Assembly: GCF_001011155.1 (NCBI RefSeq)
Contig: NZ_CP011479.1
Location: 3,242,501 to 3,306,500 of the forward strand
DNA length: 64,000 nt
Direction of reading: 5' to 3'
From: Hoeflea sp. IMCC20628
Lineage (GTDB): Bacteria; Pseudomonadota; Alphaproteobacteria; Rhizobiales; Rhizobiaceae
Shown here: positions 1 through 64,000 of the stretch, piece by piece
How positions within the stretch are numbered: position 1 is the first letter of the stretch
Layout of the letters: every line of letters begins with the position of its first letter
Position numbers and translations under genes: made by a program
The notes under the pieces: model-generated
Seen by the model: only the letters and a program-made list of their open reading frames with translations
The model's database searches: none
What the model was told of the DNA's origin: nothing

Positions 1-185
1 GTGGGTCAGGCCCTCGTTGATGTTAGAGCATCTTCGGGGGCCGCTAAGTCACTGCAGATATTCAGTTTCTGCCGACACATGAGGGATAGACCGGGTTTCC
101 TTGTCCGGCAAGCAAGAAGAACGCATCCGGAACAAAGAGCTCCGGCATGGTTAACAGGTGACGCGGGCATTTCTCGGGTCTAGAC

Positions 186-211
186 AAAAAAAAGCCCCGC
201 CGAAGCGGAGC
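186..211 (-). terminator. Rho-independent terminator after the DUF3102-like gene
   Basis: Read on the minus strand, GCTCCGC, a TTCG tetraloop and GCGGGGC form a 7-bp stem with one G-U pair, followed directly by eight T. It lies 22 bases past the stop codon of the gene ending at 234. This is a textbook intrinsic terminator. Confidence 0.9.
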
Positions 212-233
212 ATGTCATTTAGGAAGTTGAGAC

Positions 234-1385
234 TCAGGACGCAGCTGATCCTAACGACAGGTGTTTCGTGAGTTTGATGACGGACGGCGGCATTGGCTGT
301 TGTTTTTGCTGTTCTCGCTTCGGCTTCCTAGCAGCCTTCACTTCTACCGGTGCCATATCGTCAGTTACCGGATCGGGCTTTGCCTCCACCGGCACAGCGG
401 CTTTCATCGAAACCACCTCGGCAGCGTCATCGCTTTTAGCCATTACTGGGCCGCTCGTCATTGGTTCGCCGTGTATCACAAAGCGCAGAGCGGGAGTGAC
501 TTCTTGAGCCAGCCAGTCAACAAGCTCGGTAGCTGCTGGCCAACCATCGGCACCGCCGAGTTGGCGCAACAGCCGCTGAACCCTGCCCCATGAAGTTCCG
601 TCTTCCACTATGCCGATTTCCCAATTGCCTTTTTCATTCCAGCTGTGCGGCCGAATTGGTGCAGCGATCACCTTGAACAGGTCGTGTGCATGACGGCTCT
701 GGATTTCAATCTGGTCAGCGAGCTTGCTTTTGATGACCCGCTTGCCCAGGGCACTCGAATCAAGAGCTGCATCTACGTGAGTTAGGATGTGCTTCACGCG
801 CTCCGCGAACTCGGTGATGTCGGTGCTCAGCTTGATTTCAGCCGCTTTGCGAAGCCCCACCAGTCCACCCACGTCGAGAGGAGGAATGTCGGACTTCGGT
901 TTTCCCCCGACTGCTTCTTTGACATCCTTGACCTTCAGACGCTCGCCGGCCGCGATGCGGGCAACGAGGGTTTCGATTTGCGCCGGTTCACCCTTGGCCA
1001 ACTCGAACAACACTGTCGGCAACACTGCCGATGCGATCAGTTGCTCGCGATGGTCCTGAAGGTGTTCGTGCACCGAGGTGTAGTTCCACGCAGAGCGGAC
1101 TTTGTAGTCGGAGAATGTCTTCAGCCATTGTCCGAATGATTTCTCGGGGACAAGGCATTTCACCTCCGCGAATATCGCACCCTTCTCGAAAGCTTGTTCA
1201 GTAGAATCGCGATTGAGCGCGGTGATTTTTGCTGCCGCTCGTTTCAGTGTGCTTGTCACTTCAGGTGATACCGCACCTTCGGTCGAACCTGATTGTATGC
1301 TTTCAGCGCTCAGAAACGTATTTTCAGTATTCTTATTAGCATTCTTGTTTTCTTTATTTGACATTTTTATTTTCATCTTTCTCAT
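234..1385 (-). CDS. DUF3102-like accessory protein
   Basis: About 383 residues. The N-terminus is Lys/Asn-rich and low in complexity. The middle (about residues 60-170) reads like the DUF3102 family of plasmid and phage proteins: a section resembling 'FGQWLKTFSDYKVRSAWNY', then a helical block ending 'GERLKVKDVKEAVGG'. The C-terminus is Lys/Arg/Gln-rich. The function of this family is not established; a DNA-binding or replication-linked role is only a guess from the basic tail. No start has a clear ribosome site. ATG at 1385 is used here; ATG at 1418 or near 1364 are alternatives. The gene is clearly more AT-rich at its 5' end than the rest of the window, which suggests acquired DNA. It stands alone and ends at a strong terminator. 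Confidence 0.6.
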   Translation of the reverse strand: MRKMKIKMSNKENKNANKNTENTFLSAESIQSGSTEGAVSPEVTSTLKRAAAKITALNRDSTEQAFEKGAIFAEVKCLVPEKSFGQWLKTFSDYKVRSAWNYTSVHEHLQDHREQLIASAVLPTVLFELAKGEPAQIETLVARIAAGERLKVKDVKEAVGGKPKSDIPPLDVGGLVGLRKAAEIKLSTDITEFAERVKHILTHVDAALDSSALGKRVIKSKLADQIEIQSRHAHDLFKVIAAPIRPHSWNEKGNWEIGIVEDGTSWGRVQRLLRQLGGADGWPAATELVDWLAQEVTPALRFVIHGEPMTSGPVMAKSDDAAEVVSMKAAVPVEAKPDPVTDDMAPVEVKAARKPKREQQKQQPMPPSVIKLTKHLSLGSAAS

Positions 1386-1418
1386 CGATCCGGCTCGTTG
1401 CTGTATATCTATGATCAT

Positions 1419-1745
1419 CTCAATTTTTTAGTAAGTCAAATTATTTTATATTGTCAACATATTGATGTTAAAAGTGTTTTGTTGATTTTATTGAGTTTTT
1501 CAATGGTCGAAATCCAGCGATTTAGGGAAAATCACAACATTCTGGTGCAGCCAGATTTGATTGATTTCGACCAACTCGAAAAGCAACAACACGAGCATTT
1601 ATGACCAACCTGCGGTCATAACGGTGATGATTTCCTCTTGTGGAGAAATCGTTATCCCGCGGCGCTTGTTCGTTGAATTTTCAGGCGGAGAGGCCGTGTT
1701 TTACAGGTGCGCCAAAGCCATAATAAGGAATGCTCTGACCACGCC
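1419..1745. other. AT-rich gap with an inverted repeat
   Basis: No gene is visible. Bases 1419-1560 are far more AT-rich than the surroundings and probably contain the promoter of the minus-strand DUF3102-like gene. An exact 8-bp inverted repeat, TTATGACC and GGTCATAA with a 7-nt centre, sits at 1599-1621. It could be an operator or small hairpin. Confidence 0.4.
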
Positions 1746-2990
1746 TCACTGGCGAAGCTGTCGATCTATCCGACGACACCGCTTGCTTATCAGGTGGCCG
1801 AGTTTGTCGGCCATCTCTGCACCCGCGCCTTGCCCACCAAAGAGGGGCTCAAGTCTGCCATCCAGCTGGCTCATGACCTGGTCCGTCATTTCGCGAACAC
1901 GCCTGATAACCGAGACTGGGCTCAATCCGACAGCCTCTGCAAATTGTCGCCAATCGTTCCCGTGGAGTTCATTGGCGTTTCGCTTTGTCGCAAGTTGCTG
2001 AGGAAGTGACTGGTCCACCTGTTTGTAAACTGCTGCGCACATCAAATCATAGAGCGGTGCAAGTTTGGCAGTTCCCGCCGCACCGATGAGAACTGAATAG
2101 TTCTTGGCATGGGAGTCGGAATTGCAGATCAGGATGTTGAAAATCACGGCGTCAAGCAGCTTCAGCCTTTCGCCAGGAGAAACGTATCGCGCCAACGCGT
2201 CAAACATCTGCACCAGTGATGCGCCGCCGCGCTGTCCAAGTCCGGTACGCTCATACTTTTCGGGCGGAAACAGGCCGAGCAGCTGGCAAAAGTCTTCCTG
2301 ATGAATACGGCGAATTGTTCCTTGATCGTCGGCGAGACGATCATAGCGTTCGACCAAAAGGTAGTCTCGCTTTCCCGCCTTACCAGTCGTCACCTCAGCC
2401 GTCTCCAAACCGCAGAGCTTGGCCAAGGTCATGCAGAAGGCTTCATTTTGAACGCTTCCGGCCAGGCGTTTGATGTCCGGTTTCAGAATATGCGTAGAGG
2501 GCGTGCCATCGACGGGAATAGCTATCTTGCCATCTTTACCAATGTAGACAGGCAGTTTGTCCTGCACACCCGCCAAAGACATGGAGACCCCCTGCTCTCC
2601 GATCAGGAAGGGGCGCTCTGGCAGTTCGTTCAATATGCGCTCAAGCGCCGCCTCATCGGGGACAATGCGGAAATTATTTCCGCTTCGGCGCGGCTCACCG
2701 ATCGAAAAGGCTCCTGCGGTATCGCGGCCGAGGTTCATGAGAAGGCCGACAATGTCCTGAGGCGAAATTTTCAGCTGCTGACCAATCTCGGAGAGATGCG
2801 TTTCAGGCAGAAGATTGGCAAGCCAGGGCATGATCTGATTAGCCCCATAGGGGCCCGACCGCATCGGCATGGTCAGTGAGATTGGGAATGCCGAGGTGCG
2901 ACTTTCCCAACTCGGCTCATAGGCAAGCGAAATCCCATCGTGGTCGATGAGCTGGGCGACGGGCCAGGTTTCGTAATAGATCGTTGTCAC
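1746..2990 (-). CDS. hipA: HipA-family serine/threonine kinase toxin
   Basis: HipA toxins phosphorylate translation factors (glutamyl-tRNA synthetase in E. coli), causing growth arrest and persistence; the partner HipB neutralises them and represses the operon. This 414-residue protein has the usual length and order: the N-terminal HipA subdomain, 'SMSLAGVQDKLPV' with the downstream 'STHILKPD' substrate/nucleotide loop, then the C-terminal kinase domain with the catalytic loop 'NSDSHAKN' (general base Asp) and the metal-binding 'APLYDL'. All key kinase residues are present, so it looks active. It lies 12 bases downstream of hipB, so the pair is an operon, antitoxin first. The target of this member is unknown. 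Confidence 0.93.
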   Translation of the reverse strand: MTTIYYETWPVAQLIDHDGISLAYEPSWESRTSAFPISLTMPMRSGPYGANQIMPWLANLLPETHLSEIGQQLKISPQDIVGLLMNLGRDTAGAFSIGEPRRSGNNFRIVPDEAALERILNELPERPFLIGEQGVSMSLAGVQDKLPVYIGKDGKIAIPVDGTPSTHILKPDIKRLAGSVQNEAFCMTLAKLCGLETAEVTTGKAGKRDYLLVERYDRLADDQGTIRRIHQEDFCQLLGLFPPEKYERTGLGQRGGASLVQMFDALARYVSPGERLKLLDAVIFNILICNSDSHAKNYSVLIGAAGTAKLAPLYDLMCAAVYKQVDQSLPQQLATKRNANELHGNDWRQFAEAVGLSPVSVIRRVREMTDQVMSQLDGRLEPLFGGQGAGAEMADKLGHLISKRCRRIDRQLRQ

Positions 2991-3002
2991 AAGAGCACCT
3001 GA

Positions 3003-3269
3003 TCAGGAGAACCGGGGTAGATAGCCGAGATCGTCATCGGCTTCAGAGGTAGCAGGCGACGTCGCAGATTTCAGGTCACCGAGATCGATGCCCACTGTCC
3101 GTGCCGCGATGAGTGACTTTTCAAGATGGCAACTGGGCTTGCCGCTCTCCAAGTCAACGATAAAGCGCTCACCGGTGCCGCAACGTTCGGCAAGCTGGGC
3201 CTGCGTCCATCCCAATTTTTTCCTGTGGTCTCTAACAAGTGTGCCGAAATCTGCGGCTGAACGGATCAT
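3003..3269 (-). CDS. hipB: HipB-like XRE-family antitoxin
   Basis: 88 residues. A cro/C1-type helix-turn-helix occupies about residues 8-62 ('LGWTQAQLAERCGTGERFI'), with a short acidic tail, as in HipB antitoxins that bind HipA and the operon promoter. The start is ATG at 3269, with a GGAGAG a little upstream. Three identical-class palindromes upstream (3291-3382) are its likely operators. Its first 29 codons are repeated, diverged, at 27298-27384, where an IS3-family element cuts the second copy off. Confidence 0.92.
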   Translation of the reverse strand: MIRSAADFGTLVRDHRKKLGWTQAQLAERCGTGERFIVDLESGKPSCHLEKSLIAARTVGIDLGDLKSATSPATSEADDDLGYLPRFS

Positions 3270-3290
3270 GAGGTGCTCTCCATATTTTGT

Positions 3291-3382
3291 CTTACCGTAC
3301 AGGAAGAGTATTCAGCAATCCATAAAAACTTCCCGATAAGGAAGCTCGCGGAGAAAATGGAGAATTCTTCCCTCTCGGTAAG
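3291..3382 (-). promoter_or_regulatory. Three HipB-like operators at 38-bp spacing
   Basis: Three 16-bp imperfect palindromes with half-site CTTMCY: CTTACCGTACAGGAAG (3291-3306), CTTCCCGATAAGGAAG (3329-3344) and CTTCCCTCTCGGTAAG (3367-3382). Start-to-start distance is exactly 38 bp twice. The same three words at the same spacing occur at 27406-27497, unchanged at all 48 positions, while the two 22-bp spacers differ at 9 of 44. Position upstream of hipB suggests autoregulation by HipB(A). Being between hipB and the divergent HNH leader, the array could control both directions. Confidence 0.7.
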
Positions 3383-3400
3383 GCGATGGCGAAGTGCTTA

Positions 3401-3636
3401 ATCACGGCTGATCTTTTGCTAAGCTGAAATCGGATGGAGGCAAGACAAATGGCTTGCCTGGAGTCGTAACAGACGATCTCGTCAGCGAAACGCCTGAAAG
3501 GCGCTCGTACCGTTCAAAGACTGCGGAGTGACGTATAAAGTATACGTCGTCTTGTGCGAGGATAATTCCTCCCAATTGAGGGGTGACCCATAGGGGTCAT
3601 TGCACGTCCGCTTCAGCAATGGAGCAAAGGACGTGG
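3401..3636 (+). ncRNA. Candidate structured RNA leader of the HNH gene, copy A
   Basis: A chain of hairpins runs up to the HNH start codon: 3439-3458 (6 bp), 3472-3483 (4 bp), 3491-3503 (5 bp), 3530-3548 (8 bp), 3558-3571 (GAGGA/TCCTC), 3584-3599 (TGACCC/GGGTCA) and 3603-3635 (CACGTCC/GGACGTG with an inner 5-bp stem 3610-3625). The last hairpin buries AAAGGA at 3626-3631, the likely ribosome site of the HNH gene. CCTC at 3568 could pair instead with GAGG at 3578, an alternative fold. Against copy B only five bases differ in 240; three are in stems and keep pairing (two become G-U, one G-U becomes A-U) and two are in loops. No known RNA family was recognised with certainty. Transcription and exact ends are inferred. 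Confidence 0.6.
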
Positions 3637-3640
3637 ACTC

Positions 3641-4018
3641 ATGACTTCAGGAAACAGACTCAAGAAACTCAGACAACAGGCGGCCCAGCAACAAGGTGGT
3701 CGCTGTTTCTATTGCCAGTACCCGATGTGGGTTTCCAGGCCCGAGGAATTCATCGGGCGCTATGGGATTTCACCTGGGCTGGCAAAGCGGTTTCAATGCA
3801 CTGCCGAGCATCTCAAGGCTCGATGCGATGGCGGCGAGGATATTGCGCCGAACATCGTGGCGGCTTGCCACTTCTGCAACACAAGACGGCACAGAACGAA
3901 GCATCCTGTGGATGCAGCCAAGCATGCTTCCGTCGTGCGTTTGAGGCTTGCGAAAGGCAGATGGCACCCGCCGCAAGTGAGAACGTCTTTCAGCGAACGA
4001 AGAGCTGTCCCTAACTGA
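3641..4018 (+). CDS. Small HNH nuclease-like protein, copy A
   Basis: 125 residues. It shows a zinc-ribbon HNH fold: Cys22-x2-Cys25 ('CFYC'), 'AEH' with His57, Asn71 and Cys76-x2-Cys79-Asn80, then His84/His88. The N-terminus is basic (residues 1-20) and the tail is Arg/Lys-rich, as expected for a DNA-binding nuclease. No PLMP, RuvC, methylase or other second domain is seen, so it is not IscB or IshB. Start ATG 3641 has AAAGGA upstream, inside a hairpin. The gene is preceded by the structured leader and is divergent from hipBA. Copy B at 27756 is only about 78% identical in protein, yet all metal and catalytic residues are kept. Role unknown: selfish nuclease, defence effector or RNA-guided partner are all open. 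Confidence 0.8.
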   Translation: MTSGNRLKKLRQQAAQQQGGRCFYCQYPMWVSRPEEFIGRYGISPGLAKRFQCTAEHLKARCDGGEDIAPNIVAACHFCNTRRHRTKHPVDAAKHASVVRLRLAKGRWHPPQVRTSFSERRAVPN

Positions 4019-4072
4019 TCCTCACGGGCGCGGTGACAATCGGTCAGCCTGGCTCATCAGCCTGACGATCCG

Positions 4073-4208
4073 TTTGGGAATTGTCTTGCACGACTGTCCC
4101 CCGGGAGTGTATGACAATTTTGTCTTACAAGAACTGCGGTGATCGGATTTCACCAACCATTTCAGATGCTTGTGAGGGGGTCGAAAAACCTTAGCTGGGG
4201 ATCCAGGT
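4073..4208. promoter_or_regulatory. Conserved trailer with 22-bp palindrome, copy A
   Basis: This 136-nt stretch downstream of the HNH gene differs from copy B at a single base, although it codes for nothing recognisable. It holds a 22-bp near-palindrome at 4108-4129 (arms TGTAT-GACAA and TTGTC-TTACA), a GGTGA/TCACC pair at about 4138-4155, and ends in GCTGGGGATCCAGGT, half of a hairpin that is intact only in copy B. It could be a regulator site, an RNA 3' part or a recombination site. Confidence 0.45.
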
Positions 4209-4381
4209 GATGGAGCCCAAGAAGGAATAGTGTCCGACCAGTGCGAAAGCGCAAAGGTCACAACCCATCTACAAGGGGCAGGAAGATCAACCTGCGCATC
4301 CGGCACCTTTGGCTCGTCAGGTGAGGACGGAAGCATCAACCTAAGGCAAAGAATCGACATTTGCGCTTCCAAAGACGTACA

Positions 4382-5326
4382 TCAGGCGGACTGGCCACTT
4401 TCGGCAACAATCCTGGCACGGAATTGCGCAGTTCCCCTCTTGATATGGCCGAGAGTGTCCTCCAGCGCCCAAAATTTCTCGCGGACATCGAAAGTTTGCA
4501 CCCGCGAAATCTCGGTCGAGAAGATCCCGAGGCTTTTCTGGTAGATCTTGGCAAGCGTCGGATAGCCAAGAGGCTCCGCATTCGCCGCCAAAGCGAGAAA
4601 TGTCACCATCTCGCGCAACAGCGAGGTGTCGTCGTCCCTGTGCGCATACATCCAAGCATAGAGGTCGGGATGAAAATTGGTAAAGACGCCCGAGAATCCT
4701 CTGGATCCGGCCTGCATCGCCGCGTGCGCGATCGCAGCGTTGGCGTTGACGATCGCCAACGGCGAGCCTTCAACAATATTGACGCGCCTCGTTACGGTCT
4801 CGAGATCACAAGACACATCCTTCAGCACGACAAACCGGCCGGTGTCGCGGCATAACTTCAGCTCGTCGTCGCTAAGCAGCCGGCGATAGGGCGCAGGACA
4901 TTCATAAAGGCCGAGCGCCACATCGGAGGGAATTTGCTTCAGGATCTCGTCGAGCGAATTGCGAAAGGTTTCCGTTCCCGCATTTTCCGGATCGAGCCTG
5001 TTGCTGACCAGGACCAGTGCATCCGCGCCGGTTTCCGCCATGGCGCAAAGCTCTGCCACCTGATCATCAAGGGTCTCCGAGACATGGCCCGATGCGACGA
5101 CCGGCATCCGCCCGTTGACCTGACTACAAACCGCGCGCGACAAGGCGCAGCGTTCTTCTAGGCTCAGGAACTGCATCTCGCTCGACTGGCAGACGGCGAA
5201 CAGCGCATCGGCATCGTGCTCGATGTACCAATCGACCAGGCGCTCCAGCGCCTCGAAATCGATCTGTCCGTCTTGCGCGAACGGTGTCAGCATGACGGGA
5301 ATGATTCCGGAAACGTGATGGGGCAT
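4382..5326 (-). CDS. Dihydrodipicolinate synthase (DapA)-family aldolase/lyase
   Basis: 314 residues from ATG 5326, chosen because AGGAGA lies five bases upstream. It is a TIM-barrel class I aldolase of the DapA/N-acetylneuraminate lyase family, which forms a Schiff base with an alpha-keto acid. The catalytic lysine is in 'FVVLKDVSC', the family tyrosine in 'GLYECPAPYR', and the N-terminus 'GIIPVMLTPFAQDGQID' is typical. The family includes many sugar-acid and aromatic lyases besides true DapA. The position, divergent from a catabolic operon and an operator-like repeat, argues for a catabolic lyase or dehydratase, not lysine synthesis. The exact substrate cannot be read from the sequence. Confidence 0.8.
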   Translation of the reverse strand: MPHHVSGIIPVMLTPFAQDGQIDFEALERLVDWYIEHDADALFAVCQSSEMQFLSLEERCALSRAVCSQVNGRMPVVASGHVSETLDDQVAELCAMAETGADALVLVSNRLDPENAGTETFRNSLDEILKQIPSDVALGLYECPAPYRRLLSDDELKLCRDTGRFVVLKDVSCDLETVTRRVNIVEGSPLAIVNANAAIAHAAMQAGSRGFSGVFTNFHPDLYAWMYAHRDDDTSLLREMVTFLALAANAEPLGYPTLAKIYQKSLGIFSTEISRVQTFDVREKFWALEDTLGHIKRGTAQFRARIVAESGQSA

Positions 5327-5391
5327 GCCTGTCTCCTGTGGATGTTTCAACTGCTATAGCCAATTCAGCATTGTTCCGCAAATCGAAATGG

Positions 5392-5407
5392 TGTTCTATA
5401 TGGAACA
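5392..5407. promoter_or_regulatory. Operator-like inverted repeat in a divergent promoter
   Basis: TGTTC-N6-GAACA is an exact inverted repeat in the 103-bp gap between the divergent DapA-like and beta-propeller genes. The word AAATGGTGTTC here also occurs upstream of the IclR gene (9016-9026), where GTTCCA is seen twice. A shared IclR-type site is therefore plausible, regulating both promoters and the regulator itself. Confidence 0.45.
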
Positions 5408-5429
5408 TGTTTTAAAGCGAGGAATTGCC

Positions 5430-7415
5430 GTGACTGTCAAGCGATGGGAAGATGACGCAGTTGTTTGGAGTGGGCCGTTTTATGGTGACCAGGCCATCAA
5501 GTACGACGCATCCGTGAAAACCGGCTTTGCTTCGGGGCGGATCATCACCTGCGTCGATGTCGTTGACTGGGACAATGACGGCGGCCGCGACCTCATCATC
5601 TCGAGCTGGGACCCATGCTACGACGGTCAGGTCTATGTGCGCCAGGAAATCGGCAGGAATGCCGACAATACGCCGCTGCTGGGTCCGGAGACGTTGGTCG
5701 AGGGTGTTCGCGGCTATGTCACGGCAGTGCCCGACGGCGACCGCTTCCATCTCGTTTCCGCCTCGCGCATGCGCTCGCAGATCTACCTCTATCCCAACAT
5801 CGGTGAGCCGGGCGCGCCGCGCTTCGGTCCACCGGTCATCCTCGAACTCGACGCCGACTGGCAGCACAAGAGCGAGTATTTTCACATGGTCCGCTTTGCC
5901 GATATCGACGGCGACGGCGAACTCGAATTGCTCGTGGGCACTGATTCCTGGGACGACTACTGGCCCAATGGGCTCGAATGGAATGACGACGGCTACAAGG
6001 CCTATGACGCTGCCGGGCGTTGGCTCGGCGGTCCGTTGCGCGGTTATCTCTACGCCTTCAAAAACAAGGGGACACTTGCCAGGCCGGACCTCGGCAAGGG
6101 TCGCATGGTCATGGCCGGCGAAAACCCGCTGGAAGTCTATGGCCAGCTTGCGCCCGCCTTCGGGGATTTCGGCAAGCGCGGCAAACTTGATATCGTTGCC
6201 GGCGAATTCTGGAACATCCTGATGATCGCCCGCGGCCAGGGCGACGGCAATTTCGAGCGTCTCGATGTGGTTCGCGGCGCCGGTCAGACCATGCTGGAAC
6301 TTGACCACTGTATTCACCTGCCCTGCGTCGTCGACTGGAATGGCGATGGAAATCTCGATATTCTGGTCGGAGCGGAAGACGGCTACATCACCTTCCTGCG
6401 CAACACGGGAGATGCGCCCGACGGCTTACCGCTGTTCGAAAAAGTCGGGCGGGTAACCACCCAGGCTCCGATCGTGCACGCCAGTGTGCTTCCGTCTCCT
6501 GCGGCGCATGATTTCAATGGCAATGGCCGCCCCGACCTGGTCGTCGGCAATTGCTCGGGCGAGCTGCTGTTCTATCCCAACATGGGACCTTCGGCAGAGC
6601 CGAAGCTTGGGCTTGAAACCAAGCTGACGGCAGACGGCGCCGAGATTCTTGTCAGCGCCGGTCTGCACGGCTCGATCCAGGGACCTTCGGAGAAAATGTT
6701 CGGCTACACCTGCCCGACCGTTGCCGATTGGGACGGCGACGGGCTGGCGGACGTGCTGATGAGCGACGTTCTGGGCCGGCACATGTTCTATCGCAATCTG
6801 GGCGCAGACTATCCGCCGCGTTTTGCCGCGCCGAAAGCACTTTGCCACGATGGCAAGCCGCTGAAGACAGTCTGGCGCGTGCGTCCGGCAGTTGTTGACT
6901 GGCTGGGCGATGGCGCCCTGCATTATGTTGCACTTGACGAGGAAGGGCGCCTGTCGGACTTCCTCCGAGCGGGCGACACCGAATTGACGGACAAGCGTTT
7001 TCTGACCTGGGAAAACGCGACCCCGATCACCTTCACGCAAGACGTTGGCGGCGGGCGTGGTCGCGTGAAGTTGTGCATCTGCGACTGGACCGGCACCGGC
7101 CGCTACGACCTGATTGCCGGCACCCATGCCCGCGCCAGCCTTCCGCCGGGACCGACCGGCGCGCCACGCAACACCACCGGGCAGGCCGGCATCTTCTACT
7201 TCAGAAACATCGGCAGCAATGACGCACCTGTCTTCGCCGATCCCGTCGCCATGAAATATCGCGGCGAGACCATCGCAATGGGCATGCATGTGGCCTCCCC
7301 CGAGGCGGTTGATTGGTTCGGCAGCGGCGAGCTAGGCCTGATCGTCGGCATCGAGGACGGCAGCATCGTGTGGCTCGACCGCAAGGATCTTGACTGGGGG
7401 ACAGAGGGTGAGTGA
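5430..7415 (+). CDS. FG-GAP/VCBS-repeat beta-propeller protein without signal peptide
   Basis: 661 residues from GTG 5430, which has AAGCGAGG seven bases upstream; an in-frame ATG at 5400 lies inside the operator-like repeat. The chain is built of FG-GAP/VCBS-type blades with calcium-loop motifs: DWDNDGGRD, DIDGDGELE, DWNGDGNLD, DFNGNGRPD and DWDGDGLAD, each followed by a 'LLVG' or 'ILVG' strand. Such propellers are usually exported, but no signal peptide or transmembrane segment is visible, so this one seems cytoplasmic. It overlaps the next gene by 8 bases, so the two are translationally coupled. Its role in the pathway is unknown: it may be an enzyme such as a lyase or hydrolase on a propeller fold, or a carbohydrate-binding scaffold. 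Confidence 0.78.
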   Translation: MTVKRWEDDAVVWSGPFYGDQAIKYDASVKTGFASGRIITCVDVVDWDNDGGRDLIISSWDPCYDGQVYVRQEIGRNADNTPLLGPETLVEGVRGYVTAVPDGDRFHLVSASRMRSQIYLYPNIGEPGAPRFGPPVILELDADWQHKSEYFHMVRFADIDGDGELELLVGTDSWDDYWPNGLEWNDDGYKAYDAAGRWLGGPLRGYLYAFKNKGTLARPDLGKGRMVMAGENPLEVYGQLAPAFGDFGKRGKLDIVAGEFWNILMIARGQGDGNFERLDVVRGAGQTMLELDHCIHLPCVVDWNGDGNLDILVGAEDGYITFLRNTGDAPDGLPLFEKVGRVTTQAPIVHASVLPSPAAHDFNGNGRPDLVVGNCSGELLFYPNMGPSAEPKLGLETKLTADGAEILVSAGLHGSIQGPSEKMFGYTCPTVADWDGDGLADVLMSDVLGRHMFYRNLGADYPPRFAAPKALCHDGKPLKTVWRVRPAVVDWLGDGALHYVALDEEGRLSDFLRAGDTELTDKRFLTWENATPITFTQDVGGGRGRVKLCICDWTGTGRYDLIAGTHARASLPPGPTGAPRNTTGQAGIFYFRNIGSNDAPVFADPVAMKYRGETIAMGMHVASPEAVDWFGSGELGLIVGIEDGSIVWLDRKDLDWGTEGE

Positions 7416-8223
7416 GGCGTTCTCTATCGACGGCAACACCTTGATCATGGGCATGATCGGCAGCCCCGTCGCGCAGGTTCGGACGCCACAGGTGATCAAC
7501 CCGATCTTCGCCTCGGCGAAGGCCAATATCGTCTGCATGCCAATGTATATCGATGACATCGAGGCAGCGATCAGCGGCCTGAAGGCGATGCGGAATCTCG
7601 TTGGCTTTGGCGTGACCCTGCCGCACAAGCAGCGCATTGCAGCACTTTGCGACAGCCTCGATCCCGCGGCGGAGCAAGTGGGCGCGGTCAATGTGGTGCG
7701 TCGTGAACGCGACGGCAGCTTCCGGGGATACCAGTTCGACGGGCGCGGCTTTGTCGGTGGACTGCTGGCGCAGGGGCATGATCCCAGTGGCCGGTCCGTC
7801 TTGGTCCTCGGCGCGGGTGGCGCCTCGGCAGCCATCATCACGGCGCTGGTCGCCGCAGGCGCATCGGAAGTGGGCATCAGCAACCGAACCCATTCCAAGG
7901 CCGAGGCTCTCGCGCAAAGTGTGAGCGCCGCAGTGGGCGGTCGCATTTACGCCTGCGAAGCAGTTCCGAAACCGGGACAGATCGTCATCAATGCAACGTC
8001 GCTTGGCATGGATGCGGCGGACGTATTGCCGCTCGACACGGCGCTTCTGGATGCATCGATGCTGGTTGCCGAAGTGGTCGCCAAACCAGCAGTCACAAAG
8101 TTGCTGCAACAGGCCATGCAACGGGGAGCCGCGGTCCACTCAGGTCAGCATATGATCGCCAGTCAGGTGCCGATGATCGCCGAGCATTTCCTGGAGCTCT
8201 ACGGGCCGACGGACCGCGGCTGA
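7408..8223 (+). CDS. Shikimate dehydrogenase-like oxidoreductase 1 (atypical AroE)
   Basis: 271 residues from GTG 7408, after a GGGGGACAGAGG stretch and overlapping the previous gene's stop. It has the AroE fold: N-terminal substrate domain with the catalytic lysine in 'GVTLPHK' and aspartate in 'QFDGRGFVGG', then a Rossmann NAD(P) domain with 'VLGAGGASAA' and 'NATSLGM'. The Ser-x-Ser motif that holds the shikimate carboxylate (SLSP-like in AroE/YdiB) is replaced by 'VRTP'. The substrate is probably not plain shikimate, or is bound differently. A paralogue with the same change lies at 9085-9906. Context suggests oxidation of a hydroaromatic or cyclic polyol acid. Confidence 0.82.
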   Translation: MSEAFSIDGNTLIMGMIGSPVAQVRTPQVINPIFASAKANIVCMPMYIDDIEAAISGLKAMRNLVGFGVTLPHKQRIAALCDSLDPAAEQVGAVNVVRRERDGSFRGYQFDGRGFVGGLLAQGHDPSGRSVLVLGAGGASAAIITALVAAGASEVGISNRTHSKAEALAQSVSAAVGGRIYACEAVPKPGQIVINATSLGMDAADVLPLDTALLDASMLVAEVVAKPAVTKLLQQAMQRGAAVHSGQHMIASQVPMIAEHFLELYGPTDRG

Positions 8224-9000
8224 TCAGGGTGTAAGGTCGCGCAAGACATCAAGTCCGGTCAATTGCGATGCGCCGCGACGAAGATGCGGCAGACACTCCA
8301 GCAACCGCGCCTCGGTCAGCCTGGCGCTCGGCCCTGCCACTGACAGTGTGCCCACCACCGATGCTTCGTTTCCGGAGTGGATCGGTACCGCTATCGCGGA
8401 AATGCCGGGCTCCGCCTCTTCCTGGGCAAGGCCGTAGCCGCGCGACCGGGTTGCCGAAAGCTCGGCCTGCAAACCCTCGACGGTCGTCTTGACGTTAGGT
8501 CCATCGATCCCGGCGTTTCCAAACCCTTGCTCAAAGGCGATACGCATCGCGTTCTCGGCGCTCAAAGACGACAACCAGACCTTGCCGGTCGCCGTGGCGT
8601 GCAGAACGACCTGGCGTCCCATCACCGGATCGACCAGCAGACCCGAGCGTGCCCCCTGTGCCTTGCCGATCCAGACCAGCTTGTCCTGTTCCACCAGCGC
8701 CAGCCGCACAAGTTCGCCGATCTCCTGCGCCAAGGCATCGAGCACAGGCTGGCATTCCTTCAGAAGGTCGATATTCGACAGATATCGCAATCCCAGGCCC
8801 GGCAGCTTCAGGGTCAGTTTGTAGTCACGGTTGGGCAGTTGAACCGCATAGCCGCTGGCGGCCAGCGCTGCTAGCATCCGGTGAACCGCGCTCTTGGGCA
8901 TTCCGGTGCGATCTGCGATCGAACCGAGGCTCTGGCCTTCGCGGCTCTCGGCCAGAGTCTCCACAATGGCAAAGCACCTATCGATAATCGATGAAGACAT
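8224..9000 (-). CDS. IclR-family transcriptional regulator 1
   Basis: 258 residues. The N-terminal winged helix ('SLGSIADRTGMPKSAVHRML', about residues 22-45) and C-terminal IclR effector domain ('VVLHATATGKVWLS', 'ISAIAVPI') are both complete. Family members sense small aromatic or organic acids and repress or activate neighbouring catabolic genes. It converges with the AroE-like gene at 8223 with no spacer and is upstream of the second AroE-like gene on the same strand. GTTCCA occurs twice, 17 bp apart, just upstream of its start (9006-9028) and may be an autoregulatory site. Confidence 0.9.
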   Translation of the reverse strand: MSSSIIDRCFAIVETLAESREGQSLGSIADRTGMPKSAVHRMLAALAASGYAVQLPNRDYKLTLKLPGLGLRYLSNIDLLKECQPVLDALAQEIGELVRLALVEQDKLVWIGKAQGARSGLLVDPVMGRQVVLHATATGKVWLSSLSAENAMRIAFEQGFGNAGIDGPNVKTTVEGLQAELSATRSRGYGLAQEEAEPGISAIAVPIHSGNEASVVGTLSVAGPSARLTEARLLECLPHLRRGASQLTGLDVLRDLTP

Positions 9001-9084
9001 GCGGCGTTCCAGATGAAATGGTGTTCCAGGTCATGCGCTAGATTGCATGCCCCCGCCCTGAATGCAAAAGCTGTTTGTGCCTGC

Positions 9085-9906
9085 TCAGGCCAGAGGGCTT
9101 CCCGCCTCATGGCCGGCGGCAAATCCGGCGATCAGTGATATCTGGGCGTTGAGCATATCGTTGCCGTCGCTGGTGGTGCATCCCAGTTCGCGGGCACGGG
9201 CAAGCAGTTCCGTCTCCCGTGAAAGGCTTGCGATATCGGCGACAAGGGTGTCGGGCGTCAGAGCTGCGAGTTCGACCGGAAATTCGTCGCCGGGCTTCAG
9301 ACCCACCGGCGTCGCATTGATCCAGACGGCGGCTCGTCCGGCGTCGCGGCCCGCTTTCCGGGCAATACCTTCACCGGCAACGCGGTTGATCAGGTCGACG
9401 GTAAAGGCGACTGATTCCGGATCTCGGTCCATCACCATCACACGAGCTGGCGCTTCGGCAGCCAGGGCATGGGCGATTGCACGACCTGCCCCACCTGCTC
9501 CCAGCAGCAGGATCTCGGCGCCCTTCAGGCGGAATCGTGCGCTCGCGAGCCCCTGCACAAAACCGATTCCGTCAAACTGCGCCCCGTGCATGCTGCCATC
9601 GGCATGACGTTGAATGGAATTGACTGCCCCGACCTGTCTGGCCGCATCCGTCAGGCTGTCGCAAAGTCTGGCGGCCGCAACCTTGTGCGGGACCGTCACG
9701 CCGATGCCGGCGATATTGGAGAGCTGGCGAAAGACCGCCCATGTCGCGGTCAGGGTGGATGGCGTCACATGAAAGGGAGCGGCGACAAGATTACACCCAG
9801 CCGCCGCGAAAATGGGATTGATGAGGCGCGGGGTCTGCACCTGCTTTACCGGATCCCCGAATACGGCATAGATCCGTGTCGAACCATCGATATCGACCGG
9901 GCTCAT
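9085..9906 (-). CDS. Shikimate dehydrogenase-like oxidoreductase 2 (atypical AroE)
   Basis: 273 residues, complete AroE fold: catalytic lysine in 'GVTVPHK', aspartate in 'QFDGIGFVQG', Rossmann 'LLGAGGAGRA' and 'NATPVGL'. As in its paralogue at 7408, the carboxylate-binding Ser-x-Ser is missing and replaced by 'VQTP' followed by 'LINPIF'. The shared 'TPxxINPIF' signature says the two form one subgroup distinct from biosynthetic AroE. Its ATG overlaps the stop of the TIM-barrel gene upstream (ATGA), so the two are translated together. Two paralogues in one locus could act on successive intermediates or on two stereoisomers. Confidence 0.82.
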   Translation of the reverse strand: MSPVDIDGSTRIYAVFGDPVKQVQTPRLINPIFAAAGCNLVAAPFHVTPSTLTATWAVFRQLSNIAGIGVTVPHKVAAARLCDSLTDAARQVGAVNSIQRHADGSMHGAQFDGIGFVQGLASARFRLKGAEILLLGAGGAGRAIAHALAAEAPARVMVMDRDPESVAFTVDLINRVAGEGIARKAGRDAGRAAVWINATPVGLKPGDEFPVELAALTPDTLVADIASLSRETELLARARELGCTTSDGNDMLNAQISLIAGFAAGHEAGSPLA

Positions 9907-10745
9907 TGGCTACCGCCCTCCCGGCCAGCAAAGATGTCCCGGCACCGTCGCAGCGCTGTCTGAAGAACCATGTCGGGGTCTTGCGCCCACCAGTCTTCTG
10001 AGAAGATCTCGACTTCAACCGGCCCAAGATACCCGGCTTCGCAAACCCTGGCCCACAGATGGGCCAGGTCAATGATACCATCCCCCATCATGCCGCGGTC
10101 GGTCAGAAGATGACTGGTGGGAACAAGCCAATCGTTGACGTGAAAGCCGAGAATCCTGCCTCTGGCACCTGCCAGTTCGATCTGCTGCTCGACCGCAGGG
10201 TCCCACCAGACATGATAGGTATCGACCACAATGCCGATACCATTGCCCAATTCATCGCACAGCGCGTTCGCTTCAGCCAGGGTGCAAAGTGGGGACCGGT
10301 CACCGGCCAGCATCGGATGCAGCGGTTCCAGGGCCAGGCTCACGCCACACGACCTCGCATGCTCCAGCAGCGGAACTAGCGTATCGGCCAGCTGACGCCT
10401 TATGCCGCCGAGACCCTTTTGGTGGGGCGCAACACCACCCGGAAACACCAGGATATGGTCGGCTCCAAGCTCGGCGGCCTTCTCGATCTCCGCCCTGGTT
10501 GCCGTCAGCTTTTCGGCCCGTTCGTCCGGAGTGGCGGCCAGAAACGGCCCGGCTCGATTGTAGCCGAAGGCGGTGAGGCCGGCATCGCGCAAAGATTGCG
10601 CCGCGGCCTTTAGGCCGATGCGATCCACTTCATCGCCCCATATAGAAACGCGGGTCATGCCCGCAGCCGCGCAGGCCTCCGCAAAAGCCTCGAACCGCCA
10701 GGCCTTGCGGAAAGTTGCATGGTTCATGACCAGGTCAAGCGACAA
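9903..10745 (-). CDS. Xylose isomerase-like TIM-barrel isomerase/dehydratase
   Basis: 280 residues of the AP-endonuclease-2/xylose isomerase-like TIM-barrel fold. Metal ligands are visible in order: Glu in 'LALEPLHP', Asp/His in 'VVDTYHVWW', His in 'GFHVND' and Glu in 'VEVEIFSED'. The family includes sugar epimerases, inosose dehydratase and 3-dehydroshikimate dehydratase (QuiC/AsbF type). With two AroE-like dehydrogenases next to it, a dehydroshikimate-like dehydratase step is attractive but unproved; an epimerase acting on an acyclic keto acid is the alternative. It heads a gene pair with the second AroE-like gene and lies 48 bases downstream of the transporter genes on the same strand. Confidence 0.8.
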   Translation of the reverse strand: MSLDLVMNHATFRKAWRFEAFAEACAAAGMTRVSIWGDEVDRIGLKAAAQSLRDAGLTAFGYNRAGPFLAATPDERAEKLTATRAEIEKAAELGADHILVFPGGVAPHQKGLGGIRRQLADTLVPLLEHARSCGVSLALEPLHPMLAGDRSPLCTLAEANALCDELGNGIGIVVDTYHVWWDPAVEQQIELAGARGRILGFHVNDWLVPTSHLLTDRGMMGDGIIDLAHLWARVCEAGYLGPVEVEIFSEDWWAQDPDMVLQTALRRCRDIFAGREGGSQ

Positions 10746-10793
10746 GGGCGTATCCGTTCATCTCGTGAGACGCCCAAAAATGGGCTGGGTTGA

Positions 10794-11657
10794 TCAAAAC
10801 TTGTAGACACCCAGCTTCTCGAAAATCGTGTAGATCTTTTTCGCGTAGACCGCGAACTCCGGGTACTCGCCCAGATGCGCCGGCCGCGGCCGCGGCAGAT
10901 CGATCTTGATTTCCTCGACAATCTGGCCTGGGGATTTCGACATCACCAGCACCCGGTCCGACAGCCCTACGGCCTCTTCGATCGAATGGGTGATGAACAG
11001 GACCGTCTTGCGCTTGGCCAGCCAGAGCATCTCGAGATCGTGACGGATCTGGGTACGACTGATGGCGTCGAGCGCGCCGAAAGGCTCATCCATGATCAGC
11101 ATCGATGGATCGTGAACGAGCGCTCGCGCGATGGAAACACGCTGCCGCATGCCGCCGGACAGCTGCCAGGGATATTTGTCTTCCGCGCCGGAAAGATTGA
11201 GCTGGGCAAAAAGCGCGTCGGCACGCGCCCGCATCTCGGCCTTGTCGAGTTTCCGGATCTCCTGCTGCAGCATCACATTCTGGATGGCGGTCCTAAAATC
11301 CAGCAGCAGGTGATCCTGAAACACAATGCCGATCTCGGAAATCGGTTTGGTGAGCGGCTTGCCGTCAACCTCGACGCTGCCTTCCGACACCGGTTCAAGA
11401 CCGGAAACAAGCAGCATCGTCGTGCTCTTGCCACAGCCGGAGGGGCCGATCAGAGAAACGAATTCGCCAGGCTTGATGTCCAGGTCAATCGGCCCGAGGG
11501 CATGGAATGCTCCCGCCCCCCTGCCGTAGATCTTCTTGATGCCCTTGGCGACAATCGACGCACCAGCTTGCTGTGTGTTCTGCGACTGCACGATCGGCGT
11601 CTCCAGTTCCATGTTGCTGTTCAATTCCATCTTCTCTTGAGCCAGTGTCTTGTTCAT
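10794..11657 (-). CDS. NitT/TauT-family ABC transporter ATP-binding protein
   Basis: 287 residues. Walker A 'GPSGCGKST', Q-loop 'VFQDHLLLDF', signature 'LSGGMRQR', Walker B 'LIMDEPFGALD' and switch 'FITHSIEEA' are all present. The subfamily (SsuB/TauB/NrtD-like) energises import of sulfonates, nitrate, pyrimidine precursors or aromatic acids. The N-terminus is about 35 residues longer than usual. ATG 11657 overlaps the stop of the permease gene (ATGA) and has GGAGG upstream. Confidence 0.92.
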   Translation of the reverse strand: MNKTLAQEKMELNSNMELETPIVQSQNTQQAGASIVAKGIKKIYGRGAGAFHALGPIDLDIKPGEFVSLIGPSGCGKSTTMLLVSGLEPVSEGSVEVDGKPLTKPISEIGIVFQDHLLLDFRTAIQNVMLQQEIRKLDKAEMRARADALFAQLNLSGAEDKYPWQLSGGMRQRVSIARALVHDPSMLIMDEPFGALDAISRTQIRHDLEMLWLAKRKTVLFITHSIEEAVGLSDRVLVMSKSPGQIVEEIKIDLPRPRPAHLGEYPEFAVYAKKIYTIFEKLGVYKF

Positions 11658-12463
11658 TCCGGCCTCCTCGTCCAGGGCATGAGGACGGACTGGGCTAAAG
11701 TCATTGCGCCATTGAACACGAGGGCCACGAGGGCCGCCATTATCAGGGCGCTGAACATCAGGGTCATGTCCATGAAGCCCGATGCCCGCATGATCAGGTA
11801 TCCAAGACCGGCGCTTGAGGCGATGAATTCGGCGATGATCACGCCTTCAACCGCCTTGACTACACCGATCCTCATGCCGGCGAAAATGTGGTCCATTGAT
11901 GCCGGCAGCCTGACGCGGAAAAAGGTTTGGGCCTGCGTCGCTCCCATTGACCGGGTTATATAATAGAGCCGCGGGTCAACGGCACGAAATCCCGACATGC
12001 TGTCGACGAGCACCGGAAAGAATGACATCAGAAAGACAATCAGGACCGCGACCAGCGGACCGATGCCAAACCAGACGATGAGGATCGGTCCGATCACTGT
12101 CTTTGGCATGATGTTGAGGAACACGATTACTGGAAACAGGCCACGTTCAAGCGCGCCAACAGAAACGATGGCCAGTGCGAGCGGCACTGCAATCAACACA
12201 CCCAGGCCAAACCCCAGGATCAACGTCTTCGACGTTGCAAACGCATGGTGCAGCAGCAGCGGAAAATCCGAGACGAATCGGGCAAGAAAATCCGACGGTT
12301 TGGGCACAAGCCAGACGGGCACGTTGAATATGAACGCAGCAAACTGCCAGACACCCATCACGATGAAGACGGCCAGAACCGTCAGCAGTACGGATTTGAG
12401 CCAACCCGGCAGCAACGGGCGGTCGAAGCCGCCGCCCTGTTCAACTGTGGTCATTTCAGCCAC
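11654..12463 (-). CDS. NitT/TauT-family ABC transporter permease 1
   Basis: 269 residues with about six transmembrane helices and the EAA-type loop 'SMGATQAQTFFRVRLPASMDHIFAGMR' region that docks on the ATPase (roughly residues 170-195). GTG 12463 is chosen because AAAGGA stands seven to eight bases upstream; ATG 12454 is possible. A second, distinct permease follows the binding protein gene at 13624-14382, so the importer may be a heterodimer, which is less common in this family than a homodimer. Confidence 0.9.
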   Translation of the reverse strand: MAEMTTVEQGGGFDRPLLPGWLKSVLLTVLAVFIVMGVWQFAAFIFNVPVWLVPKPSDFLARFVSDFPLLLHHAFATSKTLILGFGLGVLIAVPLALAIVSVGALERGLFPVIVFLNIMPKTVIGPILIVWFGIGPLVAVLIVFLMSFFPVLVDSMSGFRAVDPRLYYITRSMGATQAQTFFRVRLPASMDHIFAGMRIGVVKAVEGVIIAEFIASSAGLGYLIMRASGFMDMTLMFSALIMAALVALVFNGAMTLAQSVLMPWTRRPE

Positions 12464-12511
12464 ACTTATGTCCTTTGTCTGACTGAAGCAGATGCTTCAC
12501 ACTAGCAGGTA

Positions 12512-12539
12512 GGGCAAGGCGCGAGACTGCGCCCTGCCC
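12512..12539 (-). terminator. Intercistronic stem-loop after the binding-protein gene
   Basis: An 11-bp stem (GGGCAAGGCGC and GCGCCCTGCCC on the plus strand, one wobble) with a 6-nt loop lies nine bases after the binding-protein stop, before the permease gene. There is no T-run, so it more likely protects the upstream message or partly attenuates than fully terminates. Confidence 0.6.
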
Positions 12540-12547
12540 CGAAGCTG

Positions 12548-13543
12548 TTACGGGCAGGTGATCGGCTCTGCCGGCACGTAGTCGAGCGTGTAGTAGTCCG
12601 TGACGGGCTTGTCCTTAGTCAAACCCATCGCCGAGGTCATCACGCCGTATATATCGTCCCACTTGGCCGCATCGGTGACGCCGATGACATCACCCGAGCC
12701 TGCCGGGCAGACCGAGGAGAAGCTGTAGGTTGCGCCCTGCATCAGCGCATCGTCAGACTTGGCGACGTCCGGGAACACCTTGCGGAGTGCCGCAACCGCC
12801 GCTTCCGGATCAGCCATGGCCTGCTTCCAGCCCTCGGCCGTCGCCTTCAGAAACCGCTTGTAGGCGTCGGGATTGGCACTGAGCTTGTCTTCGCGCGCAA
12901 CCAGAGAAAGGCTGACCAGCGGCACGCCGTGCTCGTAGAAATACATGTTTGACGCTTCGAAGCCTTCGCTCTTGAGCGGCACCACGACGTTCTCCGGCGT
13001 CTCGGCCACAGCATCCACCGCACCGCTCGTCAATAGGCCGAGAAAGGCATTCTGCGCCGACGAGACGATTTCAACATCAGCCTCGGTCATGCCGTTCTTT
13101 GCCAGCAGCACCGGCAGCAGGGTCGCCTGTGCCGAGCCGGGCGCCACGGCAATCTTCTTGCCCTTCAGGTCTGCAGGCGATTCGATATTCTCAGACTTCA
13201 GTGAGATAACGCCGAACTGGCCGGCCTTCCAGATCGTCGAAATGATCTTGATCGGCGCACCCTGCGAGGCGACATTGAGGATAGCGCCGGCATCGGCGAA
13301 ACCGATGTCAGCCTGTCCGGTAGCGACCAGCTGGGCGGCGACAGAAGAGCCGCGACCCTCCTCCAGTTCGACATCCAGATCAGCATCCGTGTACAGGCCA
13401 TTTACCTGCGCAACAGCAAAGCCGAGATGGGCCGAATCCGCGGTCCAGTTCATTATCATTTTCATGCTGTCGGCAGCAAAGACGCCGCTAGCAGGAAGCG
13501 TCATTGCAGACGCCAGAAGGATAGCTTTCAGATTGACGTTCAT
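12548..13543 (-). CDS. NMT1/THI5-like (NitT/TauT) substrate-binding protein
   Basis: 331 residues. A Sec signal peptide (residues 1-23, 'LPASGVFA|AD') precedes a type II periplasmic-binding domain of the NMT1/THI5/SsuA class: 'MNWTADSAHLGFAVAQVNGLY', 'QLVATGQADIGFADA', 'ISTIWKAGQFGVISLK'. It delivers substrate to the two permeases around it. The start has AGGAGA upstream. Gene order is unusual: permease 2, binding protein, permease 1, ATPase, all on the minus strand, separated by gaps of 80 and 84 bases, then overlapping. The ligand is presumably the hydroaromatic or polyol acid handled by the adjacent enzymes. Confidence 0.9.
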   Translation of the reverse strand: MNVNLKAILLASAMTLPASGVFAADSMKMIMNWTADSAHLGFAVAQVNGLYTDADLDVELEEGRGSSVAAQLVATGQADIGFADAGAILNVASQGAPIKIISTIWKAGQFGVISLKSENIESPADLKGKKIAVAPGSAQATLLPVLLAKNGMTEADVEIVSSAQNAFLGLLTSGAVDAVAETPENVVVPLKSEGFEASNMYFYEHGVPLVSLSLVAREDKLSANPDAYKRFLKATAEGWKQAMADPEAAVAALRKVFPDVAKSDDALMQGATYSFSSVCPAGSGDVIGVTDAAKWDDIYGVMTSAMGLTKDKPVTDYYTLDYVPAEPITCP

Positions 13544-13623
13544 TGGGCATTCTCCTCATTCCCAGGTTTAAATCAAAGATGGCTGTGACTGCCGTGGCTG
13601 CTGCGATCTGTGCAGCCGCAACT

Positions 13624-14382
13624 CTAGTTTGGTCCCCTCGGAACCATGTGGCGCTCGATCGCCTGCATGAGGCCATTGAGAATAACGCCGATCATGGACC
13701 CGACCACGAGGACTGCGAAAATCATGGAGGTGTCATTGCTGTCCATTGCCCGCAAGACGAGATAGCCAAGACCGTCCTTCGAGTTCAACCATTCCACGAC
13801 GATGACAACGGTTACAGCGACGACGATCGAAATGCGCAGACCGGAAAAGATGTTGGGTGCGGCCGATGGCAGCTCGATCTTCAAAAAAGTCTGCAGCCAA
13901 GACGCTCCGGTCGACTTGCTCAGGTAATATTTGCGTGGATCGATGGCCTGAAATCCGGCCACCGAGTCCACCATCACTGGAAAGAACGTGATCAGTCCGG
14001 TGAGCAGGATCTTCGGGAAATCGGCAAAGCCGAACCAGACCAGCATTAAGGGTGCCAGCGTGATCTTTGGAAGCCCTTGGATGAAGACGACGATGGGATA
14101 GAGCAGTTCCTTGCAGATCCGGAACCGGGCGATCAAATATCCCAACCCGATGCCGGGCACGGCGCCAGCCACGAAACCATATATGATGAGCTTGGTGGTG
14201 ATCATGCCGTGATAAGCGAGCTGTGGCGCGCTCTCGACGATGCGAAGCAGGAAGACGGACGGCGCGGGCAGAATGAAGCTCGGGACGGCGAAGACCCTGA
14301 CGGCTGCTTCCCACACAAGCAGCAACCCCAGAAACCAGAGCGCGGGTTCGCCGATCCTGCTAATTGATGTGTTGAAATTCAT
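13624..14382 (-). CDS. NitT/TauT-family ABC transporter permease 2
   Basis: 252 residues, about six transmembrane helices, with the cytoplasmic coupling loop around 'STGASWLQTFLKIELPSAAP' . ATG 14382 is preferred over the in-frame GTG six bases earlier because GGAGGA sits six bases upstream of the ATG. It is not closely similar to permease 1 and is the first transporter gene of the operon, following the IclR 2 gene by 39 bases. Confidence 0.88.
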   Translation of the reverse strand: MNFNTSISRIGEPALWFLGLLLVWEAAVRVFAVPSFILPAPSVFLLRIVESAPQLAYHGMITTKLIIYGFVAGAVPGIGLGYLIARFRICKELLYPIVVFIQGLPKITLAPLMLVWFGFADFPKILLTGLITFFPVMVDSVAGFQAIDPRKYYLSKSTGASWLQTFLKIELPSAAPNIFSGLRISIVVAVTVVIVVEWLNSKDGLGYLVLRAMDSNDTSMIFAVLVVGSMIGVILNGLMQAIERHMVPRGPN

Positions 14383-14421
14383 GTCCACTCCTCCAGCTCC
14401 CGGACAAGAGCATTTGCCGGC

Positions 14422-15245
14422 TCAGGGGGCTAGGCTCGCCTGCGGATCACGCGCTGTGAAATCACGTTGGCGGATACGCAGCGGCCAGATTGCCGTCATC
14501 TCCCGCGCAGCCACCTGTAACTCCCTGCTGATCTCCGCGTAGCGCGCGGGGCGCATGCGCAAGGTCGGCCCGGCGACGGAAATTGTGCCAGCCACCGCCG
14601 CGTCCGGCGCTTCGCTGCAGAAGAAGGGGACGGCGAGCGCGGTTGCTCCGGCCTCGCCCTCATCGACCGCAGTCGCATATCCGTTGAGCCGCGCACTGTT
14701 CAGATGCTGACGGAAGGAGTCTACATCGGTGATGTAATTAGGACCCATGCCCTTGAGTGTTCCCAGACCCTCGACAAATGCCATTTTGAGGGCCTCAGCT
14801 TCCGTCAGCGTCGAAAGCCAGGCCTTGCCGTTGGCGGTCGCGTGCAGCACAATTTCAGCGCCCATGTCAGGATCGTAGCGCAAACCCTGCCGCGCGCCCT
14901 GTGCGCGGGCGATCCAGGTGAGACCACCGTTATCCGCCATAGCCAGACGGCAGTATTCCTGCGTCTTAGCTGCGAGCTTGTGCAGCACTTCATTGGCTAG
15001 GTCCGGAATGTAGCGCGTGTCGAGATTGCGAAACGCCAGCAATCCCATCCGCAGTGACAGCGCATAGGTTTGGCTAGCCGGATCTTGGATCACCCAGCCG
15101 CGCGACATCAAGGTCGCTAGGGTTCGATGCGCGGCACTAGTCGGCAATCCGACCGTTGCCGCTATTTCCGACAACTCCATCGATTCAGGCACCGAAGCAA
15201 GCAGTTCGATCATGCTTATGGCGCGGTCTATGGCGGCAACCGTCA
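14422..15245 (-). CDS. IclR-family transcriptional regulator 2
   Basis: About 274 residues from ATG 15245, selected because GGAGGA lies at the right distance; ATG 15268-15270 further upstream has none. The winged helix ('ELSEIAATVGLPTSAAHRTL') and ligand domain ('IVLHATANGKAWLS', 'ATALAVPFF') are complete. It reads into the transporter genes and probably controls them. A perfect palindrome 26 bases upstream is its likely operator. An IS21-family element begins about 100 bases upstream, so anything originally further upstream has been separated from this cluster. Confidence 0.9.
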
Positions 15246-15270
15246 TGGAAATTCCTCCTATTGAGATCAT

Positions 15271-15285
15271 ATTCCATTTTGGAAT
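15271..15285. promoter_or_regulatory. Perfect palindrome upstream of IclR 2
   Basis: ATTCCATTTTGGAAT: 6-bp arms ATTCCA/TGGAAT with a 3-nt centre. IclR-family operators are often of this TTCCA/TGGAA type. Its place just upstream of the gene's ribosome site fits autorepression. A second inverted repeat (TGCCACA/TGTGGCA, 15310-15328) follows but may belong to the adjoining insertion sequence. Confidence 0.6.
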
Positions 15286-15441
15286 TGAATTTCAAGAAGA
15301 AATTTTGCCTGCCACAAAGAATGTGGCAAAGTGGGCAGGGCGGTGACAAAGTCTACCAGAGAACGCCGGCATTTTGCCTGGCGGGGCGGAGTAAAATCCA
15401 GCCAATGGTAGATTGCTTTCTTTTTGAGAGGGCGGCCGGGG

Positions 15442-16929
15442 ATGTTTGTCGTGGAGAGTTATGCCGCCGTTCGCCGGTTTGTTTTTGTTGAAGGCCACAG
15501 CCGTCGGGAGGCCTCTCGGGTCTTCGGTTTAAGCCGTGAGACGGTTTCGAAGATGTGCCGCTTCTCTCTTCCACCGGGCTACACGTGCACGAAGCCTGTG
15601 GGCAAGCCGAAGCTTGGAGCCTTGCTGCCTGTCATCGATGAGATCCTGGCGTCGGACCAGTCCGGTCCGGTGAAGCAGCGACATACGGCCAAGCGGATCT
15701 TCGAACGGTTGCGTGCCGAACACGGTTTTGACGGCGGCTACACGGTTGTGAAGGACTACGTGCGTATCTGCCGGTCCAAGGGTCGAGAGACCTTCGTGCC
15801 ACTGTCGCATCCGCCAGGACATGCGCAGGTCGATTTTGGTGAGGCGATCGCCATCATCGGCGGCGTGCGCCAAAAGGTCCATTTCTTCTGCATGGATATA
15901 CCGCAGTCGGACGCCTGTTTCGTGAAGGCCTATCCGCGTGAGACCACGGAGGCATTCCTGGATGGACATGTTTCTGCCTTTGCTTTCTTCGGCGGCGTGC
16001 CGCTATCGATCCTCTACGACAACCTCAAAATCGCCGTGGCCAAGATCTGCGGCGACGGCAAACGCGAGCGAACCCGTGCGTTCACCGAGCTCGTCAGCCA
16101 TTATCTGTTCCGTGATCGCTTTGGTCGACCGGCCAAAGGGAACGACAAGGGCAAGGTCGAGGGGCTGGTGAAGTTCTCCCGTGCCAACTTCATGGTGCCA
16201 ATTCCGCAGATGGCGAGCTTCGAGGCGTTGAACATGATGCTCGAAGACCGTTGCCGTGGCCGCCAGGGCGAGTGCGCCGGTCGACACACCGAGACCATAG
16301 GTGAGCGCCTGGTGACCGACACCGTGGCCCTTCGTCCTCTCCCTGCAGTGCCGCTGGAGCCCTGCGAGAAGCGTGCCGGCCGCGTCTCTTCAATGGCGCT
16401 GGTACGCTATCGCACCAACGACTACTCAGTGCCGACGGCCTACGGCTTCCAGGATGTCGTGGTGAAGGGCTTTGTCGAGGAAGTCGTCATCCTGTGCGCG
16501 GGCCAGGAGATCGCTCGACACCCTCGCTCGTATGGCGAAGGCGTGTTCGTTTCCAATCCGCTGCATTATCTGGCGCTGATTGAGATGAAGCCCAATGCCC
16601 TAGACCAGGCAGCCGCCCTGCAAGGCTGGGACTTGCCGGAGGTGTTCCAGCATCTACGCCATCTGCTGGAGGCACGGATGGGCAATCGAGGAAAGCGTGA
16701 GTTCATCCAGGTCCTGCGGCTTCTGGAGGCAATGCCGAAGGACGTTGTCACCTTTGCGGTGACCGAGGCAATCCATCTGGGCGCTCCTGGCTTCGACGCG
16801 GTCAAGCTGATTGCACTGGCCCGTATTGAGCGTCGCCCAGCTCGCCTCGATCTTACCGCCTACCCGCATCTGCCGAAGATGGATGTGAAGATCACTTCGG
16901 CAGCAGACTATTCGGTGCTGGCAGCATGA
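15442..16929 (+). CDS. istA: IS21-family transposase IstA
   Basis: 495 residues from ATG 15442 (a TTG at 15424 gives six more). An N-terminal helix-turn-helix ('HSRREASRVFGLSRETVSKM') is followed by the rve/DDE integrase core: Asp in 'HAQVDFGEA', Asp in 'LSILYDNLK' and Glu in 'NDKGKVEGLVKFSR'. All catalytic residues are present, and the reading frame is intact, so the element may still be active. The stop overlaps the istB start (ATGA). Confidence 0.95.
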   Translation: MFVVESYAAVRRFVFVEGHSRREASRVFGLSRETVSKMCRFSLPPGYTCTKPVGKPKLGALLPVIDEILASDQSGPVKQRHTAKRIFERLRAEHGFDGGYTVVKDYVRICRSKGRETFVPLSHPPGHAQVDFGEAIAIIGGVRQKVHFFCMDIPQSDACFVKAYPRETTEAFLDGHVSAFAFFGGVPLSILYDNLKIAVAKICGDGKRERTRAFTELVSHYLFRDRFGRPAKGNDKGKVEGLVKFSRANFMVPIPQMASFEALNMMLEDRCRGRQGECAGRHTETIGERLVTDTVALRPLPAVPLEPCEKRAGRVSSMALVRYRTNDYSVPTAYGFQDVVVKGFVEEVVILCAGQEIARHPRSYGEGVFVSNPLHYLALIEMKPNALDQAAALQGWDLPEVFQHLRHLLEARMGNRGKREFIQVLRLLEAMPKDVVTFAVTEAIHLGAPGFDAVKLIALARIERRPARLDLTAYPHLPKMDVKITSAADYSVLAA

Positions 16930-17792
16930 CCCGCACAGTCAGCGACGCGATGCCGTCCGGCACGACAGGCGGAACCCCGCAGATCCTTCTGGCCCATCAC
17001 CTCAAGCAACTGAAGCTGCCTACCGTGCTGCGAGAGTATGAGAAGGTGGCTCGGGAATGCGCCGAAAGCGGCGTCGATCACCCCCGCTATCTGTTCCGCC
17101 TGATCGAACTCGAACTCATCGACCGGGAGCGACGCACGGTCGAACGACGCATCCGCGCTGCCCGCTTCCCGGCGGTCAAAAGCTTCGATACCTTCGACTT
17201 CAAGGCCATACCCGGCCTGAACAAGATGCTCGTCCTGGAGCTTGCTCGTTGCGAATACATCCTTCGGCACGATAACATTATCGCTCTTGGCAATAGTGGC
17301 ACCGGCAAGACCCATGTCGCTCTGGCGCTGGGCCTGGCTGCCTGCCAGAAGGGCTTCACCGTGATGTTCACCACTGCAGCCGCACTGGTCAGCCAGCGTC
17401 TTGAGGCTCGTGACGAGCGACGCCTGCTCAAGCTGCAGCGCGACCTGGCATCGGCAAAACTATTGATCATAGATGAACTCGGCTACGTGCCCCTATCATC
17501 GACAGGAGCCGAGCTTTTGTTCGAAACCTTCTCGCAACGTTACGAGCGAGGCTCGACCATCGTGACGTCCAATCTACCGTTTGAAGACTGGACGTCTGTG
17601 CTCGGATCGGAGCGGCTGACCGGTGCGCTGCTTGACAGGTTGACCCACCACGTCAGCATCCTGACCATGAACGGCGACAGCTATCGGCTGAAACAGTCCG
17701 CTGCCCGCCGTCGCGTCATCCCGTCAGGGGCGGAGCAAAACCAGGCCACCCAGACCATCGATCCAGACACCGGCGAAATCCTCATACCCTGA
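16926..17792 (+). CDS. istB: IS21-family helper ATPase IstB
   Basis: 288 residues. DnaC/IstB-type AAA+ ATPase with Walker A 'GNSGTGKTH' and Walker B 'LLIIDELGYVPL', which selects the target and stimulates IstA. The N-terminal IstA-interacting helical region ('LKQLKLPTVLREYE') and the C-terminal basic tail are present. It has the usual coupled position after istA. Confidence 0.95.
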   Translation: MTRTVSDAMPSGTTGGTPQILLAHHLKQLKLPTVLREYEKVARECAESGVDHPRYLFRLIELELIDRERRTVERRIRAARFPAVKSFDTFDFKAIPGLNKMLVLELARCEYILRHDNIIALGNSGTGKTHVALALGLAACQKGFTVMFTTAAALVSQRLEARDERRLLKLQRDLASAKLLIIDELGYVPLSSTGAELLFETFSQRYERGSTIVTSNLPFEDWTSVLGSERLTGALLDRLTHHVSILTMNGDSYRLKQSAARRRVIPSGAEQNQATQTIDPDTGEILIP

Positions 17793-17804
17793 TTGAAAAC
17801 GCCA

Positions 17805-17852
17805 CTGCTGACATGGAAAGGGCCCCAATTGGGGCCCTTTCCATGTCAGCAG
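17805..17852. terminator. 48-bp perfect palindrome after istB
   Basis: Two 22-base arms, beginning CTGCTGACATGG, flank AATT with no mismatch, so a very stable hairpin can form 12 bases after the istB stop. There is no T-run on either strand. It may act as a bidirectional transcription block that shields the element, or as a recombination structure inside the IS. Confidence 0.6.
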
Positions 17853-17916
17853 CAAAGCCCTGCCGCTGGCCTGCTTTTACACCCCCACACTGGCCTGGTT
17901 TTGCTCCGCCGTTGAC

Positions 17917-18021
17917 ATGAGCCTAAAGGCGGCAAGCATCCGGCAGCGATTGAAGGTTATCTATCAGAAGACAAACGTGAACAGCCAGGTCGAACTGGTC
18001 GCTCTTTACGGGCAATTGTAG
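17917..18021 (+). pseudogene. C-terminal fragment of a LuxR-type regulator
   Basis: 35 codons read 'AASIRQRLKVIYQKTNVNS' then 'QVELVALYGQL' and a stop. This is the recognition helix and end of a LuxR/GerE helix-turn-helix. The rest of the gene is missing at the IS21 right end, so the insertion or a later deletion removed it. Confidence 0.65.
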
Positions 18022-18025
18022 TGAC

Positions 18026-18210
18026 CTGGGTCCTGAACGTCCTCCAAAATTTGGCAGAGTCCGTTACTGGCGGCGGGCTTGGGCCGAAGTGATCCCGTTC
18101 TTCGCCATCGAAAGCCTGAACCGCGTGATCCGCAAATCAAGACGCGCGGATCATTCCCGACCGAAGAACCCGCCACGCAACTGATCTACCTGGCCATCCG
18201 CAACTCCCCA
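18026..18210 (+). pseudogene. IS256-family transposase remnant
   Basis: Translation gives 'YWRRAWAEVIPFFA' joined directly to 'IESLNRVIRKS', then, one frame over, 'KTRGSFPTEEPATQLIYLA'. These are consecutive IS256 (Mutator-like) C-terminal motifs, with the usual FPPxVRKxIYTTNA segment deleted and a frameshift after RKS. It is a decayed relic. Confidence 0.7.
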
Positions 18211-18294
18211 TTAACACGACGCATCAGGAACGCCCGGTGCGAGTCGAGTTTGGAATAACGCCAGCCGCCGCTCCTATGGAGAAAAACAAGCGTA

Positions 18295-20577
18295 TCATTT
18301 CACCTCCACAACAGACCGGCCGAGAAGCGCCCGATCGGCGATATCGAGGAACCGCACTTCATAGACCCCAATCTCATCAGGCATTGTCATATCCATGGTT
18401 TTCTCGGCGCCAACTTTCTGAACAACGATCCAGCTGAAATCGGGCTGGTCCTTTCGAGCAAGTGCAATCCGTTGATCGGTGCTATCGCTCTCACCCGTCC
18501 AGGTAATTGTGATCGTGGCCCCTGGGCTGGCGGTTGTTGGCACTGACAACCCGGCTCCACCGTCAAGTGGTGCGTCTGCTGGAACCACTTCCAACTGTGC
18601 CGTCGCAAGGGTCTTTTTGCCCTCTTCCAGAACATAGCGAATTTCATAAAGTCCTGGCTCGGTTGGCGCGGTCAGCCTTCCCTTGGTCTTATCCCCCGTG
18701 CGAAGATGGGTATCGCGTGCACCCTCATCGACACCGGCAGGAACGATGGTTACGTAGTCGTGCCGGTTGACCGTGCTGGACCAGGTGATATCGACATCCG
18801 TACCGGCCCGAACGATGCCAGGGCCGGAAATGCCGATTTCGGCTTCAACCAGTTCGATAGCAGCGGTGGCGAGCGTCTTCTTGCCCTCCTCCAGCACATA
18901 GCGCACCTCGTAGAGCCCTGGTTCGGCGGGCGCCGCCAGACTACCCTCGCGGTCGGAGCCGGCGCGGATGTGGTTGCCGCGGCTGCCTTGGTCAGCTCCT
19001 GCGGGGACAATGGTGATGTAGTCACTCTCATTGATGGTTTTGGACCATGCCACGTCAAAGACTGCACCAATCGTGGCCTGCTCGGGGGCAGTGATTTCGA
19101 CCTGCGCTTCGACCAGTTCGACAGCAGCTATGGCGAGCGTCTTCTTGCCCTCTTCCAGCACATAGCGCACCTCGTACAGCCCCGGTTCGGAAGGCGCCCT
19201 CAGGTTGCCCTCGCGGTCGGAGCCGGCGCGGATGTGGTTGCCGCGGCTGCCTTGGTCAGCTCCTGCGGGGACAATGGTGATGTAGTCACTCTCATTGATG
19301 GTTTTGGACCATGCCACGTCAAAGACTGCACCAGTCGTGGCCTGCTCGGGGGCAGTGATTTCGACCTGCGCTTCGACCAGTTCGACAGCAGCTATGGCGA
19401 GCGTCTTCTTGCCCTCTTCCAGCACATAGCGCACCTCGTACAGCCCCGGTTCGGAAGGCGCCCTCAGGCTGCCCTCGCGGTCGGAGCCGGCGCGGATGTG
19501 GTTGCCGCGGCTGCCTTGGTCAGCTCCTGCGGGGACAATGGTGATGTAGTCACTCTCATTGATGGTTTTGGACCATGCCACGTCAAAGACTGCACCAGTC
19601 GTGGCCTGCTCGGGGGCAGTGATTTCGACCTGCGCTTCGACCAGTTCGACAGCAGCTATGGCGAGCGTCTTCTTGCCCTCTTCCAGCACATAGCGCACCT
19701 CGTACAGCCCCGGTTCGGAAGGCGCCCTCAGGCTGCCCTCGCGGTCGGAGCCGGCGCGGATGTGGTTGCCGCGACTGCCTTCGTCGGCTCCCGCCGGGAC
19801 GATGGTGATGTAGTCACTTCCATTGATGGTTTTCGACCATGCCACGTCAAAGGCTGCACCGGTTGTGGCTTGCTCAGGGGCTGTGATTTCGACTTCTGGA
19901 ACCACTGGCTGTTCGGGTTTCGCCTCTGGTATGACAGACGGCTCAGCCATGGCGCTTTGAACCTGTGCCAACGCGTCGTGCAATTCGGCCGCGTTGTTGG
20001 CTGTGACAAAAACGCCTCCAGTATTTTCAGCGATGCAGGACAGGCTGGCGTTCTCCTCATCCTTCAAATCAAATCCCACCACATGCGCGGTGAACTTCAC
20101 CCCTTTCTTGGTGAGTTGCGCAGACAGTGCGCAAGGATCTGCATTGCAGGTTTCCACTCCGTCAGAAATCAACACGACGGTGGCAGGGTTGTCGCGGAAC
20201 GACAACAGGTCTGCAGCGTGCTGCACCGCAGCCGAGATTGGCGTCTTGCCTACCGGCCTAATTGAATTGACCGTGTCGATGAATTTGCTTTTATCCAGCG
20301 GTCCGGGCGCGATCAGCGTTTGAATGTCGCGGCAATCGCCCTGACTACGGTGGCCATAGGCTACAAGGCCCAAATTAGTACCAGTGTCCCATTCACTGAC
20401 CAGATCGGCCATGACATCACGGGCGATCTCGATTTTGCTGGTGCCGTCGATCTGACCCCACATTGACCCAGAAGCGTCATAGACAATCACGACATCTTCA
20501 GCCGCGTTTGCAGATGTGGCACAGGCAATGCTACCCGCAATTATCATTGCCGCCAGTCTTGGTGCGATAAGTGTCAT
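18295..20577 (-). CDS. Exported von Willebrand A protein with six Ig-like repeats
   Basis: 760 residues from ATG 20577, which has GGAGGAA six bases upstream (ATG 20592 overlaps that site). Signal peptide residues 1-25 ('CATSANA|AED'). Then a vWA domain, about 28-210, with the MIDAS motif 'YDASGSMWG' and 'LISDGVETC'. A short Pro/Glu linker (about 215-230) is followed by repeats of 88 residues starting 'VEITAPEQAT'. Four are nearly identical, a fifth and sixth are diverged; all carry 'DYITIVPAGAD' and 'EPGLYEVRYVLEEGKKTLA'. The repeats look like beta-sandwich stalk domains. A metal-dependent adhesion or complex-assembly role in the periplasm or at the surface is likely. The next upstream gene on the same strand encodes a multi-pass membrane protein. 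Confidence 0.85.
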   Translation of the reverse strand: MTLIAPRLAAMIIAGSIACATSANAAEDVVIVYDASGSMWGQIDGTSKIEIARDVMADLVSEWDTGTNLGLVAYGHRSQGDCRDIQTLIAPGPLDKSKFIDTVNSIRPVGKTPISAAVQHAADLLSFRDNPATVVLISDGVETCNADPCALSAQLTKKGVKFTAHVVGFDLKDEENASLSCIAENTGGVFVTANNAAELHDALAQVQSAMAEPSVIPEAKPEQPVVPEVEITAPEQATTGAAFDVAWSKTINGSDYITIVPAGADEGSRGNHIRAGSDREGSLRAPSEPGLYEVRYVLEEGKKTLAIAAVELVEAQVEITAPEQATTGAVFDVAWSKTINESDYITIVPAGADQGSRGNHIRAGSDREGSLRAPSEPGLYEVRYVLEEGKKTLAIAAVELVEAQVEITAPEQATTGAVFDVAWSKTINESDYITIVPAGADQGSRGNHIRAGSDREGNLRAPSEPGLYEVRYVLEEGKKTLAIAAVELVEAQVEITAPEQATIGAVFDVAWSKTINESDYITIVPAGADQGSRGNHIRAGSDREGSLAAPAEPGLYEVRYVLEEGKKTLATAAIELVEAEIGISGPGIVRAGTDVDITWSSTVNRHDYVTIVPAGVDEGARDTHLRTGDKTKGRLTAPTEPGLYEIRYVLEEGKKTLATAQLEVVPADAPLDGGAGLSVPTTASPGATITITWTGESDSTDQRIALARKDQPDFSWIVVQKVGAEKTMDMTMPDEIGVYEVRFLDIADRALLGRSVVEVK
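18838..19893 (-). repeat. Four near-identical 264-bp tandem repeats inside the vWA gene
   Basis: Units at 19630-19893, 19366-19629, 19102-19365 and 18838-19101 have exact 264-bp periodicity (88 codons). The middle units are almost identical even at silent positions, so they arose or were homogenised recently. A fifth unit (18574-18837) is clearly diverged. Copy number is likely to vary between strains, and short-read assemblies could collapse it. Confidence 0.92.
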
Positions 20578-20677
20578 GCTTCGTTCCTCCATGCACGGCT
20601 CTATCGAGAGCCCTTAATGCGGCCGCGCAAGCAAGCAGTTGCCGCGTAGCTGTTTAGACATTTGGATGACTGCGTCT

Positions 20678-21661
20678 TCATGCCGAGTGTGGGGTGTCGA
20701 CATCTGCTGGCGTATCGCTGCCATGTCCGAATGCGCGTTCTTTCAGCTTGCGGAATTTGCCCGACATCTGTTCCAGCTTGGCCTCCCACTCAGGATTGGG
20801 CTGCTGACCTTCGATCGTTTTGAAATAGACCTGCATCATGCATGTGATCGCGAAGGGCTCCAGCAGGGCGGCCTTTACGCTCCACGCGAACAAAAGCGCA
20901 AAGACAACGCCACCTGCGGCCCACGCCCCCGGCATCAGATAAACCACCAACGCAGCCGGAGCGAGCATGACAACGAACACCACGATTCCCAATCCGTAGA
21001 CAATGATCGCCAGCCACGCAGCGTTTTTCAGCATTGTCTTGTAATTCTGACCGTAGAGTACAAGCGCCTCCTTGGCCGACATCCACGCGTTGTCAGATTT
21101 CGTGCGGATCGCATATGCGAGGATCACCTCATCCACAAACCCCACCGCGACGCGCAGGAAGGCTGACAAGATGCTGCTCAACTGCTGAGCGCCGGGGATC
21201 GGCAGTATAGTAAGGACGCCACGCACCAAGCCCGAAATCGCGCGCACAACACCCTTGATCAGCTGGTCGACCGCGAACAGCACACTGGCCTGCGGAAACC
21301 GTTCTTTGACCACGGCCGTCGCATGGCTGATCTGGCTGCGGCCTTGCGGCATCGGTTTGCCGTCAATCAATTCAATCAGGACCGCGATATGTCCCGCCTT
21401 GACAATATAGAGGATATACTCACGCGCCCAGTACATGACGACGCCGAACATGCCGAAGCCTGCGAAGCCACCCCATGCAGTGGTTGTGGCGCGAAACTCC
21501 TCGTCACCGAAACCGCCGATGCCATAACCAACACCGGCACCGACGCCTGTAACCAGGATATAGCCAAGCGTGATCCCGAAATACACGGCGATGCGAAGGA
21601 AAATGAATGGCATGGTTCGGCCCATAATGCCGAGCGCGCTGCCGATGCTGAAATCCCACAT
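20678..21661 (-). CDS. Multi-pass membrane protein of unknown function
   Basis: 327 residues, not recognised as a named family. Hydrophobic segments are seen at about residues 20-45, 60-85, 140-165, 205-240 and 245-275, with Gly-rich stretches ('GVGAGVGYGIGGFG'). The C-terminus (about 285-327) is soluble, charged and probably cytoplasmic. It lies 100 bases upstream of the vWA gene on the same strand, suggesting co-expression. Nothing indicates transport or enzyme activity directly. Confidence 0.65.
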   Translation of the reverse strand: MWDFSIGSALGIMGRTMPFIFLRIAVYFGITLGYILVTGVGAGVGYGIGGFGDEEFRATTTAWGGFAGFGMFGVVMYWAREYILYIVKAGHIAVLIELIDGKPMPQGRSQISHATAVVKERFPQASVLFAVDQLIKGVVRAISGLVRGVLTILPIPGAQQLSSILSAFLRVAVGFVDEVILAYAIRTKSDNAWMSAKEALVLYGQNYKTMLKNAAWLAIIVYGLGIVVFVVMLAPAALVVYLMPGAWAAGGVVFALLFAWSVKAALLEPFAITCMMQVYFKTIEGQQPNPEWEAKLEQMSGKFRKLKERAFGHGSDTPADVDTPHSA

Positions 21662-22258
21662 TTCAATCTCCTTAGGTCTGAAATACTGTTGCTCGTTTGG
21701 AAAATTCCGTGCTGCGCCACGTCATGTTTCGCAGGCGCTATTGGCGTGTCTATCGGTGCGTGCGCGCGCGGCGCAGGAAGCTGTTTGCGGATAGCGCTAC
21801 GACTTTCCAATGCCGGCTCTCTCCCCCACAGCATAAGGAACAGAGACCGATTTGATCACTGGCCTGCCGTTCGTGATCATCTCCATTGTCTCGCCTGTCG
21901 GACATATCTCGCTGTGAAATCTGATCCCACCCCATCCCTGCAGACTGGCGGAGCCGGCAATTTCCATTCGATCTCGCAATGGCTTTTCTCGACCCGGTTT
22001 TCAGGCACCTCGCAACCGGCAAGCACAATCCGTTCACCGGCTCAAACGGTGCTGGAGAAATTTGGCGGCGACTGGCACCTGTATGGTCCGGATAGCTGCC
22101 ACGTGTGCTTGATTGGCACGCTTAAAAGCAGATGATTACACAACCGGCATCCCCTACGCCCCGTCCGTTTGAACGGGGTGCAGCTATTGCTTGTAAAATA
22201 TAATGTTTGCAGAACGATACAGAGCCTGATGAACTGCACGGTAAAGAGGACATCGAGT
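21662..22258. other. Gap with no secure gene
   Basis: Divergent intergenic region between the membrane protein and the sulfite-oxidase-like gene. A 60-codon minus-strand frame at 21797-21979 ('GWGGIRFHSEICPTG') is protein-like, and another frame has 'VLAGCEVPE' resembling a lipobox, but neither has a convincing ribosome site. They may be the remains of a small lipoprotein gene. Promoters for both flanking genes must lie here. Confidence 0.3.
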
Positions 22259-22726
22259 ATGTGGAGACTGATGGTCACGGGCCTTGTGTTGCTGGGGGCC
22301 GCCGGCGTTGCGCAAGCCGAAGCAACTATCCTGGAGGTCACGGGGCGGATCGCCGGAGGGGGCGTCAAACTGGATCGCGCGGCACTCGAAGCGTTGCCGC
22401 CCGCGGCGCTGGTCACCTCTACCGTTGTGACCGATGGACAGCATCATTTCACCGGCTTTTTGATGCGCGACCTGCTCAATCATCTGGATGCGAAAGGCGA
22501 TAGTGTCACCGCTGTTGCGTTGAACGACTACGCGGTGGAGATCCCAATCTCCGACTTTTACGAATATGATGTGATTGTTGCCTTCGACATGGACGGCCAG
22601 CCCCTGACACGCGACGACAAGGGGCCGCTCTGGATTGTCTATCCGCGCGACGATCATCAGGCTTTGCAGGACATTCGGTTTGATTACCGATGGGTGTGGC
22701 AATTGCAACTACTCGACGTGCAATGA
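22259..22726 (+). CDS. Small periplasmic protein resembling a molybdopterin-oxidoreductase domain
   Basis: 155 residues from ATG 22259 (AGAGGA nine bases upstream). Signal peptide 1-20 ('GAAGVAQA|EA'). The mature part resembles the sulfite oxidase/YedY-type molybdopterin-binding domain in reduced form: 'LEALPPAALVTSTVVTDG', 'FTGFLMRDLLNHL', 'DYAVEIPISDF', 'GPLWIVYPRDD'. The Cys that ligates molybdenum is absent, so it is probably not a redox enzyme; this subgroup is often found next to sensor kinases. Its stop overlaps the kinase start (ATGA), so it may be a periplasmic sensing partner. Confidence 0.72.
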   Translation: MWRLMVTGLVLLGAAGVAQAEATILEVTGRIAGGGVKLDRAALEALPPAALVTSTVVTDGQHHFTGFLMRDLLNHLDAKGDSVTAVALNDYAVEIPISDFYEYDVIVAFDMDGQPLTRDDKGPLWIVYPRDDHQALQDIRFDYRWVWQLQLLDVQ

Positions 22727-24495
22727 CGCGCAGCCGTCATGCTATTCTTGGACTGGCCCTGCCATTAGCTGCCGTCCTTGTCTTTGCCGTGCTGCTTACA
22801 TTTTCGATGCTGCGCATGTTCGAAATGCAGAACGCAATGCGCGTGGGTGCGGAGCAGAACATGCTCTGGGTGCTGCACCAAAGCGAGGTAGCGGCCCTGC
22901 GGATGATCGAGACGGCAGCACTGGCTGAACTTGGTGAAGCAGACCAGGATGACCTTGCCCTGCGCCTCGACATTCTTGCCAGCCGGGTGACGCTTTTGAA
23001 CGACGGGCCGCAGCGCCGCTTTGTCGAAAGGATCGGCATGGGGGGCGATCTGGATCGGCTCCAAGCGATACTGACAAGCCTCAAGACAATTATAGATGAG
23101 TTCACGCAGGACGACGGCCCGCGCCTACGCAACGCGCTCGCCCCATTCTCGGGTATTTTCGGGCGGGCTGCGAACAAGGCCATGATTGCGGAATGGGATG
23201 ATATGGGCGGGCGGCTGGAAGCGTCGCGCGGACAGTTGCACCAGATCATTGCATCCCTGATTGGGATCATGATTGCGGGCGGTATACTCGCCGTCATGCT
23301 CGTTATGACGTTGCGCGAGTCACGTCAACGCAATCGCATGCTACTTCGTGAGCGGGATTTTTCCGGTCTGCTGATTTCGTCGAGCGGGGAAGGCATCCTG
23401 GCTGTAAACCGCGACATAAAATGCACCGTGTGGAACGACGCCATAGCCGGGATGATCGGCAAACCCGCCGAACAGGTGGTCGGCCGCACCTTGTCCCAGG
23501 TCGCCGGATTTTTCGAAACCGCGCCGGTTCGGATTGGCATAGAACAAGCCCTTGCCGGGATCACGTCCAAAATGGCCTACCAGCCGCTGTTCGCTCCAGA
23601 TCGCGAAAGGCCTTTATATGTTGATCTGAGGTTCTACCCAATGTGGAATGATGTCGGGATCGTGGGGGCGATCCTGTTCATGCACGACGCCTCTGATCGT
23701 CATGCGGCCAAACAGAGGGAGGCCCAGATTCGCGATCGTTTGGAGGAACTGGTGACAGAACGCACCCGCGACCTTGACAGCGCCTTGCAACGCGAACGGT
23801 CGGCGGCCGATCTCTACCGCAACTTCGCCGCGATGGTATCGCATCAATTCCGCACGCCATTGGCGGTTGCAGATTCGGCTCTTCAGCGTTTGCTGCGGCG
23901 CGGTCCGCGCGCCGACCCCGGCGAGGTGGCCGAGCGTGCCGGCCGGGCCCGCAGCGCTATTGCAGGCCTGACACGCTTGGTGGAAAGCACGCTGGACGCC
24001 GCACGACTGGATGCAGGCCAGATTGGCGCGCGGCGCGTAAACTGCGATATGAGCAAAATCGTCAGAACTGTCTGCGACCGCCTGGGTGATGCGGCCCCTG
24101 ACCGTCATATCGAGGTATCGTATCCCTTACTCGGTCAGCCCATCGCCTATTGCGATCCGGCCCTCGCCGAACAGGTGCTGGAAAACTTGCTGTCCAACGC
24201 CAACAAATACGCCCCACCAAACACGTTGGTGTCAGTGGTCCTGCGCATTGACGGCGAATGGCTTTATTGCGATGTCAGCAACAGTGGCCCCTCCCTTTCC
24301 GAAGAGGACCGTGAACAAATATTTGAGCGTAACCATCGCGGCGCGAACAGCGTTGGCGTCGCCGGCACTGGTATTGGGCTGTTCATGGCACGCACATTGG
24401 CGCGGATGCAGGGCGGCGACGTCACTTTGCAGGCAGGCAATGAAGGTACGACCTTTCGCATATCCTTGCCCCGGTTCGAGGAGAAAACGACATGA
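22723..24495 (+). CDS. Membrane sensor histidine kinase with PAS domain
   Basis: 590 residues from ATG 22723, overlapping the previous stop. Two transmembrane helices (about 10-32 and 175-200) enclose a periplasmic helical domain. A PAS domain follows (about 210-330, 'SSSGEGILAVNRDIKCTVWN'), then a coiled coil. HisKA has the phospho-acceptor in 'MVSHQFRTPLAV'. HATPase carries N box 'ENLLSNANKYAP' and G box 'GTGIGLFMAR'. It should phosphorylate the regulator encoded immediately downstream. Its signal may be relayed by the small periplasmic protein encoded upstream. Confidence 0.92.
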   Translation: MTRSRHAILGLALPLAAVLVFAVLLTFSMLRMFEMQNAMRVGAEQNMLWVLHQSEVAALRMIETAALAELGEADQDDLALRLDILASRVTLLNDGPQRRFVERIGMGGDLDRLQAILTSLKTIIDEFTQDDGPRLRNALAPFSGIFGRAANKAMIAEWDDMGGRLEASRGQLHQIIASLIGIMIAGGILAVMLVMTLRESRQRNRMLLRERDFSGLLISSSGEGILAVNRDIKCTVWNDAIAGMIGKPAEQVVGRTLSQVAGFFETAPVRIGIEQALAGITSKMAYQPLFAPDRERPLYVDLRFYPMWNDVGIVGAILFMHDASDRHAAKQREAQIRDRLEELVTERTRDLDSALQRERSAADLYRNFAAMVSHQFRTPLAVADSALQRLLRRGPRADPGEVAERAGRARSAIAGLTRLVESTLDAARLDAGQIGARRVNCDMSKIVRTVCDRLGDAAPDRHIEVSYPLLGQPIAYCDPALAEQVLENLLSNANKYAPPNTLVSVVLRIDGEWLYCDVSNSGPSLSEEDREQIFERNHRGANSVGVAGTGIGLFMARTLARMQGGDVTLQAGNEGTTFRISLPRFEEKTT

Positions 24496-25544
24496 CACCT
24501 GCGACCAAGCCCGCCCAGATCCTTGTCATTGAAGACGAAGAACATTTACGACGCGACATCGTTGAAGAACTCCAGGAAGCCGGATATCGCACTCTCGACG
24601 CGCAGAATGGAGAAGCGGCGCTGGAGCTGCTGAAAGAAACGACACCCGATCTTTTGCTTTGTGACATTACGATGCCAGGCCTCGACGGTTATGAAGTGCT
24701 TGAACAAGTGCGCCGCCAGCGTCCTGACCTCTCCTCAGCGCCCTTTGTTTTCCTGACAGCCTTGTCCGAGCCCTATGAGGTGGTCGAAGGCAAGCTGAAA
24801 GGTGCAGACGACTATTTGGTCAAGCCGATAGATTATGACCTGATGCTGGCCACGATCGCTGCCAGGCTCCGCCAGGTCGAGCGAATACACAACCGACACG
24901 ACGGCGAATTGGCAACCATACGCAATGCGCTGGCCGCATTGTCCGGCAGTGGCGCCGAAGCTGCGCTGAACCTTATCGCTCTGGGGACCATTCTACTCGA
25001 TGAAAAGGCTGTACCAGTTCTTGTCAACCGGGCTGCCGATCAAATGGCCGCCAATGGCGACTTCATCGCTATTGGCAAAAAAGGCATATGCTCGCCGGAT
25101 CCGGCATCAAACCGGGCGTTGCAAAGTGCCATTGGCGGGGCGCTGGAGGCAGCATCACACCACTGCGACAAAGTGCTCGGGGTCACGTTACAAAGAACCC
25201 ACGATACCAGCGCTATTTCGGTCGTGATTTGCCCGCTTGTGCAGGCGGACAATGACCGTAAGGGGCGCGCTTGCGTGGCTCTGTTTATTTCTCCACCAGG
25301 TCAAAGCCAGCGCATTCCAGAATCCCTGCTGATGGACTTGTTTTCGCTTACCCCGACCGAGGCGCGGGTCGCGAGCGCATTGGCCCGCTGCAGGCGTCCG
25401 AGCGATGTGGCGGAGGAACTTGGCGTATCGCAAACCACCATCTCGTTCCACATGCGCAACCTGTTTCAGAAAACCGGCACCAATCGACAGGCCGACTTGA
25501 TTGCACTGATCCTTGCATGCCCGATGATGATGGAATTTAAATAG
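24492..25544 (+). CDS. Response regulator with receiver and LuxR-type DNA-binding domains
   Basis: 350 residues; its ATG overlaps the kinase stop (ATGA). Receiver domain at 9-125: acidic pocket 'VIEDEEH', phospho-acceptor Asp in 'LLLCDITMPGLDGY', Thr in 'FLTALSE' and Lys in 'YLVKPIDYD'. A central region of about 150 residues (130-280) of unknown type follows, longer than in standard NarL/FixJ regulators. LuxR-type HTH is at about 285-345 ('LTPTEARVASALAR', 'LGVSQTTISFHMRNLFQKTG'). Together with the kinase and the periplasmic protein it forms one three-gene signalling operon. Confidence 0.92.
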   Translation: MTPATKPAQILVIEDEEHLRRDIVEELQEAGYRTLDAQNGEAALELLKETTPDLLLCDITMPGLDGYEVLEQVRRQRPDLSSAPFVFLTALSEPYEVVEGKLKGADDYLVKPIDYDLMLATIAARLRQVERIHNRHDGELATIRNALAALSGSGAEAALNLIALGTILLDEKAVPVLVNRAADQMAANGDFIAIGKKGICSPDPASNRALQSAIGGALEAASHHCDKVLGVTLQRTHDTSAISVVICPLVQADNDRKGRACVALFISPPGQSQRIPESLLMDLFSLTPTEARVASALARCRRPSDVAEELGVSQTTISFHMRNLFQKTGTNRQADLIALILACPMMMEFK

Positions 25545-25567
25545 ATGGACTCTCGCGAACTCGCGAC

Positions 25568-25594
25568 TGTCTGACATCAGCACCCCTGAGACAG
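25568..25594. mobile_element. IS3-type terminal repeat remnant
   Basis: Bases 25568-25594 begin TGTCTGACATCAGCACCC and end GAGACAG. They match the left end of the truncated IS at 29245-29271 at most positions. Only the end remains here, 24 bases after the response regulator stop. Confidence 0.6.
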
Positions 25595-25720
25595 CTGCGG
25601 CCTAATTGAGAAGTGGGCGTTGTCACGTTAATTGCCACCCAATTGCCGGTACTGCGAGGCGGCGTGGTTTGGGTCATGACATCGCCACTCATCAGCTACA
25701 AGCACCACCGCTTCCATCCC

Positions 25721-25872
25721 GGATTATCATCGAAAGCTGGAGGAAACAGTACAACACCAAACGACCGCATATAGCTCTGGCTTGCCTCCCTGCGCCAGAA
25801 GCCATCGTCCCGATGGCCCAAACGTCGGCCATGCACTATCTTTCAAGTCGGACCACTCAAGTGGGGCTGCTC
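25721..25872 (+). pseudogene. IS3-family transposase 3' remnant and right end
   Basis: Reads 'IIESWRKQYNTKRPHIAL' then 'PAPEAIVP', the C-terminal signature of IS3-family OrfB proteins, followed by an end whose inward strand starts TGAGCAGCCCCACTTGAGTG (IS407-like). The rest of the element is gone. Confidence 0.65.
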
Positions 25873-26023
25873 AAATGCATGACGCTCTGCTGTCGCCTGA
25901 TGCGGAAATTATTTCCGCATCACTGAGTGGTATGCAACACAAAAACCGCCAGGGCAGCTTAACCCAATTCCGCTCGGTCCAACCCCACATGGACTGTTTC
26001 GACATGGCAGTGCCGCACTCTAC
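25873..26023. other. Unassigned segment with a 21-bp palindrome
   Basis: No gene is recognised. ATGCGGAAAT, one T, then ATTTCCGCAT at 25900-25920 is a perfect palindrome. A 19-base part of it also occurs inside hipA (2665-2683). It may be an operator or chance. Confidence 0.35.
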
Positions 26024-26062
26024 TGAGCTACTCCCCATTTGTTGGACAGGCTCTGGCGTAAA

Positions 26063-26938
26063 TTAAGCTACTTTTTGCATCTGCTGATCGGGTTTGTTTT
26101 CTTCATTTCCTTGCCAGTAGACCACGGTAGGTGGTTTACCGCCAAGGGCGGAATGGGGGCGTTTGTGATTGTAGAACTCCATCCATTTTTTGATCCCAGA
26201 TTTGGCCTCTGATCCGGTCTCCCAAGCATGCAGGTAAACGCACTCATATTTCAGGGACCGCCAGAGCCGCTCGATGAAGATGTTGTCGAGGAACCGGCCC
26301 TTTCCGTCCATTGAGATGCGGACGCCGGATCGGCGGAGGCGGTCTGTCCAGGCAAAAGACGTGAACTGGCTGCCCTGATCCGTATTCATGATTTCGGGCG
26401 AGCCGAACTTGTGGATAGCTTCGTTCAGCGCTTCAACGCAGAAGTCTGCCTCCAGCGTGTTCGAGATGCGCCAGGCCAGAACCTTGCGGGTGTGCCAGTC
26501 CATGATCGCCACCAGATACAGGAACCCACGCCGCATCGGCAGGTAGGTGATGTCTGCACACCACACCTGATTGGGCCGATCAACGCGCAACCCGCGCAAC
26601 AGATAGGGGTAAATCTTGTGACCCTTCGCCGCTTTGCTGGTGTTGGGCTTCTGATAGATCGGCATCAATCCCATCAGTCGCATGAGACGACGGATGCGTT
26701 TCTTGTTCACCAGATGATCATCGTTGCGCAGGTGCCATGTCATTTGTCGAACCCCATAGAACCGGGTCTCCAGGAATTGCTTATCGATCTGGCGCATCAG
26801 ATCGAGGTTCAGATCGGTCTCGCCTTTCGGCTCATAGTAAAATGACGACCGCGAGATCGACAGCAATGCGCACTGCTTGCCGACGGACAGACCTGGCAGG
26901 TTTGGCTCAATCATCTTCCGCCTCACTTGCCGGTCCAC
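26063..26938 (-). CDS. IS3-family transposase OrfB
   Basis: 291 residues, rve integrase core with the catalytic triad in 'CADITYLPM' (Asp), 'NTDQGSQF' (Asp) and 'NIFIERLWRSLKYE' (Glu). The N-terminal helical domain ('LPGLSVGKQCALLSISRSS') is complete. It overlaps orfA by 16 bases in another frame, so the active OrfAB protein would be made by -1 frameshifting. Confidence 0.93.
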   Translation of the reverse strand: MDRQVRRKMIEPNLPGLSVGKQCALLSISRSSFYYEPKGETDLNLDLMRQIDKQFLETRFYGVRQMTWHLRNDDHLVNKKRIRRLMRLMGLMPIYQKPNTSKAAKGHKIYPYLLRGLRVDRPNQVWCADITYLPMRRGFLYLVAIMDWHTRKVLAWRISNTLEADFCVEALNEAIHKFGSPEIMNTDQGSQFTSFAWTDRLRRSGVRISMDGKGRFLDNIFIERLWRSLKYECVYLHAWETGSEAKSGIKKWMEFYNHKRPHSALGGKPPTVVYWQGNEENKPDQQMQKVA

Positions 26939-27216
26939 GGTTTGAGCTTTCTGGCCAAAAAATCATTGGCGACGGCCAACTCCCCGATTTTAGCGTGCAG
27001 GTCTTTCACCTGCTCCTCATCAACCTCCGGCGTCTTTCCAGCGCCGCGCTCGAACACACCAGGCGCGCCCACGAGCAAGGCGCGCTTCCACTGGTGGATC
27101 ATAGTCGGATGAACCCCAAAACGACTGGCCAACTCGCTGACCGTTTCCTCGCCCTTCAGCGCTTCCAACGCGACCTTGGCCTTGAATTCTGGGTGATGTT
27201 GCTTCCGTTTCGACAT
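26923..27216 (-). CDS. IS3-family transposase OrfA
   Basis: 97 residues. Helix-turn-helix ('ETVSELASRFGVHPTMIHQW') followed by a leucine-zipper-like helix ('VKDLHAKIGELAVANDFLAR'), as in IS3 OrfA proteins that bind the terminal repeats. It overlaps orfB at its 3' end. Confidence 0.93.
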   Translation of the reverse strand: MSKRKQHHPEFKAKVALEALKGEETVSELASRFGVHPTMIHQWKRALLVGAPGVFERGAGKTPEVDEEQVKDLHAKIGELAVANDFLARKLKPWTGK

Positions 27217-27297
27217 CGTCGATCTCCTTCGTGTTGAAGATCAACAGACAACAAATCGCAGCTTGCGTCAGTGTCCGATTTTGGGGGGGGCAGCTCA

Positions 27298-27384
27298 ACG
27301 TTCGGCAAGTTGGGTCTGGGTCCAACCCAATTTTTTCCTGTGGTCTCGAACAAGTGCGCCGAAATCTGCGGCTGAACGGATCAT
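27298..27384 (-). pseudogene. hipB 5' remnant (copy B), cut by IS3
   Basis: 29 codons beginning 'MIRSAADFGALVRDHRKK' and ending 'QTQLAER', nearly the same as hipB at 3003-3269, then interrupted by the IS3 right end. The helix-turn-helix is incomplete. No second hipA is present. Confidence 0.88.
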
Positions 27385-27405
27385 GAGGTGTTCTCCATAC
27401 TTCAT

Positions 27406-27497
27406 CTTACCGTACAGGAAGAATATTGAATAATCCATAGAAACTTCCCGATAAGGAAGATCGTGGAGAAAACGGAGAACTCTTCCCTCTCGGTAAG
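27406..27497 (-). promoter_or_regulatory. Three HipB-like operators, copy B
   Basis: The same 16-bp palindromes as at 3291-3382, here at 27406-27421, 27444-27459 and 27482-27497, again 38 bp apart. They are unchanged although the hipB downstream is destroyed, so HipB from copy A could act here on the rightward HNH transcript. Confidence 0.7.
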
Positions 27498-27515
27498 GTT
27501 ACGGCGAGGTACTTG

Positions 27516-27751
27516 ATCACGGCTGATCTTTTGCTAAGCTGAAATCGGATGGAGGCAAGACAAATGGCTTGCTTGGAGTCGTAACAGACGATCTCGTCAG
27601 CGAAACGCCTGAAAGGCGCTCGTACCGTTCAAAGACTGCGGAGTGGCGTATAAAATATACGTCGTCTTGTGCGAGGATAATTCCTCCCAATTGAGGGGTG
27701 ACCCATAGGGGTCATTGCACGTCCGCTTCAGAAATGAAGCAAAGGACGTGG
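27516..27751 (+). ncRNA. Candidate structured RNA leader of the HNH gene, copy B
   Basis: Equivalent of 3401-3636. Changes against copy A: G-C to G-U in the first hairpin, A-U to G-U in the 8-bp hairpin, G-U to A-U in the inner stem of the last hairpin, and two loop changes. The last hairpin (27718-27750) again covers the AAAGGA ribosome site. Conservation drops sharply just 5' of 27516 and inside the coding region, which delimits the element. Confidence 0.6.
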
Positions 27752-27755
27752 ACTC

Positions 27756-28151
27756 ATGACTTCAGGAAACAGACTCAAGAAACTCAGAAAACAGGCGGCC
27801 CAGCGACAAGGCGGTTACTGTTTCTATTGCCGGTACCCGATGTGGGATTCCAGGCCCGAGGAATTCATCGGGCGCTATGGGATTTCGTCTGGGCTGGCAC
27901 AACGGTTCCAATGTACCGCCGAGCATGTCCAAGCTCGATGCGATGGTGGCAAGGACGTTGCGCCGAACATTGTGGCTGCCTGCCGTTTCTGCAACTCGAC
28001 GCGGCACAAGGCGAAGCATGCTGCGGATGCCCAGACCTATGTGTCGTTCGTGCGTTCGAGGCTGGCAAAGGGCAAGTGGCACCCGCCACAATTGAGGGCG
28101 TCTTTCAGCGAACGGAAAAATGCCTCCGACCGATCCTCACGGGCGCGGTGA
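27756..28151 (+). CDS. Small HNH nuclease-like protein, copy B
   Basis: 131 residues; six longer than copy A because the reading frame continues past copy A's stop. Zinc and HNH residues are all kept ('CFYC', 'AEH', 'NIVAACRFCN', 'TRHKAKH'), but about one residue in five differs, mostly charge-changing surface positions. That pattern suggests two working, diverged nucleases, not a fresh duplication. Downstream come the conserved trailer and a truncated integrase gene. Confidence 0.8.
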   Translation: MTSGNRLKKLRKQAAQRQGGYCFYCRYPMWDSRPEEFIGRYGISSGLAQRFQCTAEHVQARCDGGKDVAPNIVAACRFCNSTRHKAKHAADAQTYVSFVRSRLAKGKWHPPQLRASFSERKNASDRSSRAR

Positions 28152-28188
28152 CGATCAGTCAGCGCTGGCTCATTAGCCTGACGCTCTG

Positions 28189-28332
28189 TTTGGGAATTGT
28201 CTTGCACGACTGTCCCCCGGGCGTGTATGACAATTTTGTCTTACAAGAACTGCGGTGATCGGATTTCACCAACCATTTCAGATGCTTGTGAGGGGGTCGA
28301 AAAACCTTAGCTGGGGATCCAGGTTCCCCAGC
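28189..28332. promoter_or_regulatory. Conserved trailer with palindrome and hairpin, copy B
   Basis: Matches 4073-4208 with one change. The 22-bp palindrome is at 28224-28245. The end forms a complete hairpin, GCTGGGGA (28310-28317), 7-nt loop, TCCCCAGC (28325-28332), without a T-run. The start of the integrase frame lies about 75-90 bases further on, so this may be the attachment region or the integrase control region. Confidence 0.45.
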
Positions 28333-28419
28333 CAAATTAGTCTAAATAGTTCAACAGGTTAGCACATCTCGTCAGTGTGCGGAATCACCCCACATTGTAC
28401 CCCCACAATGGGCAATGCG

Positions 28420-29244
28420 ATGTCGAACTATCTCAGGCGTGAATCAGATTCATTTGTCTTCCGCAGACGGGTCCCCTCCTCGCTTCAAAATCGCCTCGGT
28501 CAAAAGGAAATATACCGATCCTTAAAAACGACTGTGCGAAGGATAGCCAAAGCGCGTGCCGCGTATCTATTCATAGCATCTGACAGGCTGTTTCATATGA
28601 TTGAAGAGTATGATGAGGAAAGGCTTTCCGACGAGGATATAAAAGCCGCTGTTCGGCATTGGCTCAGTTCGATCACATGGACAAAACGAATAGACGCAGG
28701 CCTGAATGAACTCTCGCCTGGCACATTGAGATCGCTTCAGGACAGACTTCCCGACATACTGCTGGATGCTGGAAAAGATGAAACTGTATCATCCGAACAC
28801 AACCTGATCGAGGAAGCTTGGTCAGCTCTTGAGTATTCTGACTACTCTGGTTGGGGCAAAGGCGAAACACTGACCAGAACGGTTACCGTGATGCAGCGGA
28901 CACTCAAGGAATATGTAGACAAGCGCGTGCAAGAGGTCTTCGAGCCAGACACTCAGGTGGCGGTGTCCATTCACGATACTCCGCCCCATTCAGCACCTGC
29001 CAATATGTCGAAAATCTCGACATTCATCCAAAAATGGCAGAACGACATAAAGGTCGGCTTCCGAGGTGGTAAAGGTCTCGAACCCGAAACGACTGACCAG
29101 TATCACCAGACCGTTGAGTTATTCATCGGATTGATGGGCAACCTACCCGTAGGCAAAATATCTTATGACCTCGCTGCCGATTTCCGTGAGAAGCTGCTCG
29201 GCCTTCCAGCCACACATGGGAAGGGGCGCACTGGTTCCATCAAA
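28420..29244 (+). pseudogene. Tyrosine integrase, truncated by an IS
   Basis: About 275 codons from ATG 28420 (ATG 28408 possible). The N-terminus 'YLRRESDSFVFRRRVPSSL' is the DUF6538/Arm-binding start of phage-type integrases, and the core-binding domain follows ('ISTFIQKWQNDIK', 'LFIGLMGNLPVGKI'). The catalytic domain (R-HxxR-Y) is missing because an IS3-family end begins at 29245. It marks a former integrative element extending to the right. Confidence 0.8.
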
Positions 29245-29740
29245 TGTCTGACGTCAGCGCCCGTGGGACAGATTTGAGGATTTGAACAACGGAGGATTTC
29301 TGGTTCATCTTACCGATTGGGAGATCGAGATGAGACAGAAGCCTGAAACATCGAAGAACGCAGCTGACAAGCTGGTCAAGAACATCCGCCGCAAGACCCG
29401 CCAGACCTATTCAGCGGAGGAAAAAATCCGTATCGTTTTGGCGGGTTTGCGTGGAGAGGAAAGCATCTCGGTGCTGTGCCGCCGCGAAGGTATCGCCGAA
29501 AGCCTGTATTACAGCTGGTCGAAGGAGTTCCTGGAAGCAGGCAAGCGCCGGCTCTCGGGTGACACAGCACGGCAAGCGACGTCGCCGGAAGTAAAGGACC
29601 TTCGCTCTGAAGCCTTGGCGTTGAAGGAATGCGTCGCCGATCTGACCCTGGAGAACCGCCTGCTCAAAAAAAGCATGACAGGTGCTGGGGAGGACGAGGC
29701 ATGAGATACCCTGCGACCGAGAAGCTTGAGATCATTCGTG
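29245..29740 (+). mobile_element. IS3-family element, 3' part deleted
   Basis: The left end is TGTCTGACGTCAGCGCCC... to 29271. Complete orfA follows, then only about 13 codons of orfB ('MRYPATEKLEIIR', from 29701), after which the sequence changes abruptly into the 3' end of mocA. The right end is absent. Confidence 0.8.
29330..29704 (+). CDS. IS3-family transposase OrfA (partner OrfB lost)
   Basis: 124 residues from ATG 29330. HTH region 'YSAEEKIRIVLAGLRGEESI' with 'LCRREGIAESLYYSWSKEF', then a leucine-zipper helix ending 'LTLENRLLKKSM'. Intact, but useless for transposition without orfB, which starts at 29701 and is cut after about 13 codons. Confidence 0.85.
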   Translation: MRQKPETSKNAADKLVKNIRRKTRQTYSAEEKIRIVLAGLRGEESISVLCRREGIAESLYYSWSKEFLEAGKRRLSGDTARQATSPEVKDLRSEALALKECVADLTLENRLLKKSMTGAGEDEA

Positions 29741-30344
29741 CCTGCTCAATCCTAAAAGATTTCAGATCATCCAGCGTGTCGAGGTCTGTGAAATAGGCAG
29801 GATCCCGGAATGGAACCAGATTGACCATTTCCGGATGATCCCGTGTGAATTTCCGACATCCGGGATTTGCCTTGTCGGCCATCAGGGACTGTTTCAACGC
29901 CAGAGGGATGACCAGCGGGTTGCCACGAACAGCACCGTCGTTCATCGGAATTGTAATGCGTGCTTGATCACTGGCCCGGTGCGCCTCCAGAAGCCTCTCC
30001 AGCGCGGCGCCATCGAGAAGCGGTTGATCGCCCAGAACGACAAGGGTCGTCTTTGCCTCAGGCGCGGCGTTCAATCCGGCAGCCACGGAACCTTGCTGCC
30101 CGTCGGCAAAATCCGGATTGTGAATGAAGCTGACGTCTAGCCCATCAAGCGCCTGTTCAATGTCTGAAACCTGATAGCCGGTCACAACTGCTACCGGAGC
30201 ATCGCAGACCGCAACGCAGGCAGACACGGTTGCCCGGATCATCGGCGAGCCGTTGATCTCGATTAGCAGCTTGTTCACGCCTCCCATCCGGCGTGACAGG
30301 CCTGCTGCGAGAACGATTGCTGCCGTGTCATACACCGAACACAT
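29664..30344 (-). CDS. mocA: MobA-like nucleotidyltransferase (MocA type) with IS-derived tail
   Basis: 226 residues. MocA-type enzymes cytidylate molybdopterin to make the MCD cofactor of xanthine- and CO-dehydrogenase-class enzymes. The nucleotide-binding start 'IVLAAGLSRRMGG' with downstream 'NKLL', 'VVLGDQPLLDG' and 'GNPLVIP' is complete. The native frame runs to about 'DTLDDLKSFRIEQ', normally near the end of this family; the last 25 or so residues ('MISSFSVAGYLMPRP') are read from the truncated IS3 element. The enzyme core is intact, so it is probably still active. It is the last gene of the cox operon and fits its cofactor need. Confidence 0.82.
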   Translation of the reverse strand: MCSVYDTAAIVLAAGLSRRMGGVNKLLIEINGSPMIRATVSACVAVCDAPVAVVTGYQVSDIEQALDGLDVSFIHNPDFADGQQGSVAAGLNAAPEAKTTLVVLGDQPLLDGAALERLLEAHRASDQARITIPMNDGAVRGNPLVIPLALKQSLMADKANPGCRKFTRDHPEMVNLVPFRDPAYFTDLDTLDDLKSFRIEQARMISSFSVAGYLMPRPPQHLSCFF

Positions 30345-30413
30345 CCTTGCCGGCCTGTTTGCGTCCGCTTCTCAGGGAAAGGTGCCCTGGCCTAGTGACT
30401 GCCGCATCCTGCA

Positions 30414-30932
30414 TCACAGGGAATCGCGCAAGCGGCCCACCCATCCTTTCTTTTCTTCTACTTCTTCGCTCAGCGTGTCTTCCGCAACCGGTTGAGGACC
30501 GACAATCTCGCTAAATTTCGTGAAGAAATCGCCGGCCAACTTCTTCGCCGTTCCATCAATCAGACGGCTGCCAAGCTGGGCGATCTTGCCGCCAATTTCA
30601 GCCTTGACGGTGTAATTGAGCATGGTCGCGTCGCCGTCGGGAACAAGGTCCACCTTGGCCCCGCCCTTGGCAAAGCCGGCCATGCCGCCCGATCCTTCAC
30701 CACTGATTGTGTAGCCGCTTGGCGGATTGAGGTCCGACAGCGTCACCTTGCCGGTAAAGCTCGCCTTGACCGGGCCGACGCGCAAGGTCACCTTGGCGTT
30801 CATCTCGGTATCGGAGGTTTTCTCGATCGATTCACAACCGGGGATGCACTGGCGCAGGATGTCGACGTCATTCAAAGCCGCGTAGACTTCTTCGCGGGAC
30901 GCTTCGATGCGTTGTGATCCGTTCATTTCCAT
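30414..30932 (-). CDS. coxG: CoxG-like SRPBCC-fold CO dehydrogenase accessory protein
   Basis: 172 residues with the carbon-monoxide dehydrogenase subunit G (SRPBCC/START-like) fold: 'GSQRIEASREEVYAALND', 'IPGCESIEK', 'KVTLRVGPVKASFTGKV', 'GGKIAQLGSRLIDGTAKK'. In Oligotropha, CoxG helps recruit the enzyme to the membrane. No N-terminal signal is seen; the C-terminal 20 residues are charged and may reach the membrane or partner. It lies 15 bases downstream of the xdhC-like gene. Confidence 0.88.
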   Translation of the reverse strand: MEMNGSQRIEASREEVYAALNDVDILRQCIPGCESIEKTSDTEMNAKVTLRVGPVKASFTGKVTLSDLNPPSGYTISGEGSGGMAGFAKGGAKVDLVPDGDATMLNYTVKAEIGGKIAQLGSRLIDGTAKKLAGDFFTKFSEIVGPQPVAEDTLSEEVEEKKGWVGRLRDSL

Positions 30933-30947
30933 ATTGGTATATCCTTG

Positions 30948-31766
30948 TCAGAGTGTGCGTTGGCCACGACGGCGGATTTCAATCATTTCAGCAACAATCG
31001 AGAACGCGATTTCGTCGGGCGTGATTGCGCCAAGATTGAGCCCCGCCGGAGCGTGAATATTTTCAAGTTGTGCCGATGATACACCGGATTCCGTCAAATC
31101 GGCTTTCAGAACTGCAGCTTTTTTGCGCGAACCGACAAAAGCGAGATATTTGGAGGGCACCTGCACGGCGGCCTTGAGTGCCACGCTGTCGCCGCGGCCC
31201 TGGGTGGCAATGACCAGATAATCCCGTTCGCTCCCGTCCGTCGGAATAGTGTACCCGTCGATCAGGCGATCGGTTTCGCCAAAGTTGGCGTGATCATCCA
31301 CCGGGGCACAAATGGTGACGAAGAACCCCATGCGCCGGGCAAGATCGGCGAGCGCAACGGCGACGGGTGACGCGCCACAAATCGTCAGATGCGGCCTTGG
31401 CAGCACCGGTTCGACAAACACATCCATGGTTCCCTGGCTGGGACACATGTTCTTGGCGTAGACCACGCCTTCGCGGGTTTCGCCGGGCTTTACCTGGTGC
31501 TCCGAGAGTTGCTCGTCGGGCTGGATGCTGACAAGCCGCGACTGACCGTCGGCAAGCGCTTCACGTGCAGCCTTGAGCACCGCGCCGCGGGCGCATCCGC
31601 CGCCAATCCATCCTTCGGTGATCGTCCCATCGCTACTGATCACAGCCTTGGCGCCCGCCTTGGCGGCGGTGACCGAAACCGTGCGCACGACGGTTGCCAG
31701 CGCAAAAGGCTCGCCCTTGGATTTGTAATCATTCATCAGATCCAGAATGTCGGACTGCCGTGACAT
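30948..31766 (-). CDS. XdhC/CoxF-family cofactor insertion protein
   Basis: 272 residues from ATG 31766; GGGAGGA lies about eight bases upstream, while ATG 31772 is too close to it. The XdhC/CoxI N-terminal domain ('ATVVRTVSVTAAKAGAKA', 'GWIGGGCARGAVLKAA') is followed by a Rossmann-like C-terminal domain ('LTICGASPVAVALADLAR'). The family binds MCD cofactor, promotes its sulfuration and inserts it into the large subunit. Corresponds to CoxF or CoxI of Oligotropha. The start lies a few bases from the coxE stop. Confidence 0.88.
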   Translation of the reverse strand: MSRQSDILDLMNDYKSKGEPFALATVVRTVSVTAAKAGAKAVISSDGTITEGWIGGGCARGAVLKAAREALADGQSRLVSIQPDEQLSEHQVKPGETREGVVYAKNMCPSQGTMDVFVEPVLPRPHLTICGASPVAVALADLARRMGFFVTICAPVDDHANFGETDRLIDGYTIPTDGSERDYLVIATQGRGDSVALKAAVQVPSKYLAFVGSRKKAAVLKADLTESGVSSAQLENIHAPAGLNLGAITPDEIAFSIVAEMIEIRRRGQRTL

Positions 31767-31768
31767 GA

Positions 31769-32956
31769 TCATATCCTCCCCAGGTAGGGTTCAAGGGCTT
31801 CAAGGCTTTCCAGATTGTGGGCCGGCGCGAACAGATCGATGTGGGGAAGGGCGGCCTTCATGCCGGCAGCCTCCGGGGCATAACCCTGCCAGCCGATCAT
31901 CGGGTTGAGCCAGGCGATGCGGCGGCAGCGGCGGCGTAACGCCTGCATCTCGACACCCAAGTTGTCCGCCGGGCCGGTGTCGTAGCCATCCGAAACGATC
32001 ATCACGCAAGTGCGCGAATGAATGCAGCGCTTGGCGTGCCAGCGATTGAAGGTGGCGAGGCTTTCGCCAATCCGGGTTCCGCCGCCGGTGCCTTGGGCCA
32101 GCAACGACATGCGCTCCATGGCGCGTTGTGGATTGCGTTCTTTCAGCGCCGGCGAGATATGGATCAGGCGGGTGTGAAAGACGAAGGCCTCGGCTTCGCG
32201 AAAGCTGTCGAGCACACCGTGCATGAAGCGCAAAAAAACAGCGGAATAAAGGTTCATCGAGCCCGAAGCATCCAGCAGCACGACAAGGCGCAACGGCTTG
32301 CCCTTGCGCTTGCGGCGGATCAGTTCCAGCGGCGTGCCCCCATAGGCAATGCTCTTGTGAATGGTTCGCCGCAGATCCAGCCGTTGACCGGAGCGCCGCG
32401 CATGCATCCGGCGCGTCAGGCGCGCGCGCATGCTCTTTGCAAGGCGCTCGGCTAGGTCGTGCGCAGCAGCCAGATCTTCGGGTTGTGCCAGGTGGCGAAA
32501 GTCTGTTCTCGACAGGAGCTCGGTCCGTGATGCGCCTTCGCGCTTGGACTGACCGGTCTCGGAGACTTCGCTTCCCTCACCGCGTTCGACATGGTCGGCC
32601 TTGTCGCTTTCACCAAAACCGCGCTGGCCCGCTGCCTGAGTTTGCAGACCTGTCGGGGATTTCTGCGGCGCACCTGAGATCCGCGTCGCCGATTTCATCC
32701 CGCGTTGCAGCCAATAGGCATCGAACAGTTCGTCAAATTTCTGCCAGTCGGATTGCCTGCTGCAGAACAGGGTTTTCAAACTTGGGCGCAGGCGCGTTGG
32801 GCGCGTGGCGTTGCCGCCGCTCAGGATCGCCAGGGCATCACGGGTTTCAGCCAAGCCAACAACGAAACCGTTGTCGCGCAGAACATGAACGAAGCCATTG
32901 AGCTTCGTCCTGGCGCCTGCGCCGAGCGGGTTTTCCATTTGCAGCGCGGCGCTCAT
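31769..32956 (-). CDS. coxE: CoxE-like von Willebrand A protein
   Basis: 395 residues from ATG 32956, one base after the coxD stop. The C-terminal vWA/CoxE domain has the MIDAS motif 'LLDASGSMNLYS', 'GTGGGTRIGESL' and 'MIVSDGYDTG'. An Arg-rich central region carries 'MRARLTRRMHARRSG'. With the MoxR-type ATPase CoxD it forms the chaperone pair that matures the [CuSMoO2] active site of CO dehydrogenase. The order coxL-coxD-coxE matches known clusters. Confidence 0.92.
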   Translation of the reverse strand: MSAALQMENPLGAGARTKLNGFVHVLRDNGFVVGLAETRDALAILSGGNATRPTRLRPSLKTLFCSRQSDWQKFDELFDAYWLQRGMKSATRISGAPQKSPTGLQTQAAGQRGFGESDKADHVERGEGSEVSETGQSKREGASRTELLSRTDFRHLAQPEDLAAAHDLAERLAKSMRARLTRRMHARRSGQRLDLRRTIHKSIAYGGTPLELIRRKRKGKPLRLVVLLDASGSMNLYSAVFLRFMHGVLDSFREAEAFVFHTRLIHISPALKERNPQRAMERMSLLAQGTGGGTRIGESLATFNRWHAKRCIHSRTCVMIVSDGYDTGPADNLGVEMQALRRRCRRIAWLNPMIGWQGYAPEAAGMKAALPHIDLFAPAHNLESLEALEPYLGRI

Positions 32957-32957
32957 C

Positions 32958-33833
32958 TCAGGCCACCTTGCCGAGCAGCCGGTCGGTGACTTCACGGGTC
33001 ATGCTCGACTTGTCCTCGGCGGTCTTGATCAGGCACATCAGCGTCTCAAAAACCGCCTCCGGTTCATCGCGCAGATGCCGAATTTCCAGCCCGGCGAGTG
33101 TTGCGGCCCAGTCGAGCGTTTCGGCGACGCCCGGCGACTTGCGCAGGTCTTCCTTGCGGATCAGGCTGACCATGTTGGCGATCTGCAGCGCCAGATCGGT
33201 GTCGATACCGGGCAGGCGCGACAGGATGATCCGGGCTTCGCGATCGACATCGGGATAATCGACATAGTGATACAAACAGCGACGACGCAGCGCATCGCTG
33301 AGTTCGCGGGTGCCGTTCGATGTCAGTATCACACGGGGAATGGTGGTCGCGGTGATGGTCCCCAGCTCCGGAATCGAAACCTGGAAGTCCGACAGCAGTT
33401 CGAGCAGGAACGCCTCGAATTCCTCGTCCGCCCGATCGACCTCGTCGATCAGCAGAACCGGCGACTTCTCCTGCCGGATCGCGGCAAGCAGTGGCCGTTC
33501 CAGCAGATAAGCCTCGCTGAAAATATGCTCTTCGACCGCGGAAGCATCGGTGCCTTCGCGTGCCTTGATGGCCAGCAATTGCCGTTGATAGTTCCACTCA
33601 TAGAGAGCCGCGCTCTGGTCGAGCCCCTCGTAGCATTGCAGGCGGATCAGTTTTGTATCGTGAGCAAGGGCCAAGGCCCGTGCCACTTCGGTCTTGCCGA
33701 CGCCGGCCTCGCCCTCGAGCAGCAACGGCCGCTTGAGGCTCTCCATCAACCATAACGCGGTGGCCAGATCGCGGTCGGGAATATACCCGACCGCGGCCAA
33801 TTGCGTGGCGACCTTTTCCTGTGGAATTTTCAC
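32958..33833 (-). CDS. coxD: CoxD-like MoxR-family AAA+ ATPase
   Basis: 291 residues from GTG 33833 (GGGGAAG upstream; the longer frame would overlap coxL). Walker A 'LEGEAGVGKTEVA', Walker B 'VLLIDEVDRADEEFEAFLLE', sensor 1 'VILTSNGTRELSDALRRRC'. CoxD is needed to insert copper and sulfur into the Mo site of CoxL. Length agrees with Oligotropha CoxD (about 295). Confidence 0.92.
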   Translation of the reverse strand: MKIPQEKVATQLAAVGYIPDRDLATALWLMESLKRPLLLEGEAGVGKTEVARALALAHDTKLIRLQCYEGLDQSAALYEWNYQRQLLAIKAREGTDASAVEEHIFSEAYLLERPLLAAIRQEKSPVLLIDEVDRADEEFEAFLLELLSDFQVSIPELGTITATTIPRVILTSNGTRELSDALRRRCLYHYVDYPDVDREARIILSRLPGIDTDLALQIANMVSLIRKEDLRKSPGVAETLDWAATLAGLEIRHLRDEPEAVFETLMCLIKTAEDKSSMTREVTDRLLGKVA

Positions 33834-33849
33834 CGGAGCTTCCCCGACC

Positions 33850-36279
33850 CTAAGTGTGCAGACCCAGCTTCTCACCGACGGTCCAGAGACGCCATGCATC
33901 ATGCGGCATCTGGATGTGTCCGGCGCCGAGGAATGCATAGGCGTCGTTTACGGCGTTGGAGAAGCACGGCACACCGCCGACATGGGGGCTTTCGCCCACG
34001 CCCTTGGCACCGATCGGATGGTGCGGAGACGGGGTCACCGTGTGATCGGTTTCCCAGTGCGGCGTTTCGACGGCGGTGGGCAGGAAGAAGTCCATGAAGG
34101 ACGCGCCCATGACATTGCCTTGCTCGTCGTAGCGGATTTCCTGACCCATGGCGCAGGCAAAGGCTTCGGTCAGACCGCCGTGAACCTGACCCTCGATGAT
34201 CATCGGGTTGATGCGTGTGCCGCAATCATCCAGCGCGTAGAAGCGCCGTGTCTTGGCAACACCGGTATCAACGTCGATATCCATGACGCAGAAATAAGCG
34301 CCAAACGGATAGGTCATGTTCGGCGGCTCATAGTAGTTGACCGCCTCCAGGCCCGGCTCCATGTTCGGGGGCGGGCTGTTGTAGGCAGCCCAGGCGATTT
34401 CCTTCATGGTCTTGAACTTTTCCGGCAATCCCTTGACCCGGAAACGGTCGACGTCCCATTCCAGATCGCCTTCATGCACTTCCATCATGTGGGCGGCGAT
34501 CATCTGGGCTTTCGCCTTGATCTTGCGCGCCGCCACGGCCGTTGCCGCACCTGCCACTGGCGTGGAGCGGGAACCGTAGGTGCCCAGCCCATAGGGCGCG
34601 GTGTCGGTGTTGCCTTCTTCGATCATGATGTCGTCGGCAGGAATGCCGATTTCGGTGGCGATGATCTGGGCGTAGGTCGTTTCGTGGCCCTGTCCCTGGC
34701 TCTTGGTACCCATGCGGGCGATCACAGAACCAGTCGGATGGATGCGGATTTCGGCCGAGTCAAACATGGCGATGCCGAGAATGTCGCAATTCTTGGCAGG
34801 CCCGGCACCGACAATCTCGGTGAAGAACGAGATGCCGATCCCCATGACTTCGCGGGTTTCACCGCGATTGAAAGCCTCGCGTTTCTTCGCCTGCTCCTCG
34901 CGCAGTTCCTTGTAGCCGATGGTGTCCATCGCCTTCTTCATGGCGGTGTGATAGTCGCCGCTGTCATATTCCCAGCCCAGTGCCGACTGGTAGGGGAACT
35001 GCTCGGCCTTGATGAAGTTCTTAATGCGCAGTTCGGCCGCATCCATTCCAAGCTTCTGGGCCAGCAGTTCCACCGCGCGTTCGATGGCAAACACGGCTTC
35101 GGTGACGCGGAACGAGCAGCGATAGGCGACGCCGCCAGAGGCCTTGTTGGTGTAGACACCGTCGACGGCCAGATGCGCCGTCGGGATGTCATAGGAGCCG
35201 GTACAGATGTTCATGAAACCGGCAGGCCATTTCGACGGATCGGCGCAAGCGTCGAAAGCGCCATGGTCGGCGAGCACATGCACGCGCATGGCCTGGATCT
35301 TGCCGTCCTTGGTGGCAGCAAGCTCAGTGGTCATGTGGTAGTCGCGGGCGAACGACGTGGTGGAAAGGTTTTCCATCCGGTCTTCGACCCATTTGACCGG
35401 CACGCCCAGCACAATGGAGCCGACAACCGAGCAGACATAGCCGGCGTAAGCGCCGACCTTGTTGCCGAAGCCGCCGCCGATATCGGGTGCGATGACATGG
35501 ATCTTGTGCTCGGGAAGTCCCGAAATCAGCGAGACGACGGTGCGGATGACGTGCGGCGCCTGGAAGGTGCCCCACAGTGTGAGTTCACCCTTGACCTTGT
35601 CGAAGGAGGCCACCGACTGGCAGGTTTCCAGCGGTGAGGGATGGGTGCGGTGATCGACCAGCATCTCCTTGATGGTCACATCGGCATTGGCGAAGACCGC
35701 GTCAGTTGCCTCCTTGTCGCCGATCTTCCATTCGAAAATGTGATTGGGATGTTTGCGCGGACCGTGTGCGCCCTCCATCTTGTCCTGAATGTCTTCGCGC
35801 AGGATCGGCGCGTCGGGCAGCATCGACTTGAACGGGTCGACGATGCACGGCAGGGCTTCATATTCCACGTCGACCAGTTCGGTGGCGTCGGAGGCGATGT
35901 AGCGATCCTCGGCAATGACGAAGGCCACTTCCTGGTTCTGGAACAGAACTTTTTCTTCGGCCAGGACCGCCTGCACATCACCCGCCAGTGTCGGCATGTA
36001 ATGCAGACCCAGCGGCTTGAGGTCGGCTGCAGTCAGCACGGCAACGACGCCCGGCAGGGCCTTGGCGCGGCTGGTGTCGATGCTCTTGATCCGTGCATGG
36101 GCGTGGGGCGAACGGACAAAATCGCCAAACAACATTCCTGGCAGTTTCAGGTCATCGACATAGCTGCCCTTGCCTTGGGTGAAGCGGACATCTTCGACCC
36201 GCTTGCGCTTGCAGCCCATGCCCTGGAGTTTTTCGGTGCGCTCAGCGCGGTCCTGATCAATTTTGGTCTGGTCGTTCAT
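33850..36279 (-). CDS. coxL: Aerobic CO dehydrogenase large subunit, form I
   Basis: 809 residues from ATG 36279, overlapping the coxS stop (ATGA), with GGAGG upstream; this is exactly the length of Oligotropha CoxL. It carries the Mo-MCD site. The form I signature AYRCSFR is present, and counting from this start puts its cysteine at 388, the residue that ligates copper in the Oligotropha enzyme. Gln240 ('GTFQAPH') and the catalytic Glu in '[12 protein letters not shown]' are also in place. This separates it from form II (AYRGAGR) hydroxylases of unclear substrate, so CO oxidation to CO2 can be predicted with good confidence. Confidence 0.96.
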
Positions 36280-36776
36280 TCTGCAGCCTCCTGAAACGGG
36301 GTGCCGTTGATCTTCGCGGCGGCATACTGGATCGACTTGACGATGTTGACGTAGCCGGTGCAGCGGCAAAGGTTGCCGGAAATGCCATGGCGGATTTCGT
36401 CTTCGGTCGGTGCCGGATTTTCCTGCAACAGGCGGTGCGCCCGCAGGATCATGCCGGGTGTGCAGAAACCGCACTGCAGACCGTGCATCATGCGGAAGCC
36501 TTCCTGCAGCGCACTCAACGTACCGTCGGCATTGGCAACGCCTTCGATGGTGGTGATTTCAGTGCCGTTGGCCTGCACCGCGAAAGTCATGCAGCTCTTG
36601 ACCGACATGTCGTCCATGTCAACGGTGCACGCACCGCAATGGCCCGTGTCGCAACCAATATGGGCTCCGGTCAGGCTCTGTTGTTCGCGCAGGAAATGGA
36701 TCAGCAATGTGCGCGGCTCAACCAGAGCCTCGACCTTCTTGCCGTTGATCGTCAGTTCGATATGCGATTTTGTCAT
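36276..36776 (-). CDS. coxS: CO dehydrogenase small [2Fe-2S] subunit
   Basis: 166 residues, the Oligotropha length. Proximal plant-type cluster: Cys42, Cys47, Cys50 ('[10 protein letters not shown]') and Cys62. Distal cluster: Cys102, Cys105 ('QCGFC'), Cys137 and Cys139 ('LCRC'). It carries electrons from the Mo site to the FAD of CoxM. The stop overlaps the coxL start. Confidence 0.96.
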
Positions 36777-36788
36777 TGGAATTCCCCC

Positions 36789-37655
36789 TCAACCTTTGGC
36801 ACGGGACTGAGCCCGCTCAAGTGCGCGCCGCACCATGACACCTGCCATTTTGGTGCGATATTCCGCAGGCCCGCGCATGTCGGAGGCCGGGTTGGTGATT
36901 GCTTCGGCTGCAGCCACGGCGGCATTGACTGTCGCCTTGTCGAGACCGGAGCCGACCAGTAGCGCAGCCGCATCGGACGCCCAGAGCGGGGTTTCCGACA
37001 CATTGGTCAGGCCGATGGATGCATTGGTGCATTTGCCTCCCGCCATGGTGATAACGACGGCGGCGGCCGCAGTGGCATAGTCGCCGACCTTGCGCTTGAG
37101 CTTCTCATAGGCATAGCCATGGTCTGCGGCTGGGATCGGGATGCGGACTGCCGTCAGGATCTCGCCATGCTCCAGCGAGGTGTAATAGGCACCCTGATAG
37201 AAATCGCGCGCCGCGATTTCGCGGCTGCCATTCGGGCCGGAGACGGAATAGGTCGCGCCCAGGCACATCATCAGCGCCGGCATGTCATTGCCGGGGTCGC
37301 CATTGGCGACATTGCCACCGAATGTTCCCTTGTAGCGGATTTGCGGATCGGCGATCAGCCGCGAGGTTTCGGCGATGATTGGAATGTGGCGCTCAAGCTC
37401 ATTGGAGGTGATCAGTTCGAACTGCGTGGTCATGGCGCCGATGACAATGTCGCCGCCCTCGACCGTGATGCCCTTGAGATTGCCGATGCCGGAAAGATCG
37501 ATGAGATGCTCCGGCGAAGCCAACCGGGTCTTCATCAAGGGTATCAGGCTGTGGCCGCCCGCAAGGATGCTGGCTTCCTCGCCCAGCTTGGCAAGCAGCC
37601 CCACTGCATCTTCAACGGTTGCGGGTCGATGATAGTCGAATGCGCCAGGTATCAT
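36789..37655 (-). CDS. coxM: CO dehydrogenase medium FAD subunit
   Basis: 288 residues from ATG 37655 (GGGAGGAG seven bases upstream), again the Oligotropha length. FAD-binding motifs 'AGGHSLIPLMKTRL' (the AGGHS loop) and 'TFGGNVANGDPGNDMP' (the TIGG-like loop) are clear. It passes electrons from CoxS to the quinone pool. First of the three structural genes, in the normal order M-S-L. Confidence 0.95.
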   Translation of the reverse strand: MIPGAFDYHRPATVEDAVGLLAKLGEEASILAGGHSLIPLMKTRLASPEHLIDLSGIGNLKGITVEGGDIVIGAMTTQFELITSNELERHIPIIAETSRLIADPQIRYKGTFGGNVANGDPGNDMPALMMCLGATYSVSGPNGSREIAARDFYQGAYYTSLEHGEILTAVRIPIPAADHGYAYEKLKRKVGDYATAAAAVVITMAGGKCTNASIGLTNVSETPLWASDAAALLVGSGLDKATVNAAVAAAEAITNPASDMRGPAEYRTKMAGVMVRRALERAQSRAKG

Positions 37656-37833
37656 TCTCGCTCCTCCCAAAGCTTGGCAGATGAAGAAACGACCTTTCAA
37701 TGAGCCGGAGGGCTGATATCTCGATCAAACTTCAACAGTGCTCAGAAGAGAGGCCATTGCTGCCATTCCAGACAACCGCTGGCACACGAACACCACATAT
37801 TTTCACGAAATGCCGCCTGCTCGCACGAACTGC

Positions 37834-37848
37834 GTCAACAACGTTGAC
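37834..37848. promoter_or_regulatory. Palindrome between the MHYT-LytTR gene and coxM
   Basis: GTCAACAACGTTGAC: 6-bp arms GTCAAC/GTTGAC around a 3-nt centre, about 180 bases upstream of coxM and 8 bases past the regulator's stop. It could be an activator or repressor site for the cox operon; LytTR proteins usually bind direct repeats, so the binder is open. Confidence 0.35.
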
Positions 37849-37855
37849 ATAAATA

Positions 37856-39049
37856 TCAGGCGATGCCCGAGTGCTTGCGGGCTTGGTGAGTGGCCAATTC
37901 CTGGCGGAGATCGGCCACGCGGGCCCGGCTGATCGGCACTGTACGGCGCACAGGTGAATCGAGTTCGGCAACCGCGGCATCGCCGGATTTCTTGACCTGA
38001 CCCACATGCGCAAGATTGACGATATAGCTCCGATGGGTCCGGTAGAATGTCGGTTTCGGCAGGCGCTCGAAAATTTCAGTGATCGAGAGCGTGCAGAAAA
38101 GATCATCACGCCCGTTGAAGACATAGGTGTAATGGGCATTGGCGTGCACCGATATGACTTCGCTGGCCGCAATGTGAAACCGGTTTCCATTTTTCTCGAT
38201 CGGCAGCAGATTGGCCGATACGCCATCCATCAATGCATTGGTTGTTGCATCTACCGGTCTTGCTGCAACTGTGTCATCAAACCCGATGTCATTGAAATCG
38301 TCAGCGTTGTCGTCTCCCGCCTTCAAGCCAGCGGAGTTCCTGTTTCCCTCCGGTCGCTTCGGCACCAGCGTCAGCATGAAGATCCCGGAAATCGCGAATG
38401 CAACAACACTGACGATCACGGCCAGCGTGTCACTGGAAATGAACGAGGTGGACGCACTCTGGGCGGCAAGCGAAAAATCGAAAGTCGTGCCTTCCATCGC
38501 TGTGTAGTGCATTCCGGATACTGCGCATCCCAAGAACGTGGCGCAGAGAAAAAGCGGCGGGCGCCGATCAGCCGAAAATGCCAGCCAAAGCGCCAGACCC
38601 GAGGCCGTTACGGCGATGACGAAGCTGACAACGACATAGGCCGGATCATAAGTCATCCGGGCGCTGGAGTTCAGCGCGATCATGCCAACATAATGCATGA
38701 TGGTGATGCCCAGTCCCATCACACCCGCCGCAATCGCCAGCAAGTGCGGAGAACGCAGGCTCGCAAGGAAAATGGCGATCCCCGTTACCAGCACGCAAAG
38801 CAGGAATGACAGCAGTGTCGGCAAGACCAGGTAGTCGACCTCTGTGGCCATGCCCATGGACAGCATGCCGATGAAATGCATGCCCCAAATGCCGACGGCG
38901 AGAGTGATCGCCGACGCCGCGATCAGGAGGCGGCGATTAAGCGCGAATGCGCTTGAGATGCGGAGCGCGAGGTACAGACCGACATAACTGGCCTGAATGG
39001 CGACAATCACGGAAAGCGCGACGAGGTAGAGATTGTGATGCATTGCCAT
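37856..39049 (-). CDS. MHYT-LytTR membrane-bound transcription regulator (CoxC/CoxH-like)
   Basis: About 397 residues from ATG 39049 (ATG 39043 possible). The N-terminal half is an MHYT integral-membrane sensor of seven helices with the motifs 'MHFIGM', 'MHYVGM' and 'MHYTAM', proposed to hold copper and sense O2, CO or NO. A linker is followed by a LytTR DNA-binding domain ('FHIAASEVISVHANAHYTYV', 'FYRTHRSYIVNLAHV'). This architecture is that of CoxC and CoxH in Oligotropha. Next to and upstream of coxM, it is the obvious candidate for gas-responsive control of the cox genes. Confidence 0.9.
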   Translation of the reverse strand: MAMHHNLYLVALSVIVAIQASYVGLYLALRISSAFALNRRLLIAASAITLAVGIWGMHFIGMLSMGMATEVDYLVLPTLLSFLLCVLVTGIAIFLASLRSPHLLAIAAGVMGLGITIMHYVGMIALNSSARMTYDPAYVVVSFVIAVTASGLALWLAFSADRRPPLFLCATFLGCAVSGMHYTAMEGTTFDFSLAAQSASTSFISSDTLAVIVSVVAFAISGIFMLTLVPKRPEGNRNSAGLKAGDDNADDFNDIGFDDTVAARPVDATTNALMDGVSANLLPIEKNGNRFHIAASEVISVHANAHYTYVFNGRDDLFCTLSITEIFERLPKPTFYRTHRSYIVNLAHVGQVKKSGDAAVAELDSPVRRTVPISRARVADLRQELATHQARKHSGIA

Positions 39050-39064
39050 TACGGGTTGGCCCAA

Positions 39065-39423
39065 TCAGCTTGGCACGGTTTTGGTTCCCGGATCATGATG
39101 TCAAGCTAGCATAAATCGTCGACCAATTTCCACCAGGTCCAGATGCCTGTTGCGGTGCGTTGACATTCATCCCTGTTATGAACTGCTTCCTGGGCCTCAA
39201 GCGACTTGTTTGCGTTTCCAGTCGGGCGGTTTGCCTTCGGTAACCTGATCAGTCCGTGGATTGCTGGACGTCCACAGACGGCCGCCCTGCCCCGCTCAAG
39301 AATTTTGTGCTGATAATGCTCGCAGGTCCATTTTAATGACCCTGCCCTTGGTGATGATCAGATCTGCCGTAACCACTTTCCGCCCGCTCTTGCCGGATTG
39401 CCAGCTGATGGGAATTGAACTCG
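39065..39423. other. Gap with no recognised gene
   Basis: Separates the cox cluster from the polyamine-type operon. A 31-codon minus-strand tail ('GKPPDWKRKQVA' then stop, about 39197-39290) is protein-like and could be the end of a lost gene. No start or family was recognised. Confidence 0.3.
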
Positions 39424-40656
39424 TCACATTTCATTTAAGGCATTGCGGATGACATCGATGGCGCGAAACGTGTCACGCGTGAGCGAGGGAATGATGTAGT
39501 CAGGCCAGGTAGATAGCTTGACTGCCAGGAACTCGCTCTCCGGGTCGGCATAGATCAGCTGACCGAACACTCCGCGCGCACAGATCTGACCTTTGTCCGC
39601 ATCCCGGATCCACCAGAATCGACGATAAGCACCATTCGGCAGGACATCAGAATAGGGTGGTCCGAAAACATCACGGTTACCGGTCCGTATGCCATCAATC
39701 CAGGCCGCCGGCACAACCTGCCTGCCACCGGCCTTGCCACCGTTGAGCATCAGCAATCCCAAGCGGGCATAATCGCGCAGGGTCGCATTGAAGCCGCCGT
39801 CAGCAAGCGCCGTCCCGGCCTCGTCGACGGTAAAATATGCATCCCGGTCCGCGCCAATGGGCTGCCAGAGATACTGACTCACGAGATCAGCAAGAGACTT
39901 GCCGGCAGCGCGCTCCAATGCCCATGCCACCACGTCCGTTTCTATCGAGCGGTACTCGAACACGCCACCATGCGGCCGGATCTTCGGCAAACTGAGAATG
40001 ACCTCGCGGATTGTTGGTCGTGGTGCGCCGCCAATCTTGGGGCGCCATCCTGATGCGATGTCGATCCGGGTCATGTCACTGCCGGGCATATTGTAATCTT
40101 CGGTGAACCGGACGCCCGAGCGCATATCCAGCACCTGATCAAGGGTGGCGTAGGCATAGCCGCATTGCGCAAGTTCAGGAACGATGCCGGCCAGCGGCGC
40201 ATGGATATCGACCACGCCCTCCGATGCGAGGATGCCGGCAAGCAGGCCAACCACGGATTTCGCCACCGACTGTGACAGATGCAGCGTTTCAGGCGCCATG
40301 CCGTTGAGATAGCGTTCGAAGACGATGCGGTTCTTGTGCATCACCAGGAATGCATCGCCATAACTCTCGTTCAGGAAACGGTCGATCGTCACGCTGGTGC
40401 CGTTCTCACGGTCGAACTGGACGCCGGCCAGATCTTGCGGCGCTTCATCGAGCGTGCTTGCCGGCCCGAAACCGCGAAACACATCCACTGTCGGAATCAG
40501 GCTGCGCACATTCTGGAAGGTCCAGCGGTTGAACGGCGGAAGGTCCCAGTTCTCGAGCGTCGGCCGTTTTTCCGGCGGCGGAGGAAACCCTTGCATGATT
40601 CCCAGTTGCCGGGCGGTTTTAGGCACAGCCGCTTCAACCTTGCCGGTGTTGGACAT
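39424..40656 (-). CDS. Beta-lactamase-fold serine hydrolase (NylB/6-aminohexanoate-dimer hydrolase-like)
   Basis: 410 residues, no signal peptide. Class C beta-lactamase/DD-peptidase fold with the nucleophile in 'SQSVAKSVVG' (Ser-x-x-Lys) and the Tyr in 'FEYRSIET' (YxN variant), plus 'GFNATLRDYARLGLLMLNGG', as in the NylB amide-hydrolase group. Such enzymes cleave amides and esters. It is the last gene of the polyamine-type importer operon, separated by a strong hairpin, so it may cleave an imported amide or acylated amine. Confidence 0.82.
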   Translation of the reverse strand: MSNTGKVEAAVPKTARQLGIMQGFPPPPEKRPTLENWDLPPFNRWTFQNVRSLIPTVDVFRGFGPASTLDEAPQDLAGVQFDRENGTSVTIDRFLNESYGDAFLVMHKNRIVFERYLNGMAPETLHLSQSVAKSVVGLLAGILASEGVVDIHAPLAGIVPELAQCGYAYATLDQVLDMRSGVRFTEDYNMPGSDMTRIDIASGWRPKIGGAPRPTIREVILSLPKIRPHGGVFEYRSIETDVVAWALERAAGKSLADLVSQYLWQPIGADRDAYFTVDEAGTALADGGFNATLRDYARLGLLMLNGGKAGGRQVVPAAWIDGIRTGNRDVFGPPYSDVLPNGAYRRFWWIRDADKGQICARGVFGQLIYADPESEFLAVKLSTWPDYIIPSLTRDTFRAIDVIRNALNEM

Positions 40657-40680
40657 GGAAAATCTTTCTCTGATGGGAGG

Positions 40681-40710
40681 CCGGCGCGCTGGTCAAGACC
40701 AGCGCGCCGG
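40681..40710 (-). terminator. Strong stem-loop between the binding-protein and hydrolase genes
   Basis: CCGGCGCGCTGGTC and GACCAGCGCGCCGG, a perfect 14-bp stem separated by AA, ten bases downstream of the binding-protein stop. No T-run follows. Probably limits read-through to the hydrolase and stabilises the binding-protein message. Confidence 0.7.
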
Positions 40711-40719
40711 GGCTCGAAC

Positions 40720-41751
40720 CTACTGCTTCAGCTGGGTCCAGATCTTGTTGTACAGGTCGACGACTTCCTGCGGACATGGCGTCACGAAATCCGGAGCCGG
40801 CGCACTTGCCGGCATCACGATCTCGGGTGCGGAAAGCATCTCTGGCTCCATGAACTTGTCACTGCCCATGATGCCATTGGCATAACGCGCGAAATTCGAG
40901 GTCAATCCGGCGTTCTCCGGATCCATCATGAAGTTCACGAAGAGTTTGGCATTGTCGAGATTTGGAGCGCCCTTGAGGACAGCGACATTGTCCATCCAGC
41001 CGGTAAAGCCTTCTTTCGGATAGGCATATTTCAGCGTTGGCCGCTGCACACGCGCACGCATTGCCGCACCATTCCAGCTCTGGCTGATGTCAACGTCTTT
41101 GGAGGTGAGTTTCTCGATGACCGCGTAGTCCATCGTCCGCCAATGCGGCTTGGCCTTGGCCAGCAGGGCGAGCACTTCGCGCAACTGATCCTGATTGCCA
41201 TTGCAACGCCCATAGCCGAGATAGCGCAGGCCGGCATTGATCACATCGTTCATGTCATTGAGCATGTTGATCCGGCCCTTGAGCGCTTCAGGTGGATCAA
41301 ACAACAATGCCAGCGTATCGATGTCGCCGTCATAAATCGCGGTGTCGACAGTGAATGACGTCGTGCCCCACTGATATGGAATCGAGTAATCGCGACCCGG
41401 ATCCCACCACACATCCACCCATTTGGGATCGATGTTCTTGAAATTCTCCATGGAGTTCGGCTTGACCTCTTCAAGCAGTCCCTCACCGATCATGACCTTG
41501 ATCATGTAGTCGCCCGGCACGACAATGTCATAGCCGGTATCGCCGGCTTTGACTTTGGCAAGCATGGCTTCGTTCGAATCGTATCCGTCAAGATTGACCT
41601 TGATGTCATACGCCTCTTCGAACTTCTTGATCATGTCGGGGGATGTGTAATTGCCCCAGTTGTAGATGTTCAGTTCACCGGCGGCCATGGCTGCCGATGA
41701 TGCCAACGCCATGACTGACGCGGTGGCCAGAAGCCTCAATACAGGTTTCAT
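40720..41751 (-). CDS. Polyamine-type (PotD/PotF) substrate-binding protein
   Basis: 343 residues. Signal peptide 1-23 ('ASSAAMA|AGE'). Type II periplasmic-binding domain of the PotD/PotF class: 'LNIYNWGNYTSPDMIKKFE', 'YDIVVPGDYMI', 'IPYQWGTTSFTVDT', 'SWNGAAMRAR'. Ligand could be putrescine, spermidine or an amide/opine-like amine. Follows the two permease genes by 23 bases. Confidence 0.9.
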   Translation of the reverse strand: MKPVLRLLATASVMALASSAAMAAGELNIYNWGNYTSPDMIKKFEEAYDIKVNLDGYDSNEAMLAKVKAGDTGYDIVVPGDYMIKVMIGEGLLEEVKPNSMENFKNIDPKWVDVWWDPGRDYSIPYQWGTTSFTVDTAIYDGDIDTLALLFDPPEALKGRINMLNDMNDVINAGLRYLGYGRCNGNQDQLREVLALLAKAKPHWRTMDYAVIEKLTSKDVDISQSWNGAAMRARVQRPTLKYAYPKEGFTGWMDNVAVLKGAPNLDNAKLFVNFMMDPENAGLTSNFARYANGIMGSDKFMEPEMLSAPEIVMPASAPAPDFVTPCPQEVVDLYNKIWTQLKQ

Positions 41752-41774
41752 AGTTCCTCTCCTTTATTCCGTCT

Positions 41775-42629
41775 TTACCGCTGCATTCGCCGCTGCACGA
41801 AGAAAAGCAGCACGACCAGCAATACCGAGACCGCAACCAGAATGGTCGAGACGGCGTTGATCTCGGGCGTAATCCCGCGCCGGATGGCGCCGAGGATGTA
41901 GATGGGAAGCGTGGTCTCGCCCGGGCCCGCAACCATGAGCGTGATGATCACATCATCCAGCGAAACGACGAAGGCGAGCATCGCCCCGGAGACAATTCCC
42001 GGGCCAAGCAGCGGCAAGGTGACCAGAGTGAAGACTTTCAGCGGCGGCGCGTAGAGATCCGCTGCGGCCTGCTCGAGTGTTAGCGTCATGTTTTCGAGCC
42101 GCGCGCGGATCGGCATGTAGGCGAATGGAATGCAGAAGGCCGCGTGGGCCAGCATCAGATAGCCGATACCGGTCAGGCCGGTCATTCTCTTGACAAGCGC
42201 GAACAGCGAAAGCGTTGCGATCGCGGTTACGATCTCGGGGATCATCAGAGGCTGATTGATGATCCCGTAAACCATCCCTTGCCCCGCGAACCTCTTTGTC
42301 CGCGTCGTCGCCAGCGCCGCCATGGTTGCGGCCACCGTTGAAATGACTGTGGCAAACAGCGCAATCTTGACCGACACCCAGGCCGCGTTGCGGATCCCGT
42401 CATTGTCCATCGCCTTGACGTACCAGTCTAAAGAAAATTCCGTCCACAGGACGACGGAACGGTTTGCATTGAATGAAAACGCGATCAGCACAAGGATCGG
42501 AAGGTAAAGCGTGACAATGCATATCCAGGCGGTGGCGTTAAACCCAAGCATGGCCTTGAGGTCCCTGACCATGCTGCCGCGACGCCGCGCGGGTTTCAAT
42601 GCTGAAGCTGCGGTCATTGGATCAGCCAT
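41775..42629 (-). CDS. Polyamine-type ABC transporter permease (PotC-like)
   Basis: 284 residues from ATG 42629, overlapping the end of the PotB-like gene by 8 bases. About six transmembrane helices and the EAA coupling loop near 'EQAAADLYAPPLKVFTLVTL'. The N-terminal cytoplasmic part is Arg-rich ('KPARRRGSM'). Confidence 0.9.
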   Translation of the reverse strand: MADPMTAASALKPARRRGSMVRDLKAMLGFNATAWICIVTLYLPILVLIAFSFNANRSVVLWTEFSLDWYVKAMDNDGIRNAAWVSVKIALFATVISTVAATMAALATTRTKRFAGQGMVYGIINQPLMIPEIVTAIATLSLFALVKRMTGLTGIGYLMLAHAAFCIPFAYMPIRARLENMTLTLEQAAADLYAPPLKVFTLVTLPLLGPGIVSGAMLAFVVSLDDVIITLMVAGPGETTLPIYILGAIRRGITPEINAVSTILVAVSVLLVVLLFFVQRRMQR

Positions 42630-43560
42630 TGCTCCGCGCCTCCCTGCCCGTAGCAAGCGCATTGACCAGAAGCACGACAACCACCAGCGCCATCAAAATC
42701 AGCGCGGCGGCGGACCCGAACGGCCAGTTACGCGATGCTCCGAACTGCATGGCAATCATGTTGCCGATCATCAGCTTCTTGCCGCCCCCCAGAAGCTCCG
42801 GGGTGATGTAGGCGCCCAGACCGGGGATGAAAACCAGAATGCATCCCGCAACAATCCCGGGTTTGGCAAGCGGAACGATGACGTGAAACAACACTTTCAG
42901 GCGGCTTGCGTATAGGTCGTAGCCGGCTTCAACCAGGCTGAAATCAAGCTTCTCGAGGCTCGCGTAAATCGGCAGCACCATGAAGGGCAGGAAGGAGTAG
43001 ATCAGCCCGATGAACACGGCGGTATCGGTGTACAGGATGGACAGCGGTGATCCGATGATGCCGACCTTCATCAGGACAATGTTGATGATGCCCTCATCGC
43101 GAATGATCAGCAGCATGGCATAGGTGCGGATCAGCAGATTGGTCCAGAATGGCAGGGTGATCAGAAACAGCCAGATATTGCGCTGTTCACGCGGCTTGGT
43201 GGCGATAAAATAGGCCGTCGGGAAACCAAGGATCAGCGCACCAATTGTGGCGCCCAGTGCAAGCCCGATCGACCTGAGAAAAATCGAGAGATAGGCGGAA
43301 TTGAAAACCAGCGTGTCATCAAAGATGTCGCGCTGGAAAAGAAACTGCACATAGCTGTCGGTGCTGAATTCCCATGTGACACCGCCATAGGTGCCGGGGG
43401 TCAGGAATGAATAGAGGACAGTGATCCCGAGCGGCAGGATGCTGATCGCCAGAATGATGACCAGAGCCGGCGCGAGCAGCCAGGTTCGGGTCAGACGTTC
43501 AGTGCGTCGATTGTGGTCGACCGCAGCAGCAAGTGTCGATGTATCTTCCCGCTCGCTCAT
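42622..43560 (-). CDS. Polyamine-type ABC transporter permease (PotB-like)
   Basis: 312 residues, about six transmembrane helices, coupling loop near 'VEAGYDLYASRLKVLFHVIV'. ATG 43560 overlaps the ATPase stop (ATGA), typical of tightly coupled pot operons. Confidence 0.9.
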   Translation of the reverse strand: MSEREDTSTLAAAVDHNRRTERLTRTWLLAPALVIILAISILPLGITVLYSFLTPGTYGGVTWEFSTDSYVQFLFQRDIFDDTLVFNSAYLSIFLRSIGLALGATIGALILGFPTAYFIATKPREQRNIWLFLITLPFWTNLLIRTYAMLLIIRDEGIINIVLMKVGIIGSPLSILYTDTAVFIGLIYSFLPFMVLPIYASLEKLDFSLVEAGYDLYASRLKVLFHVIVPLAKPGIVAGCILVFIPGLGAYITPELLGGGKKLMIGNMIAMQFGASRNWPFGSAAALILMALVVVVLLVNALATGREARSNG

Positions 43561-44663
43561 TCCAGCACCCGTATCAGGTCGGGTTGCATGACGGCGCCGA
43601 TAGAAGCTCCGGGCTGGTATTTGCCCTCGTCAACCGCGCCGGGATTGCGGATGACGATTTCCTCGCCGGTCGCAAGCCGGAGGTGAAGGTTTGTCGCCGC
43701 ACCGAAATAGACAACGTTTTCCAGAATGCCCGTAAGCGTCGGCGTCTCGCCGGCTTTCGCCAATCGAACATTCTCGGGTCTGATTGCAATGCTGACTGCT
43801 CCCGACTTTGCTGCGGCCGATCCGAGATGCGCCAGCACCGCTGTGCCGTCCTTCAGCCGAACCGTCGCGACTTCGTTGTCCAGGCGCTCGACTGTTCCCT
43901 CGAGAATGTTGATGTCACCTATAAAATCAGCAACGAAGCGATGCGTCGGCCGGTCATAGATGTCTCTCGGAGATCCGATCTGCAGTATTTTGCCTGATTT
44001 CATCACGGCAATTCGGTCAGACATGGTCAGGGCTTCTTCCTGATCATGGGTCACGAACACGAATGTGATGCCGGTCTCGGCCTGCAGACTCTTGAGTTCA
44101 AGCTGCATGCTCTTTCTGAGCTTGAGATCAAGAGCTGCCAGTGGTTCGTCAAGCAGCAAAACCTTCGGCGCTGGCGCCAGTGCCCGGGCAAGGGCCACAC
44201 GCTGCTGCTGGCCGCCTGAAAGCTGATCGGTGCGGCGTCCGGCCAATGGCTCAAGTTGAACCAATGTCAGCATGCGCTCGGTGGTCTGCTTGATCTCGGT
44301 GGCCGGCTTGCCGAGCATTCTGAGCCCGAATCCGATGTTTTCCGCCACTGTCATGTGCGGAAACAGGGCGTAGTTCTGGAACACCGTGTTGATCGGGCGC
44401 CGGTGCGGAGGCAGCGCGGTGATGTCCGCGCCCTCCAGGGCGATGACCCCGTTTGTCGGCAGCTCAAATCCTGCGATCAAACGCAGAAGCGTGGTTTTCC
44501 CACATCCGGAGGGGCCGAGAAGGGTGAAGAATTCATTTTCGAGGATGTCGAGTTCGACAGCGTCCAGCGCGGTGACCGCATACCCTCCGTCTCCGAAGGT
44601 CTTTGACAGCGCCCGCACCGACACTGCAGCTTTCCGGTCTCTGACGATTTCTGGTCCGGTCAT
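43557..44663 (-). CDS. Polyamine-type ABC transporter ATP-binding protein (PotA-like)
   Basis: 368 residues. Walker A 'LLGPSGCGKTT', signature 'LSGGQQQRVALARAL', Walker B 'VLLLDEPLAALD', switch 'FVTHDQEEAL'. A C-terminal TOBE domain (about 280-368, 'VSIAIRPENVRLAK') is typical of PotA. First gene of the four-gene importer. Confidence 0.93.
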   Translation of the reverse strand: MTGPEIVRDRKAAVSVRALSKTFGDGGYAVTALDAVELDILENEFFTLLGPSGCGKTTLLRLIAGFELPTNGVIALEGADITALPPHRRPINTVFQNYALFPHMTVAENIGFGLRMLGKPATEIKQTTERMLTLVQLEPLAGRRTDQLSGGQQQRVALARALAPAPKVLLLDEPLAALDLKLRKSMQLELKSLQAETGITFVFVTHDQEEALTMSDRIAVMKSGKILQIGSPRDIYDRPTHRFVADFIGDINILEGTVERLDNEVATVRLKDGTAVLAHLGSAAAKSGAVSIAIRPENVRLAKAGETPTLTGILENVVYFGAATNLHLRLATGEEIVIRNPGAVDEGKYQPGASIGAVMQPDLIRVLE

Positions 44664-44736
44664 TCGATGATCTGGCTCCCGACGATCTCGCTTAATGTCC
44701 AGCTTCGAAGGCTATGAGCCGTGACCGTGCGGGTAA

Positions 44737-44754
44737 ATACCCCGAAAGGGGTAT
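44737..44754. promoter_or_regulatory. GAAA-loop hairpin / CCCC-GGGG palindrome upstream of the importer
   Basis: ATACCCC-GAAA-GGGGTAT, perfect 7-bp arms, in the 96-bp gap between the LuxR-type gene and the PotA-like gene. It may be a weak terminator of the regulator gene or a palindromic operator for the LuxR-type protein; nothing in the sequence decides. Confidence 0.45.
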
Positions 44755-44759
44755 GCCGT

Positions 44760-45665
44760 TCAGCTCAGGACCGATCGCAGAAAGTTCGACAGAAGCTCCG
44801 ATTGCGAGGAAATCGATAGCTTCCGGTAGATGTTCTTCCGATGAATTTTGACTGTGCCGACCGCGATACCCGCCATTGTTGAAACAGACGCGGAGGAGTG
44901 GCCCTTGAGAATGAGCGTCGCAACCTCGCGTTCACGGGCGGTCAGAATGTTTTCGCCAAAAGCATCCAGTGCTGCAGTCAGTGTCCTGTCCGGAGAAGGA
45001 GAATCTGCTCCGGACTGGATTGGTCCGACATGCCCCCGCTCGAAATGCTTGCGGGTGAGTGCGGCGATGATACCGACTTCGTCCTGAAATGCTCGCACCG
45101 ACCGAGCACTGAACCGTGGTTCATCCCTGAGGCGGCCAAGTGAGTAGAAAATCGCACCATTTCCCTGAGGGACCAGAATGGCCATTTCGTCTCTCAGGGC
45201 GATGTTTTGATAATAGCGACGGTAATAGGTCGAGCGCATGAACTGATCAGGGGCAACATCGCGCAATCGCATGGCGCAATTGCTGCGGCCCGACAGGAAA
45301 GCATCGTAGACGGGATCAAGAAGGTAAGCGGTGTCCAGATATTGATCCACGACGTCGCGGTGACGCTCGGCCCGGACATTGTCATAGACGTGGTCGGGCG
45401 GGCGGTTCTGATGCAGATGGGTGATGAAGGCCCCATTGAAAGGCACGACTGACCGCATGTAATCCAGAATTGCCGGGAAAAAGTCAGCCGTGTTTATCGC
45501 GGAAATGGCACGCGCCAAGCTGTCACTTGCCCCCCTGGAACTGACGGGCCGTGAGCGTTCTTTTGGGGTTTGAATCTGGACGATCAAATGTGACTTCCCC
45601 AAATCAGAGCTTTGGACAGCTTCGAGTACAAATGGCGGCCTCTCGCCAGAAAATCGATCTAGCAC
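44760..45665 (-). CDS. LuxR-family transcriptional regulator
   Basis: About 301 residues; the start is uncertain (GTG 45665 assumed). N-terminal region of about 220 residues with no certain family, possibly GAF-like. C-terminal LuxR/GerE HTH at about 235-295 ('LTAREREVATLILKGHSS', 'VGTVKIHRKNIYRKL'). No acyl-homoserine-lactone-binding residues were recognised. Being directly upstream of the importer on the same strand, it likely controls it in response to the imported compound. Confidence 0.8.
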   Translation of the reverse strand: MLDRFSGERPPFVLEAVQSSDLGKSHLIVQIQTPKERSRPVSSRGASDSLARAISAINTADFFPAILDYMRSVVPFNGAFITHLHQNRPPDHVYDNVRAERHRDVVDQYLDTAYLLDPVYDAFLSGRSNCAMRLRDVAPDQFMRSTYYRRYYQNIALRDEMAILVPQGNGAIFYSLGRLRDEPRFSARSVRAFQDEVGIIAALTRKHFERGHVGPIQSGADSPSPDRTLTAALDAFGENILTAREREVATLILKGHSSASVSTMAGIAVGTVKIHRKNIYRKLSISSQSELLSNFLRSVLS

Positions 45666-45919
45666 ACACTCTGCAGAAATAATGGCCTAAGCGCCAGCCG
45701 GTCAGTGAACCGGTGAGCCCTGATTTCAGGTTTTTTCCAAGCCCAAAGCTAAGGGAGCTGGATGCAATCATATTGAGTTAAACGAACATCTCGGTTTTCA
45801 CGTGCTTCGGCTTCATCCGTCTTTCGGTCGCGTTCCTGAAGGTATTTTCATCGAGGGGCACAAAACCAAAGCCCGAGCAAGGCTCGCCGCCTGAGTCGTC
45901 CCGTTACGCCAAGGGCTTC

Positions 45920-46861
45920 TCAGTCTGCATCCAGAACTTTGATATTCAGATCGGTGAACACCTGATTGACGCGACGCTGATAGGCTAAAACTTCCTGTGC
46001 CAGCCACGCCTGGAACAAGCGCTCGGCATCTGTAAGCTCCCTCTTCTTCAGCCGACAAATCCAGTATCGCTCCAGACTTCGCAGACCCAGCTTGAACGGG
46101 GCGACAAGCCGACCCTCGGCTATCGCGCCAAGGCACATGAAGCTATCCCCAATCGTTACGCCTGAGCCCGCCAGAGCTGCTGAAAGGCAGAGTGATGTCT
46201 CGTTGTAACTGGTTCGTTTTGTTCCCTGGCCAGGATCGGGCGTTTTTGCTCTTCGAAACCACGTTTCCCAAGGGTTGTAGTTGCTATCAATAAGAAAATG
46301 CGTTGTGGGCGCCAGAGTGCCGTCGGACACATGCTCTGCCGAGTACTCCTGGGTGCACAAGGGAAGGTCGATCCATTCGCAGAGTTCCTCTTCTTCGAGA
46401 ACCTCTGACGCGAATGCTCCTCCGGGACCGTAAAAAATACGGAAACTGAAATCCTCATCCATGCGCAGCAAGCCGTTACGTTCGGCGCTGACTTCAACCA
46501 GGATACCAGGGTTCTGGATCAGGAAGCCGCCGACCCGTTCAGCGAGCCATGACGTTGCAAAATCGCGATCTACCAGAACGTGAACTGCATTTGACCGTGC
46601 GCGCCTCTCGGTGACGCGTCGAGCTGTCGTGTTGATAAGGTCGAAGCCCTGTTTCAGGCCAGCAGCCAATTGCCGGCCTTCATCCGTCAACACAACCTTT
46701 GGACGTGAACGCACAACAAGCTGGCAACACAGGTGTTGTTCCAGGTTCTTGATCTGCTTGCTGACGGCCGGTCGCGACACGTTTAACTCTCGGGCGGCTT
46801 CGGTGAACGTCCCAAACCGGGCAACGAGATCAAACGCACGTAGGGAGGTCAATGAGAACAT
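45920..46861 (-). CDS. LysR-family (GcvA-like) transcriptional regulator
   Basis: 313 residues. N-terminal winged HTH ('TFTEAARELNVSRPAVSKQIKNLE') and a LysR effector domain. Divergent from the cupin-GMC-betaine transporter operon, whose 147-bp spacer holds a T-N11-A palindrome 16 bases upstream of this gene. By family rule it represses itself and controls the operon with the pathway substrate as coinducer. Confidence 0.9.
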   Translation of the reverse strand: MFSLTSLRAFDLVARFGTFTEAARELNVSRPAVSKQIKNLEQHLCCQLVVRSRPKVVLTDEGRQLAAGLKQGFDLINTTARRVTERRARSNAVHVLVDRDFATSWLAERVGGFLIQNPGILVEVSAERNGLLRMDEDFSFRIFYGPGGAFASEVLEEEELCEWIDLPLCTQEYSAEHVSDGTLAPTTHFLIDSNYNPWETWFRRAKTPDPGQGTKRTSYNETSLCLSAALAGSGVTIGDSFMCLGAIAEGRLVAPFKLGLRSLERYWICRLKKRELTDAERLFQAWLAQEVLAYQRRVNQVFTDLNIKVLDAD

Positions 46862-46876
46862 CTGGTCACAATCTAT

Positions 46877-46893
46877 GGTAACTTCAGGTTACC
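46877..46893. promoter_or_regulatory. LysR-type operator (T-N11-A palindrome)
   Basis: GGTAACTTCAGGTTACC: exact 6-bp arms GGTAAC/GTTACC around 5 bases; T46879 to A46891 fits T-N11-A. It lies 16 bases upstream of the lysR start and 116 bases upstream of the cupin start, the usual place for a recognition site. Confidence 0.7.
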
Positions 46894-47008
46894 TCATCGT
46901 ACTATTTGTCGCTTTGCGAAGCAACCAGCTTCTCTTAGGCTCAAGGACAACTTCCAGAAAGCGGGTATCACGCTTCTAAGCGTGTTCAATCTACGAGAGG
47001 ATCGACGG

Positions 47009-47368
47009 ATGTCATTGCCAATAAGATTTGCTGCGAACGGACCAGAGGGTTGGACATCTGCTGAAGACGTTGCGTTGGAAACCGCCAAACTGATTGACGG
47101 CAAGCCGATGGGCCGGGATCACGTTTACTTCGAGAGGGAAACCCCAAGTTTCCGTTCGGGAATCTGGCGCTCGTCACCTTACACCGAGTTTTACGAGAAC
47201 TATCCGTGTGACGAGTTCATGTATGTGCTCGAAGGCTCGGTGACAATGGAGAGTGACGGCTTCTCGGAGACCTATGCGAAGGGTGACGCATTTCTCGTTC
47301 CGAAAGGCTTCCGGGGCTACTGGAAGCAGACCGAGCCAATGTTGAAATTCTACGTGATCATCGACTGA
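47009..47368 (+). CDS. Small cupin-domain protein
   Basis: 119 residues from ATG 47009 (GAGAGGA upstream). Single cupin barrel: 'YPCDEFMYVLEGSVTMESDG' and 'YAKGDAFLVPKGFRGYWKQ'. The classical His ligands of motif 1 are replaced (CDEF), so it may not hold metal in the usual way. Role may be binding or isomerising a pathway intermediate. First gene of the six-gene operon. Confidence 0.82.
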   Translation: MSLPIRFAANGPEGWTSAEDVALETAKLIDGKPMGRDHVYFERETPSFRSGIWRSSPYTEFYENYPCDEFMYVLEGSVTMESDGFSETYAKGDAFLVPKGFRGYWKQTEPMLKFYVIID

Positions 47369-47387
47369 TAAGGCGGCGTTTTACAAC

Positions 47388-49166
47388 ATGTCAGATATCC
47401 CCAAAAACACCCAGGATCTTGGCACCTACGACTATGTGGTTGTCGGTGCCGGTTCCGCAGGTTGCATCATTGCCAACCGCCTCGGAGAAGATCGGAATCT
47501 TCGCATTCTGGTTCTGGAAGCCGGAGGCAATGACAATTCCATTTTCGTCAAGATGCCATCGGCTTTCTCCATCCCAATGAACACAAAACGGTTCAACTGG
47601 GGGATGAAGACCGAGCCGGAGCCCGGCCTGAACGGCCGGGTCATGAACCTGCCGCGCGGAAAGGGACTTGGTGGGTCATCGTCCATCAATGGAATGTGCT
47701 ACGTGCGCGGCAACCCCATGGACTACGAACTGTGGTCCGCTCTCGGTGCCGACGGCTGGAACTGGGCCAATGTGTTGCCCTACTTCCAGAGGCTTGAAAA
47801 CGTGCGGGATGGCGGCGCAACTCGTGGCACGGACGGGCCAATTTCCGTGACCCGCGGGACGGAAGAAAATCCGCTTTATCACGCGTTTGTGGAAGCGGGA
47901 CAGCAAGCAGGTTACGCCCGAAGCCCAAACATGAATGACGGCCAGCATGAGGGCTTCGGCCCGATGGAGATGAACGTCGGCCATGGAGAGCGGTCAAGCA
48001 CTGCGGTTGGCTATCTGCGCCCTGCCGTCAAGCGGGGCAATGTGCGCGTGATTTCCCACGCACTCGTTGATCGGATCGTCTTTGAAGGCAAGCAAGCAAC
48101 TGGTGTGCTTTTTTCGTGCAACGGAAAAGCGATGTTCGCCCGGTCCGGTCGTGATGTCGTTCTCTGCGCCGGCTCGATCATGTCGCCAACCATCCTCAAA
48201 CGGTCCGGCATCGGGCCAGCCGACGAGTTGAAAGCGCTTGGCATCGATGTCGTGGCGGACCGCCCTGAAGTCGGTGCCAACCTGATGGACCACCTCGAGA
48301 TCTACCTGCAACAGGAATGCACGCAGAACGTCTCGCTTTATTCGCAGATGAATGCCTTCGGGAAGGCGATGATCGGTGCTCGCTGGTTGCTGACAAAGTC
48401 CGGGCTGGGGGCGACGAACCATTTTGAAACGGGTGGTCATATCCGCAGCCGGGCAGGCATCGTTTACCCGGATATTCAGTATCATTTTCTGCCGCTTGCG
48501 GTTTCCTATGACGGCACGACTATGGCAGATGGGCACGGCTTTCAGGTTCATGTGGGGACAAAACGCTCGAAAAGCCGCGGGACGGTCAAGTTGCGCTCTG
48601 CCTTATCGCAAGATTTGCCGAAGGTGCAGTTCAACTACATGACGCACCCGGACGACTGGTTGGAGATGCGTGCCTGCATCCGGTTGACGCGTGAAATCTT
48701 CGCCCAGTCCGCGATGGATCCGTTCCGGGGACGGGAGCTGGCGCCGGGCGAAGATTGCCTAAGCGACGAGAGCCTCGATCAATTCATCATCGAAAAAGTC
48801 GAGAGCGCCTACCATCCTTGCGGAACCTGTCGCATGGGAAGTGACGAAAGCGCAGTCGTCGATTCCGAGACAATGAAGGTTCGCGGTGTCAGCGGTCTGC
48901 GCCTGGTCGACAGCTCGGTCATGCCGCAGGCGACGGCGGGCGACCTTAACGCGCCGACCATGATGCTGGCGGAACGCTCGGCTGACCTGATCCGCGGACT
49001 CAATTTGGCCCCAGCTCCGGAAGCACCGCTTCTTGCTGATCCGCAGTGGGAAACACGGCAAAGATCGCCAGACATCAGCTGTGACTATTCTTCAAACCGC
49101 GAAGCTTTGCACGCGGCCCTCATAATGAATGCAAAGACAGAAACACCAACCAGGAGTGCCTCATGA
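47388..49166 (+). CDS. GMC-family FAD oxidoreductase (choline dehydrogenase-like)
   Basis: 592 residues. FAD-binding 'VVVGAGSAGCIIANRL' near residue 15, 'LVLEAGG', the GMC signatures 'GKGLGGSSSINGMCYVRG' and 'AGSIMSPTILKRSGIG', and the active-site His in 'SAYHPCGTCRMG' with 'LNAPTMMLAERSAD' near the end. About 35 residues longer at the C-terminus than BetA. Oxidises an alcohol to an aldehyde or acid. The adjacent quaternary-amine importer makes choline or a choline-like alcohol a reasonable substrate. It is coupled to the next gene (ATGA). Confidence 0.9.
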   Translation: MSDIPKNTQDLGTYDYVVVGAGSAGCIIANRLGEDRNLRILVLEAGGNDNSIFVKMPSAFSIPMNTKRFNWGMKTEPEPGLNGRVMNLPRGKGLGGSSSINGMCYVRGNPMDYELWSALGADGWNWANVLPYFQRLENVRDGGATRGTDGPISVTRGTEENPLYHAFVEAGQQAGYARSPNMNDGQHEGFGPMEMNVGHGERSSTAVGYLRPAVKRGNVRVISHALVDRIVFEGKQATGVLFSCNGKAMFARSGRDVVLCAGSIMSPTILKRSGIGPADELKALGIDVVADRPEVGANLMDHLEIYLQQECTQNVSLYSQMNAFGKAMIGARWLLTKSGLGATNHFETGGHIRSRAGIVYPDIQYHFLPLAVSYDGTTMADGHGFQVHVGTKRSKSRGTVKLRSALSQDLPKVQFNYMTHPDDWLEMRACIRLTREIFAQSAMDPFRGRELAPGEDCLSDESLDQFIIEKVESAYHPCGTCRMGSDESAVVDSETMKVRGVSGLRLVDSSVMPQATAGDLNAPTMMLAERSADLIRGLNLAPAPEAPLLADPQWETRQRSPDISCDYSSNREALHAALIMNAKTETPTRSAS

Positions 49167-50101
49167 AGCGCTACATAAAAAATGGAGTCTTCGCTCTTAC
49201 CCTTTTGTCGGTGGGAGGTTTTGCCTCGATTGCAGTGGCAGAAGTCGAGTCGGAAACGCCTATCAAGATTGCCATCAATGAATGGACTGGTCAGCATCTT
49301 TCCGCGAATATTGCTGCTGAGCTTTTGAAGAAGATGGGCTACCAGGTCGAACTTGTCACGGCCGGTGGTCTGCCACAATTCACCGCGATGGCTCAGAACG
49401 CACTGGATCTCAATCCGGAAGTTTGGGACAATTCGGTGACGGATATCTACACAGATGGTCTTGCATCGGGAAAGCTTGTCAACCTGGGTGATTTGGGCCT
49501 CGAACCACAGGATGGGTGGATATACCCTCCTTACATGGCCGAGAAATGCCCTGGCCTGCCTGACTATAAGGCGCTCTACGACTGTGCCGAGGCTTTTGCC
49601 ACCGCAGAAACCTTCCCGAACGGACGCCTGGTCGCTTACCCAGCCGACTGGGGCACTCGATCAGCCTCGGTCATCGAGGCAATCGACTTGCCGTTCACCG
49701 CCGTGCCCGGCGGCTCCGAAGGTGCAATGATGGCGGAACTCAAGAGCGCCATTGCTTCAGAGGAACCGATCCTGATGATGATGTGGCAACCCCACTGGGT
49801 ATTCGCTGAATACGAGCTGGAGTCGGTGGTGTGGAACCCCATAGAAGGTGAATGCGTCGAAGAATCCCAGGAGCGTGAGACCGCTTGCGGGTTCGCACAG
49901 GCTTCAGTCAACAAGATCGTGTCGAGCCAGATGCCCGTCACATGGCCGGGCGCAGCAGCCTTTGTCGAGAAATTTACCCTGACGAACGAAGAGCAAAATG
50001 CGATGATCTTCGAGGTCGACCAGGGTGGACGCGCCTTGGACGAGGTCGTTCAGGAATGGATCGACAACAACGAGGCCAAATGGTCTGCCTGGATCAAGTA
50101 A
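49163..50101 (+). CDS. Glycine betaine/choline-type (OpuAC/ProX) substrate-binding protein
   Basis: 312 residues. Signal peptide 1-27 ('ASIAVA|EVE'). OpuAC/ProX class: 'IKIAINEWTGQHLSANIAAE', 'DLNPEVWDN', 'MMMWQPHWVFAEYELESVVW'. Trp and Tyr residues for cation-pi binding of a quaternary amine are present ('QDGWIYPPYM', 'PADWGTRS'). Start overlaps the GMC stop. Confidence 0.92.
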   Translation: MKRYIKNGVFALTLLSVGGFASIAVAEVESETPIKIAINEWTGQHLSANIAAELLKKMGYQVELVTAGGLPQFTAMAQNALDLNPEVWDNSVTDIYTDGLASGKLVNLGDLGLEPQDGWIYPPYMAEKCPGLPDYKALYDCAEAFATAETFPNGRLVAYPADWGTRSASVIEAIDLPFTAVPGGSEGAMMAELKSAIASEEPILMMMWQPHWVFAEYELESVVWNPIEGECVEESQERETACGFAQASVNKIVSSQMPVTWPGAAAFVEKFTLTNEEQNAMIFEVDQGGRALDEVVQEWIDNNEAKWSAWIK

Positions 50102-50113
50102 AAACCCAACTGA

Positions 50114-50135
50114 GACCCGGCAAACCTGCCGGGTC
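50114..50135 (+). terminator. Intercistronic stem-loop after the ProX-like gene
   Basis: GACCCGGCA-AACC-TGCCGGGTC, a perfect 9-bp stem, 12 bases after the stop, followed by TTGAATCTT (weak T-richness). Likely partial attenuator between the abundant binding protein and the ATPase. Confidence 0.7.
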
Positions 50136-50163
50136 TTGAATCTTGTAAACTCGGAGAGACATT

Positions 50164-51246
50164 GTGCTTGCGAATGAAGCGGATCGCACTGCGGCCGAAG
50201 TAAAGGTGTCCTGCCGGAACCTGTGGAAGGTTTTCGGCCCGAACCCCGATTCTTACTTCGACAAGCCAGGGGACGAGATCGCTGTCGATGCCCTCGCGGC
50301 ACGGATGCGTGACGAAGACCATTTGCCTGCCGTAATTGATGTCAGCTTCGACGTCCATGTCGGCGAGATATTCGTCATCATGGGCCTCTCCGGATCTGGC
50401 AAGTCCACCGTCGTCCGCTGCCTGTCGCGGCTGATCGAAGCCTCTCACGGGCAGGTTCTGCTTGACGATGAGGATCTTCTTAGCATGGGCCCGAAAGAAT
50501 TAATCGAGGTCCGGCGCCACAAGATGGGAATGGTATTCCAGAATTTTGGACTTCTGCCGCATCTCACTGTCCTGGAAAACGTAGCCTTCCCCCTGCGGCT
50601 TCAGAAGCTGTCGCTGGTGGAGCAACAGGAAAAGGCGCAGCGCGTCATCGAGCTTGTTGGGCTTACGGGGCGTGAGCAAAGCTTTCCGGGTCAGCTTTCC
50701 GGAGGCCAACAACAACGGGTCGGCATTGCGCGGTCGCTCGCTGTCGAACCTGACCTATGGCTGCTGGATGAGCCGTTTTCGGCACTCGACCCTCTGATCC
50801 GGCGTCAGATGCAGGATGAATTCCTGCGCATCCAGCGGGTTCTGCAAAAATCGATCGTCTTCATTACGCATGATTTCCTTGAAGCGTTACGGATCGCTGA
50901 TCGCATGGCGATCATGCGGGCGGGTAAGATCGTGCAGATTGGCACCCCGGAAGAATTGATCCTGAACCCGGTGGATGACTATGTCGCCCAGTTCGCCAGC
51001 GAAGTGCCGCGGATCCGCGTGCTGCGTGCCGGGGAATGCACGGTGGAAATGACTGGCGACACCTCTGGAATGCAGCGGGTATCAAGCCGGACCACGGCAG
51101 AAAACCTGGTGAGCATCTTGTCTGGCGAACCGGACGGGATCATCGTCGAAGCCCCATCGGGAGTTCAACTGGGTATAGTCACCCCCGCCTCCCTTATCCG
51201 GGCGCTCGCTTCGGCTGAACGTAAGCGATACAATGACGCTGAATAG
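50164..51246 (+). CDS. Glycine betaine/choline-type ABC ATPase (ProV-like)
   Basis: 360 residues from GTG 50164 (GGAGAG upstream). Family-specific N-terminal extension ('NLWKVFGPNP') precedes Walker A 'MGLSGSGKST', signature 'LSGGQQQRVGIARSL', Walker B 'LWLLDEPFSALD' and switch 'FITHDFLEAL'. The C-terminus (about 275-360) is where CBS osmosensor domains occur in ProV, but it is short and not clearly CBS, arguing for nutrient uptake and not osmoregulated transport. Confidence 0.9.
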   Translation: MLANEADRTAAEVKVSCRNLWKVFGPNPDSYFDKPGDEIAVDALAARMRDEDHLPAVIDVSFDVHVGEIFVIMGLSGSGKSTVVRCLSRLIEASHGQVLLDDEDLLSMGPKELIEVRRHKMGMVFQNFGLLPHLTVLENVAFPLRLQKLSLVEQQEKAQRVIELVGLTGREQSFPGQLSGGQQQRVGIARSLAVEPDLWLLDEPFSALDPLIRRQMQDEFLRIQRVLQKSIVFITHDFLEALRIADRMAIMRAGKIVQIGTPEELILNPVDDYVAQFASEVPRIRVLRAGECTVEMTGDTSGMQRVSSRTTAENLVSILSGEPDGIIVEAPSGVQLGIVTPASLIRALASAERKRYNDAE

Positions 51247-53338
51247 ACTGAAAAGAACCAAGCTATCCGAGGCACGCCCGCTTGGCGCGCAACGCAACCT
51301 CGGCTGGCTACTTGTCATCTTGTTCGCCTTTGGCTGCATCCTCGTGCAGGATCGCATCGATTGGGTTGCTCACTATCCCGACCGTCTTATGTTGCCGATA
51401 GATGGCGCCCTGAACGCCGTGATGGACTGGGTGGTTGCCAATTTCGAGCCGCTGTTCAAGGCCATTACTGCGCTTCTGTCTGCCCCGATGGAATGGATTC
51501 GCGCGCTGCTTCACGTCCTGCCGTGGAGTGTGTTTACCTTTGTCATGGCAGCCATCGCCTTTGGCGCGCGCGGTGCGGGATTGGCGGCATTTACTGCCCT
51601 GAGCCTTGTCTATGTGCAGACTGTGGACCTCTGGTTCGAAGCCATGAACTCCTTTGCGCTGGTGTTCATATCGGTACCGCTGGCAGTTCTGATCGGATTC
51701 GGCCTGGGCGTCTGGGGCTTTGTGTCTCCGCGTGCTCAACGCGCCATTTATCCCATGCTCGATATTGCACAGACAATTCCGGCCTTTGCCTATCTCTTGC
51801 CAATTCTGCTCTTATTCGGGTTTGGCCCGGTTGTCGGGCTCGTGGCCTCTATCCTTTTTGCGTTCCCCCCAATGGTGCGCAATACCATCCTGGGGCTGGA
51901 ACGGGTTCCCTCCGATATCATCGATGCAGGACTGATGTCGGGCGCAACATCGTTTCAGTCGTTTCGACAAGTTCGATTTCCGTCTGCGCTTCGGCAAATA
52001 CTGATCGGTGTCAACCAGACCACGATGGCCTCACTCAGCATGGTGATTGTCGCCTCGATTATCGGCGGCACCGCGGACATCGGTTGGGAGGTCCTGTCGA
52101 CCATGCGCAAGGCGCAGTTCGGAGACAGTCTCGTAGCAGGCGTTGTCATCGCATTGATGGCAATGATTCTTGACCGGATTACATTCGGCTTTGCCGAACG
52201 CGAAGGGGCGACCACCATTGTAAAGAGCAGGGTGCAGCGCTACGGATTTTCCCTGACTGTCGTCGCAATTGCGCTTGTCCTGCTGGCGCTGCAAACTGTG
52301 TTTCCGATTTTGGCTCACTGGCCGGACGGCTGGCACCTGGATCTGGCAGTCCCGCTTGATGCGGCGATCAATTGGTTCGTTGTCAGTTTCAAACCGGCGC
52401 TCGACAGCGTCAAGAACACCAGTCTTTTCGTGGTGATGCTGCCGCTCAAGCTGGGTTTTGACACCGCCATCAGCCCCTTTACCTGGGGGTTCGAACTGAA
52501 GTACTGGCACGTGGCCGGCTATTGTGCCCTCATCGGTGCCGCGGCCTTCGCCGCATACCGTGGAGGACGGTTTGCTTTGGCCGTCTGGATCGTTGTCCTG
52601 GCGCTGGTTTTCTATGTCGGCCTTACTGACATGCCCTGGCCCGCGATGTTGGCGATCCTGACCTATTTCGGTTTTTGCCTCGGTGGTTTTCCCTTGGCTA
52701 CCGGTACCGCTCTGGCGACGGGCTTTCTTCTGGTTTCCGGGTCCTGGGATAAGGCGATGCTCACGCTCTATCTCTGCTCGCTGTCTGTTCTTGCCGCGTT
52801 TGCTTTGGGTGCTGTGCTCGGGATTGTCGCAGCACAGAACGATTGGTTTTCCAGGATGATGCGCCCGGTCAACGACACGCTCCAGACGATGCCGCCTTTT
52901 GTTCTGCTGATTCCGATCGTGATGCTGTTCAGAATTGGCGAGTTTACAGCCCTGTTTGCCATTGTCTTCTACGCGCTCGTTCCCGCATTCCGGTACACCG
53001 AGCACGGCATAAGGCAGGTTTCGACCGATGCGGTGGAGGCGGCGACGAGCCTGGGGGCAACACCGAGCCAATTGCTCTTTTTGGTCAAGCTGCCGCTGGC
53101 GCTTCCAAACATCATGCTCGGGCTCAATCAATCGATCATGGCTGGCATCGCGATGCTGGTAATTGCAGCACTTGTTGGCACGACCGGGCTTGGCCAGGAG
53201 GTCTATATCGGTCTCAGCTCCGGCAATTTCGGGCAAGGGTTCGTCGCCGGAATCGGCATGGCCATCATCGCCATTACCGCAGATCGTTTCTGCCAGGCCT
53301 GGCAACGCAACTATCAGAACAATCTGACAAAAGGGTAG
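51233..53338 (+). CDS. Double-domain glycine betaine/choline-type ABC permease
   Basis: 701 residues, about twice a normal ProW. Two BPD_transp_1 domains in one chain, each with its own coupling loop: 'GLMSGATSFQSFRQVRFPSA' in the first and 'ATSLGATPSQLLFLVKLPLA' in the second. Each half begins with an extra membrane segment block. The halves probably replace the ProW homodimer. Overlaps the ATPase gene by 14 bases and is followed three bases later by the amidohydrolase. Confidence 0.9.
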   Translation: MTLNRLKRTKLSEARPLGAQRNLGWLLVILFAFGCILVQDRIDWVAHYPDRLMLPIDGALNAVMDWVVANFEPLFKAITALLSAPMEWIRALLHVLPWSVFTFVMAAIAFGARGAGLAAFTALSLVYVQTVDLWFEAMNSFALVFISVPLAVLIGFGLGVWGFVSPRAQRAIYPMLDIAQTIPAFAYLLPILLLFGFGPVVGLVASILFAFPPMVRNTILGLERVPSDIIDAGLMSGATSFQSFRQVRFPSALRQILIGVNQTTMASLSMVIVASIIGGTADIGWEVLSTMRKAQFGDSLVAGVVIALMAMILDRITFGFAEREGATTIVKSRVQRYGFSLTVVAIALVLLALQTVFPILAHWPDGWHLDLAVPLDAAINWFVVSFKPALDSVKNTSLFVVMLPLKLGFDTAISPFTWGFELKYWHVAGYCALIGAAAFAAYRGGRFALAVWIVVLALVFYVGLTDMPWPAMLAILTYFGFCLGGFPLATGTALATGFLLVSGSWDKAMLTLYLCSLSVLAAFALGAVLGIVAAQNDWFSRMMRPVNDTLQTMPPFVLLIPIVMLFRIGEFTALFAIVFYALVPAFRYTEHGIRQVSTDAVEAATSLGATPSQLLFLVKLPLALPNIMLGLNQSIMAGIAMLVIAALVGTTGLGQEVYIGLSSGNFGQGFVAGIGMAIIAITADRFCQAWQRNYQNNLTKG

Positions 53339-53341
53339 AGC

Positions 53342-54376
53342 ATGAAACTGGTTTATTCAGACGACCATCGCGAACATGCGGGCGCAAAGGAGATGCGGTA
53401 CGATCAGATGATCCCTATGTCCGAAAGCCCCGAGCGCATGGACATCATCATGGAAGCGCTCGCCAAGGCCGGGTTCAAGGATGTGGTGTCGCCCCAAGCT
53501 CATGGATTGGAGGTCGCGCACCAAATTCACGACCCGGCCTTCGTCAGTTTTCTGCAACGCTGCTACCCTCTTTGGGAAAAGGAATTCGGGCTCGGCGGGT
53601 TTGCCACGGCCTATACCTTCGGGATGCGCTCAATGGGCCAGTCGCCCAACGCCTCTGTCCATTCGATGCTGAGTTGCTATACTTTTGACGTCTGTGTTCC
53701 GTTCGTGAAAGGCACCTGGACCGCAATAAATTCGGCCAAGGATGTCGCGCTGACAGGAGCCGAGTTGATTCAGAACGGCGAGCAGGCCGTGTTCGCGCTT
53801 TGCCGCCCGCCAGGGCACCATGCTTCGCAGGATCTGGCGGGAGGGTATTGCTACATGAACAATGCCGCGATTGCGGCGCAGTCTCATCTCAACGCCGGCA
53901 GCAAGCGCGTGGCCATCCTTGATATCGATTATCACCACGGCAACGGCACCCAGACAATTTTCTATCAGCGCTCGGATGTGTTCTTTGCGTCGCTTCATTG
54001 CCGGCCCGAAGATGAATATCCGTTTCTTCTGGGCTACGCGACCGAAGTCGGAGAAGGGGATGGCAAGGGCTATAATCTCAACCTGCCAATGCCGCGCGGC
54101 ACCGACTATTCTGTATGGGAGCAAGCCCTTCAGACCGCCCTTCAACGCATTGAAGCCTATAATCCCGATGTCCTCGTTGTGTCGCTCGGGGTTGATACCT
54201 TTGCCGACGACCCAGTGGGTGGGTTCATGCTGCAAAGCCCGGATTTCACCGATATCGGCAGTAAAATCCGGACGCTGAACTGCCCTACGCAGTTCGTTAT
54301 GGAGGGGGGATATTCGATGAGCGAACTTGGAACGAATGTCGCCAATATTATTCGCGGATACTCCACAAAAGGGTAG
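53342..54376 (+). CDS. Histone deacetylase-superfamily amidohydrolase (acetylpolyamine type)
   Basis: 344 residues. Zinc-hydrolase fold of the class II HDAC/acetylpolyamine amidohydrolase group: catalytic His pair in 'CRPPGHHASQD', zinc ligands in 'ILDIDYHHGNGT' and 'SLGVDTFADDP', and the transition-state Tyr in 'MEGGYSMSELG'. These enzymes remove acetyl or other acyl groups from amines. Co-transcribed with the importer, it may deacylate an imported N-acyl quaternary or polyamine compound. Confidence 0.9.
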   Translation: MKLVYSDDHREHAGAKEMRYDQMIPMSESPERMDIIMEALAKAGFKDVVSPQAHGLEVAHQIHDPAFVSFLQRCYPLWEKEFGLGGFATAYTFGMRSMGQSPNASVHSMLSCYTFDVCVPFVKGTWTAINSAKDVALTGAELIQNGEQAVFALCRPPGHHASQDLAGGYCYMNNAAIAAQSHLNAGSKRVAILDIDYHHGNGTQTIFYQRSDVFFASLHCRPEDEYPFLLGYATEVGEGDGKGYNLNLPMPRGTDYSVWEQALQTALQRIEAYNPDVLVVSLGVDTFADDPVGGFMLQSPDFTDIGSKIRTLNCPTQFVMEGGYSMSELGTNVANIIRGYSTKG

Positions 54377-54447
54377 GAATTATTGTCGGAACACGGCTGG
54401 CCGGCGCTCCGAATTGAAATGGTTGGAAACTGCTGTGTGAACAGCGG

Positions 54448-54680
54448 CTATTTCTCAGCACAATTGTTCAGCCAGCGGCCGGTTTCCTGCCGGTCGCTGA
54501 CGCCGAATTCCTTGAGTGCAGCGCCATGGGAGGGAAGCGAACCGTCACCAGTTCCTCGGCGCGGCCGGGCCGCTTCAGAGATTTCTTGAGGACTTTCAAC
54601 GCAGCCTTGTTGTCGCAGGTCTTCGTCACGAAGCTCTCGAGAGCCTCTCCCTCGTGGTCGACGGCCCGCCAAAGACAGTC
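54448..54680 (-). pseudogene. IS6-family transposase remnant
   Basis: 'LWRAVDHEGEALESFVTK' and 'AALKVLKKSLKRPGRAEE', then in the next frame 'AALKEFGVSDRQETGRWLNN'. These are consecutive IS6/IS26-type motifs broken by a frameshift, with both ends missing. It separates the betaine-type operon from the sugar operon. The remaining bases 54377-54447 hold nothing recognisable. Confidence 0.75.
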
Positions 54681-54750
54681 GCAGCTTCCTGATTTCTGAA
54701 GCGAAAATCGGACCGAACCTGTTTCTCCATAACCGCGCAGTGGCAAAGGA

Positions 54751-55460
54751 TCAGATGGCCCGTCTTGCTGCCCAGACCATACCGCGGCGGATGATTTCCG
54801 TCACCTGTGGCACTTTCAGATCATCAAGCGTGTGCCCGATCGAGCAGTAGAACACCCGGCCCTTGTCCCAACGGCGCTTCCAGACGACAGGTATGACTGT
54901 CCCCTCGATCCACCACAGGTGATCACCGGAAAAGGTTGTGGTAGCCAGAACCTCGTTGGATGGATCGACCAGCATGTAATATTGCTCTGAATGCAATCTG
55001 AAACTCTTGATGTCCTTGACGATCGGATCATCAGGCCTGGTAATGGTGACGTCATAGTCGACGAAATCATCCGACGGCACCGGGTTGTCCGGCCAGCCCG
55101 GAGGATGGGCGACGAATTGTCCGCCGATCAGGAAATGATAGCTCGGGTGATCGCGGAAGGCATCGCCCATATGCCCGTGCCAACCGGCAATGCCGCAACC
55201 ACCGGCAATCAGTTTTTTAGCAGGCCAAGTTCCTCATCCGGGGTGATATTGCCGAACTCGTCCTGATGCGACGACCGGGCGCTTGACCAGATCGGGACGA
55301 TAAGATCGACATCGGCCATGCCCTCGGGATCGGCAAGCGGCGCCAGCGTAGTGTGGGTTACGACCTCGAAACCTTGCTGTTTCAGAAGGGTTTCGCACCA
55401 GTCGCCAAAACTGGTTGGTGCGTGGCCCTCCCAGCCGCCGACAAATAGAGCCGCTTTCAT
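54751..55460 (-). pseudogene. ThuA-like protein gene with a one-base frameshift
   Basis: The gene starts at ATG 55460 ('MKAALFVGGWEGHAPTSF') and meets a stop after 'EELGLLKN'. In the next frame it continues '[19 protein letters not shown]' to '[15 protein letters not shown]' at 54751. The break is at a run of six T on the plus strand (55213-55218); seven would restore 'LLKKLIAGG'. ThuA-like proteins belong to the class I glutamine amidotransferase-like fold and accompany sugar catabolism. Either a real frameshift, slippage-based expression or a sequencing error. Start overlaps the previous gene's stop. Confidence 0.8.
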
Positions 55461-56329
55461 CGTGCCTGTCCTCTCATGAATGCAAGTATGGAGGCCATGT
55501 CCCGCTGGCCATAGCCATCGGTCTGCGCCGCCTTCAGCACCTCCAGCGTGGTTTTAGTCTGCGGCATGACAACGCCGAGCTCATCGCCGAGCGCCAGAGC
55601 AAGCGTCACATCTTTCTGAGCGAGGTCGACAGTGAACGAGACGTCCTGTTCAGCCTCTTTGAGATAGTGGGCGCGCCTGTAACCAAGCATCGGGGCTGCA
55701 GCGGCCGAATTTTCAATGACTTCGAAGGCGTCCCTTTCGGTGACGCCGGCCTTGCCAGCCAATGTCAGAGCCTCGGAAACCGTCTGGTTCAATCCGTGAA
55801 TAAGCATGTTCACCGCCAGCTTCATCACCGCGCCTGCGCCAGTTGATCCAAGCCAGATTGTCTTGCGGCCGATAGCGTCAAACACATCGGCAAGTGCCGG
55901 ATAGGCGTTTTCATGACATCCAGCCATGATCAGCAACTGCGCGTCTTCGGCTGCCTGGGTGGCGCCGGAAACCGGAGCGTCAACAAAGACCTTGCCTGCA
56001 TTGGTGGCGGCGCTTGCAAGCTCGCGGACGAGACCCGGACTCATTGTCCCCATTTCGACCAACAGCCGGGCGCCGGGGCTTTGTATCAACCCCGTTGGTC
56101 CGAGATAGACCGCGCTGGCGGCCTCGTCATTGGCGAGCATGGTGACAACGGCTTCGGATCTGGAAGCGAGGTCTGCGAGGCCCGAGGCGGCTTTTGCATC
56201 ATGCGCCTTCACAAAAGCCTGGACCGGACCTGCGCTGCGATTCCACACGGTGACATCATGTCCGGTGCGAACACAGTTTGCCGCCATGCGGCGCCCCATC
56301 CGACCCAAACCTGCGAAGCCCAGTTTCAT
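55457..56329 (-). CDS. NAD(P)-dependent beta-hydroxyacid dehydrogenase (3-hydroxyisobutyrate dehydrogenase family)
   Basis: 290 residues from ATG 56329, one base after the ATPase stop. Rossmann start 'LGFAGLGRMGRRMAANCVRTG', substrate motif 'FVDAPVSGATQAAED', catalytic Lys in 'GAVMKLAVNMLIHG', and 'DLAQKDVTLALALGDELG'. The family covers tartronate semialdehyde reductase, 3-hydroxyisobutyrate and related dehydrogenases. In this operon it likely oxidises or reduces an acid derived from the imported sugar or polyol. Confidence 0.88.
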   Translation of the reverse strand: MKLGFAGLGRMGRRMAANCVRTGHDVTVWNRSAGPVQAFVKAHDAKAASGLADLASRSEAVVTMLANDEAASAVYLGPTGLIQSPGARLLVEMGTMSPGLVRELASAATNAGKVFVDAPVSGATQAAEDAQLLIMAGCHENAYPALADVFDAIGRKTIWLGSTGAGAVMKLAVNMLIHGLNQTVSEALTLAGKAGVTERDAFEVIENSAAAAPMLGYRRAHYLKEAEQDVSFTVDLAQKDVTLALALGDELGVVMPQTKTTLEVLKAAQTDGYGQRDMASILAFMRGQAR

Positions 56330-56330
56330 C

Positions 56331-57848
56331 TCAGGCTGCCTTTTCACCGTTTGGAACGATACCCGAAATCGCCTGTATGAGATTGTCTTCGGTGACTTCT
56401 TCGGAGGTGAACTCACGCATGATTCTGCCGTGATGCATGGCGATGATCCGGTCGGATACATGCAGCACTTCCGGCATTTCCGAAGAGATGACAATCACCG
56501 CATAGCCTTGTTTGGCCAGTTCCCGGATCAGGTTGTGAATTTCGGACTTGGACCCAACATCAATGCCGCGTGTCGGCTCATCGACGATCAGCACCTTCGG
56601 GTGCATCGACAGCCACTTGCCGATGACGATTTTCTGCTGATTGCCGCCGGACAAGTTGCCCACCATTTGACGCCAGCTTGGTGTCTTGATTTCCAGCTTG
56701 TCCCGGTAGAGATCGAAAATGGCGATCTCCGCACCGTCTGATACGAAGGGACCGGCGGTCAAATCGCTGACCTGTGGCAAGGTCATGTTATCCCGGCAAT
56801 TCATCCCCAGCACCAGACCCTGCTCCTTGCGATTTTCCGGAACCAGCGAAATGCCGTTTTCGATGGCCGCCACCGGCGAGGAGATCCTCACTTCCTTGCC
56901 TTCGAGAAAAATTGCGCCGCCGGTTGGCGAGCGCAGCCCGAACAGGGTTTCGGCGATTTCCGTCCGTCCGGCGCCGACCAGACCATAGAACCCGACAACT
57001 TCACCCGAATGAACCTTGAAGCTGACGTTCTGAAACAGTGAATCGCAGGAGAGGCCTTTGACCTCGAGCGCGATATCTCCGAAATCCGTATGTTGATGAT
57101 TTTTCGTAAGATCGAGGCTACGGCCGATCATCAACTGGGTGACCTCGTCCTCGTTCGTGTCGGCCGTGACAAGCGTGCCACGATAGGTGCCGTCGCGCAG
57201 GACGCTGATCCGGTCCGAGATTGTAAAGATCTCTTCCATGCGGTGGGAAATATAGACAATCCCGACACCGCGGGCTTTCAGGTCGCGGATGATGTCGAAC
57301 AGGACGATCTTTTCCGCGTCGGTCAGCGACGCTGTCGGCTCATCAAAAACAACGGCCTTGGCGTCCACCGTCAAGGCGCGGGCAATCTCCACCATCTGCT
57401 TGTTGGCAATCGACAGGTCACCAACTGTAACCTCGGGGCCAAACCCGCAGTTCAAACGTTCAAGAATGGCACCGGCCTTGGCAAAAAGCGTCTTCTTGTC
57501 GACCAGGCCGAAGCGTTTGCGCGGCAGTTCACCAAGGTAGATATTCTCGGCCACCGACATTTCTTCAGCCAGGCTGAGTTCCTGATGGATGAGCACAATC
57601 CCCTTGGCTTTTGCCTCAAGCGGGGTTCGCATGGTGGCCTGCTGGCCTTCGATGAAGATCCGCCCTTCATCGGGCTGATGCATGCCGGCAAGAACCTTCA
57701 TCAGGGTCGATTTACCTGCGCCATTCTCGCCCAGGAGAGCATGAACTTCCCCCGGCAGCACTTCGAAACTGACACCATCCAGCGCGCGTACGCCCGGAAA
57801 TGTCTTGACGATGCCCTCAAGACGGAGGGATGGCGTTTGCGTGTTCAT
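56331..57848 (-). CDS. Ribose-type sugar ABC transporter ATPase (two ABC domains)
   Basis: 505 residues. The first ABC domain has 'LLGENGAGKST', 'VGDLSIANKQMVEIARAL' and 'VVFDEPTASL'. The second has the degenerate 'GLVGAGRTEIAE' loop, 'LSGGNQQKIVIGKWL' and 'LIVDEPTRGIDVG'. This RbsA/MglA/XylG layout is one chain energising the import of pentoses, hexoses or polyols. Stop and start overlap with the permease gene (ATGA). Confidence 0.93.
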   Translation of the reverse strand: MNTQTPSLRLEGIVKTFPGVRALDGVSFEVLPGEVHALLGENGAGKSTLMKVLAGMHQPDEGRIFIEGQQATMRTPLEAKAKGIVLIHQELSLAEEMSVAENIYLGELPRKRFGLVDKKTLFAKAGAILERLNCGFGPEVTVGDLSIANKQMVEIARALTVDAKAVVFDEPTASLTDAEKIVLFDIIRDLKARGVGIVYISHRMEEIFTISDRISVLRDGTYRGTLVTADTNEDEVTQLMIGRSLDLTKNHQHTDFGDIALEVKGLSCDSLFQNVSFKVHSGEVVGFYGLVGAGRTEIAETLFGLRSPTGGAIFLEGKEVRISSPVAAIENGISLVPENRKEQGLVLGMNCRDNMTLPQVSDLTAGPFVSDGAEIAIFDLYRDKLEIKTPSWRQMVGNLSGGNQQKIVIGKWLSMHPKVLIVDEPTRGIDVGSKSEIHNLIRELAKQGYAVIVISSEMPEVLHVSDRIIAMHHGRIMREFTSEEVTEDNLIQAISGIVPNGEKAA

Positions 57849-58849
57849 GTCCTGAGCTCCCCTTTGCCCTTGATATTCAGCTGACGGTCGAGAAACAGCA
57901 CCGCAATTAGGATCAGGCCGATGACCAGGTTTACGGTCTCGGTGTCAGCGCCGATGTGGCCAAGGCCCTTGCGCAGCAACTGGATGGCGATCACGCCACC
58001 GAAAGTGTTGATAACGGAACCGCTGCCGCCGGTGAGTTTGGTGCCGCCAAGCACCACTGCGGTGATGGCCCAGAGCTCGTAGAGTTCTCCATCATTGGGG
58101 TTGACCGAACCGCTGGCCGAATAAAAGACGACACTGGAAAGCGCGGTCAGAAAGCCGATCAGAATGAAATTCCACAGCATGTGCGGCCCGACCCTTATGC
58201 CGGCATTGACGGCAGCATCCCGATTGTCACCGACTGCGTAGGCATTGCGGCCATGGACGGTCTTGGCCATCAGGAACCAGACCAGGAAGGTCAGGGCGAT
58301 AAAGACAATTGCCGGAAACTCCAGGCCGAAAAAGCTGGATTCGGTCATGTCGACGAGAGTCCAGTTGAGCAGGAACGTCGGCTGTTCGCCATTGTACATG
58401 AACACCAGCCCCCGATAGCCAAGCATGGCCCCAAGGGTCACGATGAAGGCATCGACACCGGTTTTCCAGACGATCAGGCCGTTGATCGCTCCAAGCGCCA
58501 TCCCGGTGAGCAACGCCATGCCCCATGCGACGGGAATGACGCCCAATTCACCCAGGCCAGCAAATACTGGCCAGGTCTGCGAATCCAGCATGACGATGGC
58601 GCTGAGAGCGAAGATCGCACCGACCGACAGATCGATATTTCCGTTGATCATGATCACCGTCATGCCCAGGGCGATAATGCCGATGGGTGCGGATTGCTTG
58701 AGCAGCAGCAGCATGTTGTCGAGATCCATGAACTGGGTCTCGGACAGCGACAGGAATTGGCCTGCCACCGAGAAGAAGATGAGTTCAAGAACGATAAAGC
58801 CCCAGATGGCGCCACGCTTGATCAGCTTGGTACGGTTTGAATTGTTCAT
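57845..58849 (-). CDS. Ribose-type sugar ABC transporter permease 1 (RbsC-like)
   Basis: 334 residues from ATG 58849 (GGGGGCGGA upstream). About ten transmembrane helices; 'GNIDLSVGAIFALSAI' and 'YAVGDNRDAAVNAGIRV' are BPD_transp_2 family signatures. Pairs with permease 2 as a likely heterodimer. Confidence 0.92.
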   Translation of the reverse strand: MNNSNRTKLIKRGAIWGFIVLELIFFSVAGQFLSLSETQFMDLDNMLLLLKQSAPIGIIALGMTVIMINGNIDLSVGAIFALSAIVMLDSQTWPVFAGLGELGVIPVAWGMALLTGMALGAINGLIVWKTGVDAFIVTLGAMLGYRGLVFMYNGEQPTFLLNWTLVDMTESSFFGLEFPAIVFIALTFLVWFLMAKTVHGRNAYAVGDNRDAAVNAGIRVGPHMLWNFILIGFLTALSSVVFYSASGSVNPNDGELYELWAITAVVLGGTKLTGGSGSVINTFGGVIAIQLLRKGLGHIGADTETVNLVIGLILIAVLFLDRQLNIKGKGELRT

Positions 58850-58859
58850 ATCCGCCCCC

Positions 58860-59834
58860 TCAAGCGATCGGTGACAACAGCCGGCCACGCTTTGCAGCGA
58901 TGTCCAGCCATACGGCAAGAATTATGATGAGCCAGGTGATGACGTACTGGACATAGAACTCGAGCCCGACGAGCAGCAGACCATTTTGAATGAATCCCAG
59001 GATCATCACTCCGATCAGGGTCTTGAACACGGTTCCCGAGCCGCCCAGAAGAGACGCGCCGCCCAGGATGATCGCGGCAAGAACTTCCAGCTCCAGCCCC
59101 TGCCCGACGGTATTCTGGCTGCCCATCGACCGGCTGGCCTGAAGCAGCCCGGCTGTCGCCACGCAAAACGACGAAATCAAATAGGTCATCAACACGACAC
59201 GCGGCCGGCGGATGCCGGAAAAAGTCGCCGCCACCCCATTGCCGCCAACCGCATAGACCTTGCGGCCGAACGGTGTCTTGGCAAGCAATACGGAGAGCAG
59301 ACACGCCAAAACCACCAGTATGATGATCGGAACCGGTACGCCCAGAAACGACCCCTGACCGATGACGGAAAACCAGGTGCCCTCCTTGTCGGCGATATCC
59401 ATGTTCTTGCCGCCGCTATAGGTCAGCGTCAGACCATGGATTGCCGACAACATGCCAAGCGTCACAATCAGTGAATTGAGTTTGAAATACCCGACGAGCA
59501 GACCTATGACGCCACCAAGCGCCATGGTCATGGCGAACATCGCGGGGATGGCCAGTTCCGGGCCGATCTTGTCATGCAGATCGAGCACAACGATCGTCGA
59601 AAACGACATCATTGAACCGACCGACAGATCAAGGTTTCCGCTGATCACGACAAAGGTCACGCCAAGTGCCATAACGCCCAGAATTGCCGAAGATCTGACT
59701 ACGCCGAGCACGTTGTCGACCGTGAGAAAGCGGTCATTGAGCAATGCAAAGCCGATCATGAAAATCACGAATGCGACCAGAATACCCTGGCGCGCCAATA
59801 GCTTGCCGATTGTGTTCAGCCGTTCGTCCGCCAT
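58860..59834 (-). CDS. Ribose-type sugar ABC transporter permease 2 (RbsC-like)
   Basis: 324 residues from ATG 59834 (GGGAGGAG upstream). 'SGNLDLSVGSMMSFSTI' and 'YAVGGNGVAATFSGIRR' match the family; about ten transmembrane helices. Ten bases separate it from permease 1. Confidence 0.92.
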   Translation of the reverse strand: MADERLNTIGKLLARQGILVAFVIFMIGFALLNDRFLTVDNVLGVVRSSAILGVMALGVTFVVISGNLDLSVGSMMSFSTIVVLDLHDKIGPELAIPAMFAMTMALGGVIGLLVGYFKLNSLIVTLGMLSAIHGLTLTYSGGKNMDIADKEGTWFSVIGQGSFLGVPVPIIILVVLACLLSVLLAKTPFGRKVYAVGGNGVAATFSGIRRPRVVLMTYLISSFCVATAGLLQASRSMGSQNTVGQGLELEVLAAIILGGASLLGGSGTVFKTLIGVMILGFIQNGLLLVGLEFYVQYVITWLIIILAVWLDIAAKRGRLLSPIA

Positions 59835-59864
59835 ATTGTCTCCTCCCAACGTCTGATCCGTTTC

Positions 59865-60677
59865 TCAGACCAACGTCATGCCTCCGTCAATCATGACGAT
59901 CTGGCCCGTCATGTAATCGCTTTCCTTCGACGCCAGAAATGTTGTGGTGCCGGTAATGTCTTCCGGCGTCGCAACACGGCCGCGCAGGATGTCGGCCGAA
60001 AACTCCTCAATCGCCTGACCTTCCCGCTCCGAAGCGCCGATTTCCATCAGATCCTTGTCCAGTTGCCGCCACATCTCCGTTGCAACCACGCCGGGGCCAA
60101 ACCCGGTCACAGTAATATTGTGCTTTGCAAGGTCGCGAGCCCCCGATTGCGTCAGCGACACAACCGCCCACTTGGATGCACAGTAAGGTGCAACATTGTC
60201 GAACCCTTGGCGACTGGCGATCGAAGCGGTGTTGATGATCTTGCCGCCGCCGCCCTGGGCAATCATCTGTCTGGCGGCTTCCTGCATGCCGATGAGAACA
60301 CCCAAGCCATTAACATCCATGATCGTGCGCCAATTGTCGTCGGTCACATCAAGGAAATTCATCGGCTTGTTGATGCCGGCATTGTTGAACTTGACATCGA
60401 GCTTGCCGAATTCATCCACTGTCTTGGTTATCATTGCGCGCACCTGATCGCGCCTGGTCACATCCACTTCAGCCCAGGTGACTTTTCCGCCGCACCGGGC
60501 GGCGCGTTCGTGATTGGCCTTACTGACGTCTTCGGCCATCTCGCCATTGATGTCGGCGAAACAGACATCACCGCCTTCATCCAGCAACGCTTCGCCGATT
60601 GCGCGGCCTATCCCCTGCGCGGCACCTGTCACAAGACATGACCGACCGCTCAGGCGTCCATTGGAAACACCAGGCAT
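59865..60677 (-). CDS. Short-chain dehydrogenase/reductase
   Basis: 270 residues from ATG 60677 (GGGGGG upstream). Cofactor motif 'VTGAAQGIGRAIG', Asp in 'FADINGE' pointing to NAD, 'NNAGINKPM', and the catalytic Ser, Tyr-x3-Lys in 'TASIASRQGF' and 'PYCASKWAV'. Classical SDR, here probably a sugar or polyol dehydrogenase acting on the imported substrate. Lies between binding-protein and permease genes. Confidence 0.9.
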   Translation of the reverse strand: MPGVSNGRLSGRSCLVTGAAQGIGRAIGEALLDEGGDVCFADINGEMAEDVSKANHERAARCGGKVTWAEVDVTRRDQVRAMITKTVDEFGKLDVKFNNAGINKPMNFLDVTDDNWRTIMDVNGLGVLIGMQEAARQMIAQGGGGKIINTASIASRQGFDNVAPYCASKWAVVSLTQSGARDLAKHNITVTGFGPGVVATEMWRQLDKDLMEIGASEREGQAIEEFSADILRGRVATPEDITGTTTFLASKESDYMTGQIVMIDGGMTLV

Positions 60678-60705
60678 GCTTGCCCCCCGAATATGCATGT
60701 AGGTT

Positions 60706-60731
60706 GGCACAGGGCCGCCAAGCCCTGTGCC
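60706..60731 (-). terminator. Stem-loop between the binding-protein and dehydrogenase genes
   Basis: GGCACAGGGC-CGCCAA-GCCCTGTGCC, a perfect 10-bp stem 14 bases after the binding-protein stop; no T-run. Same arrangement as in the other importers of this window. Confidence 0.7.
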
Positions 60732-60744
60732 TTTCGGAAGGTTC

Positions 60745-61704
60745 TCAGAAAACCGGCTTGGTGTAGTCCGTCATGTTGTCCTGAGTGATCTTCGGCGTAT
60801 CGAAGTAGTTGAGAAACGGAACTTCCGTGCCGTTCAACACATCGATCGCTGTTTTCAGCGCCGCCTTGGCGTCATCGACTGGTGACTGGTAGATCGAGCC
60901 CCAGTATTCGCCGCGTTCCATGGCTTCATAGCCCACAGCAAAATTGGTGGCACCGACAAAGATGATGCTTTCGCGTCCAGCTGCTTTCGCTGCGTTCAAT
61001 GCGCCGACGCCCATATTGTCATCGCCGGAATAGACGCCGTCGATGTCATCATATTTGACCAGAAAGGCTTCCATGACCTTCTGGGACTTTTCACGGTTCC
61101 AATCGCCAGGCTGGGTCTCAACGAGGGTCACATCCGGGCACACTTCAGGAAGCCGGTCTTCAAAGCCCTTGGCGCGCTCGATTGCGGTGGTGTAGCCCGG
61201 CTGTCCGGAAATCTGGAGAACCTTTGCCTCCTTGTCGATGCCCATTTCCTTAAACTTGTCACACATGATTTCGGCAGAGCGGGAGCCCTGAGTGATGTTG
61301 TCCGGACCCGAAAAGGACTTGACGAACTGGTGGCCTTCTTCGGCAATGTTGGAATTGGTCACGATTACCGGAATACCTGCCTGCTGTGCCTTGCGCACAG
61401 CCGGGATAACTGCCTTGCCGTTGGTTGGCCAGATGATGATCGCATCAACCTTCTGCTGAATCAGATCTTCCATTTGTGCGATCTGGCGGGCGACGTCGCC
61501 ACCAGCGTCAAGCACTACGGCTTCAACTTCAGCATTGGCGTCTGCCGCCTCGATGAACGCCTTCTCATAGGTGGTCTGATAGCTGTCCACGCCGACATTG
61601 TTCTGCGTGATGCCGATTGTCATTTTGTCAGCGGCTGCAGCCGAGCCGGCTATCGATAAAGCAGCGACGGTTGTGGTGGCAGCCAAAAAGGTGCGTAGTT
61701 TCAT
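60745..61704 (-). CDS. Ribose-type sugar-binding protein (RbsB-like)
   Basis: 319 residues. Signal peptide 1-25 ('IAGSAAA|ADK'). Type I periplasmic-binding domain: 'IGITQNNVGVDSYQTTYEK', 'DAIIIWPTNGKAVIPAVRKA', 'QISGQPGYTTAIERAKGFED', 'VYSGDDNMGVGAL'. Ligand is unknown; a sugar or cyclic polyol fits the two dehydrogenases downstream. First gene of the operon: binding protein, SDR, two permeases, ATPase, dehydrogenase, ThuA. Confidence 0.92.
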   Translation of the reverse strand: MKLRTFLAATTTVAALSIAGSAAAADKMTIGITQNNVGVDSYQTTYEKAFIEAADANAEVEAVVLDAGGDVARQIAQMEDLIQQKVDAIIIWPTNGKAVIPAVRKAQQAGIPVIVTNSNIAEEGHQFVKSFSGPDNITQGSRSAEIMCDKFKEMGIDKEAKVLQISGQPGYTTAIERAKGFEDRLPEVCPDVTLVETQPGDWNREKSQKVMEAFLVKYDDIDGVYSGDDNMGVGALNAAKAAGRESIIFVGATNFAVGYEAMERGEYWGSIYQSPVDDAKAALKTAIDVLNGTEVPFLNYFDTPKITQDNMTDYTKPVF

Positions 61705-61928
61705 GGTTTTCCTCCCGGGCGCTAAAGCCCTCGTGTGTTCTCCTCATAGCCCCGGCCACTCCAAACCAAGGCTGTCACCCGTCAACTCAGGTGATCTCGA
61801 CAACAATGACGAAGCGCAGCCTATGAGAGAGTCCATAATATATCCATTTTGAGAATTTTTATGTTCATATTGGATTTCTTGAGACTGTCGAAAGTCTCTC
61901 AGTTTGAACATTTTGTATGGAGGTCAAC
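61705..61928. promoter_or_regulatory. Divergent control region with inverted repeats
   Basis: AT-rich spacer between the binding-protein gene and the regulator. Contains GAGACT-GTCGAA-AGTCTC (61881-61898) and a wider pair ATATCCA ... TATTGGAT (about 61838-61875). Likely binding sites of the winged-helix regulator encoded at 61929. Confidence 0.5.
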
Positions 61929-63746
61929 ATGACAAGCCCGAAAAGACCGCGTTCGAAAGACCGTGAAGACCATCTTCACGGAGGCAGAGAGGCAGGGGTT
62001 TATCACATGGGAGGTTCAAGCGCGCAAACCTTGGCGTCATCGCCACGGGTAAAAGCCGAAATTCTTCAGGCAATTACATTCCTGAATGATTTTGACGACG
62101 AACTGGAAGTTGTCGTCGATGTTTATGCGCCGAATCCATATTTTCGCATGTCCCTTCACCTGATCCGCAGCCACCTTGAAGCAAAAACGGTCACGCCGAC
62201 ATCCTTGATCGGGGCTGCCGGCGTTCCCTATGCCACTGCGGCGCGCCGCGTCAAAGAGATGATTGAGGCGGGACTTATCGAGCAGCGCCCACGGACGCGG
62301 ACCGGCAAGACCTTTTCCATTCATCCCAGTGACAAGCTTCTCGAATCCTGGATGCAAATGACCGGCCGGCTGAAGCGCCTCGCCCAGAAGAGTTTCGACT
62401 TCAGCGAAAAGCGAACTGATACAAGCGACTACTATTTCGGCAGCTCCTACATGGCGGCCCGGTCGATCCCGCCACTTCAGGTGCTCCCGGAGCCGCTCAA
62501 GCTGCCCGGCGGCGTGCGGGTTCTGGTTCATGGCGATCCCACATTCATGGTCATGGATGCGCTCAAGCGGCAGTTTGAGCAAACCCTTGGCGCACAAATC
62601 CATCAGCGGGCATTTTCGATCGACCGACTGCACGAGGAAGTCCTGCGCAACGCCGACCGCAAATCCAGCCGCTATGACATCATCGCCGTGGATCTGCCCT
62701 GGATCGGCGAACTCGTGGAAAAGGGCATACTCATGCCTTTGGATGATGCGCTGGATCTGCAGCGCCTTGATCCCGCCGACTTCCATACCGCTGGCTGGAA
62801 GGCGACGCATTGGAGCGGACGGCCCTACGGCGTGCCTGCCCAGACGACCCCGGAACTTCTGTTCTACCGCAAAGACCTGTTTGCCAAAGCTGGCCTTGAG
62901 CCACCGACCACGACCAGCGAGCTTCTCAATGCCGCCAAACAACTTCACGACCCCGGCCAGGGCCGCTACGGCATTGCATGGAACGCCGCCCGCGGCACAG
63001 CACTGGGCCACACCTTCCTGATGACGCTTGCCGATTTCGGGCAACCGATTTTCGATTTGCCCACCGTTGCCGGAGGCTTTGACACCGATCATCTGGACAC
63101 CGAGCCCTATCGCCCCATAATTGATACGGATGCAGGCCTGGCCGCAGCCGAATACCTGATGGCACTGCTCGACTACTCACCTCCTTATATCCTGTCGATG
63201 TCCTGGTACGAACGGGTCCGTCCCTATGCCGCAGGTCAGATTGCCATGGCCTATGGCTACACCCTGCTCGCACCCTATTTCGAACTTGATCCGTCATCCC
63301 CGGCCTGCGGGCAAACCGGCTATGTTCCGCATCCATTTGGACCGGGAGCATCCCCGATTGCCCCCGTTGGCGGTTACGCCATGGCAATACCCGCAAATAT
63401 TGCGCCTGAACGGCTCTCCGGCGCTGCCGAAGCCCTGATCATGTTCACCTCGCCCGAGGCCCAGAAACTCTACATCCAGAACGGCAGCCGGACCAATCCG
63501 CGCTACTCGGTCAGCGCTGATCCCGAGGTCCGGCGCTCGTCACCGATTTTCGAAGCGGTCGACGGCATGTCATGGCGTGACGAGCTGCAGTTCTGGCCAC
63601 GCCCGCCAGTCCCAGAAATCAGCGAGATCATCCGCATTTGCGGGGAAGAACTGCACGACATGCTGCGCGGGCTCGTCAGTCCCAAACAGGCATTACGCAA
63701 GGCGCAAGCACGCGCCGACGCAATCATCAAAGAAAACAGCGACTAG
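61929..63746 (+). CDS. Winged-helix regulator fused to an extracellular-type solute-binding domain
   Basis: 605 residues from ATG 61929, five bases after GGAGG (an ATG at 61917 would include that site). No signal peptide. Residues about 35-150 form a MarR-like winged helix ('VTPTSLIGAAGVPYATAARR', 'MIEAGLIEQRPRTRTGKTF'). From about 180 to 600 there is a family 1 (MalE-like) solute-binding domain: 'VRVLVHGDPTFMVMDALK', 'YDIIAVDLPWIGELVEKGIL', 'TTPELLFYRKDLFAKAG', 'GQIAMAYGYT'. The reading is a cytoplasmic transcription factor that senses a sugar with a captured binding-protein fold, analogous to LacI but built from a different module. Divergent from the importer and followed by an SDR gene. 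Confidence 0.85.
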   Translation: MTSPKRPRSKDREDHLHGGREAGVYHMGGSSAQTLASSPRVKAEILQAITFLNDFDDELEVVVDVYAPNPYFRMSLHLIRSHLEAKTVTPTSLIGAAGVPYATAARRVKEMIEAGLIEQRPRTRTGKTFSIHPSDKLLESWMQMTGRLKRLAQKSFDFSEKRTDTSDYYFGSSYMAARSIPPLQVLPEPLKLPGGVRVLVHGDPTFMVMDALKRQFEQTLGAQIHQRAFSIDRLHEEVLRNADRKSSRYDIIAVDLPWIGELVEKGILMPLDDALDLQRLDPADFHTAGWKATHWSGRPYGVPAQTTPELLFYRKDLFAKAGLEPPTTTSELLNAAKQLHDPGQGRYGIAWNAARGTALGHTFLMTLADFGQPIFDLPTVAGGFDTDHLDTEPYRPIIDTDAGLAAAEYLMALLDYSPPYILSMSWYERVRPYAAGQIAMAYGYTLLAPYFELDPSSPACGQTGYVPHPFGPGASPIAPVGGYAMAIPANIAPERLSGAAEALIMFTSPEAQKLYIQNGSRTNPRYSVSADPEVRRSSPIFEAVDGMSWRDELQFWPRPPVPEISEIIRICGEELHDMLRGLVSPKQALRKAQARADAIIKENSD

Positions 63747-63764
63747 TTCAACGAGGAGGAAACC

Positions 63765-64000
63765 ATGGACCCCAATCGACTCAAGGGAAAAAACATCATG
63801 ATCACCGGCGCGGCTCAAGGAATGGGCGCGGCCAATGCGGAGTATTTTGCGGCACAAGGCGCAAATGTCTGTCTCGGTGACATCAATGTCGACGGGGTCA
63901 ATGAAGTGGCCAGGCGCATCAACGAGGCCGGAAACGGCAAGGCTGTCGCGCTGAAACTGGATGTAACCAGCCGGGAGGACAATGCGGCAGCCGTAGCCAA
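63765..64000 (+). CDS. Short-chain dehydrogenase/reductase, cut by the window end
   Basis: First 78 codons from ATG 63765, with AGGAGGA seven bases upstream. 'NIMITGAAQGMGAANAEYF' and 'VCLGDINVDGV' are the SDR nucleotide-binding start, with Asp for NAD. 18 bases after the regulator gene, same strand, so probably one operon. The catalytic part lies outside the window. Confidence 0.88.
   Translation, partial: MDPNRLKGKNIMITGAAQGMGAANAEYFAAQGANVCLGDINVDGVNEVARRINEAGNGKAVALKLDVTSREDNAAAVA

Follow-up and report, generated by a model that had tools for sequence, protein, structure and literature searches.

A structured leader RNA with two competing helices precedes a small HNH endonuclease gene in a mobile cassette and may act as a translational switch

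Why should a small nuclease gene follow an RNA that is better conserved than the nuclease itself? The question arises in a window of 64,000 nucleotides from Hoeflea sp. IMCC20628, where an HNH gene stands directly behind a folded leader, and where a second copy of the pair lies 24,115 bp downstream of the first (Table 1). A DNA search and an RNA-model search found two leader copies in this genome and no more. Compared pairwise, the leaders (3401-3640 and 27516-27755) differ at five of 240 bases, namely 3458 (C in copy 1, T in copy 2), 3531 (A/G), 3540 (G/A), 3617 (C/A), and 3622 (G/A). Three of these changes are in stems and keep the pairing (G-C to G-U, A-U to G-U, and G-U to A-U), and two are loop positions, exactly as an earlier note made from the sequence alone had claimed in calling all five compatible with the fold. 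The flank upstream (3270-3400) is identical to that of copy 2 at 112 of 131 positions and differs at 19. The HNH reading frames (3641-4003 and 27756-28118) share 305 of 363 bases and differ at 58, with 28 non-synonymous and 18 synonymous codon differences, and their proteins agree in 93 of 121 residues. The identity, given in the note as about 78%, is thus 76.9%, and the statement that the leader is conserved above the protein stands. Over this interval, the HNH protein appears to change fast next to a nearly frozen leader.

Table 1. Positions of the leader, the HNH genes and adjoining features in the window
Feature	Position	Strand	Remarks
Structured leader and HNH gene, copy 1	leader 3401-3640, HNH 3641-4018	+	genome of 5.12 Mb
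Weak candidate promoter, copy 1	3398..3425 (TTAATC 3398-3403, TAAGCT 3420-3425)	+	by analogy with relatives
Structured leader RNA, copy 1	3432..3640	+	~209 nt; without Rfam match
P0	3432-3437/3510-3515	+	encloses P1, P2, P3
P4a/P4b	3517-3553	+	
PX, competing long-range helix	3523..3611 (GCGGA 3523-3527 with TCCGC 3607-3611)	+	outside the covariance model
P5a	3554-3557/3602-3605	+	encloses P5 and P6
P7, terminal hairpin	3606-3614/3621-3632	+	3′ side holds the Shine-Dalgarno (SD) sequence AAAGGA (3626-3631)
HNH endonuclease gene, copy 1	3641..4018	+	125 aa; CxxC ... CTAEH ... N ... AACxxCNxxRH
3′ region common to the copies	4019..4208	+	190 nt; also in L004, L006, L007, L009
Structured leader RNA, copy 2	27547..27755	+	
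HNH endonuclease gene, copy 2	27756..28151	+	131 aa
att-like site	28316..28334	+	18/19 bases as in the 3′ end of tRNA-Gln(CTG), G000:C1:3202325-3202398
hipB	3003-3269	-	divergent neighbour of the cassette
hipA	1746-2990	-	divergent neighbour of the cassette

The leader was drawn with helices P1-P7 and the closing stem P0, in agreement with the seven or so hairpins that had been proposed. The fold energy of 3432-3640 is -86.3 kcal/mol as against -62.2 ± 4.6 for shuffled sequences (z = -5.20, none of 200 as good). The reverse strand is also stable (z = -4.55), which inverted repeats would lead one to expect; the G-U replacements seen in several helices point to an RNA of the + strand rather than to DNA hairpins. 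A scan against Rfam 15, one of the checks suggested in the note, gave no match at gathering in the window, so that the leader falls into no Rfam family; with E values up to 10, three matches appeared within 3250-4350, none of them credible and none to HEARO. The stretch GUUCAAAGACU resembles the R element of group I introns; the Rfam group I model gave no match, and this candidate was rejected.

Compensatory changes were counted in alignments of increasing breadth. In 16 Rhizobiales leaders (class A, alignment A3), the 63 scored pairs form in 95.0% of cells as against 33-48% for slid versions of the structure, a control that favours the drawn fold since the fold was read from those sequences. 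Double changes occupy 31 cells (12.4 ± 3.0 in shuffles, 0/500) and 11 pairs (7.3 ± 1.5, 9/500), while the number of further pair types shows no excess (35 against 37.0 in shuffles). Nineteen leaders from alphaproteobacterial proviruses, designated class A′, have the same layout, and RNAalifold scored them at -119 kcal/mol (ViennaRNA covariation value, 55.7). When 40 distinct A and A′ rows were fitted to the model structure (alignment A7), 100 double-change cells were found versus 38.2 ± 5.9 in shuffles (0/500); the weakest helices there are P4b, which pairs in 76.8% of cells, and P4a, with 80.0%. A lack of covariation in a larger alignment had been named beforehand as what would speak against a selected RNA; compensatory changes occur in A3, in A7 and in the long-range helix PX described below. 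Together with the fold z of -5.2, they confirm that the leader is a real, selected structured RNA.

Structured leaders extend beyond these two classes. Of 89 leaders, 60 have a z below -2 over the last 125 nt before the gene (mean -2.6), as do 18 of 182 controls (mean -0.5); by this score, no clear leader precedes the gene in L019, L021, L041, L052, L060, L106 and L121. Many leaders outside A/A′ have another shape in common, class B, in which three hairpins occur together with an SD hairpin. In a class B sample of 22 leaders out of 21 hand-picked loci, RNAalifold supports two helices with a covariation value of 10.6. Class B leaders escape the A/A′ model, which gave two matches over 58 sources, at E = 1 and 1.7.

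The protein behind the leader carries an HNH catalytic motif with invariant or nearly invariant C, H, N and H positions. Among 24 aligned members, 19 columns are invariant, including C22, C25, C53, H57, N71, C76, C79, and H84; among 30, H57 is nearly invariant. Pfam HNH (PF01844) scores 19.6 bits, just below its curated cut-off of 21.4, and no other Pfam domain was found. Neither PLMP nor RuvC is matched in Pfam or NCBIfam, as the note had observed. The NCBIfam IscB model gives 22.1 bits against a cut-off of 175, over model positions 204-244 of 314 and residues 52-92, i.e., the HNH part only. An AlphaFold2 model of the 125-aa protein (pLDDT 89.2) has as its nearest solved fold the Gme HNH nicking endonuclease 4h9d (E 3.6e-3, probability 0.99), which is also the best solved match by sequence profile (E 4.1e-5); Cas9 HNH domains, EcoKMcrA and Cap5 follow, and no match by fold, 4h9d included, reaches E 0.001. 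The likeness to 4h9d is limited to 20-22% identity and a partial superposition (TM 0.35-0.39 over the query), and to our knowledge no leader accompanies that enzyme. The free-standing HNH protein is probably a nicking endonuclease. Its closest named relative, 91% identical, is from Hoeflea sp. NORP7. PADLOC returned weak HNH-type matches only (best E 1.3e-4 among four members, 6.4e-3 for the window protein).

The family is present in five of 398 genomes of the phylum and eight of 297 of the family, counts that include the window's own genome, and further in 143 IMG/VR contigs (80 kept) and 11 plasmid records; no INPHARED record holds it. Two arrangements deserve mention in their own right: in L116, two different HNH genes, which start at 2980 and 3533 and are thus 553 bp apart, stand in tandem and have a leader each, and genome G478 carries three family members (L031, L033 and L034), with matching flanking genes around L033 and L034.

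How closely the leader keeps to this gene was followed in genomes and in phages. A covariance-model scan of 397 genomes of the order, under stricter filters, gave five matches in four genomes, two of which are absent from the model, and all five precede an HNH gene. Among viral contigs that share the methylase of the A′ phages (80 kept of at least 598 relatives), leader and HNH are both present in six and both missing from 74; for 77 contigs with a common gene of the Mu-like set (L084:627-1844), the counts are seven with both and 70 without either. In the two phage groups together, leader and HNH occur in 13 contigs and are both absent from 144, and one is never found alone; the contigs include redundant ones, some ending soon after the marker gene, and 10 of the 13 positives had already been found through HNH. 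The remaining positives, L144, L145 and L157, are 98-99% alike over a stretch of 600 bases. A wide occurrence of the leader apart from HNH, which the note had set against its own proposal, was not found in either search. The leader RNA, which has no Rfam 15 match, was met in these searches only alongside one HNH family.

Empty sites define the borders of the unit. Occupied contigs L172 and L198, compared with the empty L159, L170 and L187, show a net insertion of 608-609 bp (L194 against L172 aligned badly). The insertion of about 608 bp sits between two genes: on the left it begins at the stop codon of the upstream gene, a codon that overlaps the leader promoter in its -35 box, and on the right it ends shortly past the HNH stop. 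The minimal unit therefore consists of promoter, leader and HNH. Intergenic gain as a unit with empty alleles, a feature of homing endonucleases, is seen here in six occupied and 74 empty contigs. Empty-site comparisons on rhizobial plasmids gave no clean borders. Taken with the 13 contigs that have both parts and the 144 that have neither, the insertion bears out the suggestion that leader and HNH form a genetic cassette.

The predicted start of the RNA coincides with the start of the fold. The best hexamer pair lies 83-97 nt upstream of the core motif in 31 of 36 rows and 118-150 nt from it in the remaining five (copy 1, L007, L036, L039 and L073); in L004, L008 and L010, the chosen pair is unlike that of neighbouring rows. 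Where the common pair is present, the -10 box ends 6-9 nt upstream of P0. Since a promoter-like pair stands just before P0 in most rows, the RNA may be regarded as the 5′ UTR of HNH, and with a start predicted at P0, there would be no room for a 5′ guide. For copy 1, a stricter scan of 3350-4250 found no promoter-like site, and the transcript would be expected to start near 3432 by analogy with relatives. No terminator-like site was found on the + strand of 3350-4250.

The far end of the leader meets the ribosome-binding site. In class A, the SD sequence sits within P7, whose 3′ end in copy 1 is 8 nt upstream of the ATG. SD exposure was examined in loci that passed start and redundancy filters (81 out of 100 non-redundant ones); an SD-like motif is present in 62 of the 81 leaders, and in 19 none is recognisable. 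The mean unpaired probability of the SD in the 62 leaders is 0.22, as against 0.34 with shuffled upstream sequence, and it lies below the shuffled value in 46 of them (Wilcoxon p = 9e-6); for 101 other ORFs of the same loci, the mean is 0.35 (p = 7e-5). Outside A/A′, the mean is 0.10 versus 0.28, and the exposure is below 0.05 in 22 of 32 leaders (10 of 101 controls). The 14 class A leaders gave 0.25 versus 0.44. The 16 class A′ leaders showed no predicted masking (0.43 versus 0.36 shuffled), their SD adjoining P7 rather than lying inside it. The prediction, then, is that leader structure buries the SD in class A, as well as in the majority of leaders that belong to neither A nor A′, and does not do so in A′. 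In A′ (e.g., L062 2870-2994), reading by eye indicates that GAGACCC of the SD region could pair with a conserved GGGUCUC well upstream, which is a further candidate for SD masking.

P7 has a competitor. PX takes the 5′ strand of P7, so that PX and part of P7 are mutually exclusive. It first emerged from RNAalifold on the combined set, where it was preferred without having been drawn beforehand. In the covariance-model alignment, PX pairs in 195 of 195 cells (38-58% for slid versions), and both sides have changed in three of its five pairs (five cells versus 1.3 ± 0.9 in shuffles, 0/500), although the rows tested mostly overlap the set in which PX was discovered, L127 and L128 being the exceptions. 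P7 was counted sequence by sequence, since MAFFT misaligned P7 of A′, and the best-scoring partner was taken, which leans towards finding P7. Counted in this way, the inner half (at least four of five pairs) is present in 35 of 35 distinct leaders and the outer half is complete in 33; L119 and L127 have three of its four pairs, and the P7 of L127 has a 46-nt loop. The outer half occurs in the compensatory forms GUCC/GGAC, AUCC/GGAU and AUUC/GAAU. In L128, a U at the shared position faces A in PX as well as in P7; L127 has A at this position, facing U in either helix. Both sequences lie outside the model. Bases that keep two alternative partners are just what a two-state RNA predicts. By nearest-neighbour energies without pseudoknot terms, the PX state lies 6.1-21.5 kcal/mol above the minimum in 22 leaders, so that its formation would depend on timing during transcription, on tertiary contacts or on a bound factor.

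These observations suggest how the cassette may work. On balance, we lean towards the leader being a cis-acting two-state translational switch that holds HNH translation off, and among the three options considered in the note (guided nuclease, homing element and riboregulated gene), the riboregulated gene is best supported, since it agrees with the layout, with the predicted burial of the SD (in class A and, outside A/A′, in most leaders) and with the competition between PX and P7. The fold, the base-sharing helices, the linkage and the cassette borders are computed observations; the control of the SD by competition between PX and P7 is what we infer from them. In outline, a minimal mobile cassette would comprise its own promoter, a folded 5′ leader of about 209 nt and the 125-residue HNH protein. 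In the ground state, P7 would bury the SD, and the nuclease would not be made. Some trigger, be it a ligand, a factor from phage or host, or the HNH protein, might favour PX, which would capture the 5′ strand of P7 and free the ribosome site, and HNH levels would be set by this switching. Tight control would make sense if an unregulated DNA nuclease harmed the host element. The nuclease would probably serve homing or competition between elements, judging from its family and settings.

Competing sequestor and anti-sequestor helices over the SD are a general principle of translational riboswitches. The leader would share this feature, with PX and P7 having bases in common and both showing compensatory changes, but it has no Rfam match and its product is a nuclease of mobile elements. 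The nearest known control is that of T4-type homing endonucleases, small phage enzymes with a buried ribosome-binding site, of which mobE is of HNH type; RNA structure is reported to sequester the site of I-TevI, I-TevII, I-TevIII, segB and Aeh1 mobE (PMC2988022). Those systems use one hairpin, whereas here an RNA of about 209 nt with seven hairpins is joined by a conserved competing helix, has its own promoter-like site, and is carried by integrative islands and prophages. A search of open-licence PMC papers brought up none on the leader-HNH pair among the matches listed. The computed two-state switch, in which single bases retain two alternative partners, opens to test both the means by which mobile nucleases are silenced in their hosts and the signal that lifts the silencing.

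A hairpin would be enough to mask an SD; the leader's fold, which goes far beyond that, would also suit a protein-bound RNA. The leader might then be a partner RNA: HNH would bind it, perhaps after processing, and act as a ribonucleoprotein, in a layout like that of HEARO/IscB omega RNA, and the nuclease might be activated, inhibited or aimed by the RNA. We consider this rather unlikely, though binding to the nuclease would explain the size of the leader and its conservation beyond that of the protein. In HEARO/IscB omega-RNA elements, too, an RNA of about 200 nt directly precedes an HNH-containing ORF, and the unit is mobile. Moreover, the candidate pseudoknot P4a/PX adds to the elaborate fold, the leader was not found apart from HNH, and HNH parts of Cas9 and IscB are among the nearer matches, behind 4h9d. 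Against it, HEARO/IscB has RuvC, PLMP and a 5′ guide, none of which is matched or predicted here. The features of HEARO-associated proteins used for this comparison come from PMC9755519. Membership in the OMEGA systems is not supported: instead of RuvC and HNH in one protein, there are 125 residues with HNH only; the IscB match is far below its cut-off, as many other HNH enzymes match too, and covers the HNH part and not PLMP; and in place of a variable 5′ guide, the predicted 5′ end is at P0, with the -10 box a few nucleotides away in 31 of 36 rows. The aligned leaders have short loops and no spacer-like stretch. The resemblance to HEARO/omega guide RNAs drawn in the note is thus not supported. 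A more specific version, doubtful to a slightly greater degree, is a RuvC-free RNA-HNH ribonucleoprotein that evolved separately from OMEGA, in which a pseudoknotted 5′-UTR RNA of about 200 nt would switch or direct DNA nicking; phages and islands would have spread it with RNAs of two architectures. If the RNA did bind the nuclease, the RuvC lineage would no longer account for all RNA-nuclease systems of this kind, as this one would stand outside it.

A type III toxin-antitoxin system has a promoter, RNA repeats and then an RNase toxin, and a leader acting as RNA antitoxin or decoy for a toxic HNH protein would share the order of promoter, structured RNA and protein. The adjoining hipBA of several Hoeflea and Rhizobium islands and the rapid divergence of the protein (28 non-synonymous against 18 synonymous codon differences) would accord with it; yet the HNH fold sets the protein apart from type III toxins, which are RNases, the copy 1 leader has neither a tandem array nor a direct repeat of at least 12 nt, no terminator-like site intervenes on the + strand of 3350-4250, and the PADLOC matches are weak. 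We therefore hold this to be improbable. Still less can be said for a block kept as DNA, i.e., a target or recombination site with inverted repeats: the reverse strand folds too and the cassette lies near att-like sites in islands, but the G-U replacements and double changes keep RNA pairing, a promoter-like pair stands at a fixed distance in most rows, and in the phages of the empty-site comparison the cassette sits between two genes. This reading is very improbable. The likeness of the two copies could, finally, reflect mere recent gene conversion between paralogues 24 kb apart, the fold being incidental; we give it next to no credit, and the wider alignment already contradicts it, as the same RNA recurs, with compensatory changes, in prophages and in bacteria of other families. 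The switch reading is the one we retain.

The cassette travels with several kinds of elements. Strains of Sinorhizobium fredii are among its carriers (L023, L024 and L026). An intact tRNA-Gln lies 68.4 kb upstream of the att-like site with a DUF6538 gene, taken for the integrase, beside it; we infer that the site is the right end of an island of about 68 kb whose last gene is HNH copy 2. In Hoeflea islands, the cassette is the final gene before a site that matches the tRNA-Gln 3′ end but for one base, and in L005, L008, L010 and L011 (Rhizobium group), it precedes a sequence one base off the tRNA-Ser end of the Hoeflea genome that holds the window; the tRNA parentage of such sites was read from patterns in that genome. 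The 190-nt 3′ region of copy 2, L004, L006, L007 and L009 continues into the site resembling the tRNA-Gln 3′ end, while in copy 1 the homology ends at 4208. A tRNA search of 28 loci found one tRNA, in L021, far from the cassette. Phage integrases adjoin the cassette in L016, L019, L055 and L106; in L071, it lies between methylase and terminase, and in L056 among Mu-like head genes. In the provirus L050, an impB/umuC-type polymerase gene (Pfam) lies ahead of the HNH gene, and the cluster with this polymerase gene is also found in L051 and L059.

The hipBA genes neighbour the cassette in several Hoeflea and Rhizobium islands and lie outside the minimal cassette. At copy 2, in the region of 26063-27325 and 27365-28334, hipB is interrupted by what reads like an IS3-type element with two transposase-like ORFs, so that the start of hipB alone is left beside the leader. 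Within 28375-29704, an integrase-like DUF6538 gene starts 41 bp past the att-like site, stops after 300 codons and adjoins another transposase-like ORF; it may be what is left of a second element at that site. Elsewhere in the window, at 18584-19912, a unit of 264 nt (88 codons) occurs in up to five copies arranged head to tail, which appear to form an expanded repeat gene, the units being 83-92% alike over a longer family.
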